DNA from: Loxodes magnus
Taxonomy: Eukaryota; Ciliophora; Karyorelictea; Loxodida; Loxodidae
Assembly (NCBI GenBank): GCA_946699065.1
Contig: CAMPDV010002004.1
Span: forward strand, 31,793-95,792
Direction of reading: 5' to 3'
DNA: 64,000 nt
Shown here: positions 1-64,000 of the stretch, one piece after another
How positions within the stretch are numbered: the stretch's first letter is position 1
Layout: every line of letters starts with the position of its first letter
The notes under the pieces: generated by a model
What the model was told of the DNA's origin: nothing
The model's database searches: none
Seen by the model: only the letters and a program-made list of their open reading frames with translations
Made by a program: the position numbers and the translations under genes

Positions 1-560
1 ACAATCCTACTTCTTTCAATCTATTTATCATTTCTGTATTATCAACGTTTTAACTATACCCTTTAATAATAAATTTATTAATTATCATATTTAAGCTTTC
101 AATCAACATTCTCTTATATTAATTTACTACAAATAAAATTATTTTTAAGCATTGTTATAAAGATGCTATAAACATTCTTATTAATCATTCTTATTTTCTC
201 TTACATTTTAAAATTCCTTTCTCTTTTAATTTACATTACCTAAGTTAGTCCAATACTCTTTTTACTTTATATTAACTCTAGTTTTAAAATGTAAGAGGCT
301 CCTATTATCAAATTAGGAGTTAATATTTGTAATTATATCCTATTAATCATTGAGACTATAACTCACTTCCTAGCAGCATTCGAGAAATTTTCTTAGAGAG
401 TAATTAGATTAAACTCTGCTCTACTAAGATTCCTTAAAATCTTGAGGTGCTTTAACTCAGAATAACAAGTTAACTTTTATTCTTCTAATAAGTTTGATTT
501 TAGACTCACTTATTAGGTTGTAAATGAACTTAATCTGATTTATTTATTTAGACAAAGCCC
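1..560. other. AT-rich sequence, no gene recognised
   Basis: No conserved motif, RNA gene or clear repeat was seen on either strand. Short protein-like stretches may occur just before position 561, but none can be supported. Confidence 0.4.
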
Positions 561-3500
561 ATGAGTTTTGAAAGTTTTAAGAGCCATATCTCGGCTATAA
601 TTTAAAGTGATAACTAGATAGACCAGCTCAAAAACTTTAGTCAGAGGAAGTTATTTAATGAATTGCAATTGTTTAAGTAGTAAAGAGAGCATACCCTAAT
701 TATTACCAAGACTAGATAGTTTAGAGATTTTAATATAAATTGGAATTAACTGTCTTAGCTTAAACTGCCTAAGGCTTTAAGTTTTAAAATTTTGGTCAAA
801 CAATGTGAGCCATCTGGAGTTTTAGTAAAAGGCTATAGATCTTACTGTCCAATCTGAGAAGGAGAACTGCTTGAAGAAGATGAACTGAATAGGAAATATC
901 ACAAACCTAGTAAGTAAAAACTTAATAGAAGATTAATATAATAGATAGATAATACCTGATCATTTTTTAGTAGACAGCAAAGGTAAAACTATCGCATATC
1001 TGAATATATGAGATAGATATCTAATAATGCTATTTTCTAACTTTGCAGAATCTCAACTTAAATCAAAATCACATCTAAGATTTCCCATTATCAACTCCAA
1101 GAAGCTGATAAAACTGATAGTTAGACAAAACTAAATCTTTAAAGTTTTTTGAAATGCTGATTTCTTAAAGTTGTCAGAAATTGAATTTTCCTTAAACTAA
1201 TTAAAAATTCTGAAAAATTTGGATAGTTATACTTAGTTGTAGTGCTTGAAGTTTCATATTATAAAAGTGAATCTTAAGAGAAAGAGCTCATTAAGATGTA
1301 AAGTTTGACTTTCCTTGGGAAGATATACTTATGATAAAATCAATTTGATTGTAAGTATTACCAATTTTAAAGTAGATGCTAAAGCTCTTAAAACAGAAAG
1401 TCAGTTAAGAGACAGTAAAATTAGAAAAGCATGAGTAACAAAATAAAAATTAGAGCTTTAATCAATCTAGTTTAAGGACAAGCTAGAGTAACTAAATTAT
1501 AATATAGTATGAAAGGATTAAACCTTAGATTAGGATTAAATAGATGAAAAGAAAAACAAGAACTTAAATATATGGCTGGAAATCTTGCTGATCTACTAAG
1601 GGAGAAGATTAAAATCTGCAAGCTATTAAGAAAATTCTTAGTAAAAGTTAAATAACTTAAAATATTCTAATTAGTAGCTTTCAAAAGGCTAATATCACCT
1701 ATAGCTGAAAATTAGACTAATTCCAAGAGATGGGTAAGATTCTTTTAAATCCTTTCAGAAAGCTAAGATCCGTTTCATCTATGGAGATCTTCATTTCATC
1801 CATACTTCTTAAGAAATTAAAAAGACTAAGGATTTTTAAAACTTCATGGTTATCAAAATTTAACACTATCATAACTGAAAGCATAACTGAACAGACTTAA
1901 GATTAGAATGAAATAGTAGCTCTAAAATATAAAGAAGAACTCAATGAAATAAAGCTAAATTACATTAGATATTTGTTTAAAAGCATCAAAGAGACATATT
2001 CAGAAAAATCTAAGTCTTATTCTCAACAAGCAAGTTAGAATAATATTGGCATGTAATGTGATGCAGCTTGATCATCAAAGATATAAACTGAAGATTTACA
2101 ACTTAAGTTTATCACTAGGAAGATTTTCTAAAATTTTTTGAACAGAGCAATTTAAGAATAAATAAGGTTTAACCAATCTTGAAAGATAAAATTAAACTAA
2201 TGAGTAGATATAGAAAAAGTTAGCGAGGTAAAGCAGCTAGATAGAGACAAATTAAGCTCTGATATCCCGGAAGAACTAAGTAAAAGAAAATTTTTAAAAT
2301 TTACGAGTTTCAAAATAATTAAACTAAAAAGAGTAATAATAGAGAAGTAGTCAACGTTTGTAATTAGAAGCATTATGAGGATAAGACAGAATATTTTTAA
2401 ATTTTTCTTTACTATCTCCAGATCTACTTGGAGATATTTAAAGTAAAGTAATAAATTTAGAAAAAAATAATGATAATCAAAATATAAGCGACAGGTTGAA
2501 TAGTAAAAGGAGCTATGATAAAAAATAATAAAATTTAAAGAATCAAAAAGTAAGATTGGTTCAAGAGTTTTTCAGTAATAAGTTCTCAGATTCAGTTAAA
2601 TTTAGAAAGCCATTTAAATTCTTATTTACAAAACAGATATACTAGTATAAAAAACTCCTTAAGTTTTATAAAGCCTATAACAATATTAGAGCGAAAAGAG
2701 ATTCAATTTATGCTATATGATTAAATAGTTCAGAAAAAATCAGTCTATTCTATTAACTTAAGCTAAACATCCAAGAAGTTAGGGATATATAGAAATTTAG
2801 CAAATGCTAAGATAAAAGAAATGATAATAAGAAAGAGGTAAAGAAGCATACTTTGGCTAAAGAATACAATATCAATAAGAATGTCTTGTATGAAAAGTTC
2901 CTCGTCTACCTTGTTCAAATAGAACCTTGAGAAAAAAGCTAAAAAGTAATAGCAAATGACTTTAAAAGAAACTTCAGTATCTAGAAAAAATATCAAAGTA
3001 TATTGGTTGAATTAAAAAAGTAAGGATTTATGCATAAAATACTAAGAAAATCAAAAATTATCAAAGTAAAATAATAAATAGCTGTTTATTAAAGAAAGAA
3101 AATCGAGATATCTACTAAGGAAAAAAGGAAATAAAAGCAAAAAGAGCTTTCTATGTTGTAGAGATATTTAGTAGAGTTTAAATTCACAGATCATCAGATT
3201 ATTTATTTAGTACTTCAAGATGTTCTAAACTGTTTGAAATAAAAATAGATTGATGAGTACTAAAAGCTAGTTTGTTTAGATAAAAAGAGCCTAAAAAGTT
3301 TTTAAATTCAGAGAAGGTCTTGAATAAAGATGCTAGTTGTTAATTAAAAAAATGAAGTGATATTCATCAAACACGATCAAATAGTAGATTTACTCGTCTA
3401 ATTAAAAGAACTAAAGTAGACATATTTTCTGAATCAAAATATGTTTATATTACAAGGTAAATTTCTGCCTTTAAAAGATTTAGAAGAGAAGCAATATAAA

Positions 3501-4310
3501 TTGAACAGTAGATAACTCACAGGCAAAGACTTTATACATATTCTCTTTCAATAATTTTTTCAATCGAGCTGTTAAAGCTTGCTGAGAATTAACATCATTT
3601 TGATATGCATGGTAAATTTTTTATATGTAGGATTAAGAAATTATAAGAACTTTGATTTCTTTATCAACGACATCACCAAGAAAGTTTTAAATATGAGTAA
3701 TTTAATATTTTATTGTATAGGTAAAATAGCAAAGAATTGAATGATACTCAGTCTTTAAAGTATTTAATTATAAAATAAAGCTTAGCAGGGTAAAAAAAGC
3801 TTACACCTATAAATTATATGAACTGATTAACATAAACGCTAACTGAATTTTGCTTCTGTTTACGAAAATTTCAGAATATTTGAGCAAATAATAAACTCTT
3901 AATATGGATTCAACGTTTCGCGGAAGCCCCTTGTGCTACGATAGCTTAAAGCAAATTAAAGAATCAAGTATTGCAGAAAGACATAAACCTAAACTAATTT
4001 TCTTTGGCAAAGGAATATTAAATTCTTTCATTGAAGTATTTACTAGATAATCTTGTCTGGAAACATGAGAAAATGAACTACTCAGCTTCAATAATTGTAA
4101 AGAGCAAAAAATATATAAACTTCATTTAGAAAGACTTTCTTCCAGGCTGCTAAATCTATTTTCTTTCCAACAAAGAGAGTTAACTCAGTTTTCTATTCTT
4201 AAATCTGATTAGCATGGCAAGCTCTAAACAAATGGACATTCTTCTTATATATCAGCTTAAGCACTTTCTATAATACTCTTCTTTGTTATGGGTTTAAAAT
4301 AATTAAATTA
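561..4310 (+). pseudogene. Large degenerate plus-strand coding region, family not recognised
   Basis: Read with TAA/TAG=Gln and TGA=Trp, several plus-strand blocks look like real protein but lie in different frames. The first starts at an ATG at 561 (MSFESFKSHISAIIQSDNQI...) and carries a Cys-containing patch near 790-900 (LVKGYRSYCPI, a TGA, then EGELLEEDELNRKYH). Another, about 3325-3760, reads EVIFIKHDQIVDLLVQLKEL and later INDITKKVLNMSNLI. The last, about 3820-4310, includes FRGSPLCYDSLKQIKESS and NNCKEQKIYKLHLERL. The frame changes between blocks mean it is broken, or interrupted by introns or sequence errors. No catalytic motif was found. The size and the repeat-rich setting suggest a mobile-element protein, but this is inference; a decayed single-copy gene is equally possible. 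Confidence 0.4.
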
Positions 4311-5973
4311 TCTTCATATAATTTACTTGGCAAATAAGGTTCTGACTTGTCCGCAGTCGCTTTCTTAGGATAAAGATAAATTAAAAGGAAAAAATTTTAA
4401 TTTTTATGGGATTGCCAGTTACTCAAGTAAAGGTTAATCAAGATCAACAACATTGAAGTGAAAATGTTTTTAAGTTCTAGAGTAGTGCATAGGCCTTTTT
4501 ACTAAAGTAAAGCATTCTCTTTGTTTATTGAACTAGAATTATGAGACAATTATTACGCAGTAATGCTTATATACCTTGTATTTTTTGAGTATCCATTAAT
4601 GATTAAATTTCTTCTTTTTAATTACTTAATATTAATAAAGCTTTATCATAGTTAAGACACCCTAGGTTTAAGTATAGATACTAGCTATCTAATTACTATT
4701 AAATATAAAAATAGGAAATAATAAAAATTGCTGATTATTAGTATCCTACTAATAACTTTAATATAACTGAAATAAGCTTTATACTAGTAATTGATAAGCT
4801 AATAATTAGCATCTACTTTGAACATCTAGCTTTAAATATTGATAAGCTTACTAAAGGAATGCACATTTAAGTTTTAAATTATAATATTAAGTTGTATAAC
4901 TAATTTAGCAACTATAAAGACTCTTAGTTGGTTGGTATAATACACTCATGATTGTAGTATTAAAAATACTAAGAAGATGATAGTAATAATGATAATAAGA
5001 ATAGGTAACTATCTACTTGATTAGTTACTAAATGAATGTACTACTGAATATAATTAGTAATTATAGTACTAATAGCTATTACTTAAGATATGAATATTAT
5101 AGTAGTTAGTTAGTGGTATTTCTATAACCTATCTCTATATCTAATAGATATCTTTTATATCTAGGTTATACTTTATTCCCTTGCAAATAGTTAGACACAT
5201 AATTAGTTAAAGGTATTAATTTAAATAGTATAGTAAGTAATTATAACTTATAGCATTTTTACTATATATATTGTAATATTTTAGCTTTTATGATATTATT
5301 ATTATCTTATAGTTCCTTTATTATTATATGTTAAACAAATAAAGGCATAAGTTATTAGTGTCCTAGTTATTACTTATATTTATATAATATCTTTTAGATA
5401 ATATTTCAATCTATTATTTCTAAGTATCTTTAGCTAATTAATGTAACAATTTTAGACTTATAAAAGCTAATTAAATTCCATAAGAGAACTAAACTATTAC
5501 ATTCAAGCTTTCAAAAGGGAATAGTATTTCTCTTGGTGTTTTGCTTAAATGAATTAGAACATAGAAGGATTAATAATTTACTCATTCATTATTCTTAAAA
5601 TATTCCTTTAGTTATTTACTAATATATAATAACTAACCCATCAAGCACTGCCAACATTATAAACAAGTTTCAGTAAGTAACGTTTCTATTAAGCATAACT
5701 GTCTTTTAAAAAGATTATATTATGGGAGATCTTAAGATAAACATATCTAAGGAGATTGAGAATATAAAATAGATTTTTTAGAGCTTGAGATTAAATAACT
5801 AAATGCTAATATTAGCATTACTAGATTAGCTATAAGAAAAAGCTTTAAATTGTAGTCCTAACACTATTAATATTAACCTTACTTGCTATAAAGCTATTTA
5901 ATCCTAATAATATTTCTATTGCTTATTAATATTTTACCTCTAATATCATTCTTTTATATTTAACATTAAATAT
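4311..5973. other. AT-rich intergenic stretch
   Basis: Roughly 1.65 kb of AT-rich sequence with many short TAGTTA/TATAGT words. No protein-like frame, RNA gene or ordered repeat was recognised. Confidence 0.4.
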
Positions 5974-6451
5974 ATGCCAGTCTAAGTTTTTACTCTCATT
6001 TCAATAGTAATCAATCAAGCTTCTAACAAATTTACACAAAAAGGCTAAACTCTAATCTAAATTTTTACCTGCTTTTGAAGAATATTACAAAGAAAATAAA
6101 TCTTAATAGTAAAGTAGAGTGTCTAAGATAATTGCTGAAACTAAATTAACTAATGTTATTTAAATAAAGCTTCAAAACATTATTAAGAGACAACTAGATT
6201 TATTATTAAACTAATTTCCTTAAGACATCGCTTTAAAAATAGAAGGAGCATTATATTGATAGAAATAAAAAACTTTATTTTAAGACTAATTATCTTAGAT
6301 TAAATTCAGTCCCTATATGATACATAAAATGTATAATAAGTAGAATAAATACATTAAAAAGGATTAAATAGAAGTTGATAGAAAGTTGAAGTTTTGTAGT
6401 GTAAAGTAGATTCAGTTAGATAACTGCTAGAGAGTCAAAAGATGGGAGTGA
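5974..6451 (+). CDS. Small protein resembling the TFIIS central domain, one candidate 22-nt intron
   Basis: The start is ATG at 5974 (MPVQ), a candidate intron GTTTTTACTC...CAATAG spans 5986-6007, and the frame then runs to TGA at 6449-6451. The protein is about 150 aa. After the intron it reads QSIKLLTNLHKKAKLQSKF, then FEEYYKENKSQQQSRVSKI, then IKRQLDLLLNQFPQDIALKIEGA; one TGA is read as Trp (ALYWQ). The pattern of leucine-rich helices followed by 'DIALKIEGALYW...' recalls the TFIIS/PHF3 middle domain (the 'A..IE..iy' core), but the family match is weak and no zinc ribbon is present. It converges on the minus-strand beta-helix pseudogene. That it is a gene rests on its composition and the clean TGA end; the function is tentative. 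Confidence 0.45.
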
Positions 6452-6589
6452 TTAAGATTATAAATAAATCTAAAACCTTAGTATTAAACTGTAGTTAAAT
6501 AATAGATTTATTTTTGGAGAGCGGAGGGTCTTAAAAGGTATATATTTATCAAACAAGGTAATATAACTAAATTATACTCCTATAAACAG

Positions 6590-9000
6590 TATTTTAGAAC
6601 TAGTATATTGAACTGCCTTACTCTACTCCTGTATTTTTAGTAAATATGCAATGATAAAAGACGAGAACTCCATCGCTCATTTTAGTAATAGTATCTCCAA
6701 ACTGAGCCTTATTGCTATAGAACGTAGAGTTGTGGATTTCAGTGTAATTGATTTGGTATAATATAATAGCACCACCATATTAAGTGGTACTTGTACCTTT
6801 ACTACCAAGTACGAGTTCTTTACTATAAAGCTAACTTATTTGTTCTTAGTTTGTATGCAAGCTGCACTAATCGCGCTGTTATCTGAACAATATAGGTTTT
6901 CTATTAGAATAGTGTTGAGAGAGTCTAAATAGATCCCAGCAGATATTTAATTTACTTTATTGCTTTAAATTGTGGTATTACCAAAGATAATATTCGAGGC
7001 TTAATCACTAAAAACGCAACAAAAATACAACCATTTCCAGAGTAAATTTAAGCTCGTCCTCTATCAAATTGATTGAATCCGTTTCCAGAAACCACCTCCC
7101 CTATTGTTAAGGATTTAGCCGCGATATAAAAAGATTACGGGAGTAACTTTTCTTTGACTAAATTAAATATCCATTGCATATACGATACTTCCTAAATCCT
7201 GAGAAGAGACTATAATATTATTCTAAAATTCGCTGTTCATCAAGCATAAGAAAGTGAAACCCTGCATTCCTTCTACATTTATCAGATAAACTCTTTACTG
7301 AAACTATTTTTAATTACCTTTAAAGGTTACTTTATCAAAGATCAGAACACCTTTATAAGACAGATTGAGTAAATACTAAATATAGTTAATATAGCTAATT
7401 ATCGTATTTTTAAGGATCACCTTTGAAATTTAATTAGCTATTTCCTTAGATTTGGTCGATTTACTATCTGAAGTCGTTTAATTGTAATCCGTTATAATAT
7501 GTTAGTCAACTTCAAGGAACTGCTATAAGAGTCATTGAAGATGCAGCTATTTATTACCAGGTAAGTCAACTAGATATTGTTATCCATGCTAGATAAGAAG
7601 ATTAACCTTCCTTTAATTAACCAGTTCAAGTTGAAAAAAGAATTGACCATTTAAATATTTTTATTAGTTTGAGTTTAATTTAGAGTCAGTAAAGAGAGAA
7701 TGCCAGCTTCTGATGCTTAATATTTAACTAGGGTTGGCAATTATATAGAAGGTATCTATAAGTACATTGCCATTAGTTGCAAATATTATAGCTTAATATT
7801 CATCTGTATTACTAGAAAAAATATAATTGGAAATACTGAGAGAAATGCCAAAGTCTAGTTAAATAATTGATGGACCTTAGCCAATGCTTGAATGTCAGAG
7901 AATATCGTAATTTATATGATAATGCTTTTAAAATATTGGAGATATAGTAATGAAGCATTATTCTGATAGCCATTTATATAATTTTGGGAGAATTAGCTTT
8001 CCTTTATATATGTAGTATGCTAGGAGTTGATATTCAAAAAGAGAACACGTCTTAGGAATTTTATTACTATTAAGGCTAATTATTATCAAAGTATCAAAGT
8101 CTTGAGAGGTAAAGACATGCAATCATATAACTCCTAAGAAAATCTTGTTATCGCCATAGAGAGAAGTTCAGTTACAAGTCTATTTCCACCGCTAGATTCT
8201 AGATATCTATATTTAAAAAGAAGAAAGCTCGCTTGTTGAGAGATGGTCTAGTAAATATTAACTACCATCTGGCTAGTAGTTTAATGAGACTCCAAAATAC
8301 TTGGCAAAATTTTAAGTTTCGAAGTAAGAATTACCCTGAAGTAGAGATATTTAAAAGTAGTTTTCAATACTGATAACTGTGGAGCATAAGTTGGAAATAA
8401 AGTTAGCAATCTGAATAAATAACTTTTTATCTAAGTTAAATTTAGATCAGGAATCGTTTTTCTACTTACCTCCTTATTGATTATTTTACTATTATGAAAA
8501 TCCGAACAGAAGAATGTAATTAATGTTAAGGATTTAATTCGTTTACTAATGAAGCAAGTGTTTTCCTTGAAGGTCGAATTCTTTGCATTAACATTTGGAA
8601 TAATAGAGTATGAACTAGTTTATAAGGAAATAATGTACCTTGAGCTCTGATCTTTGTATCCACCGAAATTATTAGTAAATGAACAATTCTCGACATTTAC
8701 AGTCAGATCTAAAGTTTGTTTTGTAAGAACGTACTAATAAATATAATCTCCCCGTTCCATGCCAAGTTACTACTAAAGATACAATCCTTGAAAAATATTC
8801 TAGTTACATAATATAAATAAATAAAAGCTTTATCACTACAATATTAACCATTTTAGAAGCGATTTACGATCTTATTTTTATCAAAAGTTACTTAGGAGAT
8901 AGTAATATCATTAGCAAAATAAGTGAAAAGAAAGCCATTTTAAGATAGTAGAAGGCTCTAATTTTTTTAGGTATTAAGGTTGTAATCTTATGATTTGCGT
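6590..9000 (-). pseudogene. Parallel beta-helix (polymorphic outer-membrane-protein-like repeat) protein, frameshifted
   Basis: The minus strand shows repeated beta-helix rungs of the type 'GG-A-I ... I-x-N-C-x-F-x-x-N-x-A'. Examples are YGGAIILYQINYTEIHNSTF followed by YSNKAQFGDTITK (about 6690-6790), IFFKDCIFSSNLAWNG (about 8720-8800) and LTVNVENCSFTNNFGG (about 8640-8710). Rungs fall in at least three frames, so several indels separate them, and no signal peptide or C-terminal membrane anchor joins in frame. In the family such proteins are large secreted or surface pectin-lyase-fold proteins common in ciliates. The copy appears decayed or error-ridden. Its right end is lost in the T/A-rich tract before the RING gene at 9291, which points the other way. 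Confidence 0.55.
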
Positions 9001-9290
9001 TATAAATCATGAAAAAAGTTAAGATCAGTTACTGTTCCTTAGTATCAATAAAATGTTTATACTTTATTACTTCTTAATATAGTTTGCAGTTAAAAGCACA
9101 TTAAATTTTTTTATTTGTTTTTAATTAAATTTCATATTTTATTAAAGTTAATTTTAAAAAAATATTAATTTAAAATAATTCTATAAAAATAATTATATTA
9201 TAATATTTTTTTATTTTATTCATATTATTATTATTTAACATATATACGTGGATTTTATTTAAAAGGAAAAGTTTTTTTAAAAAATTAATA
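9001..9290 (+). promoter_or_regulatory. AT-rich spacer upstream of the RING/Ubl gene
   Basis: About 290 bases of nearly pure A/T, rich in T runs and ATTATT words, lie immediately before the ATG at 9291. It separates the divergent beta-helix remnant from the RING gene and is the only place for that gene's promoter. No specific element could be assigned. Confidence 0.3.
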
Positions 9291-11419
9291 ATGTAATCTG
9301 AAATGTCCTAGACTGCTAAATGTCTTTAGTGTCAAGGAAGTTTCAATGGGTAGATTAAAATCCCAATGTTGTTATCTTGCAATCACAACATATGCTATAC
9401 CTGTGTCCAGGATTAGTTTTAGAAAAGTTAGGCAATCACATGTGTTTACTAAAATTGCTAAAAAGTTCATAAGATCCATCCTATAAATTTACAATAAGAC
9501 ACTTAGTTACTCAAGCGTCTTGAATAAAAGAACCTCATGGGAAATATATCGATGTTATAGAATCAATCGTCAAGAGTTCGTCAAGCTTAAACTTAATTGT
9601 CCAAGGTCTACAGTCTTTTCATCTAGTAGTTGATAAAGCACGTGAGCGCTTATTTGTTTAAGGAGAATATCAGCTTACAAAGACAGTTGATTTAGCAAGA
9701 TAAGTAAATCTAATAATAGTTGAAGTTTTTCAAAATCTAGAAATAGATGATGGACAAAAAAGGAAGCAACTAGTAGTAGATCGTTTGTTAAGAATTGCCA
9801 TAGAATGAGCAATAAGTTTCCAAATTGATAGCTGATGTTTAAAGGGTCATCTAGAAGAACAATCAGGTATCGGTTAAAGTTTTTGAGGAACTAGACTCTT
9901 GCAAGTTTAATCTAGCTTAAGTGACATAGGAAAATAATTACTTGAAGAATGAGATATAAAAGTTGAGTACTTAAATCTAAAATATGTAATAGCAGTTATC
10001 ATCTATGCAAGTTCAGTTAAGCACATAGTAACAAGTAAAGCCTTAAGTGATATAGCCTCAATAAATTCAATAACCTCAAAATATCTCGGCTAAGCTATAG
10101 GACATCTAGATAACTATAGTATCGCCAAACAATAAAACAGCAACTTTATCAGTAAAATAAGGGACAACTATCGGCTAGATAAAGGAATAGATCTATTCAT
10201 AAACTGGTTTATTACCTGAGGGTTTGAGTATCGTTAAGAATAAGGTTATATTGGATGACGGTTAAACAGTAGCGAGTTAAAATTTGTTGAGTGGTGAGAG
10301 GTTGCAAATGGAATTCAGTAAGTTCAATTATAATTTTCTTACAATAATATAGACGGTAAATAGATTTTATAATTTTAATAAAGAGAAAGGTGAGTTTAAG
10401 ATCTACTATATTTAAAAGGATGTAAGTCTTAAATAAATATCAATAATAGGGGGTAAGGATTAATTATAATATTTAGATGGTAAGTTAGCATTTAATGATT
10501 TAGAATGTAAGTTTCATTTTAAATGTTTCGCGATAAGGGTGTAAGTTTCATTTTAATAAATTATTACTTAATTTAGGTAAGTTTCATTTTAATAATTATT
10601 ACTTAATTTAGGTAAGTTTCATTTTAATAATTATAACTAAATTTAGGTAAGTTAAAGTTTAAGGTGAAAATGAAGTTAGTAAGTTAAAGTTTAAGGTGAA
10701 AATGAAGTTGGTAAGTTAAAGTTTAAGGTGAAAATGAAGAATGTAAGTTAAAGTTTAAGGTGAAAATGAAGATGGTAAGTTAAAGTTTAAGGTGAAAATG
10801 AAGATGAGTAAGTTAAAGTTTAAGGTGAAAATGAAGATGGTAAGTTAAAGTTTAAGGTGAAAATGAAGAGTAAGTTAAAGTTTAAGGTGAAAATGAAGTT
10901 GGTAAGTTAAAGTTTAAGGTGAAAATGAAGGGAGTAAGTTAAAGTTTAAGGTGAAAATGAAGATGTAAGTTAAAGTTTAAGGTGAAAATGAAGGGAGTAA
11001 GTTAAAGTTTAAGGTGAAAATGAAGATCGTAAGTTAAAGTTTAAGGTGAAAATGAAGGGAGTAAGTTAAAGTTTAAGGTGAAAATGAAGTAATGTAAGTT
11101 AAAGTTTAAAGGTGAAAATGAAGATCGTAAGTTAAAGTTTAAGGTGAAAATGAAGATCGTAAGTTAAAGTTTAAGGTGAAAATGAAGGGAGTAAGTTAAA
11201 GTTTAAGGTTACATATAGATCGTAATGGTCTATTTTAGGTTGTAAGTATTTTTTTATAGGTTATTTTGTAGATCGTAATGTGTTTAATATTGATTTAGGT
11301 GGTAAGTGTAATGTTATTGTTAATATAGAATGTAAGTAATTTTAACATTATAAGGGGGTAATGAGGTTTTTTAAATAAATATTTAGGATGTAAGGGAATA
11401 ATTCTATGTTATGTAGTGA
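9291..11419 (+). CDS. RING finger, coiled-coil, ubiquitin-like protein with a micro-exon-encoded C-terminus
   Basis: Exon 1 (9291-10317) is one open frame once TAA/TAG are Gln. Near residue 10 it has a RING-type start: CLQCQGSF, LLSCNHNICYTCV, then a further CVYQNC. A long Gln-rich coiled coil follows (residues about 75-255), then a ubiquitin-like fold: QITIVSPNNKTATLSV, TIGQIKEQIYSQTGLLPEG, ILDDGQTVASQNLLSGERLQ, which aligns with ubiquitin from its first beta strand to LxxG-x-x-LxLxL. The frame breaks at 10317 into 35 GT-AG units separated by mini-exons of 1-4 nt. Spliced, they give NGWDEWFIEYDEW then LGMESDNIIGIVIVNGD and TGA at 11417-11419, a Tudor-knot/chromo-barrel-like tail. CDS pieces: 9291-10317, thirty mini-exons, 11417-11419. 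A RING plus Ubl suggests a ubiquitin ligase or adaptor. An alternative simpler model (one 35-nt intron, TGA at 10391) gives a non-conserved tail. A second TGA follows directly, so TGA-TGA could be read through as Trp-Trp. Confidence 0.75.
10541..10675 (+). other. Four intron-like units stacked with no exon between them
   Basis: Units 10541-10576, 10577-10611, 10612-10646 and 10647-10675 abut exactly: each ends in AG and the next begins GTAAGT. The first three share the GTAAGTTTCATTTTAATAA start and end in TTTAG after a TTACTTAAT or TAACTAAAT segment that could serve as branch site; the second and third differ at only two positions. A pair at 10356-10389 and 10390-10418 is stacked the same way. 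They could be removed as one 135-nt intron or one at a time. Confidence 0.6.
10647..11218 (+). repeat. 29-nt intron-unit minisatellite (17 near-identical copies plus one derivative)
   Basis: Seventeen copies of a unit beginning GTAAGTTAAAG and ending AAATGAAG occur at a 30-33 nt period, starting at 10647, 10679, 10711, 10743, 10775, 10808, 10840, 10870, 10902, 10934, 10965, 10997, 11029, 11061, 11094, 11127 and 11159. All are identical except 11094, which has one extra A. An eighteenth copy (11191-11218) keeps the first half and ends in TTACATATAG. Unit sequence is conserved while the 1-4 nt spacers vary, the opposite of what simple tandem duplication produces, and consistent with repeated insertion of one intron sequence or homogenisation of introns between conserved codons. 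Confidence 0.85.
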
Positions 11420-14400
11420 TGAAATGAGAGTGAAGGACTTTACGAACAAATTAAAACTTTACTTAATTAAGAATTAAAAAATATCTATATTTATAATTAT
11501 TATTTTCTAATAAAGGTTAAGTAGTAAGTATACTTTAGTGTAGTTATATATGTATTAATAAGTTTACTCTATAAGTATGTGTTTTTTAAGTGATAATAAT
11601 ATATATAAGTTTACAATTATAAGATAGTTTCTAAGTATTTGTATATTATGTTATTATATATTTGATTACAATTGAGAAGTGTGGTTAACCTTAATGAGAG
11701 TTTGGTAAAGAGTAGTTTAGGAAGTTAGAGTAATAAATAAATATTGTAAAATGACTGTGAAGTGGGTGAGTATAGGTGGATAAAGTTCCTATTATTATTA
11801 AAAGTGTATAATTTAGTTTTTAAAATTTAATTTATTTCTTAGGTTTTAGTTGTAAGTATGCAATATGTAAATAATTTTAGTTTGAATAATTTTAGTTTGA
11901 AGTATTTTATATATTTTAGAATGTGAGTATTAAAGTAAAATTAATATTAGAAGAGTTTTCAGAGTTTCGCAGAATTTAATTTTAAAAGAGTGTTAGGGAG
12001 TATTAGGCATATAAAAATTTTATATTTGTTTTTTTTGTAAGTTACTTAATTTTTTTTTTCGAAAAACTTTGAATTTTATGGGTAGACAATTTTTCTAAAT
12101 TTTTTTTAAGAATTAAGTTTAAAAATTCTTTTATGAATTAAGCTTAAAATTTTTTTTATGATTTAAAGCTGAATTTTTTTTTAAGTTATTTAAGAATTTT
12201 TGTTCGAAAAATTTTGAATTTTAGGTTTTAATTTTTTTTAGATTTTGTTCTATTAGAAAGTTTTTTTAATCAAAGTATCACGTTAAAAAAGTTAAAAGGA
12301 AATTTTTTAAAGTGTCTGAGTATTTTTTTTAGTATTATGTTATTTTTTTTTAGTATTATGTTATTTTTTTTTATTGCATTTGTTTCTTTTATTATTTTTA
12401 TTCTTTGAATTTGTATTTCAAGTATCCAAAATTTCTAAAAATTTTATATTTGTTTTTTTGCTCAGCGTTTTGCACTACAAGAGATTTTCGGGACGGAATA
12501 AATCTTTTTCAAAAATTTAAATTTAAATTTTTTTTAGAAAAGATGAAAAATAAATATTTTTTTTATCGTTTTAAATTTCTTACTTGTTTTTATTTACAAA
12601 CAACTTAAAAGATAAAAAAATATATTTAGAAGGTTGATAAATATTAAAAAAAATGCAATTTTTAGCATAATCATCTTAAAAATATCTAGAATGGTTTTCA
12701 ATGAGTTTTAAATTTACATAAAATATATTTTGCTTACCTAATTTTAAAAAGAATTCGAATGAGAAATAATAATATTCTTAGATTTTTTATTTATTTTTTT
12801 TAAATAAATTTAAGATCTAGTTTAAAAAAAATACGTACTCTGTTTTTGAAAATAAAAATAAAAAAATTATAAATTTTAAAAGATTTAATAATTAAGTAAA
12901 TAGAAAAAACTGTATCTGAAAAATAAATTAAAAACTAAAGCATAAAAAATCTGAATCTATCTAAAATAAAAATATTGCTCTTACTTAATTTAAATTGAAA
13001 ATATTCAGAACTAAATACAAAAAGAACTTTATATCGAAAATAAAAAATAAAACAAAATTAGAATCTTAGTTGAAGTAAAAATAAAGACATTAGTTGTTAT
13101 ATATATAGCTATTTGAAAAAAGATTTTGTTAATCTTTAAAAACGCTTAGAAAATTTTAGATATAGTTACTTTAAAAAAATAGTTTTTTAAATTCGTCATA
13201 AAAAAATTAACATTTAACTATAAACCACTAAGTTAAAGGTAAAAAATCTAAACGCCCTGAATTTAATTGAAATTTTTCATTAAAATATAATGTATCTTAA
13301 TTAAATCTATTATATCTAATATATTATAAAACATCGTTAAAGATTTAAATTTACTTAATTCTCAAAACAAATAAATTACTTAATAAAATGTTCTAAATTT
13401 CTTATAATGGACTTAATGAGAGTAACATATTAAAAATCCTAAATGTAATAGAAACTATTGATTTAATCATAGTTTAAGCATAAAATTATTCTAATTTAAT
13501 CTTTCATAAAAAATAATATATCTATTTTTGATAAAGGTAGATTAATAGAAGAAAATTAGTTCACAGTTAAATTCTCTAAGGTAAATATTTAATAATCTTT
13601 TTATCTTTTAATCAAGATTCTTATGTACTAAATTTTTACAATTTAAATATTTGACTGAAATATAAATTCCAATTTATTTATAAAAGTCTTACTCTACTAC
13701 TGTAATGTTTTAAAACTTAATAGAGACATATAATTAAAAAAATTATAAAATAAAATCTTTAAATGCATTATAAAACTTTAAACTATAATTAAAAAAGAGG
13801 CAAGCAATGAATATTCATAGGAAATTTTATTAACATTTAATTAATCAGAAGTAAATTTTTTATAATAATCATTTATTTATTCTTTTTATCGAATAGTATT
13901 ACAGAAATAGTAATAATGAAAACATAATCTCGAAAAGTATTTTCTCATATTAATTTTATAAATTTATTTAAAATAGCTATAAATAAATATTATTAAATCA
14001 TAAATAAAACATTTAATTAATACTATCTAAAATATTATTAAACTCTATTTAAATAAATTTAATAATAGTAAAAACAAATAATATAAAAGAAGTCTCTAAA
14101 TAAATAGAAATTAAAAATAATTTTCGAACCAAATTCATCAAAATTAAATGAAATTATAAAAAAAGAGTATTTAACAAAATTTTGATAAATTATTAAAAAA
14201 TAAATTATATCTTGATCAGAATTTATAGAATTAATTTTAAGTAAAACTAAGATCAATTTTTATTTAAATCTATAACTTAAAATCTTAATCTAATTTAAAA
14301 CTTCGTTTTAATAAATAAACTAATTTAATAAAAAAAGCAAAAAATCTTTATTGCAAATAATAAGAATTAAGTTATCCTAATTATTTAATAAACTGATGAT

Positions 14401-17400
14401 CGAAAATAATTTTCATAATCTTAGATAAGATAAAATAAATTGCCAAAAAAAATTAGTGTCTAAAATTAGTTGAAGAAGATAAAAAAAAGTAAACAAAAAA
14501 AATAATTAGCAAAAAAAATTACATAAATTTAATAAAATTTTCCTTTGCGTATGTACTTTTTTTTATTGTAATAAAATACTGCTATTTTTTCTAAATAAAT
14601 TATTTTTGACATGCGTGTATCTTTTAAATTTTATAAATATTATTAAAACATTTTAATAATTTTTAATTTTTTTCTACATAGGTAAATTTTAGACGTTCTG
14701 ACCTCTTTCATTTTTTAGATATTTGTAAAAATGTTTACAGATTAAAATAAACATTTTTGTTCTGCTTTCTATTTATACAGTTTAACTAAAGATCAATTTA
14801 AAATTAAAAAAATTATTACATCATAATTTTTCTTCTGAAATTACTCTATAAATTATCAAACTTCTTAATTAATAAAGAAAATATCAACATCACGTATATA
14901 TTTTTAAATAATATCGAAAAGGAGCAATAAGAATTATTTGTATATTATTCGTTACTGAAAAAGAAAACAAAGTAGATTAAGAGTTAAAAAAACTGTAAAA
15001 GCATACAAAATTATAAAATTTATATTTCTTTTTTATTGTAAAAAATTTAATAAAAAAATTTTCAAATTCTTGAGAAACTAAGAATAGTTTGCTTTTAAGT
15101 TTATTTTTAAGTTTTAGTCCTAAAGATAGCAGAATACTATTTTAGGGACATTTATTTATAAAATATTTTGTTTGAGCCTTATAAGCTCATATTATTTATT
15201 CAAACTAGCAAATTCTTCTTGCGAAGAAAGCAATAAAATAAATGTTTTCAAAGATATTCAAATTATCAGTGATATTAAATGTATTTAAGAAATTAGATTT
15301 GAAGTAAATGCGGTAATTTTTTTTTTCCTGGGCCACAACACTCAGTTTTTAAAGCACGCTACAAATGATATAAATGTTTTAAGAATGAAACATTTATTAA
15401 AATGTATATCTGTTAAACTTAAAATGAAGTTATAAAATTAATTATTTAATAATTCTCTTAGTAAATCTAAACTTAGTTTAATTAGATAAATAGTAAAAGT
15501 TATACTTTGATTTGAATACGGAGTATAAAATATTTTCTCAGCTTTTCTCATAAAAGAAACTCTTTTTAGTTAAACAAAATAACTAACCAATCAATAGAAA
15601 TTTAAAAAAATTAAATTTTTTTATTGAAGCTTTAAATTATTTTAAAAATTAAATTTATTTATAATAAATATTTTAGTTATATATCATTTAAGATTCTTAT
15701 TTACACTTTATTTAAACTTAAAATGAGAAAAAGCATTTTTATCTTTGATAGTAACAAAAATTCTAATAGGTAATTCTTAATCTCTTTTTTCATCTTGAGA
15801 AATTAATAAATTTAGAAAAAAACTATTTTAAAAAATAAATGTTTCCTAATTTTTATTTGATATAAATGCAAAATTATTTTTATAAAATTTCTTGTATTTT
15901 GATAAATTATTTCTTTAATTATCGAACTTTTAAATTAAAAAATACAGTAAATAAAATTAATGAATTACTTTTATTTAAATCCAATTAAAAGAGATTTTAA
16001 ATAACTTAAATTAAAAGAATAAAAATTTTATTTTTTTAAACAAATAAATACATTATTTTCACAATATTTTTATGTAATAAAAAACATATTAATATTTATA
16101 AATAATAAGAAAAGTATTTTTTAAACAAACAATTACAAATGTTTAACAAAATCTTAAATATGGAATAACAAAAAAGTTTATCTTAGTTTAATTATTTATA
16201 AATCTTTTTCCAATTTTTATAAAATTTGAAAAACATATTTAAAATGTGAAATTTTTTAAATTTAAAGAAAAATAATCATCATTTTAATTTTTATTAAATT
16301 ATTTTTAATGATTAAAGAAATCTTATTAAGCAATAATTATAAAAATTATAATTTATCACTAAGATAGAAAAATACTGAAAATTCAAAAAAGCATTTAAAA
16401 AAAATTAAAAAAACATAAAAATTTATAGATAAAAATGTAAGAAAATATTGAAGGATGAATATTTTAACCTGAATATTCTTTAGTTATTTTTATAAAATTT
16501 ATAAGCAAAAGATATTTCATAAAATAATTATGAAGTTGTCTTAATTTTTCGGGTTTAATGCCAATAATAATACAATAATGTCTCAATATTTTAATATTTA
16601 ATATCTCATAGTTATTATTACTTATTATTTAAAATTTCAGATTGTGAATAAGAATTTTAAATTATTAATTTTAAATGCATAATAAATTATTTTAATAGAT
16701 CATATTTAGTTTTGAAATTTTTGTTAAGAGTGTGAATTTTCAAGCATAATTGTTGATATTTATATTAATTATAAAAATGATGAAGAATAAAATTTAATCT
16801 TCTAGCATTTATAATATTAACGGATTATTTTGTTACAAATATGTTTTTAAATATAAAAAATAAAGTATTTTCTTTTTCTTTTAATATTTTATTTAAGTAT
16901 AATTTTCTTATTATTTTTAAATAAATAAATTGCTTATTTAAATTTCTTTAACTGACAACGATAAAATATTTGATTTTACATAATTATGATTTTAATTAGT
17001 TAAATTTAATTTTTATATATAAATGAATAATTTATACTAAACTTTAAAATTTAATAAAAGTTAGTTAAGATTATTATTATAATTACTTATATTATTTAGA
17101 TCTAAAACTTATACATTCATTAATTTTATAGATATTTATAATACTTTATTAATTTTATTTTATACAGTTATCTCTAAAGATATGTTTCACTATATTTACT
17201 TTTTAATTCACTTAATTATTGTTTTTAATTATTGTAGTTATTAATTATCAAATGTGAACCTTTTTATTTTTATAATCTTGTAATCAAATGCTTATTGTTA
17301 ACCATTTATTAAAAATTCATATCAAAATTATGAAAAGCTTTTTTTTAATTAATTTTTAATTGATACAAAGATAATTAATTCTAGCTAAACGTATAATTAT

Positions 17401-17887
17401 TATATAATTTTAGATTTTTGATATATTATTTTTAATATTAATATCTTACTATTATAAAGTATTATTTTAATTATATTTTGTTATCATTTAGAATTTTATA
17501 TTATTAAAGTCATAAAACTAATATTTCGTTTGCTTTACTTAGAACTTCAATTCCTTTTAGGTATTTCTTCCTTTATTTTATCTATGTTTTATTAATTATA
17601 GTAAAATAAAGAGTTCTTTAAATGGCTTTATTATCAATTTAATTAGTTTTTAGAATTTAAATTTTAATATTTATTTATAAAAATAAATGGTATAAATTAA
17701 AGCTATTTATTAATATTATTTCACTTTAATAAAAGAGTTATTGTAAGAAACTGTTTATTTATATTTAAAATAAAAAAATTTTACATCTATTACTGCAAGA
17801 ATTGCTTCCTTCAATGAGACTCTAATAAATGTTTTTAATGTTTTTTAATAATAATCTTGATCTCATCAATTTTTAATTATTCTTGTT
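11420..17887. other. 6.5 kb AT-rich stretch without a recognisable gene
   Basis: After the RING gene the sequence becomes very A/T rich, with no protein-like frame or RNA gene that could be supported. The first 23 codons after TGA-TGA at 11417 look mildly protein-like (NESEGLYEQIKTLLNQELKN). Poly-T tracts with repeated TAGTATTATGTTATTTTT words occur at about 12315-12375, and repeated AATTAAG/TTTTTT words at 12040-12240. GTAAGT words stay frequent to about 11650 but do not form an ordered array. Confidence 0.45.
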
Positions 17888-19090
17888 TCAGTCTCTCTTT
17901 TGTGTCTTCTTTTTTACTTTTTCCATTTCATATAAATCTAAACTTTTTGACAAGTGAAAACGATTTTTAAGGGTAAAAGGAGGTTTATAAGTTTTTGTAG
18001 GAGTTGTATTTGGAATTTCTGATCGGAAAAGGCAGAAATGGGAGGAGTAGGCAATGACAAGTGAAAACAATTTTTAGTTTAAAATATTTCATCAAGATTA
18101 AGGTTTTTTTATTGAAGTATGTTTCTTTTTTTACGCCTTTTAATTTTTTAACTTTAGAATTTTTTCAATTACATATTCAAATTTTTTTAATCAGTTTTTT
18201 TCTTATAATATTGTCTCATATCTCTTGCAGCTTACTTTCAACATATTTTTTTAGCCCTTTATTTTTTTATTGGCTTTGTTTTCTGATTAGTTTTTTCAGA
18301 AATTTTTCCGATTTTAAAACTTTTAAGACATGTAGCTTTTTTGATTTTAAATTTTTTTCTCTTTGTGTTTTTAAGCGCTAATGAGTAAGTAATTCTTTTC
18401 TTTAAAGTAATTAATTTATTTATTTGAGTACTAACTTTTTTTTTAATTTTAAATCGATTTCCCTTTTCCTTCGTGACTACTGAAATAAATTTTATTTAAA
18501 TACATTTTAGGGTTTTACTTCTATTTCTTCTTCGTTTTTTTTAATCTTTCTCTGTTCATTTAAGTGTTTATCTTTTTTATTAAATCCTTTATCGCAGAAA
18601 CTTTTTTCTCTTTATTTTCTCAGTTGCCTTTTTTTCCTCCTTATTCTTATGTTATTTTTCTTTTTCTTTTGTACTTATTTGATCATAGAATTTTTTGCAG
18701 TTTCTTCACTCAGATTTCTTTCGAATCACGAAAGTATCATTTCTTCACTTTTTTTTGTTTTATCTTCTTTTTCTTTTACTTATTTTTTTTATAGAATGTT
18801 ACTTTCTGCGCTTGTCTAGATTCTTTTTAGTTTTTCCAGTCTATTTTTTTGATCTATTTTTTTAACTAATTTTTTTTTTCGGAATTTTTTATTATGTTTT
18901 TTAATTTCTTTTCATGATGATCTTAGTTCTCTTTCTCAAGTTATAAGATCGATTCTATTCCTTCCGCTAGGCTGAGTTTTACCATTCGCTTCTCATTATC
19001 CTTTCTCAGTTTCCTAACCTCTGCTTGGTGGTTTATCACTATTTAATCAGCCGCTCCAAGCTCATCTGTCTAGAATTTTTAATTTCGGAC
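17888..19090 (-). CDS. Lysine-rich coiled-coil region, possibly the C-terminal part of the NACHT gene
   Basis: The minus strand reads as a highly charged helical protein: ELGAADQIVINHQAEVRKLR, KDNEKRMVKLSLAEGIESIL, QLEKENQDHHEKKLKNII, and further left KLHVLKVLKSEKFLKKLIRK and YVESKLQEIWDNIIRKKL (the Trp is TGA). It ends at TGA 17888-17890 after NRFHLSKSLDLYEMEKVKKK. At least two frame changes occur between blocks. The right end meets the NACHT gene at about 19080 with a one-base frame change, so it may be the same transcription unit or a separate gene whose start is lost. No enzymatic domain was seen; a structural coiled-coil role is the most that can be said. Confidence 0.45.
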
Positions 19091-21684
19091 ACACATATAC
19101 CCGATAGATCCAAAGACGTAAATTAGTAATCCATCCAATTCAATATCGTTATATTATTAGTTGCCGCTATTTATAAAGAAACATTAGTACTGGACATTCC
19201 CACTATCTCCAATAGATTTTATTACACACTTGAATTATTATTTGCAGAATTTGAATTATAAATCTCTCTCACAAACTATAGTATCTCCAGATTGTCCACT
19301 ATCAAAAATTTATTTATATTGTGAACCTCTATTACTTATGCATTAGCGGATGAAACTAAATCTATAATATTCTTTGCCACATAATAATCTCTTACCGATG
19401 CATGAATAAACTCAAACCTCTTTTTATTATTCTATTCCTTTGTCTATATCAGACACCCTATATGGTTTTAATCGTCCGTAAACTATTCTATCCACTTTTG
19501 ATTCACTTCATCAAAGCTTGATATCTCCACCGAACCCTGTAACATCTTCCATGCCGCATTCTTTTAGATACTTTCAAACAACTTTATTTACTAGTTGAGC
19601 ACTTTACTTTTTAAACCCTGATTTTACAATTTTTCTTAGGTTCTTTTGTTTCACTAAACTATGAAAATCTCATATATTCTAGACTTTTAAACTACTTTAC
19701 CACTTTTTAAATAATCTAATATCTCTTCCTCACTCAAACAAATATATAGCAGAAAGGGATTACTGATAATTTCTTTCAAACCAGGTATTCTCTATATTAA
19801 TGCCATCATCTCTTATATTTAAGATGCTTGCACTTGACTTGAAACTTGACTTGAAACTTGACTTGCACTTTATTATTACTGGTTCTTCTTAACTAGGACT
19901 TTTTCTATATATTTTTCTATCTAAACGATATCGAATGGCTTTATATACAGTTCCTATAACTCTTATAATTAGACTCTTTCGCTACTGTATGGTGAAAAAT
20001 AATGTTGGTAATTTTTTCTTTTAATGCATAATTTACTCTACATGTTATTATATATTTTGTCTGAGGATACTTTTCTTTTAATTTATTACTACTGATAATA
20101 GCCTTACATTCTCCCAACTCATCATACACGTCAAATAAGAACAGAATCTTTCTAAATTTCAATGTCTCATTTCTTTCTATTTAATAATTATCTAAAGCAG
20201 ATTCTATTAATTTTTCTTTTAATGCTTTTATAGTTGGGAGATACACATATATGGATAAGTATTCATGTTTCTAGTCTAGATATTTTAAGGCTAAAATATT
20301 CAGGAACAAGGACTTTCCAGAACCGGAATCTCCCAGAAGTAATAATCCTGTCTTAGTATCGTTTTCTAAAAATTTCAAGGTCAAGATCATCCTCAGCTTA
20401 TGAATTAGGATTAGGAGCGCAAAATAAGCTTACGTAATATTCTTGGTTCTCCGAAACCTCTTCTTTTAAAGTCCTTATCATATTTTAATATATACTACTG
20501 CTAATGCCCTTAAGTGCCAACCAATTCTCTTCTATTGTTTAAGTAAATAAAACAAAATGCTCTGGATCCATTAATAATTCTAGAATTATCTAACGTTCTT
20601 TTACATTCTTGCTTAAGTTCTCTTTTTTAACTTAAATATTCTTTCCTTATAAGTGCAAGCTATTTGGTTCTTTTCTAAAGTCAATTCCAAAAATGTCTTC
20701 ATTGCATAGTACCTTATCTACCAATCCTTGTCGTCACATAGTTTTTCTAAAAGCTTACATGAGTCTTCTACCAATTCTGCACTAGCTTACGGGTTTTTTA
20801 TCATGTGTTTTAGAAGATAGCATGCTCTAAATCTTAAGTCTATTTTTTCTTTCAAAACAATATCTCAAAATTGGTAAAAATTTTATTTTGAGTATTGTCT
20901 CACTAAATCACATGCAAGAGCATCTAAGACTCGTAATCTAATAATCTTTTTATAGTTGAGCTTCTAATTTACCCAACCTTTTCCTCATAAGAAAAACTCC
21001 TTTATAATAGAGATCGCATCTGACCCTATAACTCCAACTCCAAACGTCAAGACAATTATTCATTAAGCAACTTTTAAAATCTTACATAGAATTCCAAAAT
21101 ATTCGGTTTCTTTGCTATCTGGAATATTCTCCAGAATCATCAAACAAAATCTTAAGTAAAAATCTAGTTCTGGACTTCCAATCCTATTTTTATTTTTATT
21201 TACTAACTTTAAGTTATCATTTATTTTTAAAATGAGCTCTTCTTTTGTTTTTCATTTATAAAGGAGTTTTACTCGTTCTTCTAAAGCAACATAACCAATA
21301 ACTCAGGAAGATTTCGTACAAGTAGCTCTTTCAAAAGCAAAGACCATCCTTCAGCATACTTATGGGAAATAACTTCAAGGAATTGTTTTATAAGAACTAA
21401 TGGACCATTGATATTGGCAAACTTATTCTTTTGAATTGTTTGAATTCCTTGTAGAACTTTATCCATCTTTTATTCATTCAAACCTTCTTTAAGAGCTACA
21501 ATCCTTCTTGATAAATCTTTTGTTCCTTATTACCAAAAATTTGTTCATTTTCTTGATATTTCTAACTTTTATCATTGCTTAACCCTTATTTTGATACTGG
21601 CTAATTACTCTACTTATCTTTATTTTTTTAATCTTTAAATTTTTTATCCTGAGAACCACAACAATTTCCTCCTTTTAACTTCAT
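19081..21684 (-). pseudogene. NACHT-family P-loop ATPase with helical N-terminal region, frameshifted
   Basis: ATG at 21684 gives MKLKGGNCCGSQDKKFKD. A one-base frame change is followed by a helical, ARM/HEAT-like region (KMDKVLQGIQTIQKNKF, LVLIKQFLEVISHKYAEGW, SPELDFYLRFCLMILENI). The NACHT core lies at about 20010-20350: Walker A GDSGSGKSLF, Walker B ILFLFDVYDELGE and sensor YIITCR. Downstream are NPFLLYICLSEEEILDYL and the family's FEFIHASVRDYYVAKNI segment (about 19360-19420), ending in a single pentapeptide-like SLDLSGICVSEI. A 12-nt repeat encodes SQVSSQVSSQV. NACHT proteins are STAND-type signalling ATPases that usually carry WD40 or pentapeptide sensors; that part is missing here. Separate blocks need indels to join, so this is a pseudogene or the assembly carries indel errors. 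Confidence 0.65.
19829..19868 (-). repeat. 12-nt coding tandem repeat in the NACHT gene
   Basis: Three imperfect copies of a 12-nt unit (plus strand ACTTGACTTGAA) encode Ser-Gln-Val-Ser repeats between the ATPase core and the helical subdomain. A run of CAG TAA TAA TAA just upstream in the gene encodes Gln-Gln-Gln-Gln, supporting TAA=Gln. Confidence 0.6.
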
Positions 21685-23735
21685 TCTTTTCTAAATATTT
21701 AGCTTATCTCTTTTATTAGAAATAAGCTTAATTTTTTAATCTATAAGATTCATTTAATTATTCTAGCACTTTGTAATTGTATGCCTTTTTGAATCAGCAA
21801 AATAAGAAATGTTTTGAAGGAAGTTATAATATTCAAATTGTTGAGATTACTATAAAGAGATCTTTATCTAATTATTTGGAACTTGTTCATCTTATGAATC
21901 TAGGAAAGTTTAACTCTCTTTATGATTCTTGTATTCATATTCATTCATTTAATTACTTGAAGTTTAACGTTCATCCCTTTCTAGTGTCTTTTAATGGTTA
22001 TTAATCGTCTTCATAAAGAAAGGCGAACCAAATCGGATTAAAAGAACATGTGACTTTAAGAATTCATTTTTCTAGCTTTATTACTGAAAGCCTTGATAGT
22101 TTCTCAGAACCTAACTGAAAAGATAGCAATTCGAATTGCAAATTCCAGTAAACATTTTATTATCTTAAAGACTAAATTCTCTTAAATACCTTAAATTATA
22201 TAAAACATTAAATAAAATCAAATAATATTAGCTTTATCATCTATAACTGTAAAAGCTAATTGTCTAAATAAGAAACAATTAAATCATTTTATACTCTAAC
22301 TCTATAAACCTAAAACTAATTAAACTCAGCTAGCTTTAAATTAAGTCTATTAAATAGATTTAATTCTTAAATATAGTAAAAAGAAAAAGAATCTAATGAA
22401 TCACAATTAAAAAGCTAATAAATAGATAAGTAACAAAGTATCAAATTGAAAACAGCTAATTTATATATGGTAAGCATTAAATTTATTAATTTTAATAGGC
22501 TTTGCCGATAGCATCCTACTTGATATCCAAATAAACTTATAAAATAGCCAGAAATTTGCTTATTTTTTACATAGCTTAAAATAAATCTAATAATTAAGTC
22601 TAAAAGCTTTTATTTTCTATTTTACTGAGAGTATTTTAAGTTCCTAACTGAAAAACATAATTAAGATACTAATTGTAATACTAATTGAAGAGATTCTACA
22701 TAATTAAAGATAAATTATTAGTTTCATAACAAATTCTTCCCTAAAAAAGAAAAATCTGAAGAAGACAGTCTTTTATTAAGCTCAAAAAATAGATTTAAAC
22801 TAAAAAAGTTTTTTATTAGTTAAAGAAGGAAAATGATTACTATTTAATATATTATTTTCACTAAAATTTCTTAATCATAAAAATTAAATAAATAAGCAAA
22901 AGAAGCTTACTATTCTTATTAAATAAGCTTTAAATAAAGGTTTTAATAATAGTAGAATCATATATCTAATATAATAAAATATAATAATTTCTATAATTAA
23001 GGTAATAATAATTAAGATTATATATATTATATTTAATAAAAAGTAAAGCATAAGATAAAAGAAAAACTTATTTTAACTAGTTAACTTTATTTAAATTATA
23101 TTAGATGTATTATCTAATTTCTACTGTTCAGATACTCACTAAATTTAGCAATTATAATAAAATGTCTTAATGAACTAAAGAAAAATTAAGTTTCTAATTA
23201 TTTTGATAAATCTATTTGAAACTAAAATTAAGACAAGCTCTTATAACTATAAAGAAGCTAGCTTATATAATAAGAATAAAATAAAGCTAAAAATTTATTA
23301 ATCAAAAATGTTATAATTTATCTGAATTAATTATAAGCCTTTAGCTTTACTTAGTTACATGTCTTTAGGATTTTAAGACTAAGAATTATCTTTATTTATA
23401 AGGTATTTTAGTAGATAAAATTAAGGCTAATTTTTAATAATGCTAGATGTTGCTGTTAGAAAATAAAATTGAAGCTAGTTAAAATTATTAAAGATAAGCT
23501 AGCATGACTAATATGATTAAAACTAGATGATAATCTTAAATCATAAAATCTAATAAAATGAGGAATTCATTAAATAGAACAAAATAAATTATACCTAGAA
23601 AATTCAAGCAAAGTTATAAATATTTAAGTTAAAGCTGAAATTCCAGAATGCAATTCTGAAGAAGATTCCTTCAAGGGCTGAGAAGTTATATGAAGAAACT
23701 AATTAATAATTAAATTTTAGGAAAGATAAATAGCA
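21685..23735. other. AT-rich intergenic DNA, probably old repeats
   Basis: About 2 kb of A-rich plus-strand sequence, rich in TTAAGCTT/AAGCTA words similar to those at 26.7-27.6 kb and, inverted, at 41-42 kb. No gene could be identified. Confidence 0.35.
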
Positions 23736-24115
23736 TAGAATTAAAAGATTACATGAGAGGGACAACAATAACGAAAATAATAATTTAGAGATATTAAGTT
23801 GCTACAAAATTAAAAGAATGCATAAATCTATTTAAAAAGTTATTCTGTGTAATTTTTCTGCTAGATATCGGTGCTAAAAGAAGAAAGAAATTTAAAACAT
23901 GCTTAATATTAAGCATGACTATGATCAGAAAACTAGATAAAAAGGCTGAAAAATCTCAAAATCAAATGATACAAGTTTAAAATGAGTAGAATTAGCATTC
24001 ATTATATTGCTGTAGAAATTCGCAGGAAATATATTAGCGCAGGAATTAGCTCTATTTGCGTCTCCCAAAAAAGTTATGATAATTTCGGATGCGGTTCTTT
24101 GGTTTATTTAAGCTT
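23736..24115 (+). pseudogene. Fragment with a degenerate cysteine-rich (CXC/tesmin-like?) segment
   Basis: One plus-strand frame reads NLEILSCYKIKRMHKSIQK, then VILCNFSARYRCQKKKE, then NMLNIKHDYDQKTRQKGW (TGA as Trp). The spacing of C...C..F.A...CQ...K and the following LN.K.D.D recalls a CXC (tesmin/TSO1) half-repeat with several Cys lost. It is about 125 codons long, lacks a clear start or end, and overlaps an alternative protein-like frame (starting MRNSLNRTKQ at 23560). The identification is weak; a decayed DNA-binding protein is the best guess. Confidence 0.25.
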
Positions 24116-24730
24116 TTAACGTTTTTTCAAACCTAAATTTTAATTTTATTTTTGCCTTTATTTATTCAAAAAAGCTGATTACGCATTTCTTTATTTCTTA
24201 GTGTTTCCCATTCTAATTTGTGCATTTTCATAGCTCTTCTATTTCTTAAAATTATAAGTTTGCTTAAAAAACTCCAACAGCTGAGAAATATAATATCTTA
24301 GAATAGCTCTTAAGATATTAATATTTGTAGGTCAATGAAGACTAACTTATATAAATAGGTTATTATCTTCTATTATCTTCCAGTACCTATAGGTATTTAT
24401 TTACTTACTTAAAATTTTGAAAATTCAGTTTTCTCTGATTTATTATAAACTTTAATCTCTTTATTAAAACTTTCCTAAATTGATGGATTCTTAAATCTTA
24501 CTACCTTAGTAATTAAGATTCTTATAGGTTTATGCTTCTAATTTTTCTAAATTAATAAATACTTACTCTTTTATTTGAAGAATCGTGCTATATAGATTGT
24601 CTTTTGTCTTGTTTACACTTTTTATATTGTTCCATCTTTCATGAATTTGATTCTTCATTTTAGCTCTAATAGGATATTTCTATAGGAATGTTTAGTTTTA
24701 TATGTAAATATTCAGGCTACATTTTTTTGG

Positions 24731-24866
24731 AAAATAAAGTGTTAAAATATCTATTTTCTGCTTACTTGAAAAGCTTAAACCACCCCATTAAATTTGTGGA
24801 AAATAAAGTGTTAAAATATCTATTTTCTGCTTACTTGAAAAGCTTAAACCACCCCATTAAATTTGT
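24731..24866 (+). repeat. Tandem duplication, 69-bp unit
   Basis: The segment starting AAAATAAAGTGTTAAAATAT at 24731 is repeated exactly at 24800, period 69, the second copy diverging after about 67 bases. Being a multiple of three, it keeps any frame and duplicates the peptide NKVLKYLFSAYLKSL. Identity over the whole unit indicates a recent event. No gene could be assigned to the surrounding sequence. Confidence 0.9.
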
Positions 24867-25739
24867 AATAAATGAAGATTTCACTGTAATAAAGGTTACT
24901 TATGAACTGTTTTCCTAAGCTCTATTTTAATAAATAGACACTTACATTTGTTTAATTTTTAAATTAAATTAATTAAAAAAGGAAAAGCTGAACATTAACT
25001 TATTAAAGCAAATAATTATCTTCTTAATAAAACTTACTAAACAATTCCATAGTTGTAGAGATTAAATCTTATTATAGGAGAGCTATAGAATCAGTTAAGT
25101 CTTCTATTTTTTTGATACTATATTCACAAGTTGTGACAGTTAGTATATAAGATTGAAAAAAGAGATTTAATTCTTAATAGAATAATATAAACATTAAAAG
25201 TAACAAGTCAAGATTAAGATAACAACACTTTAATATCCTTAATATATACATTTATAACCTAATTCAAATGCAACTTAAAGGTGTGATATTCAAGCTCCAC
25301 TTAAAATTTTATATCCTATCTGCTGAGACATCGACCCTTAAAAAATGTTCTGGACTTAATTTAAAGAAATAATTTTTAAACAGCAATGAAGATTCCAGAA
25401 AAGATGCTTAAAAATATCGAAGTTAAATGAAGAGATAATCTGAAAGTTTTAAATTAAATTCAAGGATTTTCTAGAAGTGAAACCTCAATAAGGCGGAACA
25501 TCAAGAACTAAAAAATTAAAAATAACTAAGAGGCAGTAGAGGTGGAAAAAGGAATAGTTTAAGATCATAATATAGATAGGAATAATGTCTTAAGCTTAAA
25601 AGTTAAATTTGATTTATCTAATAATTTTTAACTTATTGAATTATTTAGAATAAGATCATTAGCTTGCTTGATTATCTTTCAAACATTATTTAAATTTTAA
25701 TCTTCTAGTTATAAGCATTAAACCAAAATAATAGAATCA
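24867..25739. other. AT-rich sequence before the inverted repeat
   Basis: No gene recognised. It may carry decayed coding (A-rich plus strand) but no motif supports it. Confidence 0.3.
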
Positions 25740-28700
25740 TATTATATAAATAAGAGGGTTATTAAAATAATAATAATGAGACTAAAGTTTAGATAAAGAG
25801 AGTTAGTACTATTTAAAGAATAAGGAAAATAATAATTAGTAGATTATTAAACTAAAAGTATTTCTATTAATTAATATATTAATATATCTTTAATATACAT
25901 CTTAATTAAATTAAACAAAACTTACTTCTTCACTTTAATTCAACAATAGAACATTTAACTGGGACCAATCAAACTTCCAATGCCTTAGAAATTTTAATTC
26001 AAACTTTATCTGCGTCTAAACTAACTGAGAAACTATTCCAAAATTAGAATTGGAGACTTAGCTTATTAAATAAGAATGATTATGATAATTTACAAATAAG
26101 AAAGTTTAAGTCATAATCTAAAAGAAATTAACTGATATTACTAAATTAAAATCTTAAGACTTTAAGGATTTACTGAAGCTATTAGAAACTATTTTTATTT
26201 AAAGAGAAAAACATTTAATTGGGCAGAATAAGTATGAAGCACTTTAAAATATTCGCTGAAAGTAAAATCAAGAAATAAAAAAGAAGAAAGAAGAAAGTAT
26301 TATAATCAGATTAAATTTCATTTAGAGACTCAGAAAAATTTTCAAAAAAAGAAAGGAATGCCTCATTAAATAATAACAAAATTGAATAAAAATAAATATA
26401 GAAAAATAAATTAAGACCATAAAAATTAGCTACAGCTTTCAATTCTATAAATAGAAAGAGAAAAATATAATTTAAGAAAGATATTTAATGTAATAAAAGA
26501 TATAGGAAATAAGACATAGAAAAAGACAACTAATATGAAATCAATCTAGAAAGACAATTTTAATTTTCTCTAGTAAAATTTTGTTAGCATGAACTGATAG
26601 AAAGTGACTGAGGGATTTCTAGCAATTATTTCACAAAATGATTTAAGATATCTTAAGTTTAAATTAGGATTATAAAACTTAGCTTTGAATATTTGCAAAA
26701 AGCTTAAGAAATGTAAAAAAGATTAAATCTAGAATATAAATATTTAACTAACTATATTTAAGTTATTGTTCTTTACAATCTTTAAAATATAAACTTTATA
26801 AATAATAGATAAAAGAAGCACTAACTAATCTATAACTACTAAATACATTTAATAATTGGAAATGTCTCTAGCTAAAATAATAAAGTATTATAATTAAATA
26901 AAGGAAATTAATAATAAAATTAAAGTTAAAAATAATAGCATTAGTAAGCTTATATATGTAAATTAACTAAGGCTAAATAACTAATACTAAGAAGCTTAGT
27001 ATTTAAAAATGAAGTAATAAATGAAATATTCCTTTCTTAAGTTAATCTTAATCAATAGATATCTTATATTACTATAATTACTATTTATTTTAATAGTATA
27101 TTATTTATTTTTACTTATTAAACCACAGTTTCATTAAAATAATTGAATGAACTACATTAGCTAAAAACTATCTTAAAATATTAGAAAGATACTAAAGATT
27201 TTAAAATAAAATATATGAAATACTATGCATGTGCAAGTTAGAATAATTTAATATAAGATTATAGATATAATCACTAATATAACAAATAATTATAAATTCT
27301 TTTACCTCAAGTATTTAAATAGAGTCTTAATTTTGGATATAAGATTTATTAATAGAATCTACAGTTAAACCTTAATTATTTATGTGGTTAGCTCATAAGA
27401 AAGAACTTAAATAAAAATAAGAAATACTTATAAATTTAGAATAACAAACACAAGAATAAAACTTAGAATATTAAAACTAGAATGGTAATTATTATTTCTA
27501 TAGAACTAAGATCTTCCTTTAATTTTAAGATTCTTTTTTATTTAAATATATAGTAATTCAACTAAATAACTTTAATTATCTCTTAACTTTAATATTACCC
27601 TATTAATTTGCTTTAGATGTAATCTAGCTTAATAACTTTTTTAATTCTAGTTAATTTTAAAATTTGAAATAAAATAAAATGGATAATATTCAAATTACAA
27701 CATAGAAACACTAATCTATATCAAAAAATAAAGATTAGCAACCAATTAGAAAATAAAGAAGAGATGAAAGATTGATCTTTCTATTTAAAATAACTAAATT
27801 GATAGAAGATTCTTATTCTATAGCCTATCTGATACTTTTACACTGAAAAAATACTAGGAAAGTTTAATCTAAGTTAAAGAGCAAAAGCTAAAATAGAATT
27901 AGGAAATCTAGAGACTTCTTCAGTGTATTTTTTTCTAATTAATCAAAGATTAAGTTAGCTTTGATCTCCAAGAAAAAAAGCATCTCCTTAAAAGTATAAT
28001 ATTTATAGTATTAAAGATTAGGAAAGCAAATAGATTGGAACTATCTTTCGATCAAAAAATACTTAAAGGCAAAAGGTGATAAGGCCTGAAAATTTTAATA
28101 GGAGTAGAATTAAGTTAATGACTTTAAGATGAGTTAATCTTAGCAAACATTGAAAGAGTCAAAGGTTTTGTCAAACTTTGAGACATTTTAGAAGAGTCTG
28201 GATTTTCCATAGCAATTAAAATTCTGAAAAACACTAAGACTTTCTGTTGATACTAAATTAAACTGAATCTCATTAAGTTCATAAAAAGTAGAGTTTATGC
28301 ATATCTTATAGCAAATAAAGAATACTGTAAGTATTATTTATTTAGATGCTTCTTGAACTTGCTAAGCTTTTTGATCTTAAAAGTTAAGGAGGCTTAGTTT
28401 TATAAAAGCTGAAAAATTAGCAGTTATAAAATCTAATAAGCAATTAAGAGCTGAAAACGGATTCTAAGAGATAATTTATAGCTTAGAAGCAAAATTTAAA
28501 TAAATTTAAAGAGATATTAGAAAAGCAATTCTTTTTTTTAACAAGCTAGACTTCTAGTGTTCTTAATTCTTCACAAGCAATTTTGGAATTTTTAAGATAA
28601 TTTATAAAGTACAGATCTAATTAATAAAGTAGAGAAAGCCTAGTAAAGATAGAGATATTAAAGCTTGGCAGAAAAAATTATAAGTTTAAGCGAAACTTGT

Positions 28701-29800
28701 AAGTTTCTTTGTAAATTCTAAAGAATTAAGAAAAGCAGATTCATGGTGCCGAGTGCTAGGGATAGAATTGATAGGTTGTAATTACTTTAGAACATTTGCC
28801 GAATGTAAATAATCCCTTTATAAATAAGAAGAAGAAAACTCTGTTGTTTCTTTAATAAGCTTTAGAAAAATCTGGATTATGTATTTAGTATAAAAAATAA
28901 AATTTTCCTTGTAAAAATATGGAATAGTCGGTAGCTTTAAATAAGTATCCAAAGATTAAAGCAAACTAAATTGGAAATTTTAACATTCAAACTCAAACAT
29001 GCGCTAATTTTATGCAATTTAATCCTAAGAAATTTTGATTGACAATCCTTAGAAATAAAAGTACAAAAAATGAAAGTAATTGATTAGACTCTAAATAATT
29101 TAGTAGAACTTGAGAACTTATATATTAAAAGATATCCGAAGTTTTACTCAAAAATGACATAAATAACTAAAAATTTCACTAAGAGGAAAGTGTATGGTTT
29201 CTAGCATATCCTGCTAGAAAATCTAAACAAGCGCTCATTTTACTATAAGAATATTCTGGCGTCATAAATGATGACAATTAGTACAAATCTAATAAAGGCT
29301 GTAGAAAAAACTACTTATCCAAAAAATTTATAAACGACAAATTGAGAGCCTTTTAAATGACTGCAACTAAAATAGAGACTTAATTACTAGGAGTGGAAAA
29401 AAATTAGCCACTAACTTCATAAAAAATTTGAAGGGCTCAAGAAGATTAGTAGTAAATAAATCCAATCAAAAGTGTAAAATATAAATCCTATGAAATAATA
29501 AAATCATATTATCCTGGCGCTTCGGTTTTTATAGGGAACTCAGGGATACTTTAGAAAAGTTTTTCAAGAAATTAAAGAAGCATAGTATTTAATCAAAAAG
29601 ATCTTATCAAATATTTTGATTATTTCAGCCTAGCTTAAATTAAATCGAGGTTGAAAACTGCAAAATTAGTTCATCATTTTGATTGAATAAAGCTACAAAA
29701 AATAGTAATTTTACCAAAATTCTAAAAAACTATTTTTAAAGTTACTTGAGAATTTCTCAAAAGAATCATTGAAAGGAATTTTTGGCTTTTGCTAACATTT
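25740..29800 (+). mobile_element. 4 kb repeat element, copy A (plus orientation)
   Basis: This segment is matched over its whole length, in reverse complement, by 38850-42870. Matching landmarks: the GTTAGTACTATTTAAAGAATAAG-type start at 25800 and its complement at 42810; TCTAAACTAACTGAGAAACT at about 26010 and complement at 42590; GCATATCTTATAGCAAATAAAG at 28295 and complement near 40370. Plus-strand frames are protein-like: STIEHLTGTNQTSNALEIL and LKSQDFKDLLKLLETIF near the left end, KLRAENGFQEIIYSLEAKF near 28450. No terminal repeats, transposase or reverse-transcriptase motif could be identified, so the element class is unknown. Confidence 0.6.
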
Positions 29801-32459
29801 AGAATCAATTTCTGGATAAATTAATACAAGTATATCAAAACAAATAATAAAACTTGATTAGCTATTAATGATAAATGAATAATTCTATCTTTGCTTATTA
29901 TTTAAGCTAAATTATTACATAATTTTTAATTATAGACTGATTGAGTTATAATAGATGGGTTACATTTGGTAATTTGATTAGTTAAATATGACTTAATTGG
30001 TAGGTTTAAAGTATTTCTATTAATGATTTGTGATAATAAAAATAAAGTTAATATTTAGTTAATTACTTCTAACTATGACTAAGATTGCTTATTAATGTAT
30101 GTACTAAATTAGATTCTAAACATAGAAGTCTATAACTATTTTACTTACTGATTTAATTAAAGTTATTCATATAAATCTAAGATTTATTTGATATTAGTAG
30201 CTTTATCTTGGTATTTAAATAATTCCAGTCTAATATTAAAGATATAATTGGTATATTTGTAAGATAATTTCTAGTTAGTAAGATAAATTAACTTAAGATT
30301 CTATAAAGCTACTTATTAAATATACCTTAAAAGAAATAACTATAATAATAACTAACTACTAAAATACTACAGTCATTCTTTTAAATTTATCTATTATCTT
30401 CTAATACAAACATACCATTTTTATACTCCATTTAAGCAGTTCATTAATTATATTTATAATAGTATCTTTATAGCTTTAACTAGAAAAAGCTTTCTTAAGT
30501 TTGTATGTAAATTCTATATCATAAAACTAATAAGAAAGTTAATAATCTTTAGTATTATTTAATTTAGTTTCTAAAAAATAATCCTAAAATCAGAAAAAAT
30601 TTTCGTCAAGCTAAGATTAAAAAATCAATGATGCTAAAGCGAATAATTTGAACATTTGTAAGCAAAAAAGATGTGAATTAGTTACTAAAATAAATAGACT
30701 ATAATGCAAAAGAAAGAATGATTCACTAAAAATGGTTATAGTTTATTAGTCTTAAATTCCATTCTACTTTATGCATAAAAATAGAAGCTAAATGGATATA
30801 AGAAATTTTAGAAATAGGGAATAATAAATGTTAGCAAAAGCAGTTGAATTAGATGAAGAGTAGATAGGAGAGTATTATTCTTTTGGAATGAATGAAAATT
30901 GATTAAGATTAAAGAATAAATAAAGAGGTGTATTATGATAAAGGTATATTTAGGTTTATTTATGGTAATAAATTAGAATATCTATCTATTGAATAATATC
31001 CTATCTTGTATAGCTTATAAACTGTTGATAAGAATTAAATATTAATCTGCTTATAAGATACAAATAAATGATGAATTAATCTTAAAGTCTACAGCTATTT
31101 GATTTAAGGGGAATTTTAGAAAGCACTACAATATAGTAGATTTGTATTGATTAAAGATAATGAATAATAAAATAGTTGTTAATGATATTAGCTGTTTAAC
31201 TATTTCCCCTTGATCTTTTGATTTTTGTTTAAGGTAATATTTAATTTAAATAACATGCTAATAGAAGATAATTTTTAACTTAAGTAACTTCTTTCTTGTT
31301 AATATTAATCCTTCATTATAGCTTTATTACTTCTTAACTTCTCCTCAAATTTCTAAGATTAAGATTTATTAATATAAGTGCTAAATTCTTTAGAATCATC
31401 CTTAATTTACTTCAAACAAATCTAGATAAACTTTTATTTGTTTCCAAGATATTACAAAGCATGCTTAATAGAAAAGAATTAATAATTATTAAGGGCGAAA
31501 ATAATAAAATAGTCGATGGATATAAAAGTTATAATAGGTAATATGCAATTATCTTTGTGGATTTATAAACCCAACTAGAAATTACAACCTAAAAATTGTA
31601 AGTCCATTTTATTACATTCTATTTAAGATTCTAGTATTCTCACAATAATACTAGTAAATTTGCATCTATTTGACTAAGACTTTGACTCTTATCTTTCTCT
31701 AATAATATTGTGATATTGATATTTTCTTAAAAGGTTAGTAAATATTTTCTTTATACAATACTATTTTTAATGTAAGTTATTGCTATTAATTAATTTTAAA
31801 TAATCTTATAGTTTGCTTAGTATTAATTTTAGATAAAACTTATTAAAATTTTACTAATTATATAGATCCTCTACATAATATTATTAACTCTTTTATATCT
31901 AACAATCATATTATATAAAAGCCATATAACTAGTTATTAAATCAACAGCGCTAATCAATTTATTATTATTATATCAACATATCTTTAATATTCTAGTATA
32001 CTTAAATCTATCCAATTTTATTTATTCTCTAATTATTCCATAACTTCCAGCTATATCAACTATACCAATTATTCAAATTATCTTCAAAACTAAATCTATA
32101 TGGCTTATTAATAATGCTTCTTAATTATACTTATAACAACATTACAGTTCATCATTTACTAGTCTCTATTTATTATACATATTTATTCCTTATTTCAATC
32201 ATTACTTCCTAACTAACCTTACTCAAACTAACCTTAACACTCAAATTTCCACTTCTACCTACTATTATTACTACCTTTTTAATCTATTTTCAAATTATAA
32301 AAACAAACTTATTTTATGCTAGTTGTAAAGAAATATCATAAACATATGAAAAGATTCAACTCTATGATTAACTTTATTGTATAGCAAGCATTCATCATTA
32401 AGATTTAGCATATAACGGACTCTTGTTGCATAATTTATATATAAGAACTAGTTAAAAAG
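29801..32459. other. AT-rich sequence between repeat element and interrupted ORF
   Basis: AT-rich plus-strand sequence without a supportable gene. Long TAGTTA/TTAATTA word clusters resemble those at 4.9-5.3 kb, 37.8-38.4 kb and 47.4-48.0 kb, so parts may be the non-coding portion of dispersed repeats. Confidence 0.3.
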
Positions 32460-33269
32460 AGGTAAATTAAAAGGGAATATTTATCAAAAATGCTTTTGCT
32501 TTACTTACTAGAAGATTTCAGGTTGGTCTAAGAAAATAACTGGAGAGCTAACCATTTAGAAATTAGAAATTTTACTTCAAGACTAGTGCTAATAAAATAG
32601 AAATCAAGAAATTTGGAAAATCTTAAAACCTTTAATAAGCGTTTATTGGCTGCATTTATCTGATAAAGTGTAGAAATTTCAGTATTCATTCTGGCTTTTC
32701 ATTTCCTAATAATAGGAAATCAATCTTTTGCATTCTAACCACTAATAAAATTATCAAGTATATTTATAGGCTGAGTTTTGAATGCATTAAGCTTTTTCGC
32801 AAATCTAAATTTATTTCTTGGAATAGCTTAGATTTATTTTAGCTGAATTTTTTCAAAAAGGATTACGATAATCCAAAATTTAAGCCTCTTTTATTATTTC
32901 CTTCAAGAACTCTTTACTATTAAAACTTTATGTTACAGCTATTTTACCTAAAAGCTTTCTTACTAAATATGGCTCTTTATCTAAGCTTTTTAATCTTTAT
33001 TCCAGCTAGGATTTTTAAAAAAGAAAAAGATAATTCCGTAGTGTTAATGTCAAAATTTCTCTTTGATTATAGAATTCTTCTACCATACTTAAGATAGATA
33101 ACAGTCAAACAAATCTAACTAATTTTATAGATCAGCAGGCAGAAGTCTTATTATAAAATGTAGAGCTGAATGCCAAGTTTACTGGTAATTTTTTAACTTC
33201 TAATGCATTTAGTTTTGTTAAACGGAATATTTCTTCTCTTTTTGTTATTAAGCTAAAATAGTTTCTATT

Positions 33270-33298
33270 ATTTGGTGAATTCACTAATCAGTGAATTC
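33270..33298. other. Short inverted repeat at the LSU fragment edge
   Basis: GAATTCACT and AGTGAATTC form a 9-bp inverted repeat around an AATC loop, exactly where the LSU similarity ends. It could be a hairpin or a scar of insertion. Confidence 0.5.
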
Positions 33299-33505
33299 TT
33301 CAAGGCGTTTTCTTCTACCCAGTTGCATTGTTAGAAACTTACTTCACGACAGGATAAGCAAAGTGACATTTAGAGTAGTATTGCTTCAAGACAGCGACCT
33401 CTTTCTATGTCTTCTACGTCTCTTTACACGCCAGATAAAAAGCAAACTCAACAGAGTCTTCTTTCCCTGCTGATCATACCAAGTTCGTTCCCTTGGCCGA
33501 TTGAG
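33285..33505 (-). rRNA. LSU (28S-type) rRNA fragment, degenerate
   Basis: On the minus strand the segment begins GGCCAAGGGAACGAACTTGG and continues CAGGGAAAGAAGACTCTGTT and GAGTTTGC, the conserved LSU stretch that in other eukaryotes reads '...CCAAGGGAACG..CTTGGC..AATCAGCGGGGAAAGAAGACCCTGTTGAGCTTGAC'. Further in, GTGTAAAGAGACGTAGAAG and GAAGCAATACTACTCT match the 'GTGAAGAGACATAG...GTGAAATACCACTAC' region, and the match fades around ATTC near 33290. Only about 220 nt of LSU is present, with substitutions in normally invariant positions and missing bases, so it is a non-functional inserted piece. The GC content stands out from the surroundings. Confidence 0.8.
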
Positions 33506-34356
33506 ACACTTTAAATTTCTTGCATATTCTTACTAATAAATCTAAGCTAAAATAATAAAAGCTCTTAACGCTTCTTAGTATTCTAAAATATTTGGAACTT
33601 CTATCAAAGTACCTAAAAGAGCTAGCAGTTGATCATATATTAGATTTTTATTATTAGATTGAGTAAATTCAAATTTCTTTTAGAGCTTAAATATTTCCAA
33701 TTTAAAGTAGTAATTAGCAAGAATACCTTTGATCACTTTATAGCATATTGTTACAGAAAGACTAGATTTTCTCTAAACTTCATCTTTAAGTAAAAATTTA
33801 GAAACTTCTAGCGTAAGCTGAGATTATTCCTTTTTAGTTACCAAACTTCTACATTAATTAGAAACCATTTTAGCTTACCTAAACTTACCATTATATGTTT
33901 AGACTATTTTAAAATTAATTAGAATCTTTCTTTATCCAAAATCCTTATTGTAAAGAATCCTTTTATAAGAAAATAATTTTCCATTTTATTTGGAATAAGA
34001 GAAACTAAGCAACAGTTAATCAAAGGCTTGAGAAACTTAAAATGAAGATACTTGTTTATTAATTCTATTGCTATTTCCGTTTCTATTCTGTAGCATGACA
34101 TATCACTTTTTTATTTCAGAAGAAAAAATCCCAGATAACTCTTGTCCAAAGTTTTTTAGAGTCTAGAAATCTATTAATTCTAATGATATAATCTTCACTT
34201 CTCTTGCGCTTCTAAGCATTTACCAAGTATTTGGCATATTTATATAAAGATTTTTTCTTAGGCTTAAGTTGATATTTCAATTTTATTTAGCTTACTTAAT
34301 TAAAAATTAGCTTTAATTTTTAGTAGCGTTTTGCTTAATACCTTCACTAATAGTCA

Positions 34357-36459
34357 TTAAATTAATAAATTAAAAAAGTAGCTACATAGTAAATAATTTG
34401 AACACATTGAGTTAAGAATTTTAAATAGATTTAGCATATATAGATATATAATACTACCTATAACTAAACACAGTACCTAACTAATTATATTATTACTTCA
34501 TTCCTTAATATCTTTATACATACACCCTTCTTATTACATTATTATATACTACTATATTCCAAATTACAATCTATCATAAACTTAAGATTAACACATCTTT
34601 ATTATACTGCTCTCATTATCATCTAGAATCTTACCAATACATTATAAATCTCTAAGTCTTCAAAATGACATCTATTAAAAATATTAAAAGGTATAGATAG
34701 TTTAATTATTGTAAGCTTACTATTATGAAGCTATTATTTTGCTTATTTACATTTCTTTCTAAAATTAAGATTTCTATTTGTGCTTTTTAGTTCAACTTAT
34801 TTCATTAAGATTTATACCTCTTCGTAGTATAGAGAGATTACCTACTAAGATAACTCTAGACTGTATATCATAGTGATAGAATGTCTTAATGATAGATTGA
34901 GAAAGAAATTTGTCTAGTTTTAGGTGAAAACTATCTTCATATAATGAGGTAATTATAAAGAAGATAAAAGAAACGTATCAATTCCTTAGATCTATCATTA
35001 CGTTATAAGGATAATTAATTATAGTATGAATATTCCTTGAACTTAAAGTAAGTATTTATTTCGGCTACAGAAAATAAGACTATGTTAAAGTGATCTTAAA
35101 TATAATGTGTAATAATTTAACTGGAGTTTCTAAAGAAATACAGACTAAGTACTAAAACATAGTAAATCCAGCAAATGTCTTTATAAAGCCGTCAGTTATT
35201 TCTAATTCAAATTAGTAAATTATCATTTTCTTGATAGAACAGTCCTGTCCATATTTGATAAACTGCTTCCTTTTTTGCCACTACTTTATTAATGTAAGAT
35301 GATGCTTAAATACATGAGTGAGGAAACTACTAAATATTCATTACCGAGGAATAAAAAGTGATTAAATAAACAGATTAAATATTTATTCTTGTTAAAGAAC
35401 TTGGCCATTTTAAAACTTAATAGAGAGATCTCAAAAATGATAAACACTCGACACTTTATTACTTTAAAGTACGACATTTTTATTTAGAAGGATATTATCC
35501 CTTTAAATATCAATTTTTATACTTATTAACATTCAATCTAAATTCACTTATAATAAGATAAGAAAGTGTAGCATTAAATAATATTCACTGAACTTTATAA
35601 ATCCTACACTTTAAAAAGTTTATCGATTCATTTTTTCAAAAATCAGATTGTCTTTATAAAGTTTATTTTTTCAGATGATTGATATGAGACCTTAAAATAA
35701 AAATAAACTAATATGATGTTATAATTATTTTCTAAGGAATATAGCTTCTTAAGTAACTACTACACTAGGAAAAATAGGAAAATAAATTATGTATTTTAAT
35801 AGGACACATTTGCAAAACTAGTCAATTTAGAATTAACTTTATATTAATCCAAAACGAACATTATCATCTTAAAAGTTTAAAAAATTGAGTAAAAGTTTAG
35901 AAGATCTTTTTAAGACTCTGGAACTAAGGAAAAGATAAATCAGTAGTCATAGAATAGAAAGGATGAAATACACAAGCTGAGCAAATAAATTAACATCTTA
36001 AAACGTAAAAAATAAAGGTTTGTACAAATTATCTAGGACTAAATTCTTTACATCATTTCAATAAAGTACACTTCTTAAAAGATCTTCTTAAAATGGATCT
36101 TCTTAAAAGATCTTCTTAAAATGGAATTCCACTTATAGGATTTTTGCTACGACAAGAACCTCTGAGTAGCCTTTATAAGTTAAAAAATATTAAAAATATT
36201 TAGAACGCTTAATAAATGTAAATAAAACCTTTTAATTGCTAGAAAAATGCGATTCTAATTAACGATGAATTTAGAGAAAAGAATAAATTCTAAAAAACAA
36301 AACGCAGAAATTATGAGGAGAACTCTGAACTATATATCAATAATACGCTGCATTGATACTAAACTGAATATTGAATCAAATGATGACTCAAATTCTTTTA
36401 AGAGCTGATTAATGAAGCTGAAAATAATAGAGATATATGATTAACAAGACTCCGAAAAT
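34357..36459. other. AT-rich sequence, with a 28-bp tandem duplication
   Basis: No gene recognised in about 2 kb. At 36071-36126 a 28-bp unit (CTTCTTAAAAGATCTTCTTA plus AAATGGAT) is present twice in tandem, and the unit itself contains two CTTCTTAAAA words. Nothing else structured was seen. Confidence 0.4.
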
Positions 36460-37560
36460 TATTTTTTTCTAGCTGTAAAAGAGGAGTGATGATATACCAA
36501 CCCATATTACAAATATTTCAAGTGCAAATTATAGAAACTTTTCCCTGTTCTAAAGCAGAAAGGGCAACCTTTAATAATATTAGCAAAACTTTCTAAATCC
36601 TTAGAAGAAGAGCTAATTTTCCTCAAAATTTATTTTACAAATAGAAAGAAAATTTTCAGGGAAATAAATAGATTATTTTAGGATTAAAATAATATTTTTT
36701 GATCGTACTACTAAAGAATTTAACCTAATGCATTCTCTCTTTAAGGTAGCAAGAAACAAATCAACGTAATTCAAAATAAAACCTTAATAAGTCAAAGTCT
36801 TACAATAGCGAAACAATTGAAGAATTAAGGAAAAAACAAACTTACTTAGAAAAAACATTTAAAGTAATCCTCTACAAATATCTTCAAATTATCCTTAGTA
36901 GGAATTAACTAATCATAAGCAAGAAAAAGAGATTTACTAAAAAAAATGCCATCAGAATAAGAGAATCCGTAATTACTCTTTATGAAGTCAGGATAACTGT
37001 AAAAGCTAATCTTGGCAATCTTTAATAACAAGCATAAAGCATTCAGCCTTTGAATAATTATTTTAGACTCAATTAAATAAGATTCTTTTAGATAGAAAAT
37101 AATATAGAAGGTTAAGTCAATTCCAATAGATTTCTCTTAATACGACATACAACTAGATTCAGATACTACTGAGATCTTTAGTGACTAATTAGTAATTTCA
37201 AACATTATAGCCTATTTTAAACTAGGCTATTAGTAAACTTGAACGAGGTCTTGCTTATGGGATACTTAAGAAATTGAAATTTATCGTAGCAGCTAAGTAT
37301 AGTGTAAAGAGTATTTTAAATGTCTAGAAGAAAAAGAAGGTAACTTGTCTAATAATAAGATTTTCCAAACTATCTTTTGTGCTGTGAAAATGATAAAGTA
37401 CAAGGAAGCGGGGAGATGATTAGAGTCTTGCTGAAATAAATCAAATACTCTTAAAGAAACAGAAGCACTTCAAGAAATGGCTATTTGTATTCTACAAAGT
37501 AGCTAAATAAATCTAGCATTTAAATTTCTTCAGATAAAGAAAAAGAGTAAATATTACAGT
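36460..37560 (+). pseudogene. Degenerate plus-strand coding region, family unknown
   Basis: Protein-like blocks in differing frames: ETFPCSKAERATFNNISKTF, KSYNSETIEELRKKQTYLEK and NAIRIRESVITLYEVRITV in one frame, and KLERGLAYGILKKLKFIVAA followed by KYSVKSILNVQKKKKVTCLI (about 37225-37360) in another. TGA occurs in-frame at hydrophobic positions compatible with Trp. No start, stop or domain could be fixed. It probably belongs to one of the dispersed large elements in this half of the window. Confidence 0.35.
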
Positions 37561-38849
37561 AGAGACGACCTAAAGAGTAAACTTTCTTTATTTTTCTTAT
37601 TCATTTTATAAAATCGATTAAAGATATTCTCCAACTAAAATGGTATAACATGAAAAGACACTATAATAAAATAAGCTTAGAGGATTTGAAGTGACTAACT
37701 TTAACTAAATTCGTATCAAAAGTATCTTATGTCGTTACACCTTAACTGTGAAGATTCTTTAATATTTTATTTAAATTTAATATTCTTTGTCTCATTATTG
37801 AATTATATTACTAAGTAATCTTTCTAACTTTAATATCTTCGATATTAACCCTTCACCTAGTTAAGTATTTTAGCTTGTCCTATAGTTAGATTTCATTTTT
37901 ACAATAAAATAATTCGTTATCATTTAACTGTCATTAATACATAATAAAATAAGTAAGTCACTTTAAATAAAAAGATATAAGTGACGCTTTATATATTTAG
38001 GACTGACTTTATAACACTAGTATCTCTATTATACTCTTAAATAATTAAAAAGTATTGTATTTATAAAATAGACACTTTAGTATATTAAAACCTATTTTCA
38101 ATGAAGAGATCTTTAATTTATCTTAGTATTATTAATATCCATCTTGTGTATGTTTAATAATAATCTACTTATTTAAAAAGACTTAGAAAGTTATATTTCA
38201 TGTATTAGCATTTATTAACTCAATTACTTCTATTATATATAATTAAACTAAATCTTATCTTATTAACATTTACAGCTTGTAGATTTATGATAATTATTTA
38301 TAGATATTCATTATCAATATTTGCTTACCAAGTAATTATAGAGCAGTTTTAATAAATTGATATCATCTTTAAGCAAAATATTCCTTCTCTAACTTCTTCA
38401 ATTGCTAGCTTAAAAAATCAATATACTATCATCTAAATTGAAGTACCCTAAGGTATTAAGACTATCAATTTAGCTATCTTAGACTTTTCTTTCAATGTCG
38501 ATAGAAGGTTGTAAATATAAGATATAATGAGTAGAGTGGTATATTTATTAATATGTTCTACTATTGATACTAAAACTGGTAAATATGCTGCAATTTAGAT
38601 ACTAAAAAATTTTAAACATAAGATACATGCTAAGAAGCTCTTAAAAGTAGAAAGATATTAAGATTTATTAAGCATAGAAACATATTAGTAATATTCTGAT
38701 ATTAAACTATCTTAAGACAAGGAATTAGCAGATTTCTATCTATTAATGTTTTAGTTAACTTAGTGAGAATAGATATAGATTATTATTAATCATGATAACT
38801 AGCCAATAATTGATTATAATAATTTGATATTCTCGTGATGTTATCAAAA
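37561..38849. other. AT-rich spacer between degenerate ORF and inverted repeat
   Basis: No gene or RNA recognised. Word content resembles 29.9-30.5 kb, so the similarity of the two large inverted copies may extend weakly into it. Confidence 0.3.
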
Positions 38850-41800
38850 GGAATTAGTTCTAAAGTTTTAAAGCCAATAGATGTTCTCAAGCAACTTTAA
38901 AGATTTTATTTAAGAATTTTTGGCATGATATTATATCTTTTAAAGCTTTTGCTTTATTCAATTAAAATGATAAACTTAATTTTATATTCTTCACCCCTTG
39001 ATTAATTAAGTTATGACTTAAATTAAATCAAGATATTTTTTAAGGTCTATTTAATTAAGTGACTATATCTCCTTATTTTTTTGAAGGACTTTTTCAAAAA
39101 TATCCCTGAGTTCTCATAAGTAACTAGGCACTAATAATAAAAAATCTTATTATTTCATATGATTTGTTTTCTACTCTTGTTTATTATATTTATTTATTTC
39201 TAATATTCTTGAATCCTCCAAATATTTTAAGGAGTTGGTGTCTAATTTTTTTCAATTCCTACCAATTTAGTCTTTATTTTAGTTGCAGTCGTTTAAAAAT
39301 CGCTAAAACAGTTTATTATTATTTTTTTGCTTCAATTTAGCAAATTTTTCTGCAATACTTATTAAATTTGCACTAATTGGCACGCATCCACCTAGCCAGA
39401 ATATTCTTATAGTAAGCTGAGTATTTGTTTTAGATTTTTTAGCAAGATATATTAGGAACTGTGAATTTTTCTTTAAGTGAAATTTTGTAGATATTTATGT
39501 CTCTTCCTAATATAGTTTCAGATATCTTTTATCAGATTAACTCCCAAGCCCAACTAAGTTATTTAAAGTAGTTTTCTACAATTTTTCTTAATTTTATTTC
39601 TCAATAATCTGAAATCAAAGCTTCTAAGAATTGCATAAACTTAACTTTCATTTAAGTTTGAATCCTAAAAGTTCCAATTCAGTCTACTTTAATTTTTGGG
39701 TGCTCAATTAGAGCTACTGATTACTCAATATTATTCAGGAGAAGTTAATTTTTTATTCTAAATAAATAATCCAGATGCTTCTAAAGTTTATTTAGGAAAC
39801 TATAGGGTCTTCTTCATATTTATATAAGGACTATTTCAGTCGGTAAATGTTCTAAAGTAATCAATCTAACTTTTTAAAAACTATCGCTATTCTTTCTAGA
39901 ACTCAGTTCCGTGAATCTGCTTTTTTAATTCTTCAGAATTGACTAAGAAACTTATGATTTTCACTTAAGCTTATAATTTTCCTTTCAAGCATTACTATCT
40001 CTAGTACTTGCTAAGCTTCTCTCTTTTATTAATTAGAGCTGGACTCTATATATTATCTTACAAATTCTAAAATTAATTGTGAGGAATTAAGAACACTTGA
40101 AGTCGAGCCTGTTAAAAGAAAAAGCTTAATTTCTAATATCTATTTATAGGTACTTAAAATTTAGCTGCCAAGTAATATTTATCTCTTAGAATCTGCTTTA
40201 AAGTTCGTAATTGCTTTTTAGATTGAATAGCTGCTATTTTTTTCAGCTTGCTATAGAGCTAAGTCATTTGAACTTTTAAGATCTAAAAGCTTGGCATGTT
40301 CTATAATAAAAAGGGATTTTTCTAGCGTCTAAATAAATAATACTTACAGTATTCTTTTGTTATAAGATATGCATAAACTCTACTTTTTAAGAACTAAATG
40401 TGACTCAGTTTAATTTAGTATTTGTGAGAAACCTTAGTTTTTTTTCGAAATTTTGACTGTTATGAAAAATTCAGACTCTTCTAAAAATGTCTCAAAGCTT
40501 GATAAAATTTTAGGCATTTTCAATGTTTGCTAAGATTAATCATCTTTTTGTCACTGAACTATTTCTGCTCATATTAGAAGTTTCAGATCTTATCCTTTTT
40601 ACCTATTCTTATTTTTTGATTGAAATATAGTTCCAGAATTAATGTCTTTTGCTACTCTTTATTACTATTAATATTATAATTTTAAGGAGATTCCTTTTTT
40701 TCTTGGAGATAAAAGCTAATTTAATCTTTTATTAATCAGAAGCAAATACGCTGAAAACATCTCTTGATTTCCTAATTCTATTTTAGCTCCAGCTCTTTTT
40801 ACTTAGATTGGGTCTTTCTAATATATTTAATTGCAAAACTATCAGATGGACTATAGATTAAGAATCCTCTATCAATTTAGTTATTTTAAATAGAAAGATT
40901 AATCTTTCATCTCTTCTTTATTTTCTAAATATTTGCTAGTCTTTATTTTTTCTGTGGATTAGTGTTTCTATGTTGTAATTTGAATAATATCCATTTTATT
41001 TGATTTTCGAATTTTAAAATTAACTCAAACTAAAAAAGTTATTAAGCTAGATAACATCTAAAGCAAATTTTTAGAGTAATATTAAAGTTAAGAGATAATT
41101 AAAGTTATTTAGTTGAATTACTATATATTTGAATAAAAAAGAATCTTAAAATTAAAGGAAGATCTTAGCTTTATAGAAATAATAATCACCAATCTAGTTT
41201 TAATATTCTAAGTTTTATTTTTGTGTTTTTTATTCTAAATTTATAGTATTTCTTATTTTTATTTAAATTCTTTCTTATGAGTCAACCACATAAATAATTA
41301 GGCTTAACTGCAGATTCTATTAATCAATCTTATATCCGAATTTAAGACACTATTTAAATACTATAGGTAATAAATTTTCGTTGTTTGTTATATTAGTAAT
41401 TATATCTATCATTATTTCATTTAATTATTCTAATTGTGTATCAAGCATAGTGTTTCATATATTTTATTTTAAAATCTTTAGTATCTTTCTAATATTTTAA
41501 GATATTTATCAGCTAATGTAGTTCATTCAATTATTTTAATGGAAATATAGTTTATAAGTAAAATATAATATGCTAATAAAATAAGTAGTAATAATAGTGA
41601 TATAAGATATCTATTGATTAAGATTAACTTAAGAAAGGAATATTTAATTTATTAGTTACTTTTAAAATACTAAGCTTCTTAATAATAGTTATTTAGTTTT
41701 AGCTAAATTACATATATAAGCTTACTAATGCTATTATTTTTAACTTTAATTTTATTATTAATTTCCTTTATTTAGTTTTAATACTTTATTATTTAAGCCA

Positions 41801-42870
41801 TAGACATTTCCTTATAATTAAATGTATCTAGTAGTTATAGATTATTTAGTACTTCTTTTATCTATTATTTATAAAGTTTATATTTTAAAGATTGCTAAGA
41901 ATAATAATTTAAATATAGTTAAATTAAAAATTTATATTATGGCATTTATCTTTTTACATTTCTTCAGTTTTTGCAAGATCCAAAGGTAATTTTTATAATT
42001 TCCTAATTTAAACTTAAGATATCTTAAATAATTTAGTAAAATCATTGTTAAAAATCCTTCAGTCACTTTCTATGAGTAGATGCTAACAGAATTTTACTAG
42101 AGAAAATTAAAATTGGCTTTCTAGATTGATTTCATTTAGCTGTCTTTTTCTATGTCTTATTTCCTATATTTTTTCTTACATTAAATATCTTTCTTTAAAT
42201 TCTATTTTTTCTTTCTATTTATAAAATTGAAGGTTTTAGTTCATTTTATGGTCTTAAGTTAGCTTAATTTATTTATTTTTGCTAATTTTTTAAATTATTT
42301 AATGAATTATTTCTTTTCTTTTTATGATGATTCCTTTGGATCTCTAATTAAAATTCAAAATATTTGTAACACTTTCTATTTGTTTATTTATACATCTTAG
42401 ATTTTGCTTTTATCGAATATTTTTAGTGCTTTATATTTATTCTGCTCAATTAATTCCTTTTTTCTTTCAAATTAAAATACCTTCCAATACCTTCAGTAAA
42501 TCCTTAAAGTCTTAAGATTTTAACTTTCTAATATCTATTAATTTCTTTTAGCTTTATGACTTAAACTTTCTTTTTCCGAATAGTTTCTCAGTTAGTTTAG
42601 ATGCAAATAAGATTTTAATTAAAATTTCTAAGATATTAAAACTTAGATTACTCCGAATTAATGATTTGTAATTAAAGTAAAATAGTAAGTTTAGTTTAAT
42701 TTAATTAAGATATATATTAAATTAAAGATATATTAATATTCTAATAATAGAAATACTTTTAGTTTAATAGTCTACTAATTATTATCTTCTTTATTATTTA
42801 ATAATACTAACTCTCTTTATCTAAACTTAAGTCTCATTATTATTATTTTAATCAAACCTTTATAAATATA
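38850..42870 (-). mobile_element. 4 kb repeat element, copy B (inverted relative to copy A)
   Basis: Reverse-complement match to 25740-29800 with substitutions and small indels throughout. On the minus strand the protein-like frames correspond to copy A: KLTEKLFGKRKFKSQSQKK and KLKSQDFKDLLKVLEGIL near 42500, EHAKLLDLKSSNDLALQQAE near 40290, NKYSAYYKNILARWMRANQC near 39400, FIILIEQSKSFKRYNIMPK near 38970. The two copies preserve the same coding strand, which supports a real (mobile or duplicated) coding unit. About 9 kb separates the copies; a DNA transposon, a retroelement and a segmental inverted duplication all remain possible. Confidence 0.6.
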
Positions 42871-42884
42871 TCTTTATTTAAAAT

Positions 42885-43080
42885 ACTTCAACAAAGATAC
42901 AGAACAATATCAAAAATTAGAACATTACAATTATAATGAAACAATGAGCAAGCATTAGAGGGAAGCTAATAAAAATGATAAACAAGAAATACTTCAAAAT
43001 TAATATTTTAAACTATACTTTAAATTCTTAGTAATTTTAGTAGTTATGGATAAGTTACTAAATTTTAAGATCTTTAAAAT
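42885..43080 (+). pseudogene. Short coding-like fragment
   Basis: One plus-strand frame reads NKDTEQYQKLEHYNYNETM, SKHQREANKNDKQEILQNQY, then a hydrophobic FKFLVILVVMDK. It lies at the edge of repeat copy B and has no clear start or stop. It could be a terminal exon of an unrecognised gene. Confidence 0.3.
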
Positions 43081-44112
43081 ATTTGAAGGTTATATAGTAT
43101 TTGTTTAGTCAATCTGCGACTAATAATAAATTTTTAATGTTTTAGAAATGTGTTAAACATATTTTTAATCCCTGTATTTTTAGTAATCTTCTATAGCACT
43201 TTAGTTTGAAAAGATCTTGAATTGTAAAAAAATCCCTATATAAACATAAACTATGAAAGACAAATTTTAAATATCAACTCGTTGTTAAGGTATAGATTCT
43301 TCGCAAAGGTTTATAAATCCTTTTTTATATAAGTCTTTTCTAAAATATGAGGTTCAATTTTCAGAACAATGTACTTGCACAATGTTAAAGTTTTAGATTT
43401 GTATAGACAATAATAACAATTTTTATTAATATCATTTATTTATAAATATTATTTCTTATTCTTCATTTGTGGGTAATCCATATACTTTTGGCTAGTTTAA
43501 CTTCGTTCTTTTACTTTTAAAAATAAATAATTTAATTTTAAACTTCTATGATAGCACTTATTCCCTTTATATATTATATGTAGTATTTTCAATACTGTTA
43601 TCATATAATCTATATTTTAGATAAATGTCTAGTCATTGTTTATTTAGTAATCCTTTTATAAAAAATAACTTCTGCTTATTTTATACACTATTCAAACTTT
43701 TATTGTCGTTATAACTTTAAAAATTTGATCTCAAACTACTTCTGTATCAATAGATTAATTTGAGATTACTTTGTTAATATCTTGCATTCAATTAAATGGT
43801 TACTAAGAGCAAGCTGCTTTTATTGCAGAGCCTATACAAATGAAAAAAGTAAAGTGCTAATGAGTTGTATTATAGCTAATTTTCAATCATATTTTTAAAT
43901 TAGCTTTAACTAGTTAAGATTATCTTTCAGAGGATTAATAGCTTACTAGAACTTTGTCTTAAATTATTTGATGTATTTATTTTTGCTCTTATTAAATATC
44001 TATGTATTCACAGATTTTAAACCAAATTTATGTATTGCTCCTTTTATAATAATAATATTAATTTTAAGTTTTCCGTTTTAGGGATTTCCAACCCCGTCAG
44101 GAAGACAGCAAT
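43081..44112. other. AT-rich intergenic stretch
   Basis: About 1 kb of AT-rich sequence between the repeat element and the 3' end of the CCHC gene. No gene or RNA recognised. Confidence 0.35.
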
Positions 44113-44634
44113 TCATACTCCTGCTGTTAAATAAAAGAGTTCGGGTCGCCCAATTTTAGCAAGATTGGGAACTCGTATTTTTCCAGGTTTTCCCTTCTTT
44201 AACTCGCCTTGGTTCCATCTTAATCTTGTATATTGAACCATCCGGGTTGCAATACATTCTTTTCATTCTTGCTTCTTTTTTTTCTTCTTTTGTTGTTCTT
44301 TAATCCAATAGTTTCTTTATTTCTATTAGAATTTCTAACACTTCCGATAAAAATGTCATACGCTTCCACAGCAGAAACATTTCTTTTTTATTTTGAATTA
44401 TTTTCCTTAATTTTTTTGCTCTTTCTAGGCTTCGATTTCCATTTGTATAGCTCCAGTTTCGCTTTACTCTTTCTTAAAAGTTTACAATTTCTCTTCTGCT
44501 TTTACGAGTCTGTTATCCAGTTCAGTCTGTTTCTAAAGCTAGTTTTAGGATTCGTTAATCTGATTTTGTGAGATATTCCAAAAGGCGTTAAGATCTCTTT
44601 CCTTATTGCTCCTTTTATTTAATATTTTTTACAT
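44113..44634 (-). CDS. CCHC zinc-knuckle protein with N-terminal coiled coil, intact
   Basis: A single frame of 173 codons plus TGA (44113-44115), starting ATG at 44634 (MQKILNKRSNKERDLNAF). Residues about 20-90 are coiled coil (QTELDNRLVKAEEKLQTFKK). At about residue 95 is C-F-C-C-G-S-V-W-H-F-Y-R-K-C, a CX2CX4HX4C zinc knuckle in which the Trp is TGA and replaces the usual Gly. A basic segment (EQQKKKKKKQEWKEC, Trp again TGA) precedes a well-formed tail: RMVQYTRLRWNQGELKKGK and KIRVPNLAKIGRPELFYLTA. CCHC knuckles bind single-stranded nucleic acid; the gene could be a host RNA-binding protein or a retroelement gag/ORF1. It is GC-richer than its surroundings and appears undamaged. Confidence 0.7.
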
Positions 44635-45699
44635 ATTTTTTATTTCTAACTTTAACATTAAGTTTATTAAATAGCTTAAAATGTTTTCTTGATCTAGCAT
44701 ATAAATAGCAATAGATTCATGTATTTTAGTTATTTTTATAATTTCCTTGCTAATAAGTTTTTCTTTTATATGAAACGAATTAGCATCTTTATAATATCAA
44801 TCACTTAACTTTATTATGTTAATTTATCTTTAGTATCTTAAAGGTAATCACTATTTAATAGATTTTTTATTAAAATTTTATATATTAATAATAATAAAAA
44901 ATAGCGATAAACTATTTTTATCCTTGCCTTTACTTTTAAAATAACTAAAATGATTGAATTATACTTTAATTGCTTGATTAAGATTAACCCTTCTTAAAAG
45001 AATTAGGATAGCTTTATTATTAATGCCTATCAATTATAAGTAAGTAATTACTTATAGATATTTTTATTCTAAATGGTTGCTTTTTAATATATCTTTCTAT
45101 AGCTGTCTATTAAGCTATTTTTGATTTAATCTTTTTCTCTAAGATAATATTTAGTTGCTTTTAGGTGGCTAAACACAATGCTTTCTTTCACCTAAAACTT
45201 TTATCTTCTATTTTCCAAATTTATAGCTTTAATTTCCTTCCAAATTATACAACTTAAATTTTAAAATAATGATATTTCATTAGCATAAACATAGAAGCCT
45301 CTTTTTATAGACAAATTAAAAGAAATAGCTTCTTTTATTAAGATAAATGCATATTTATTATGAATATAGTAACTTGAAAGGTTTGTATAATAATACTTAT
45401 TAAGCTTTCAATTATAATTTAGGTAGTTTAATCAATTACTTTTACAATCTCTTAATTGAATTTAAGAGTTATAAGCAATTAGATCTTTAGTAAACTTAGA
45501 CTCTTTACTAAGGTTATTTCTGTCTATAGAACTATAAATTGCTTTTAATTTTAAAATGCTTATGGTGTTACTACTCAAAGACATTTAATTATCTAGTTCA
45601 AAATAGTAGAATCATGTCTTTACTATGAGATTATGGGTTAATAATATTCACATAGAGTAGTCCTTAATAAAAAATCGGATATATAGATACTGAGTTGTC
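44635..45699. other. AT-rich intergenic stretch upstream of the CCHC gene
   Basis: No gene or RNA recognised in about 1 kb; presumably includes the CCHC gene promoter at its left end. Confidence 0.35.
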
Positions 45700-47000
45700 T
45701 TAAGTGAATGAGGATTAAATCATTATTGAAGCAAGAGGAATTGATTTGAGTTAGAATTTGGATATATAAAGAAATAACCCTTCAAGCAGAAGATTTATAT
45801 CATCATATAAAGAAATCGTTTTAGTTTAATACTTAAATCTCTAGCTTTGCTTCCTTAAGTAGTTTTTGGCTTGCTTTCAGAGTGAACAACAAATGAATTA
45901 AAGAAAATTTGAGAATCAAATATGTAAAGCATAATATTTCTAGGCATTAAGAGATTTGTCTTAGCTAAAATACTAAGTTAGAGATAATAAGACAAATCAG
46001 ATCTTAAGTAAATTTTGAATGAGAATAATTTTAGAAGTTCTAAGTCAGTCTATGAGATTTTAAACTTAAATCAGCAAAAACAAAATCACTACCAGAACTT
46101 TTTAATTAGATTAAAAATGTTTGAGCGGATTTAAAAGGAGAAATAGTGATTTAAGTTCTAGTAACAGTAATTTGAAGTAATTTGAAGTGCAAAATTAAGA
46201 AGGATAAATTTTATCTAGCAGAGTTAAAAGAAGTTTGACATAGGTAGGCATTTTATAAAAATTAGCCAATTTATTTATCAATTTATTTGCATTTCTGCCT
46301 GCTAAATCTTCTAATAACTAGAGTAAGAAGAAATAACTCTTTAGATCTATTTATAAAAAACAGAGATAGGCTTTAAGAATCTCCTCAGGCTTGCTTGAAT
46401 TAATTGAAAATCTAGAAGATAACTTACTGAAGAAATGATAAAAAACATATGAAAATGTAGAATTAAGTTCTTTAAGGAAAGAGAGTTATTCACACTTAAA
46501 ACTATGAGTTTTTTACATAGTATCTTATATACCTTCTGACAATTATCAGAAATTAAAATATTAAGAGATAAAGGAAAGCACTTAATAAAATGAAAAGGAG
46601 TAATTCTTCAGAATAATAGCTTCAATGAACATTTTAAGAATGAGAATGTTCTTAAGAACAAGATTCTAAAGCTACTTCAAATTAAAGAAATTTCTAGTTA
46701 TAAGATAAAAAATGAAGCTAAAAAATCTTAGCTATTTTTAGAAAATTGAAGCTAGCATTTTAAAAGCTAATGCATTTTAAAGAATTCAGCTTTGTAACAT
46801 CATAAGCAAACTTTTGAGTAATTAGACAGCAAATCTGCCATTTCTATTACCAAGTAATCAGAAAAATTGGATATGCAATTAAATTAAAAAAAATTAGTCA
46901 AAAAAGTGGAGCTAGTATAAGCTTAATAAAGGTTATTAAGTTATTCAACTTATCTTGTTTTATCTATCTCCCTTCACTACTTTTTAACGAAATTCTTTAT
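45700..47000 (+). pseudogene. Degenerate plus-strand coding region, family unknown
   Basis: A long plus-strand frame is protein-like: KSLALLPQVVFGLLSEW, SKSVYEILNLNQQKQNHYQN, FLIRLKMFERIQKEKQWF, FKNLLRLAWINWKSRRQLTE and FFKERELFTLKTMSFLHSIL, with TGA at Trp-like positions. Some parts read equally well in a second frame. No motif, start or end was identified. Style and length resemble the other large unrecognised regions at 0.6-4.3 kb and 36.5-37.6 kb. Confidence 0.35.
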
Positions 47001-48142
47001 TCTGCTTCAAAAATTATCGTCACTTTCTTATCTTTAACTACAAATCTTTTTAGTTAATAGAATTAAGGCTTATGGTCTATACTTTTCATTACTTACTATA
47101 ATAAAATTTCATTTTCTTTTTGATTTTATTTCTCTGCTTCATTAAATAAGCAAGAGTTTGGTGTATAAGCTCTATTTTTTATAGTTTCTGCTTTTAATAA
47201 TCAACTAATAATATCATAGAGCTTTTCATAATTTTTAAAAATATAATCATTTTGGAAATTTTGTAAGAATTAGCTTTCTTTTTCTATCTTAACAGAAATT
47301 TAGCAACACCAAGATTTTAGTTTCTACAGCTATAGTTTTTGATTTCCAAGAGAAGATAATAGATTTTTAGCTTAGTAAAGAAAATAAAGATTTGATTTAT
47401 TTAATATTAATAACTCTTTAAACAGTCAATAAACTTGTTAAAATAATAATATACTAAGCAATAAGATAATAAGCAAACGCTATTCAACTTAATACAATAG
47501 AGATTAGTTAATTAATAAACTTTAAACTCTTAATATCAATATGATTAAAGGGCTTTATTACTTTAATTAATAACTTTAGTTATAGATAGTAAATAGTAGT
47601 ATTATAGGTATGTTTAGAGTAATCATTTTAATAATTATAAATTTAACTAAAGCTACTACTTATTTAAATATAATAGCTATTAACATTAATTATCATAATA
47701 GATCATATTACATTAGATAAACCTACTTATTTTATTTACTTTTAATCTAGTTTAACAAATCTTTTACCTAGTTTTATTTTTAAGCTGTTCTATTGTAAAT
47801 AAAAGGTTAAGTGGCTCTTTAATTTACTGTCTCTTTAATTCGATCTTTAAAGAACATTTATAAATAATTAAAAGGTTTGATAATAACTCTATCTTAAGCT
47901 TTTGAAAGATTATTATTATTAGTTTCATTAGTTATAAAATCCAGGATAAATTAACTTTTAATATTATTAGGAATTAAGCTATATTTAGTTAACCATTTTT
48001 TAAATAGTAACTTAAGTTCCTTTGCTTATATTAGCTTAGTTTGCTTCAATTATTAATTTCTATCTTTTGCCAAATATCTTATGTTGATTCTTATAAAATA
48101 CTGAAGTTATTAATTTAAAGTTGTAATGATGATAGATGAATA
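47001..48142. other. AT-rich intergenic stretch
   Basis: No gene recognised; includes the 3' flank of the minus-strand kinase. A Gln/Leu-rich short frame near 47900-48100 is not supportable. Confidence 0.3.
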
Positions 48143-49176
48143 TCATATGATTTTAACTTCAGAAAGTGCTGAAGTTAATCAAGGATTTTTTAGTATTTTC
48201 TTGACATTCGGTCGTTTGCTAGAGTTTAATACAAGCATTCTATTTATAATAGCCTTTGAAATTTCGATCAAGTATTCTCCTAATGTAAAATCACCTTTGA
48301 TAATCTAACTGTAAAGCTCTTTGCCGTTTTTCCTCTGAAAGAGATAAAATCCATTAAAGCTGACAAAAATAAGTACTCTAATCGCTCAAATATATTCTTG
48401 TAAGCCGCTATGCTCTTTATCTCCAATTACTTAAGGTGACATATAACTAAAAGGGCATCAAAACATTTCTACCTTCTAACCAGGTGGAATTTTTGTTGAA
48501 AAGCCAAAGTTAATAAGTTTGACGCCTAACTAATAATCCGATTTATTGTTCTAAAGCAGAAAATTTCCTAGTTTAATATCTCTATGCGCAATGTTTAAAT
48601 CATAGCAATAATCCAGAGCTTATAGCAGCTACTTAATTATCATTTTTGCGATTTCTTCTGGAATCTGCGTTTAGTTTGTTTTTGAGAAATGAATACAATT
48701 CAGGTCCATCCATATATTTAGTTACCAGATTATTTGCTTATTTTAACTAACTACCTCTTATAGCTTCGCTATGTTAGGATACTTTAGCTTTTGTAGTACT
48801 AAAATTTCTCATTTACTGATTTCATTCTATGTGTATCCATAAGCTTAAACTTTTCATATACTTTTATAGCCACTTTTTGTTCACTATACTTGTTTTTTCC
48901 ATAAATCAGAGACGCATAAGCACCACATCCAATTAATTTCCCTAGGCAGTAGTTATTTAGTGAGATTTTTCTCCCTGTAAAATTGCTGAAGGATTTAGAA
49001 TCAGCTTATATAACTTATTTATCAGCTGGTTTTTCTTTCTCTACTTCATTGTTCTGAGCAAAATTTAACTGCCTCATATTGTATATTCCTGGATTATTTT
49101 TTCTTTTATTATCTTCTTCTAATTTTGAACAAAATACTTTGCTTAGATTTAATTTGTTATATTTGATAGGAGACAT
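48143..49176 (-). pseudogene. Serine/threonine protein kinase, probably inactive
   Basis: ATG at 49176 (MSPIKYNKLNLSKVF), TGA at 48143-48145. After an 85-residue N-terminal extension the kinase domain shows a glycine loop LGKLIGCGAYASLIYG, the ATP-lysine in KVAIKVYEKF, EILVLQKLKYPNIAKL, catalytic loop IAHRDIKLGNFLLQNN, then NFG in place of DFG (VKLINFGFST), MFWCPFSYMSPQVIG (activation and P+1 loops), EYIWAIRVLIF, and KRPNVKKILKNPWL. TGA encodes the conserved Trp in FWC, YIW and NPWL. Three single-base frame changes lie between the glycine loop and the catalytic loop, and the metal-binding Asp is Asn, so it is likely a pseudokinase or pseudogene, unless the indels are sequence errors. It resembles CAMK/SNF1-type kinases. 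It lies 75 bp downstream of the next minus-strand gene. Confidence 0.7.
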
Positions 49177-49251
49177 TTTTGTTATTTATGGAATAAGAAA
49201 AGACCTGAAACTGGTATCAGAAGTAAAAGATGGAAATTAACGATGTAGATT

Positions 49252-49904
49252 TCACTCTGAACCTAAGTGGCTGATGTTATTTTCTGCTTTCCTATGTAAT
49301 TACCTCTGAAATCTGCCTAGTTTATTGAATGTAATTTAAGGCAGCTGCTTGATTTCTTCAGTGTTATTCTCTTCTTTGGCAGTCTATATTGGAGCAGCTC
49401 TTATTTCCTCTTAGCTTTCCTTTATACTCTCTAATATATTCTCAAAGTAATTATATTCTACTTAACTTCTTTACACTTCTTCGGAATTCGTTAGAGACTT
49501 GTTTCCTTTTCATTATTTTTGGAATTTGATACTTCTGCTTCTTTGGTGATTTAATTATATCTAAAAAAAGATGTTAAATTAAGTACTTAGCTAAGTTGCC
49601 TTGATAATTGCAAAGGTATTTTTTAACTATGTACAAGATAAAGGGCGTTACTAAGCTTTTTGCCTCTGTTTGAAAATCTATTTGCTAGGTATAATTTACT
49701 ATGGTTAAAACGAGACAATCTTGTTGATATCTTTAAGATAATATTCTTTCCTCTTCACAGTGCTAGAATTAGACTTTTAAATAGCTACTAGAAATTAAGG
49801 AATTAAGTATACCTCTTCATTGAATTTTAAATTTTTCCCTACAGTTTATTTAAGAGCAGTCTTATTAGAAGGCAAGCTACTTCTAACTCCTATTCCGTTT
49901 CCAT
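49252..49904 (-). CDS. Hypothetical protein, acidic and Gln/Ser-rich
   Basis: ATG at 49904 (METEQELEVACLLIRLLLN), TGA at 49252-49254. Clear blocks are GKNLKFNEEVYLIPQFLVAI, KSNSSTVKRKEYYLKDINKI, KSPKKQKYQIPKIMKRKQ and, at the end, ENILESIKESQEEIRAAP and ITFNKLGRFQRQLHRKAENN. Blocks change frame at least twice. The total length is not a multiple of three, so one or more short introns, or indels, must be removed. No known domain. Upstream of the kinase on the same strand (75 bp gap). Confidence 0.45.
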
Positions 49905-50488
49905 TATTTACAATAAATAATCTTTATGGTAGTAAGTTGTTGAACTGTCATAGCAGAGAGTTGTTTTATGTCTTATTTTTTTGAATGTGATAAGTAAATG
50001 ATTCTAGAAGTTAGAGTTGAATGTAGATAATTATTTACTATTTTATCTCTAGTTTAATATTTAATTACCTAAATAGAAGAATTAAGCGATAGATGTAGAT
50101 TTTATTTTCTAATTATTATAATTGCTCTTCAATTCCATTTTTTTAATAGATTTGTTTTTATATTTAATATTGCATGAAAAATTACGACTGTTGCATTAAG
50201 TGTATTTGTATTTTCTTTCTTTATTCTTGTATTGCTACTAGATACTAGATATAAAGGCTATCCTTCAAATTTATATCCTTCTTATTGCTAATTTTGCACT
50301 GTATTTGAATTCGTTTTGCAAGCATATTGTTTAAGAACTTGAATTTTCTATTTGAATATTCTATAGTTAATATTCAAATAAGTAATGCTTAATTAATAAG
50401 GCTATATAAATATAAGCTATATACATTGATCTCACTTTAACTTTATTTTCTATCTAAGATTTTATATTTAAGCTAAAACTATTTAGCT

Positions 50489-51390
50489 TCATTCTTTTAC
50501 CCCTTCCCTGTCTTAAGCTTTTAACTGTACCTTATCACTAGAATTAATAATAAAAATAGAAAAAGAAAATAAGTGAATCTTAAGTCTAGAATATGGCTAA
50601 GTTTCATGCTTCTTTAAAAATCTACAGAGAAGCAATTTATCACCAAGAGTATGCTTAATTTAGGCTATTTGAATTCTCAGCACTTCTTCCTTGTCTTCCT
50701 ACTTCGGATTCGAATTGTAGAAAGTATATCTGAACTTCAAATGATTCACTATGGATTGATTAGACGAATTCATACAAAACTTATATGAATTCTTTAGATA
50801 TTCCTGACATCCTTTTAGCCAAAATAAATCTTTCTAACTTTTATTTTATCTGAACTGTTATATATTTTTCCTTGGTGATTAAGTTATTCTGGGACTCTTT
50901 ATCAATTCATTGTAGTGATTACCATTGTTTTTTTTAGTTCAATTTTCATCCTTTACGTAAACTCTAAAAGTGCTTCTAGTTGAAAGATGCAAATTTTGGG
51001 GCTTGAACAAAGGGTTTTGCATGTCTTTTAGTAATTGTTGCTGTATATGGCATAGTCTACGTATTCCCTTTTAACTAATAAATTTACTTATTTTGCTAAA
51101 TTTATATTTCTAATCTCTAAGAAATCTCTAATGCCAATCTCTTAAGCTAGCATATTAAGCATATCCACAGTCTACAGAGTCCTAGATCTGTATTCAATTT
51201 TATCTACAGTCAGTCAGTCTCTTGATTCTAGAGACTGTGAATATTTATCGACTTTTAGGTTGATTCAACTACGAGTAAGTATAAAAACTTCCTTTGGTTA
51301 TTTGCGTTAAAATTCCTAGTTTCAGTTTAAATACGATGGCTAAGAATTAACTAGTCTTTCTCGACATTTTTTTCTTAGTTAAATGCTCAT
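50489..51390 (-). CDS. Hypothetical protein with one tiny intron
   Basis: ATG at 51390 (MSIQLRKKCRERLVNSQPSY); TGA at 50489-50491. Exon 1 reads TRSWINLKVDKYSQSLESRD, WLTVDKIEYRSRTLQTVDML, NMLAQEIGIRDFLEIRNINL and ends ...LLVKREY. The frame then changes, and excising 51041-51060 (20 nt, GTAGAC...ATACAG) joins it to QQLLKDMQNPLFKPQNLHLS, TRSTFRVYVKDENW, FWLKGCQEYLKNSYKFCMNS and QIAQIKHTLGDKLLLCRFLK. A 35-nt alternative (51041-51075, GTTAAA...ACAG) gives the same frame and removes five codons. TGA is Trp at RSW, RDW and ENW. About 290 aa, no domain recognised. The clean frame on both sides makes this a convincing expressed gene. Confidence 0.6.
51041..51060 (-). other. Candidate 20-nt intron
   Basis: GTAGACTATGCCATATACAG on the minus strand restores the frame between LVKREY and QQLLKDMQ. 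It may be longer (35 nt, 51041-51075) if the upstream GT is used. Confidence 0.5.
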
Positions 51391-51749
51391 ATAAATTGCA
51401 GTTTCCTAGCTATTCTTAAGGATTTTTTAGTAATCCCGAATCCTTTAGTGTTATTAAGACAAACACTAAGGAAAAGTTCTAAAGTTCAGGTTCTATTAGT
51501 TAGAACGTTTCTAGATGAATGGTAAGAAATGTTTATAGGTTATTGATTTCTAATTGATTATGTTCTAATACATTTCTGTTCATTAAGGACTTTACTATTT
51601 TAATCTCATTCGTTTTTATAAATTTAAAAACGATTGAAATGGTAGATAGTAATCTTTCTAGTGAATATAAAACACTCAGATTGGAAAATAAATTAAATGC
51701 CTGAGCAGGAAAATTGCATATATTAAATCCTCTTTATTACATTTATTGG

Positions 51750-52260
51750 TCCTTCTATATAAAATATTAATTGTAAATACTGTAATTAACCATTATAATA
51801 GCATTGGTAGTTCAATTCCTAGAGAGTAATAATTTGAGAGTCAGTTTAATGGATGTATGCAGCCATTAAATGTTAGCCAATAATCTTGAGCAGAAATATG
51901 TCTGCAATGACGGATTGGACGCTAGGGTTCATGCTAGCGCAATCCTATATAGTCTAACTCAGCTACCTGCAGGATAGATTTGACTCCACAAGATAATCGT
52001 AGCTTTACCAGTGTACTTATCCACAAGGCGTAGGAAATATATAGGCTATGATATGTGTTCTATGGGGTACGGTCGAGTAACATCTTTCCCATACCAGACT
52101 AATACAGGGATAAGTGTAGTTACACAAAAGATATATTAGTAGTATTATCCAAAAATGGCTGGTTTCCCCAAATTTGTATTGGAAATTTACAGTTTAACTC
52201 ATAAGGAAAATCTTTCAATACATTTATTGATGCTTCTATATGAATTATAAATTACACACA
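51750..52260. repeat. Imperfect direct repeats flanking a GC-richer island
   Basis: ACATTTATTGGTCCTTCTAT (51739-51758) and ACATTTATTGATGCTTCTAT (52218-52237) are related 20-mers, followed by ATAAAAT-type words in both. They bracket the GC-richer segment 51850-52160 and could be insertion-associated. Confidence 0.4.
51850..52160 (+). pseudogene. GC-richer island with a possible IS66-like transposase C-terminal piece
   Basis: The base composition is far from the surroundings. One plus-strand frame reads NNLEQKYVCNDGLDARVHAS, AILYSLTQLPAGQIWLHKII, VALPVYLSTRRRKYIGYDMC. The 'ASA-IxYSL...WL..ii..LP' spacing resembles the end of IS66-family DDE transposases ('SAxIYSLxETAKANG...WLxxxLxxLP'), with Trp encoded by TGA. 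Against this, the catalytic region is absent and the match is short. The segment also holds a strong hairpin (GGAT..CGCTAG...CTAGCG..ATCC, 51919-51952), so a structured RNA is an alternative I cannot exclude. Confidence 0.3.
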
Positions 52261-52718
52261 CATTTTCTTTATTATTTTATTTTTCCATATTATTTTTGGT
52301 ATATTAAAAATCTGGGTATTCGTCAAACTTTAAAAAGAAAATTTTTTGATAAAGCATATTATAAAAAATCATGGAGTAATGTAGCAAAATTATGATAATT
52401 GTTTGATATTTATTGCTAATGTTTAAAAATTCAGAAATAAGGACTATAAAGATTTATAGTCCCGATTTAAAAATGGGAATTTTAATGAATCTAAACTTTT
52501 CGAATTTATAAAATTTCTTGGTTATTTTTAATGACTTTTAAATTTCATTTGTGAATACAATAAAAGAAAGCAGGGAAATTAAATGATAGATTTTGTTGCT
52601 ATTTTTTCATTAAGTTAATAATAATAAACTATCGTTAGATTTAAATGAAATTTAAAGAAATTTTTTGTTTCCATTATCTTCTCATAACCAAATTAAATTT
52701 CGGAACCAAATCCTAGAA

Positions 52719-53487
52719 ATGCAGACACCAAAAGAAAGAATTAATTCTGTTATAAGTTAAATTCACAAGGCAGAATTGAAAAGTTTTAGTACTTCATTAT
52801 TCGTGCATTCCATAAAATCGCCAGAATATCTTAAATTTAACACATAGCTTGTCCATCCAAGGATAAATCCACTATCAAACAAAAAGATGACTAGTAAAAA
52901 GGTTCATAAAGACAATCGTTTATTGAACCATAGACATAGTAAACTAATCTATTGTAGAGCGTTGAGTATGAAAAATACGATAAACCATGACTTTATTTTA
53001 TTTGTCACATCTTTGTAATTTTCATAATAATTCCAATAATCAAAAGTTACAGTAAAGCACTTATAGTTATAAGAAAGAACTACGATACTTAGTATCTTGA
53101 AACAACATTCACAAGTATCAGTACTGAGGATATGATTTTAATTACTTATAATCAACTTATTGTAGGACGTTTATTAATCTACTACTATTGGCTTTAAGCT
53201 TCTTCGTCAACAGAAGTCAATGGCTGAGAAGACATTTTGATTATATTTATAAGAAATATAAAGATGTGAAGTTTATCATTAGTTATTTGAATATAAAATT
53301 GGTTAAGGAAATTTAGGAAATTAGTATTCTTTATTATGACGCTTGTAACAAAGAATCAATAAAACGTAGATAGATAGAAGACAGAAGAACAAGAGATATT
53401 GAAGAAGAAAATGATGAAGTTATGGAACTAATAAGAGAAGAATTTTTATTACCTGAAGGCTTACTTGAAGAAATAGACATTTATTGA
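52719..53487 (+). CDS. Hypothetical protein with a 38-nt intron
   Basis: ATG at 52719 (MQTPKERINSVISQIHKAEL), then KSPEYLKFNTQLVHPRINPL and KLIYCRALSMKNTINHDFIL. A 38-nt intron at 53015-53052 (GTAATTTTC...GTTACAG) joins ...FVTS to FKALIVIRKNYDTQYLETT and ISTEDMILITYNQLIVGR. One more frame change near 53140-53230 (a second short intron or an indel) leads to RRHFDYIYKKYKDVKFIISY, RRQIEDRRTRDIEEENDEVM and LIREEFLLPEGLLEEIDIY, ending in TGA at 53485-53487. About 240 aa; the acidic C-terminus and a hydrophobic stretch near residue 150 are visible. No family recognised. Confidence 0.55.
53015..53052 (+). other. Candidate 38-nt intron
   Basis: GT at 53015 and AG at 53051-53052; removal joins two frames that are both clearly protein-like. 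Length is close to the 35-nt units in the RING gene. Confidence 0.55.
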
Positions 53488-53505
53488 AACATTTATTAAA
53501 GACCT

Positions 53506-53532
53506 GCGCACCAACGAGGTGCTACGCGCTCT
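53506..53532. other. GC-rich hairpin
   Basis: GCACC-AACGA-GGTGC is a perfect 5-bp stem with a 5-nt loop, extended by nearby GCGC on each side. It lies about 20 bp after the stop of the preceding gene in otherwise AT-rich DNA. It could be an RNA 3'-end element or a fragment of a structured RNA. Confidence 0.35.
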
Positions 53533-54799
53533 ATAATCAAATTTATTTATATAAAAATATAAAATGGATATCTGACTAATATTTTATTAAAGCAATTAAA
53601 CTAAATTTTTTGTAGTTGAGATATTTTTATTTTTACAGTTCATTTTATATAATTTTGTTCTAGTAAATTTTGAATTTTGCCTTTAAATAGACCAATAATT
53701 TATGAGGAAACTATAGATAATTTTATTTATCAAAGCGTAAATAAAATGATGAAAGTCATCCTTGAGAATTTACTTATACTTAATGTCTAGCAATCATATT
53801 GAGTAATATTATTGAAAAATTTATATTTCTCATTATTATTTTGGTTGCTAGCATATGTTTCTAAAGGATTAATAACTTTGTTATGAGATAAAGATCTAGC
53901 AACCATATTAGAGCTATAAAATAGTTATTAGGCTTAGTTAACAACTAAATATTAATAAAGACTCCTTAGACTCCTATATCTGCAAATACACTAATCGATC
54001 GTTATCTTAAATAGCAACCAATCATCCAATTCTTCCATTTCAATCCTCATATTAAAAAAAATCAAGATTCCCTTAAACCACATACTATTATTTCTATCTT
54101 AACTAGATAACACTAAGAGAATTTTAAATATTACAATGCAGAGAGTTAATTAAAAATAAAGTAACTAAATCATAATTTAATATTAGAAAGTAAATCATAA
54201 GACTTTACTGCTATTACAATACTTAACTCTACTTTCTTATTAACTTTTCATTCTTTTAGCCATTCAATCATATCTGAGAACATTAAGTAAGTATGATAAT
54301 GAAAGTACCTTAACTATTAAAGGGTCATCAAGAAAGGGCTTTTTTACATTATCTCTTATTTGAAACTTAAATAGACCAATTAACTCAAATAAATAGTAAA
54401 AAACTAAATTTTAGGGATAGAAATAATAGATTGATGAAAAGATATATTCTTAATTCTTAATTATCTTCTTAAGCAGAGTGAATGCATAGGATAATGCAAG
54501 ATTAATTCTAAGTTTAAGTATTAAAAAAGATACACAATTAAAAACACTGGAAATGATAAATATGAATACTATAATGCAGAATTATAAATACTTTATAGAC
54601 TTTTTTTATTATATAGTAAGATATTTTTCTGGTAGGGTGTGAGGATGAGGCTGAATAACTAAAAAATCACAAAATTAAATTGATCTCTATTTTTATTATA
54701 ATAATAATATCATTAATTAATAGAATATCAAGCAATATTATAAGATCAATAAAGATATAAATGATAAATATTAAAATATTTAGATACCTATACAACTTT
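53533..54799. other. AT-rich intergenic stretch
   Basis: No gene recognised in about 1.25 kb. Confidence 0.3.
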
Positions 54800-56700
54800 G
54801 AAATAGTCTCTCGATTACCAACGTGCCGCCAAAATTTAGTTGAGGACTATTTGGATAAGTACTCACGGACGTGTAAAAGCTAATATTATGAAGTAATAAA
54901 AAGATCAAACTACAATAATTAAATTTTTTAAATATTCCCATAATTTGTGTATGTAGGAAAAAGAAGTAAGGAGTTGCTGGATAAAAAAAATGGCATAGGA
55001 GATGTGCAAAAAGATGAAGTAATTAAGTAATTTCTCTAATATTTAAGACGAAAATACGAATAGTGCATTAAAATAATTAAACTGCTTCCTTGTAGAATTA
55101 TCAATATCTTTTCAATAATAATAATCAATCGAGAATTCGCCTAAATAAAAGAATGACAATAAAAGATGTAATCTAAACTCGCTGAAAAAAGAAAGTTCTA
55201 ATAGTTTTAAGGTATCATTAAGAATTATCCATTACATTGGAAATTCGATATAGGCACTTGTTTGAGTTAAATAGAGTTGAATCTATAGCATTTTGGAGCA
55301 ATAAAGCAGACGGATATACAAATTGTAAAATAAGCAACGTGAATGAATGGAAATATATCCACATAATTAGAGCTACGTAATGAAGAGAATTAAAAAATCT
55401 AAGGGAATTAATTTTAGAAGGATGGATTACTAAGATCAGTCATCCAACTATTTTAAATATGAAGCATGCCAAATATCTGGACTCAAACAAAATAAAGCAG
55501 AAGGAATGAAGCTATAATAGACATATTCAAAAAGGCCGAAAATTTTTAAATTAAAACTTTTCAATAAGTAAATAGAAAAGATGCTTCCTCTAAAAATAGT
55601 GAGAATTTGGAAAATATAGAAGATGGAAATAATGTGAAAGTAATGAGAAAATAGTATAATAATAAAAGGTAAATTTAAGTAATAAAAAGCAAGAATAAGT
55701 TCAATATATATTGAACCTATTCACAGACAAATATTATCTTTTGGGGGGCGCGAAAATTCATTTAAATGAACAAGATAAGAAAACATGGACTTTCTTAAGA
55801 AGATGCAAAACATGAAGTAAAACATAGTATTAAAATAAGGTAGAAAAAACAAGAATATAATGAAGAATAGAAATTTTTTAATAGAATAAAGATCGTTACC
55901 AAGAATAGACACAAATAAAGTATAATGGCAAAAAAGAGAAAAATAGTTATGCAATTAAAAAACATGACACAATAGAAACCAGAAACGCTAGAAGATTTTG
56001 GATTTTGTAACTCAAAATAAACTGGATCAAAAAAGAAGAAATCTAAAATAAAGAAATAATAAATTAGACATAAGCAAGCATGATATTTTTAAATCAACTA
56101 AAATTAGGAACAGCAAACGTAAGAGGAATCAAGTCAAACAAAATAGAACTAAGTAAATTCTTGAAGACAAAGAAATAGATTAAATAGCGATTTTAGAAAT
56201 TTTTTGTGAATAAACATCGAAATACCAAAGATCTTTGTTTATCAGGCAATAAAAAAATAGGATAGATAAACACAGTAAGGGAGTAACCTTTTATAAAAAG
56301 AGCAAATTATAAAAAGAATAAAAGAATGAGATGCAGTTGGACTTAATCAAGCTGAAATCATTTAGGGAGGAAGAATAATATGCTTGTGAGAGGATAATAG
56401 GATAGCAATAATAAATGCATACACGCCCACAAAACAGAGCTGGAATAGTTAAATCCTTTTTATGTGGATTAAGACAATTTATACGCATGACAATTAGTCA
56501 AGGATTATAGACATTAATTCAAGGTGATTTTAATGCGCATATTCTGTAATTCTTACCTTATGAATTAAATCTAGCAGGATAACAATTATCGGATTTAATG
56601 AGAGAATTTAAACTCAAATGCAAAGATCCAATTTTCCTCAATACATAAAGAAAAATAAAATTAAAAATATCTACTTTCTAACTGATCAATTTGTTACTCT
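54800..56700 (+). mobile_element. LINE (non-LTR retrotransposon) remnant with APE-type endonuclease
   Basis: The plus strand from about 56085 reads LKLGTANVRGIKSNKIELSK (endonuclease motif I), EIDQIAILEIFCEQTSKYQ (motif around ET), NAYTPTKQSWN and GDFNAH (the APE signature), then GQQLSDLMREFKLKCKDP. The blocks are in different frames, so the copy is dead. Upstream, about 55290-55710, is a protein-like region (WSNKADGYTNCKISNVNEW, ELKNLRELILEGWITKISH, KKAENFQIKTFQQVNRKD) that could be ORF1. No reverse transcriptase follows on this strand; the sequence changes to T-rich at 56700, so the 3' part has been lost or replaced. Confidence 0.6.
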
Positions 56701-56819
56701 GTAAATAATTAGTACTAAATTTTACCAAAGAAGGGTTTATTTGCTTAAATAGTCGAAGATCTATGATTTTTTAGAATGTGATTAAAATTGATTTCGACCT
56801 ATTGTTCTTAGGATATTCT

Positions 56820-57880
56820 ATGTTTCATTTTTTTTGAAACAGCACTATATAAGATTCTTTAAGTTGTTACGGTATTTTCTCCGATTGTAAAATTTTCTGT
56901 ATTTTTTTTGTTGCTAAATTTAAAAGATTTTCACCACCTGCTTATATTTAGTCTGATTCAGCAGCCTTTCATTTACTTAGTTTATTTATATAATTTATTA
57001 TGTTTTTTTATCTGAATCTTTATTTTAGTTTTATTTTTAAATTGTTCTGGTAATCTGCTTTCACCTTTCTTGTATAGTTCTTTTCAGTAATTTTATAAAT
57101 TTCTAAATGTTTTCTTCGTTAAGTAGTATTCAGAAAGCATATTTTCTTTATTTGAACCACTTTTATATATTTTTAGAAGTATCATTTAGGCTTCCTTGAT
57201 TTCCCTTATCAAGAAAAATATTGAATTAATTTCTTCTGTTTTTTCTTTCTTAAATTCTGTATCTACTTCTTTCTTCTTGTCTCAATTTTATTTACCGATC
57301 TATGTAAAAGTTTTCTTATCTTATCAACCTTTTAACCTGCTTCTCTTACTTTCTAAATTTTTTTTGTCTTATTGTTTCTATAGAGTATTTTATTTTCTCA
57401 TTGTGTATGCTATATATCCACATGTTTCTTAGATTCTTCCTTACTTTTTTCCTATCATTTCTAATAGAAATGTCTGCTGTCTAGATTTAAAAAATCTTAC
57501 ATTCTATCTTTTCTGCTCATTTTTTTAATTTTTTCTGAACTTTTTGTCGTTTTAATCCTTAGCCTTTTAAATTTTGCGTTTTACCTGCCTTTCACAATAG
57601 TTTATATTTAATTACTGTTTACTATTAAATTTTAAATAATTTTTTCTTTAGGGGTATTTTAGATCAAGTTATTGATCAATTTTCTTGCTCACTTTCTATT
57701 TTTTCCTTTTTTTATTCTATTTATTCTATTTTTTCTTTTTAGTTTATAAATATTTGTTTCTTAATTGGAAATGCTTAAGATTTTTGAGACTATTTTCTTA
57801 AACTTATTAAGTATTTATATATAAATTAGATTATTCTTTTTACTTTTTGACAAGTTTACCAAGGGAGAAACTATTTCTTA
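56820..57880 (-). mobile_element. Lys/Gln-rich coding remnant, possibly the pre-RT part of another LINE
   Basis: The T-rich plus strand is, on the minus strand, a charged frame: KKEVDTEFKKEKTEEINSIF, FLIREIKEAQMILLKIYKSG, LSEYYLTKKTFRNLQNYWKE, LYKKGESRLPEQFKNKTKI, then near its left end YPKNNRSKSILITFQKI. In LINEs the linker between endonuclease and RT has this look, and the last phrase recalls the first RT block (PK.....RPI.L....KI), but no RT catalytic motif is present. It abuts the plus-strand endonuclease remnant end to end. Confidence 0.4.
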
Positions 57881-59114
57881 GGTGATTTTTATTGCAATTA
57901 TTTAATAAAAAACTAAAAAATAGAAATAATAAAAAATAATAAGCTTTTAAGCGGATTTGGAAAAAGATCAAAATTAATCATAAATCAATTCATAAAAAAG
58001 CTAAATTTAAGAAATGTAGAACTTTTATATTAATAATTGATACTTTGAGCGAAAGGTTTTTATCTAAAATTCTAGTAAGTAAAATAAGATCCAAAATCTC
58101 GAGAAAAAGAAATAAAATCTTGCTAAAAGATTTAAGGTTTGCAGAACAAAAGTAAGTTGTTAAACTATTATCAATAGCTAAATTAATAAAAAGTGTTATA
58201 AAGTAAATTTTTCAGTAATTTATGCAGCAATGATAGAGCTAAAAAGAAATAGCAACTCCTTTAAAAAGTAACAAATATCATTGATTTCCAAAATTCAACA
58301 TGCATTATAGAGATTTTAAGAAGTTAGAAAATAATAGACATAAATTAACAAATTTTGAATGAAATAGAAATAAGAAATTAGATAGATAAATTATTACGTT
58401 TTATAGATTAAAAAGAGAATATAAAATTCAAAATACTCTGAATAATTTATGCATATATTATTTTTTAATCAAAATAATTACTAAAAAACTTTTTAATTTA
58501 ATATTAATAAAATAAAAGCTAAAAGTATTAAAAGGATAATTTAATAAAAATAAAAATTTATATATAAATAAGAGTTTCAAAATAATATCTATGTAATATT
58601 TTACTTATCATTAAATAAGGGTGTTGAAATAAAAAAAATTTTTCTTATAAAAAGACTTTTTAATTAAAATAAAATAAAACTAACAATACAAAAAAAGAAA
58701 AGAAATTAGTGTAAAAAGAATACAAATTCTATGAGAAGATTTTAGAAAGAAATAAATAAGATTAGAAGCAAGTAGTAACATAATTGAACGAATTTTAAAT
58801 AAAAATTTTGAAAGTTAAAAAATTAATTATGAAGTTTTACACTATGCTAGCGTTCTATTTGAGATTTGTCTGCTAATAAAAAGGAACGAAATAAAAATAA
58901 AAGACTAAAATCAGGAAATATTCATTAAGAACGTAATTTTTATCTATTGAGTCTTTGCCTACTCTGTAAGATTTAAAATTTCTCGTTTAATTCTTTGAAT
59001 ATTGGAAATTGCAGATGTTGAAGTAAAGTAATCGACAGTTGTGATTGCAACTCTACATCTATTTAAAAAAAAAAACTAAAAACAGAAATTTATATAGTTA
59101 AAAAAAACAAAAAT
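57881..59114. other. AT-rich sequence with weak coding-like pieces
   Basis: Around 58290-58440 the plus strand reads MHYRDFKKLENNRHKLTNF, and at 58840-59070 both strands give plausible peptides (plus FLSIESLPTLQDLKFLVQFF; minus CRVAITTVDYFTSTSAISNI). Nothing could be assigned with confidence. Confidence 0.3.
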
Positions 59115-60312
59115 AAACCTAATTAAAATAAAAATTAATTTAAGTAAAATTGATTTTAATATAAATAAAATTTAATTTAAGTAAAACTGATTTTAATATA
59201 AATAAATATAAATTTAAGTAAACTAATTTTAATTTAAAGAAAATAAAATTTAAGAAAAACTCATTTGTATTTAAATAAAAATTAAGTAAAACTGATTTTA
59301 ATATAAAAAAAAATAAATTAAGATAAACTGATATTAATATAAATAAAATTAAATCTAAGTAAAACTGATTTTAATTTAAATAAAATTTAATTTAAGTAAA
59401 ACCGATTTTAATATAAACAAAATTTAATTTAATTAAAACTGATTTTAATTTAAATAAAATTTAATTTAAGTAAAACTGATTTTAATTTAAATAAAATTTA
59501 ATTTAAGTAAAACTGATTTTAATTTAAATAAAATTTTATTTAAGTAAAACTGATTTTAATATAAACAAAATTTAATTTAATTAAAACTGATTTTAATTTA
59601 AATAAAATTTAATTTAAGTAAAACTGATTTTAATTTAAATAAAATTTTATTTAAGTAAAACTGATTTTAATATAAACAAAATTTAATTTAATTAAAACTG
59701 ATTTTAATTTAAATAAAATTTAATTTAAGTAAAACTGATTTTAATTTAAATAAAATTTAACTTGAGTAAAACTGATTTTAATTTAAATAAAATTTTATTT
59801 AAGTAAAACTGATTTTAATATAAACAAAATTTAATTTAATTAAAACTGATTTTAATTTAAATAAAATTTAATTTAAGTAAAACTGATTTTAATTTAAATA
59901 AAATTTAACTTGAGTAAAACTGATTTTAATTTAAATAAAATTTTATTTAAGTAAAACTGATTTTAATATAAGCAAAAATTTAATTTAATTAAAACTGATT
60001 TTAATTTAAATAAAATTTAACTTGAGTAAAACTGATTTTAATTTAAATAAAATTTTATTTAAGTAAAACTGATTTTAATATAAACAAAATTTAATTTAAT
60101 TAAAACTGATTTTAATTTAAATAAAATTTAACTTGAGTAAAACTGATTTTAATTTAAATAAAATTTAACTTAAGAAAAACTGATTTTATTTTAAATAAAA
60201 TTTAATTTAAGTAAAACTGATTTTATTTTAAATAAAATTTAATTTAAGTAAAACTGATTTTAATATAAATAAAATTGAATTTAAGTAAAACTCATTTTAA
60301 TATAAATAAAAT
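59115..60312. repeat. Minisatellite, about 37-nt unit, about 30 copies
   Basis: Tandem copies of a unit containing GTAAAACTGATTTTAAT and TAAATAAAATTTAATTTAA run for about 1.2 kb. Variants alternate in blocks (ATATAAACAAAATTTAATTTAATT versus ATTTAAATAAAATTTAATTTAAGT), giving a higher-order repeat of about 110 nt in the middle. Units are contiguous with no codon-sized spacers, unlike the intron array. Edges are more diverged than the centre. Confidence 0.9.
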
Positions 60313-61019
60313 AATTTTCAAGTACTTTCTCTTTTAATAAAAAATTTCAAAATTCAAATGCTTTTTTTAATTTTAATTTTTATACTCTTAAATTATTCAG
60401 CCCTCTTTCTACTCACAAAACACTATTTCGTGTAATAAACATTTATAAACAATTATAAACAATAATAAACATTCCACTATTCTTAAAACAAATTATCCTT
60501 TTAAAATACTTAATTAATAACGCAATTACTCTTTTGGATTAAAAAATTAGGTACAAATTCAATCATTAATAATTTTATAAATTCTTACACCCTCTTTTAC
60601 TTAGTTATATATTATATACATACTCTTACACCTCAACAATTTAAACCAAAACTTATATCATTATCATTTATAATTATTATATATATTTATCAACTACGTT
60701 GCTACATAATTGCTTAGAGTTGTAACTCAACTTTAGTATACATTAAATTTATTATTATTGCTGTTTAACCGTATAATATCATAGTAATTTTTATATATGA
60801 TTTTAGTAGTATAACTGTATAACAGTATAACTGTATAATAAAATTATAGATTAGTATTATACCTTTATAACAGTATAACAATATAGCAGTATAACTGTAT
60901 ATATTGTATAATAGTATTGTAACATAGTAATATAGTAGTATATAGTAGTATATTGATTATTCAAACACTTAAATTCATTAATTTAAATAAATATATTAAT
61001 TTAATAAGTTCATTAATTT
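60313..61019. other. AT-rich sequence with short GTATAACA/TAGTATA repeats
   Basis: At about 60780-60960 short words (AGTATAACTGTATA, ATAGTAGTATAT) recur irregularly. No gene recognised. Confidence 0.45.
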
Positions 61020-62430
61020 AATAATAATTCTATTCCTGTCCTACTTTCTCATCTATATGTTGCTTGCTTCACAATCACTCAATCTCATTCCATAGGGAGC
61101 ATATACACTATTCCAATCCAACTACTTTATTATTAAATTAATTAAATTGACACCTACCTATCCTACAGATTAATCAATACTTAACAACCTCTATACATTC
61201 CATCTTCTCAAGTAGCCACATACATCTCCAGCATAGATTCATCTTGAATCCTTTGATAATGCCTATGAATATATTGCATATTCGTGACCATTCAAAGTTA
61301 ATACATACTAACCAGCTGAAAAAGACCATATCTTTATGGTTGAGTCACGAGATGCTGATATGATATATCTAGAGTCCAAGGAGATTACTACCGAGGTAAC
61401 AATAGAAGCATGTTCCTCTAAAGTTCTCAGGAGAGTACCATTAGAGAAATTTCAGATCTTTATGGTTGAGTCAACAGATGCTGATACTATATATATAGAG
61501 TCAAAGGAGATTACTACCGATAAAATAGAATCAGTATGTCCCTTTAATGTTCTCAGGAGAGTACCATCAGAGAAGTTTCAGATCTTTATGGTTCTGTCAG
61601 GTCAGGCTGAACCTGATACTATATATCTAGAGTTAGAGGAGATTACTACGGAGAAAATAGAATCGGTATGTCCCTCTAAAGTTCTCAGGAGAGTACCATC
61701 AGAGAAATTCCATATCTTGATTGTTTTGTCACGAGATGCTGATATGATATATCTAGAGTCAAAGGAGATTACTACCGATCTAACATAAGAAGTATGTCCC
61801 TCTAAAGTATTATTAAGGCAGATGTTTAATAATCTCAGATCTTAATTTTTCATCACCTGAACCAGTGATGATATAATGATTGTCTGGAGAGATAGCTATT
61901 GAGTCGATGCTGTAGGAATGACCTCTAAGTTCATGAGGATACTCAGTTGCTATATCGGAAAGATTAGCATTACTCAATACACAACCGATAAACTTAGTGT
62001 TTCTTTAATTACATTGATGGAAACTTGAATTAGAGAAATCACATTCAGTAAATGTCATGTCCGATAGATCTGCTTGCACTAATCTCATGTCGGAGAAATT
62101 TTATTATGATGCAAACTTAACATTCAGGTAGTTAAGTATCGTTATCACATTCGATGATAACTACGATACTTCCTATAATGATCTAGATAAGTCTAACATC
62201 TAATTTAATTTATCAGCCAGTTATTAATTAGATACCCTAGATAACTATAATAAGACCGATGTCTAAAGGGTTAAGCTTGAGTGATTTAAAGGATGTTACT
62301 TCAAATATTAGATATCAATATTTTGTTGTTGTATTAGTTGGTCTAAAATTTGAATTAACTATTCGAATGTTAGAGTATTGAAATTCACTAAGGCTTATTT
62401 TATCAAGTTTGGCTGCTCTTAAAGTTATTG
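61020..62430 (-). pseudogene. Pentapeptide-repeat plus WD40-repeat protein, decayed
   Basis: The minus strand begins with pentapeptide-like repeats (KLDKISLSEFQYSNIRIVNS; then FSDMRLVQADLSDMTFTECD, FSNSSFHQCNQRNTKFIGC, VLSNANLSDI) and continues into WD40 repeats: YPHELRGHSYSIDSIAISPD, NHYIITGSGDE, then at least five units of the type TLEGHT-(10)-SVVIS-DSRYI-SASRD-TIKIW-F-GTLL. TGG and TGA alternate at the IKIW Trp, which fixes TGA=Trp. The last units (LNGHEYAIYSQALSKDSRW, IYAGDVCGYLRRWNVQRLL, DWNSVYAPYGMRL) use TAG/TAA as Gln. One-base frameshifts occur after GSGDE and before TLEGHT, and GSA-TGA-PDRT carries a 3-nt duplication. This is the sensor half typical of ciliate NACHT proteins, here without the ATPase. 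Confidence 0.7.
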
Positions 62431-63600
62431 AACTTAAAAGTTCTATTACTCAAACTTAAGTTCAATAATATGTTAAAGTAACTGTTAATCATTACTTTAT
62501 AGAGTTCTTGAAACTTCTTGGTATATATTAAATTTAGATTAGTCTTTTTACATTAGTTACTCTTAAACTTATTATTTGTCTTAATTTTAGTGTCTTAGGG
62601 AGGCTTAGTCTTAATATAAGTATTATAATTATTGATTTTGTTATATACCTTATGAAGATCCTATACTTGTTCTTGTTGGGACAACTTTTATTATTATTGA
62701 CCTTGACATAGACCACTTATTACATTTTATTAACTGAAATAAGATTCTATGAACTAACAAGCTTTTTACTGAGTTAATATCTAACACTATGAATGATCTC
62801 TCAGAAAATTGAAGGCATTTAAGAGATAATACTGAATATTGTATCGCAAACCTTAATTATTCAAATTTAAATTAGATTCTTACTTTATCACATTGATTTC
62901 TCTTAAGATATCCGTAAATTACTACTATTATTCTTATAGCTAATACTGATTTGCCTGCTGGTGTATATGCTAGCGCTATTACTATTATTATTGAATATTG
63001 AGTTCCGATAATCGATTCAGTAAACTCTTAATCTTATTCGCTCTTTAAGAATATTATTCTATCAAGATCTTGAATATTCATTTAATTACTTACTACCAGA
63101 TATTATTCCACTATTTACTAACACCATTGATAACATTCCTTATAAACTATAGCTGCTCTTATTTCTAATTCTATTATTCCTATAACCGATCGAGTTATTG
63201 ATTTAACCATACTTAATTCAATATTTGATGGTGCTGATGCAACTAAGGCTATATTGGTTATTATACCATATAGTTTTGTAGATCCTAAGGCCTGATGTTA
63301 AACATTTTAGCATGATTTGTACATGCGACCATTCTCGTAAATTAACATACTGTATTTAAACAGTTGAAACATTAAACACAGTTGCAAGAAAGTTGCTTGG
63401 CTTAAAACTAAGCTTAATCGAAAGCATTTCTACAGTTAGGACACTGTTACATATCCATTTATAAAAAATAAAATTAGTTTTAGTATTTAGAAACTAATTA
63501 CAATGAAATAATAATTAAAATATTTAAAATTTAATTATTAAATTTAATTTATTAATAAAATACAAACTAATAAAGATTAATTTCTCTTAAAAATGAGGAA
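62431..63600. other. Unresolved, coding-like on both strands
   Basis: The segment has less extreme base composition and gives plausible peptides on both strands (plus ITDRVIDLTILNSIFDGADA; minus QIVEQYLVVSNQMNIQDLDR). It may be the beginning of the minus-strand repeat protein, or a separate beta-helix-like fragment on plus. I could not decide between them. Confidence 0.25.
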
Positions 63601-63717
63601 AAAGAGATGGTTTATACCCAAAATAAGGGGACCAAATCACAAAAGATGGGCTCTCCTATCAAAAATCTGAAAAGATAAAATAACTTTAGGTAAGAGATAC
63701 TGAATCTCCAATCATCG

Positions 63718-64000
63718 AGACGAAGCCCGGTGTCGTTATTTATTGTATCTACCTCAGGATTGGGTAATTTACGCGCCTGCTGCCTTCCTTAGATGTGGTC
63801 TCTCAGGCTCCGGAATTGAACCCTAATTCTTCGTTACCTGTCACTGCCATACTAATCCAATACCATCGAAAACTGATAGGGCAGAAACTTGAATGACCTG
63901 CCATGCTTCATGGTCCTTATGTATTATAATTCTCACACAAACTAAATATCTAATAAACATTTTGCATGTATTCTAGAATTACTACGATTATCTAACACAC
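63718..64000 (-). rRNA. SSU (18S) rRNA 5'-domain fragment, degenerate, runs off the window
   Basis: The minus strand reads, from the window end inward, the universal SSU order: CGTAGTAATTCTAGA..ATACATGC, TTTCTGCCCTATCAGTTTTC, GATGGTATTGGA, GAATTAGGGTTCAATTCCGG, CACATCTAAGGAAGGCAGCA, GGCGCGTAAATTACCCAATC, CTGAGGTAG, AATAACGACACCGGGCTTCG, ATGATTGGA, and then leaves the SSU sequence at about 63718. Compared with the universal sequence, invariant stretches are missing: GCTA after TCTAGA, about 6 nt in CCGGAG-CCTGAG, about 6 nt in GAGAGAC-CACATC and about 7 nt in CCTGA-GGTAG. These would destroy helices, so this is a non-functional rDNA piece. Confidence 0.85.

Follow-up and report, generated by a model that had tools for sequence, protein, structure and literature searches.

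The window analysed here is a stretch of 64,000 nucleotides (64 kb) from the ciliate Loxodes magnus (GCA_946699065.1, contig CAMPDV010002004.1, positions 31,793 to 95,792). Under the standard code its longest open reading frame is at most 158 aa, and under table 6 long frames open, some of which contain Pfam domains. A custom gene finder run on the window yielded numerous doubtful introns and was set aside. The locus comprises a first exon followed by a dense run of short intron-like units:

9291–10317, + strand: exon 1, RING, coiled-coil and ubiquitin-like protein (Pfam, genomic matches, dN/dS)
10317, + strand: last base of exon 1, A, position 1 of a split codon (phase-1 junction)
10318–10352, + strand: intron 1, 35 nt, GTAAG..TAG (parse)
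10353–10506, + strand: conserved head with predicted micro-exons ACG, a third element, GAT, GGG, ATG and AAT and the introns between them
10384–10389, + strand: third head element, either AGAAAG at this position or of zero length (two alternatives)
10507–10646, + strand: 31-nt intron, then micro-exon GGT (10538–10540), and three 35–36-nt units with zero-length spacers (AG/GT) (parse)
10647–11190, + strand: hypervariable array of putative codon cassettes, built of 29-nt units (16 exact matches and one carrying an additional A); spacers TTA, TTG, AAT, ATG, ATGA, ATG, A, TTG, GGA, AT, GGA, ATC, GGA, TAAT, ATC, ATC, GGA
11191–11416, + strand: conserved tail with introns of 28, 17, 30, 24, 27, 23, 29 and 27 nt and predicted micro-exons ATC, GTT, ATC, GTG, AAT, GGG, GAT
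11417–11427, + strand: start of the last exon, TGATGAAATGA, read in the family phase as T/TG ATG AAA TGA (Leu-Met-Lys-stop)
11417, + strand: last exon in the shifted frame of the window copy, TGA at once
11428–11500, + strand: probable 3' UTR, similar among relatives, whose indels are not multiples of three (comparison of 51 loci over the initial 60 nt of the last exon)

Parsing of positions 10318–11416 returned 35 GT..AG units. Of the 30 spacers that are not empty, 26 are exactly 3 nt long and the remaining four are ATGA, A, AT and TAAT, which matches the sequence-only reading of 35 units and 30 mini-exons with four odd lengths of 4, 1, 2 and 4. Four further junctions have zero length, and a parse with a penalty on each extra unit merged some units, for a count of 26. 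Sixteen units are the exact same 29-mer (mean of 0.00 matches in 100 shuffles); the units to either side follow the same grammar without being copies of this 29-mer. When exact 3-nt spacing is required between GTAAG/GTAAT/GTGAG/GTAAA..AG units, the best chain reaches 11 units inside the array, compared with 2 for the rest of the + strand, 3 for the − strand and a maximum of 3 over 200 Markov-resampled windows. The remainder of the 64 kb shows no enrichment of GTAAGT, which had suggested an isolated array, an idea overturned by a genome-wide search with the 29-mer.

In the L. magnus assembly, the 29-nt unit occurs 6078 times (4312 + 1766; reversed control 0 + 0), largely within one RING-Ubl gene family. 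Searches for this family recovered 108 three-prime ends, along with 118 scored first exons; a few of these may derive from duplicate contigs of a single locus. The grammar GTAAGT-N10-30-AG-NNN chained three times has 5480 + 4247 occurrences (control 0 + 0), counted as overlapping matches and including the RING-Ubl family. The arrays on two contigs (C2 and C5) have introns quite different from the 29-nt family, and further array loci lie on C10, C12 and C62.

For comparison between copies, 63 loci were tried, consisting of the window copy and 62 others (L009–L070), and 51 were kept. Four could not be parsed (L020, which is not the gene; L044, which is cut; L058 and L067, which have no exon-1 end motif), and eight duplicates were removed, comprising seven refetches of one place and one second contig. 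L001–L008 are short pieces of the array on contig C41 already covered by L009 and were left out. The loci tried include 50 of the 108 three-prime ends (L021–L070), taken in listing order and hence non-random, with the other 58 outside the sample except where already covered.

Exon 1 of the window copy matches the Pfam ubiquitin model at 25.9–26.2 bits (cut-off 25.4), and of three relatives two score 22.6 and 24.5 and the third has no match. The best RING model scores 20.3–24.3 in the window copy and these relatives, under its cut-off of 25.2, and the coiled coil was judged by eye. Of the 118 scored genomic matches to exon 1, 107 align over positions 1–342. The median dN/dS is 0.37 (253 pairs), based on 23 of the 29 loci with enough upstream sequence; the six set aside carry an in-frame TGA within the last 93–276 nt of exon 1, which may encode Trp in the Loxodes code. 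A protein database search with exon 1 yielded 779 candidates, none at E ≤ 0.001, and in viral contigs the 29-mer had no match and no relative of exon 1 was encoded.

Of the 1683 spacers in the 51 unique copies, 1557 are 3 nt long, 115 have zero length and 11 measure 1, 2, 4 or 6 nt. A parser without length preference counted 1552 3-nt spacers and left the same 45 of 51 copies in frame, and independently of any parser, 534 of 563 exact cores are followed by the next GTAAG 3 nt on. In these 45 loci the summed spacer length is divisible by three, so that the frame is kept from exon 1 to the stop; the six out-of-frame copies include that in the window. At the third head element, an AG lies 6 nt upstream of GTGAG in all 51 loci and directly upstream in 50. 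Parsed introns start with GT in 1730 of 1734 cases and with GC in four, and all end in AG (1112 AAG, 582 TAG, 40 CAG); these ends are imposed by the parser, and the exact cores and their spacing are independent of it. Averaged over 726 core-like units, intron positions carry a non-modal base in 1.1% of cases, while the three spacer positions vary by 49, 62 and 58%, and the change falls precisely at GT and AG. The commonest intron length is 29 nt (796 of 1734), and 1718 introns are at most 40 nt long. They are mostly longer than typical L. magnus introns, with a mean of 19.3, a mode of 17 and 93% at or below 25 nt (PMC11441545), which does not by itself exclude splicing.

Copies vary widely in the length and order of their arrays. 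L029 and L064 are identical at 898 of 899 positions upstream and 618 of 627 downstream of the array, yet differ by a clean nine-codon block. Together with the pair L019/L039, they suggest that arrays may gain or lose whole 32-bp units more quickly than their flanks change. Adjacent codon-block repeats were considered as a sign of slippage and rejected, being present in 14 of 51 copies against a mean of 8.0 and a maximum of 15 in order shuffles (for blocks of at least three, 4 compared with a mean of 1.2 and a maximum of 5). A spliced (processed) copy of the tail sought in the genome gave 0 matches (control 1).

Read in phase 1, the 44 copies without odd spacers give a conserved head, a hypervariable middle and a tail Y-R-E-W-G-L-x-x-stop, in which Trp, Gly and Leu are present in 44/44 copies, Tyr in 43/44 and Glu in 41/44. 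The final stop (44/44) and the exon-1 junction are partly built in, because the fetch pattern for most loci holds the final TGA and the start and end motifs of the parser require junction and stop. Residue 6 of the head is Y, F or W in 48/51 copies. Within the variable middle of the 44 copies, UGA occurs in 0/705 codons in phase 1, 64/749 in phase 0 and 59/705 in phase 2. Column shuffles predict 18.0 ± 3.8 UGA codons in phase 1 (minimum 7 in 300 shuffles); exon-order shuffles predict only 1.06, and the absence is partly due to the small triplet alphabet (28 triplets, the top eight making up 639 of 726). UGA in phase 1 is found in 0/834 codons up to 20 codons from the last exon, against 8/487 beyond that distance, resembling the pattern of Trp-UGA codons published for Loxodes (PMC11441545), a likeness that is not independent of position because all eight codons lie in the head.

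Variation among copies is uneven along the micro-exons. In the tail, AAT (.013), GGG (.000) and ATC (.060) vary less than every tail intron interior (.084–.191), GAT (.090, T/C changes only) is similar to the introns, and GTG (.139) and TAT/GTT (.330) are not below them. In the head, GAT (.026) alone is more conserved than the intron interiors (.089–.133), and the other five exons are more variable (ACG.293, GGG.175, ATG.181, CAT.233, ATT.331). The third base of GAT varies in 0/51 copies in the head, where it falls in the Trp codon, and in 8/50 in the tail (Leu; T/C only; p.003), while that of GGG varies in 20/51 in the head and 0/50 in the tail (p 2e-7); these p values are nominal, as the copies are related.

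Splicing in phase 0, with each micro-exon forming a codon (T-D-G-M-H/N ... I-V-N-G-D-stop) and array TGA encoding tryptophan, is an unlikely alternative. UGA can mean Trp in the Loxodes code, table 27 (PMC11441545), and third-base changes in several conserved exons (ACN, GGR, GAY, ATY) resemble wobble. The excess of synonymous change expected in phase 1 was not found, pN/pS of both head and tail favouring phase 0: there pS exceeds pN most strongly, with.155 against.027 in the tail and.408 against.131 in the head, compared with.131 against.053 and.135 against.188 in phase 1. Normalised amino-acid similarity favours phase 0 in the head (.642 vs.603) and phase 1 in the tail (.889 vs.874). However, exon 1 stops after the first base of a codon, and phase 0 therefore requires an unseen +2, and phase-0 TGA triplets peak 10–14 codons before the end (24/220), contrary to the depletion published for Loxodes (PMC11441545). 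Position-specific comparisons favour phase 1: phase 0 leaves third bases fixed in head GAT and tail GGG and variable in head GGG and tail GAT, and turns head exon 6 (GGT/ATT/TTT) into G/I/F instead of the W/Y/F of phase 1.

A noncoding array, in which self-amplifying intron-like repeats are retained, skipped as a unit or located behind an early stop, is improbable as well. Such repeats would agree with the large differences in array length and order, with five of six head exons being no more conserved than introns and with the shifted frame of 6/51 copies, that of the window included. Against this, core variation ends exactly at GT and AG, tail codons are conserved in frame with exon 1, exon 1 is under purifying selection, and read-through of a retained array would not be frame-conserved because intron 1 varies between 35 and 42 nt among relatives in steps not of three. 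Skipping the array as a unit would also require a 1.1-kb intron, far outside the range given for L. magnus in PMC11441545.

The copy in the window departs from the family pattern. In the exon-1 phase, its odd spacers sum to 2 (mod 3), and its frame ends differently from that of most relatives, closing at an overlapping TGA in another frame. The array does terminate at TGA 11417–11419 as previously read, but the frame that was said to hold up to this stop is the shifted one. Because its four odd spacers shift the frame relative to most relatives, this copy may be decaying. The same shift bears on the Tudor-knot/chromo-barrel segment, NGWDEWFIEYDEW plus LGMESDNIIGIVIVNGD, that the sequence-only reading had assigned to it, an assignment that is already mostly refuted and very unlikely to be correct. 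The end of exon 1 joined to the tail gives a sub-threshold MBT match (16.8 bits, cut-off 22; E 0.0078), which results from reading the four odd spacers through. The 30-residue tail alone has no Pfam match, and in the PDB a xylanase came first (E 0.12), followed by MBT proteins (E 0.19–0.98). The second half is in the shifted frame, and most relatives end in YREWGL. Of ten in-frame paralogue tails compared (from 44), 0 match MBT, Tudor or chromo models, after which this lead was dropped. The TGA read as a second conserved Trp is part of the same shifted reading. TGA as Trp is in itself not absurd, being allowed by table 27.

Many ciliates excise short DNA segments, and the units might be cut from DNA as internally eliminated sequences and not from RNA, as had also been considered at the outset. 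We regard this as extremely unlikely because the array is present in an L. magnus assembly inferred to be macronuclear (somatic), and PMC11441545 found neither canonical excised segments nor excisases in this species. Furthermore, the units end in GT..AG and no pointer repeats were seen by eye.

The 51 copies support coding micro-exons of about one codon between tiny introns, and we consider it likely that the locus encodes a member of a Loxodes magnus family of RING-type, coiled-coil, ubiquitin-like proteins with a predicted C-terminal tail assembled from spliced single-codon exons. In our best reading of the sequences, these exons would act as recombinable codon cassettes. The pre-mRNA would be spliced by intron definition at 20–56 introns, mostly of 17–38 nt, and each phase-1 micro-exon would contribute one residue between an aromatic head and a YREWGL[MR][KS]-stop tail. 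Recombination or slippage between introns could add, delete or swap whole codons and generate a hypervariable peptide, without frameshift because introns account for 91% of the array, share one phase and, in its variable part, are near-identical. The product would be of ubiquitin-ligase type, its variable tail serving in recognition, and may function in self/non-self recognition or in the control of parasites or mobile elements. More tentatively, and with somewhat less than even confidence, we propose a genome-wide codon-cassette system in L. magnus, comprising the RING-Ubl family and possibly other families, in which hypervariable peptides are built one residue per exon and homogenised introns serve as recombination handles.

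If confirmed by transcripts, runs of 17–51 one-codon exons would represent a systematic use of the lower exon-size limit, beyond exon-definition models and probably missed by ordinary RNA-seq mapping. They would also constitute a new route to protein variability, in which introns buffer every codon and allow residue-by-residue change without frameshift, and the evolutionary use of introns would become directly testable within a single gene family that offers some hundred natural variants. A genome-wide cassette system would provide an evolvable, even clonally variable recognition repertoire, with a logic like that of V-region diversification at single-codon grain.

The run had previously been described as without known counterpart; it is not unique, with at least 100 gene copies in the genome, and no comparable run of one-codon micro-exons was found in the literature searched. 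The main text of PMC11441545 contains no description of micro-exon arrays ('microexon' 0, 'micro-exon' 0). Like the spliced introns reported there for L. magnus (mean 19.3 bp) and heterotrichs (15–16 bp), the array introns are very short, although mostly longer than the 17-nt mode of L. magnus. The LRR gene arrays of Tetrahymena, another ciliate, share tandem exons of one exact length and one intron phase (phase 2 in >96%), and clonal expansion and exon shuffling have been proposed for these variable genes (PMC6564038). Their exons are 90 bp long (~30 residues) and their introns tens to hundreds of bp (PMC6564038), whereas the Loxodes arrays combine 3-bp exons, introns of ~29 bp, phase 1 and single-residue variability. 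Schistosome micro-exon genes (MEGs) likewise contain many small, frame-neutral exons per gene and have been proposed to provide protein variation. MEG exons measure 6–81 bp and their introns are long, and to our knowledge MEGs have neither runs of 3-bp exons nor identical introns. The bicycle genes of aphids resemble the Loxodes family as a large, fast-evolving family with micro-exons. These micro-exons are larger than those of Loxodes, and the bicycle-gene introns are not known to form homogenised cassettes. Isolated 1- and 3-nt micro-exons are documented in Arabidopsis (PMC4674806), Drosophila homothorax (PMC7392893) and Fusarium CYP621A (PMC12940212), showing that exons of 1–3 nt can be spliced, as proposed here for Loxodes; in these examples there is one per gene, whereas the Loxodes arrays would place 17–51 of them in a row.

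Under the standard code, no open reading frame in the window exceeds 158 amino acids; with TAA and TAG read as Gln, long frames open, including a ubiquitin domain in the frame containing 9291-10317. According to passages of the Loxodes genome paper (PMC11441545), Loxodes magnus uses table 27, in which UGA encodes a stop, or Trp when well upstream of the poly-A tail; its mean intron length is 19.3 bp (mode 17; 93% ≤25), its macronuclear and micronuclear assemblies comprise 706 and 848 Mbp, and no canonical excised germline segments were found. Our own-genome search covered an assembly of 705,730,643 bp, in which the window corresponds to C2004:31793-95792.

The window array (10318-11416) was parsed into 35 GT..AG units with four zero-length junctions and 30 non-empty spacers, of which 26 are 3 nt long and the other four 4, 1, 2 and 4 nt, ending at TGA 11417; the unit count, the non-empty spacers with their odd lengths and the end agree with the sequence-only reading. 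The longest chain of units with exact 3-nt spacing contains 11 units, versus 2-3 elsewhere in the window and a maximum of 3 across 200 resampled windows. Together, the four odd spacers (ATGA, A, AT, TAAT) produce a frame shift of 2, and two further copies (L016 and L065) contain one odd spacer each that shifts the frame as in the window copy. The Tudor-knot/chromo-barrel peptide proposed previously represents a shifted reading of this copy, and its MBT-like match (E 0.0078) lacks a counterpart in the ten in-frame relatives tested. The window copy may be decaying, or the overlap of two stops in the last exon may make the shift tolerable.

The genome contains 4312 forward and 1766 reverse occurrences of the exact 29-nt core (reversed control 0 + 0) and 108 places with the common three-prime end of the family. 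The strand asymmetry of the core, though gene ends are nearly balanced (61/47), hints at at least one very long array. Exon 1 matched at 118 scored places out of 2175 first-look genome candidates, some possibly on duplicate contigs (L053 equals L035); 107 of the 118 listed matches align over residues 1-342, and eight contain one TGA. By search count, exon 1 of relatives is 65-75% identical; these values are too low, as even the window's own copy reaches only 85% in scoring that does not take TAA/TAG as Gln. Purifying selection acts on exon 1 (median dN/dS 0.37; 253 pairs, 23 loci); 6 loci outside this set have an in-frame TGA close to the exon-1 end. Pfam identified RING-like and ubiquitin-like matches in the family proteins, about at or slightly under cut-off. 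One locus (C91:612000-620000) carries an exact unit and a neighbouring unit with no recognisable gene copy around them; such cassettes can thus be movable or left behind.

After removal of 4 unparsed and 8 duplicate loci from 63 tried, 51 copies were analysed, each with 20-56 introns and 17-51 three-base exons. Introns make up 91% of the array, and 1557/1683 spacers are 3 nt long; a parse without exon-length preference yielded 1552 spacers of 3 nt and 58 of 6 nt with unchanged frames. Independently of any parser, the next GTAAG lies 3 nt beyond 534 of 563 exact cores. In core-like 29-nt units (n = 726), variation is 1.1% per site in the core and 49, 62 and 58% at the three spacer bases, changing abruptly at GT and AG. 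Since ordinary tandem duplication would reproduce core and spacer equally, the uniform core beside a variable spacer requires another explanation.

The last base of exon 1 is the first of a split codon (..ATG GAA TTY A|GTAAG), and this phase (phase 1) is retained in frame by 45/51 copies under both parses. Where odd spacers are absent (44 copies), the residues of the head are N (43/44), mostly G/R/W, W (43), D/N/E, A/E/D, Y/F/W (41) and, in the final position, most often W (26). It is followed by a variable middle of 4-31 triplets and the tail Y-R-E-W-G-L-[M/R]-[K/S/N]-TGA, in which Trp, Gly and Leu each occur in 44/44; the final stop is also present in 44/44, but was required by the search pattern and end motif. 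In L016 the last exon has lost 3 nt, with that stop preserved. UGA is found in 0/705 middle codons in phase 1, versus 64/749 and 59/705 in the other phases; order shuffles predict 1.06 and column shuffles 18.0 +/- 3.8, and the absence is owed in part to the small triplet alphabet. All eight phase-1 UGA codons lie in the head, at least 23 codons upstream of the last exon, in line with the published Trp-UGA rule.

Phase 0, in which each spacer is itself a codon, fits better by pN/pS count and by normalised head similarity. It is disfavoured because the third base of GAT is invariant in the head (phase-1 Trp codon) and is T or C, both giving Leu, in the tail, that of GGG varies in 20/51 heads and 0/50 tails, and head exon 6 swaps AT/TT/GG while retaining an aromatic residue in phase 1 only (48/51). 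Given splicing, phase 1 is highly probable. Compared with intron interiors, five of six head exons are more variable; of the tail exons, AAT, GGG and ATC are less variable, GAT is about equal, and GTG and TAT/GTT are not less variable. We consider it likely that spliced single-codon exons act as codon cassettes, with a confidence slightly reduced by the weak conservation of the head exons.

Similarity of middle arrays between copies is 0.42, hardly above the 0.39 after shuffling, even though exon 1 shows a silent divergence of just ~0.18. Copies L029 and L064 have nearly identical flanks and differ by one clean nine-unit block, and L019 and L039 (34 versus 47 introns) show 2 substitutions and 2 gap columns across ~1400 downstream bases. 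Such whole-codon differences would be expected from identical introns recombining or slipping against each other. Repeated blocks inside arrays were not clearly more frequent than chance.

Three chained GTAAGT..AG-NNN elements gave 5480 + 4247 genome matches (reversed control 0 + 0), which overlap and include the RING-Ubl family. Further 3-nt-spacer arrays, described from their matched segments (C62 from match coordinates), are:
C2:2786117-2786624, 28-nt core GTAAGTTGATTGTTAGATTTAAAAAAAG, spacers CGA, AAT, TGA, CCT
C5:20821-20952, four consecutive unlike introns, spacers AAT, GGA, ATC, AAT
C10:232572-232788, introns partly like those of the RING-Ubl family
C12:392984-393085 and 964558-964835, introns partly like those of the family
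C62:34231-35072
The C2 and C5 introns are quite unlike those of the RING-Ubl family.

The window also contains:
25743-29469 and 39180-42870, a large duplication in inverted orientation; identity per 100 alignment columns is ~65-95% across most of it, with many 1-nt indels; by eye, its interior may be decayed coding sequence
48268-49060, minus strand, protein-kinase-like by eye, apparently frameshifted by single bases and with NFG in place of DFG; a probable pseudogene
59120-60312, 32 copies of an AT-rich 37-bp tandem repeat
61312-62400 (near 62 kb), minus strand, pentapeptide and WD40 repeat gene (Pfam); by eye, the frame changes at least once between repeats
63559-64000, minus strand, divergent eukaryotic SSU rRNA fragment (103 bits), truncated by the window end; possibly an rDNA pseudogene

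Intron lengths are mostly 17-38 nt, so recognition must span introns. As predicted from genomic sequence, the array would be spliced and translated, each splice event joining on one codon, with the longer intron at zero-length junctions taken out in two steps. The putative protein has the appearance of a RING-type ubiquitin ligase, and its variable tail between aromatic ends could serve as a recognition loop.

The Loxodes genome paper (PMC11441545) does not use the words 'microexon' and 'micro-exon' in its main text and describes Hisat2 RNA-seq mapping and intron annotation up to 40 nt; mapping of this type would presumably overlook chained 3-nt exons. Consistent with the initial suggestion that no comparable run has been described, the papers listed by our literature searches on micro-exons, single-codon exons and Loxodes include isolated 1-3-nt exons and arrays of larger exons, and no such run.
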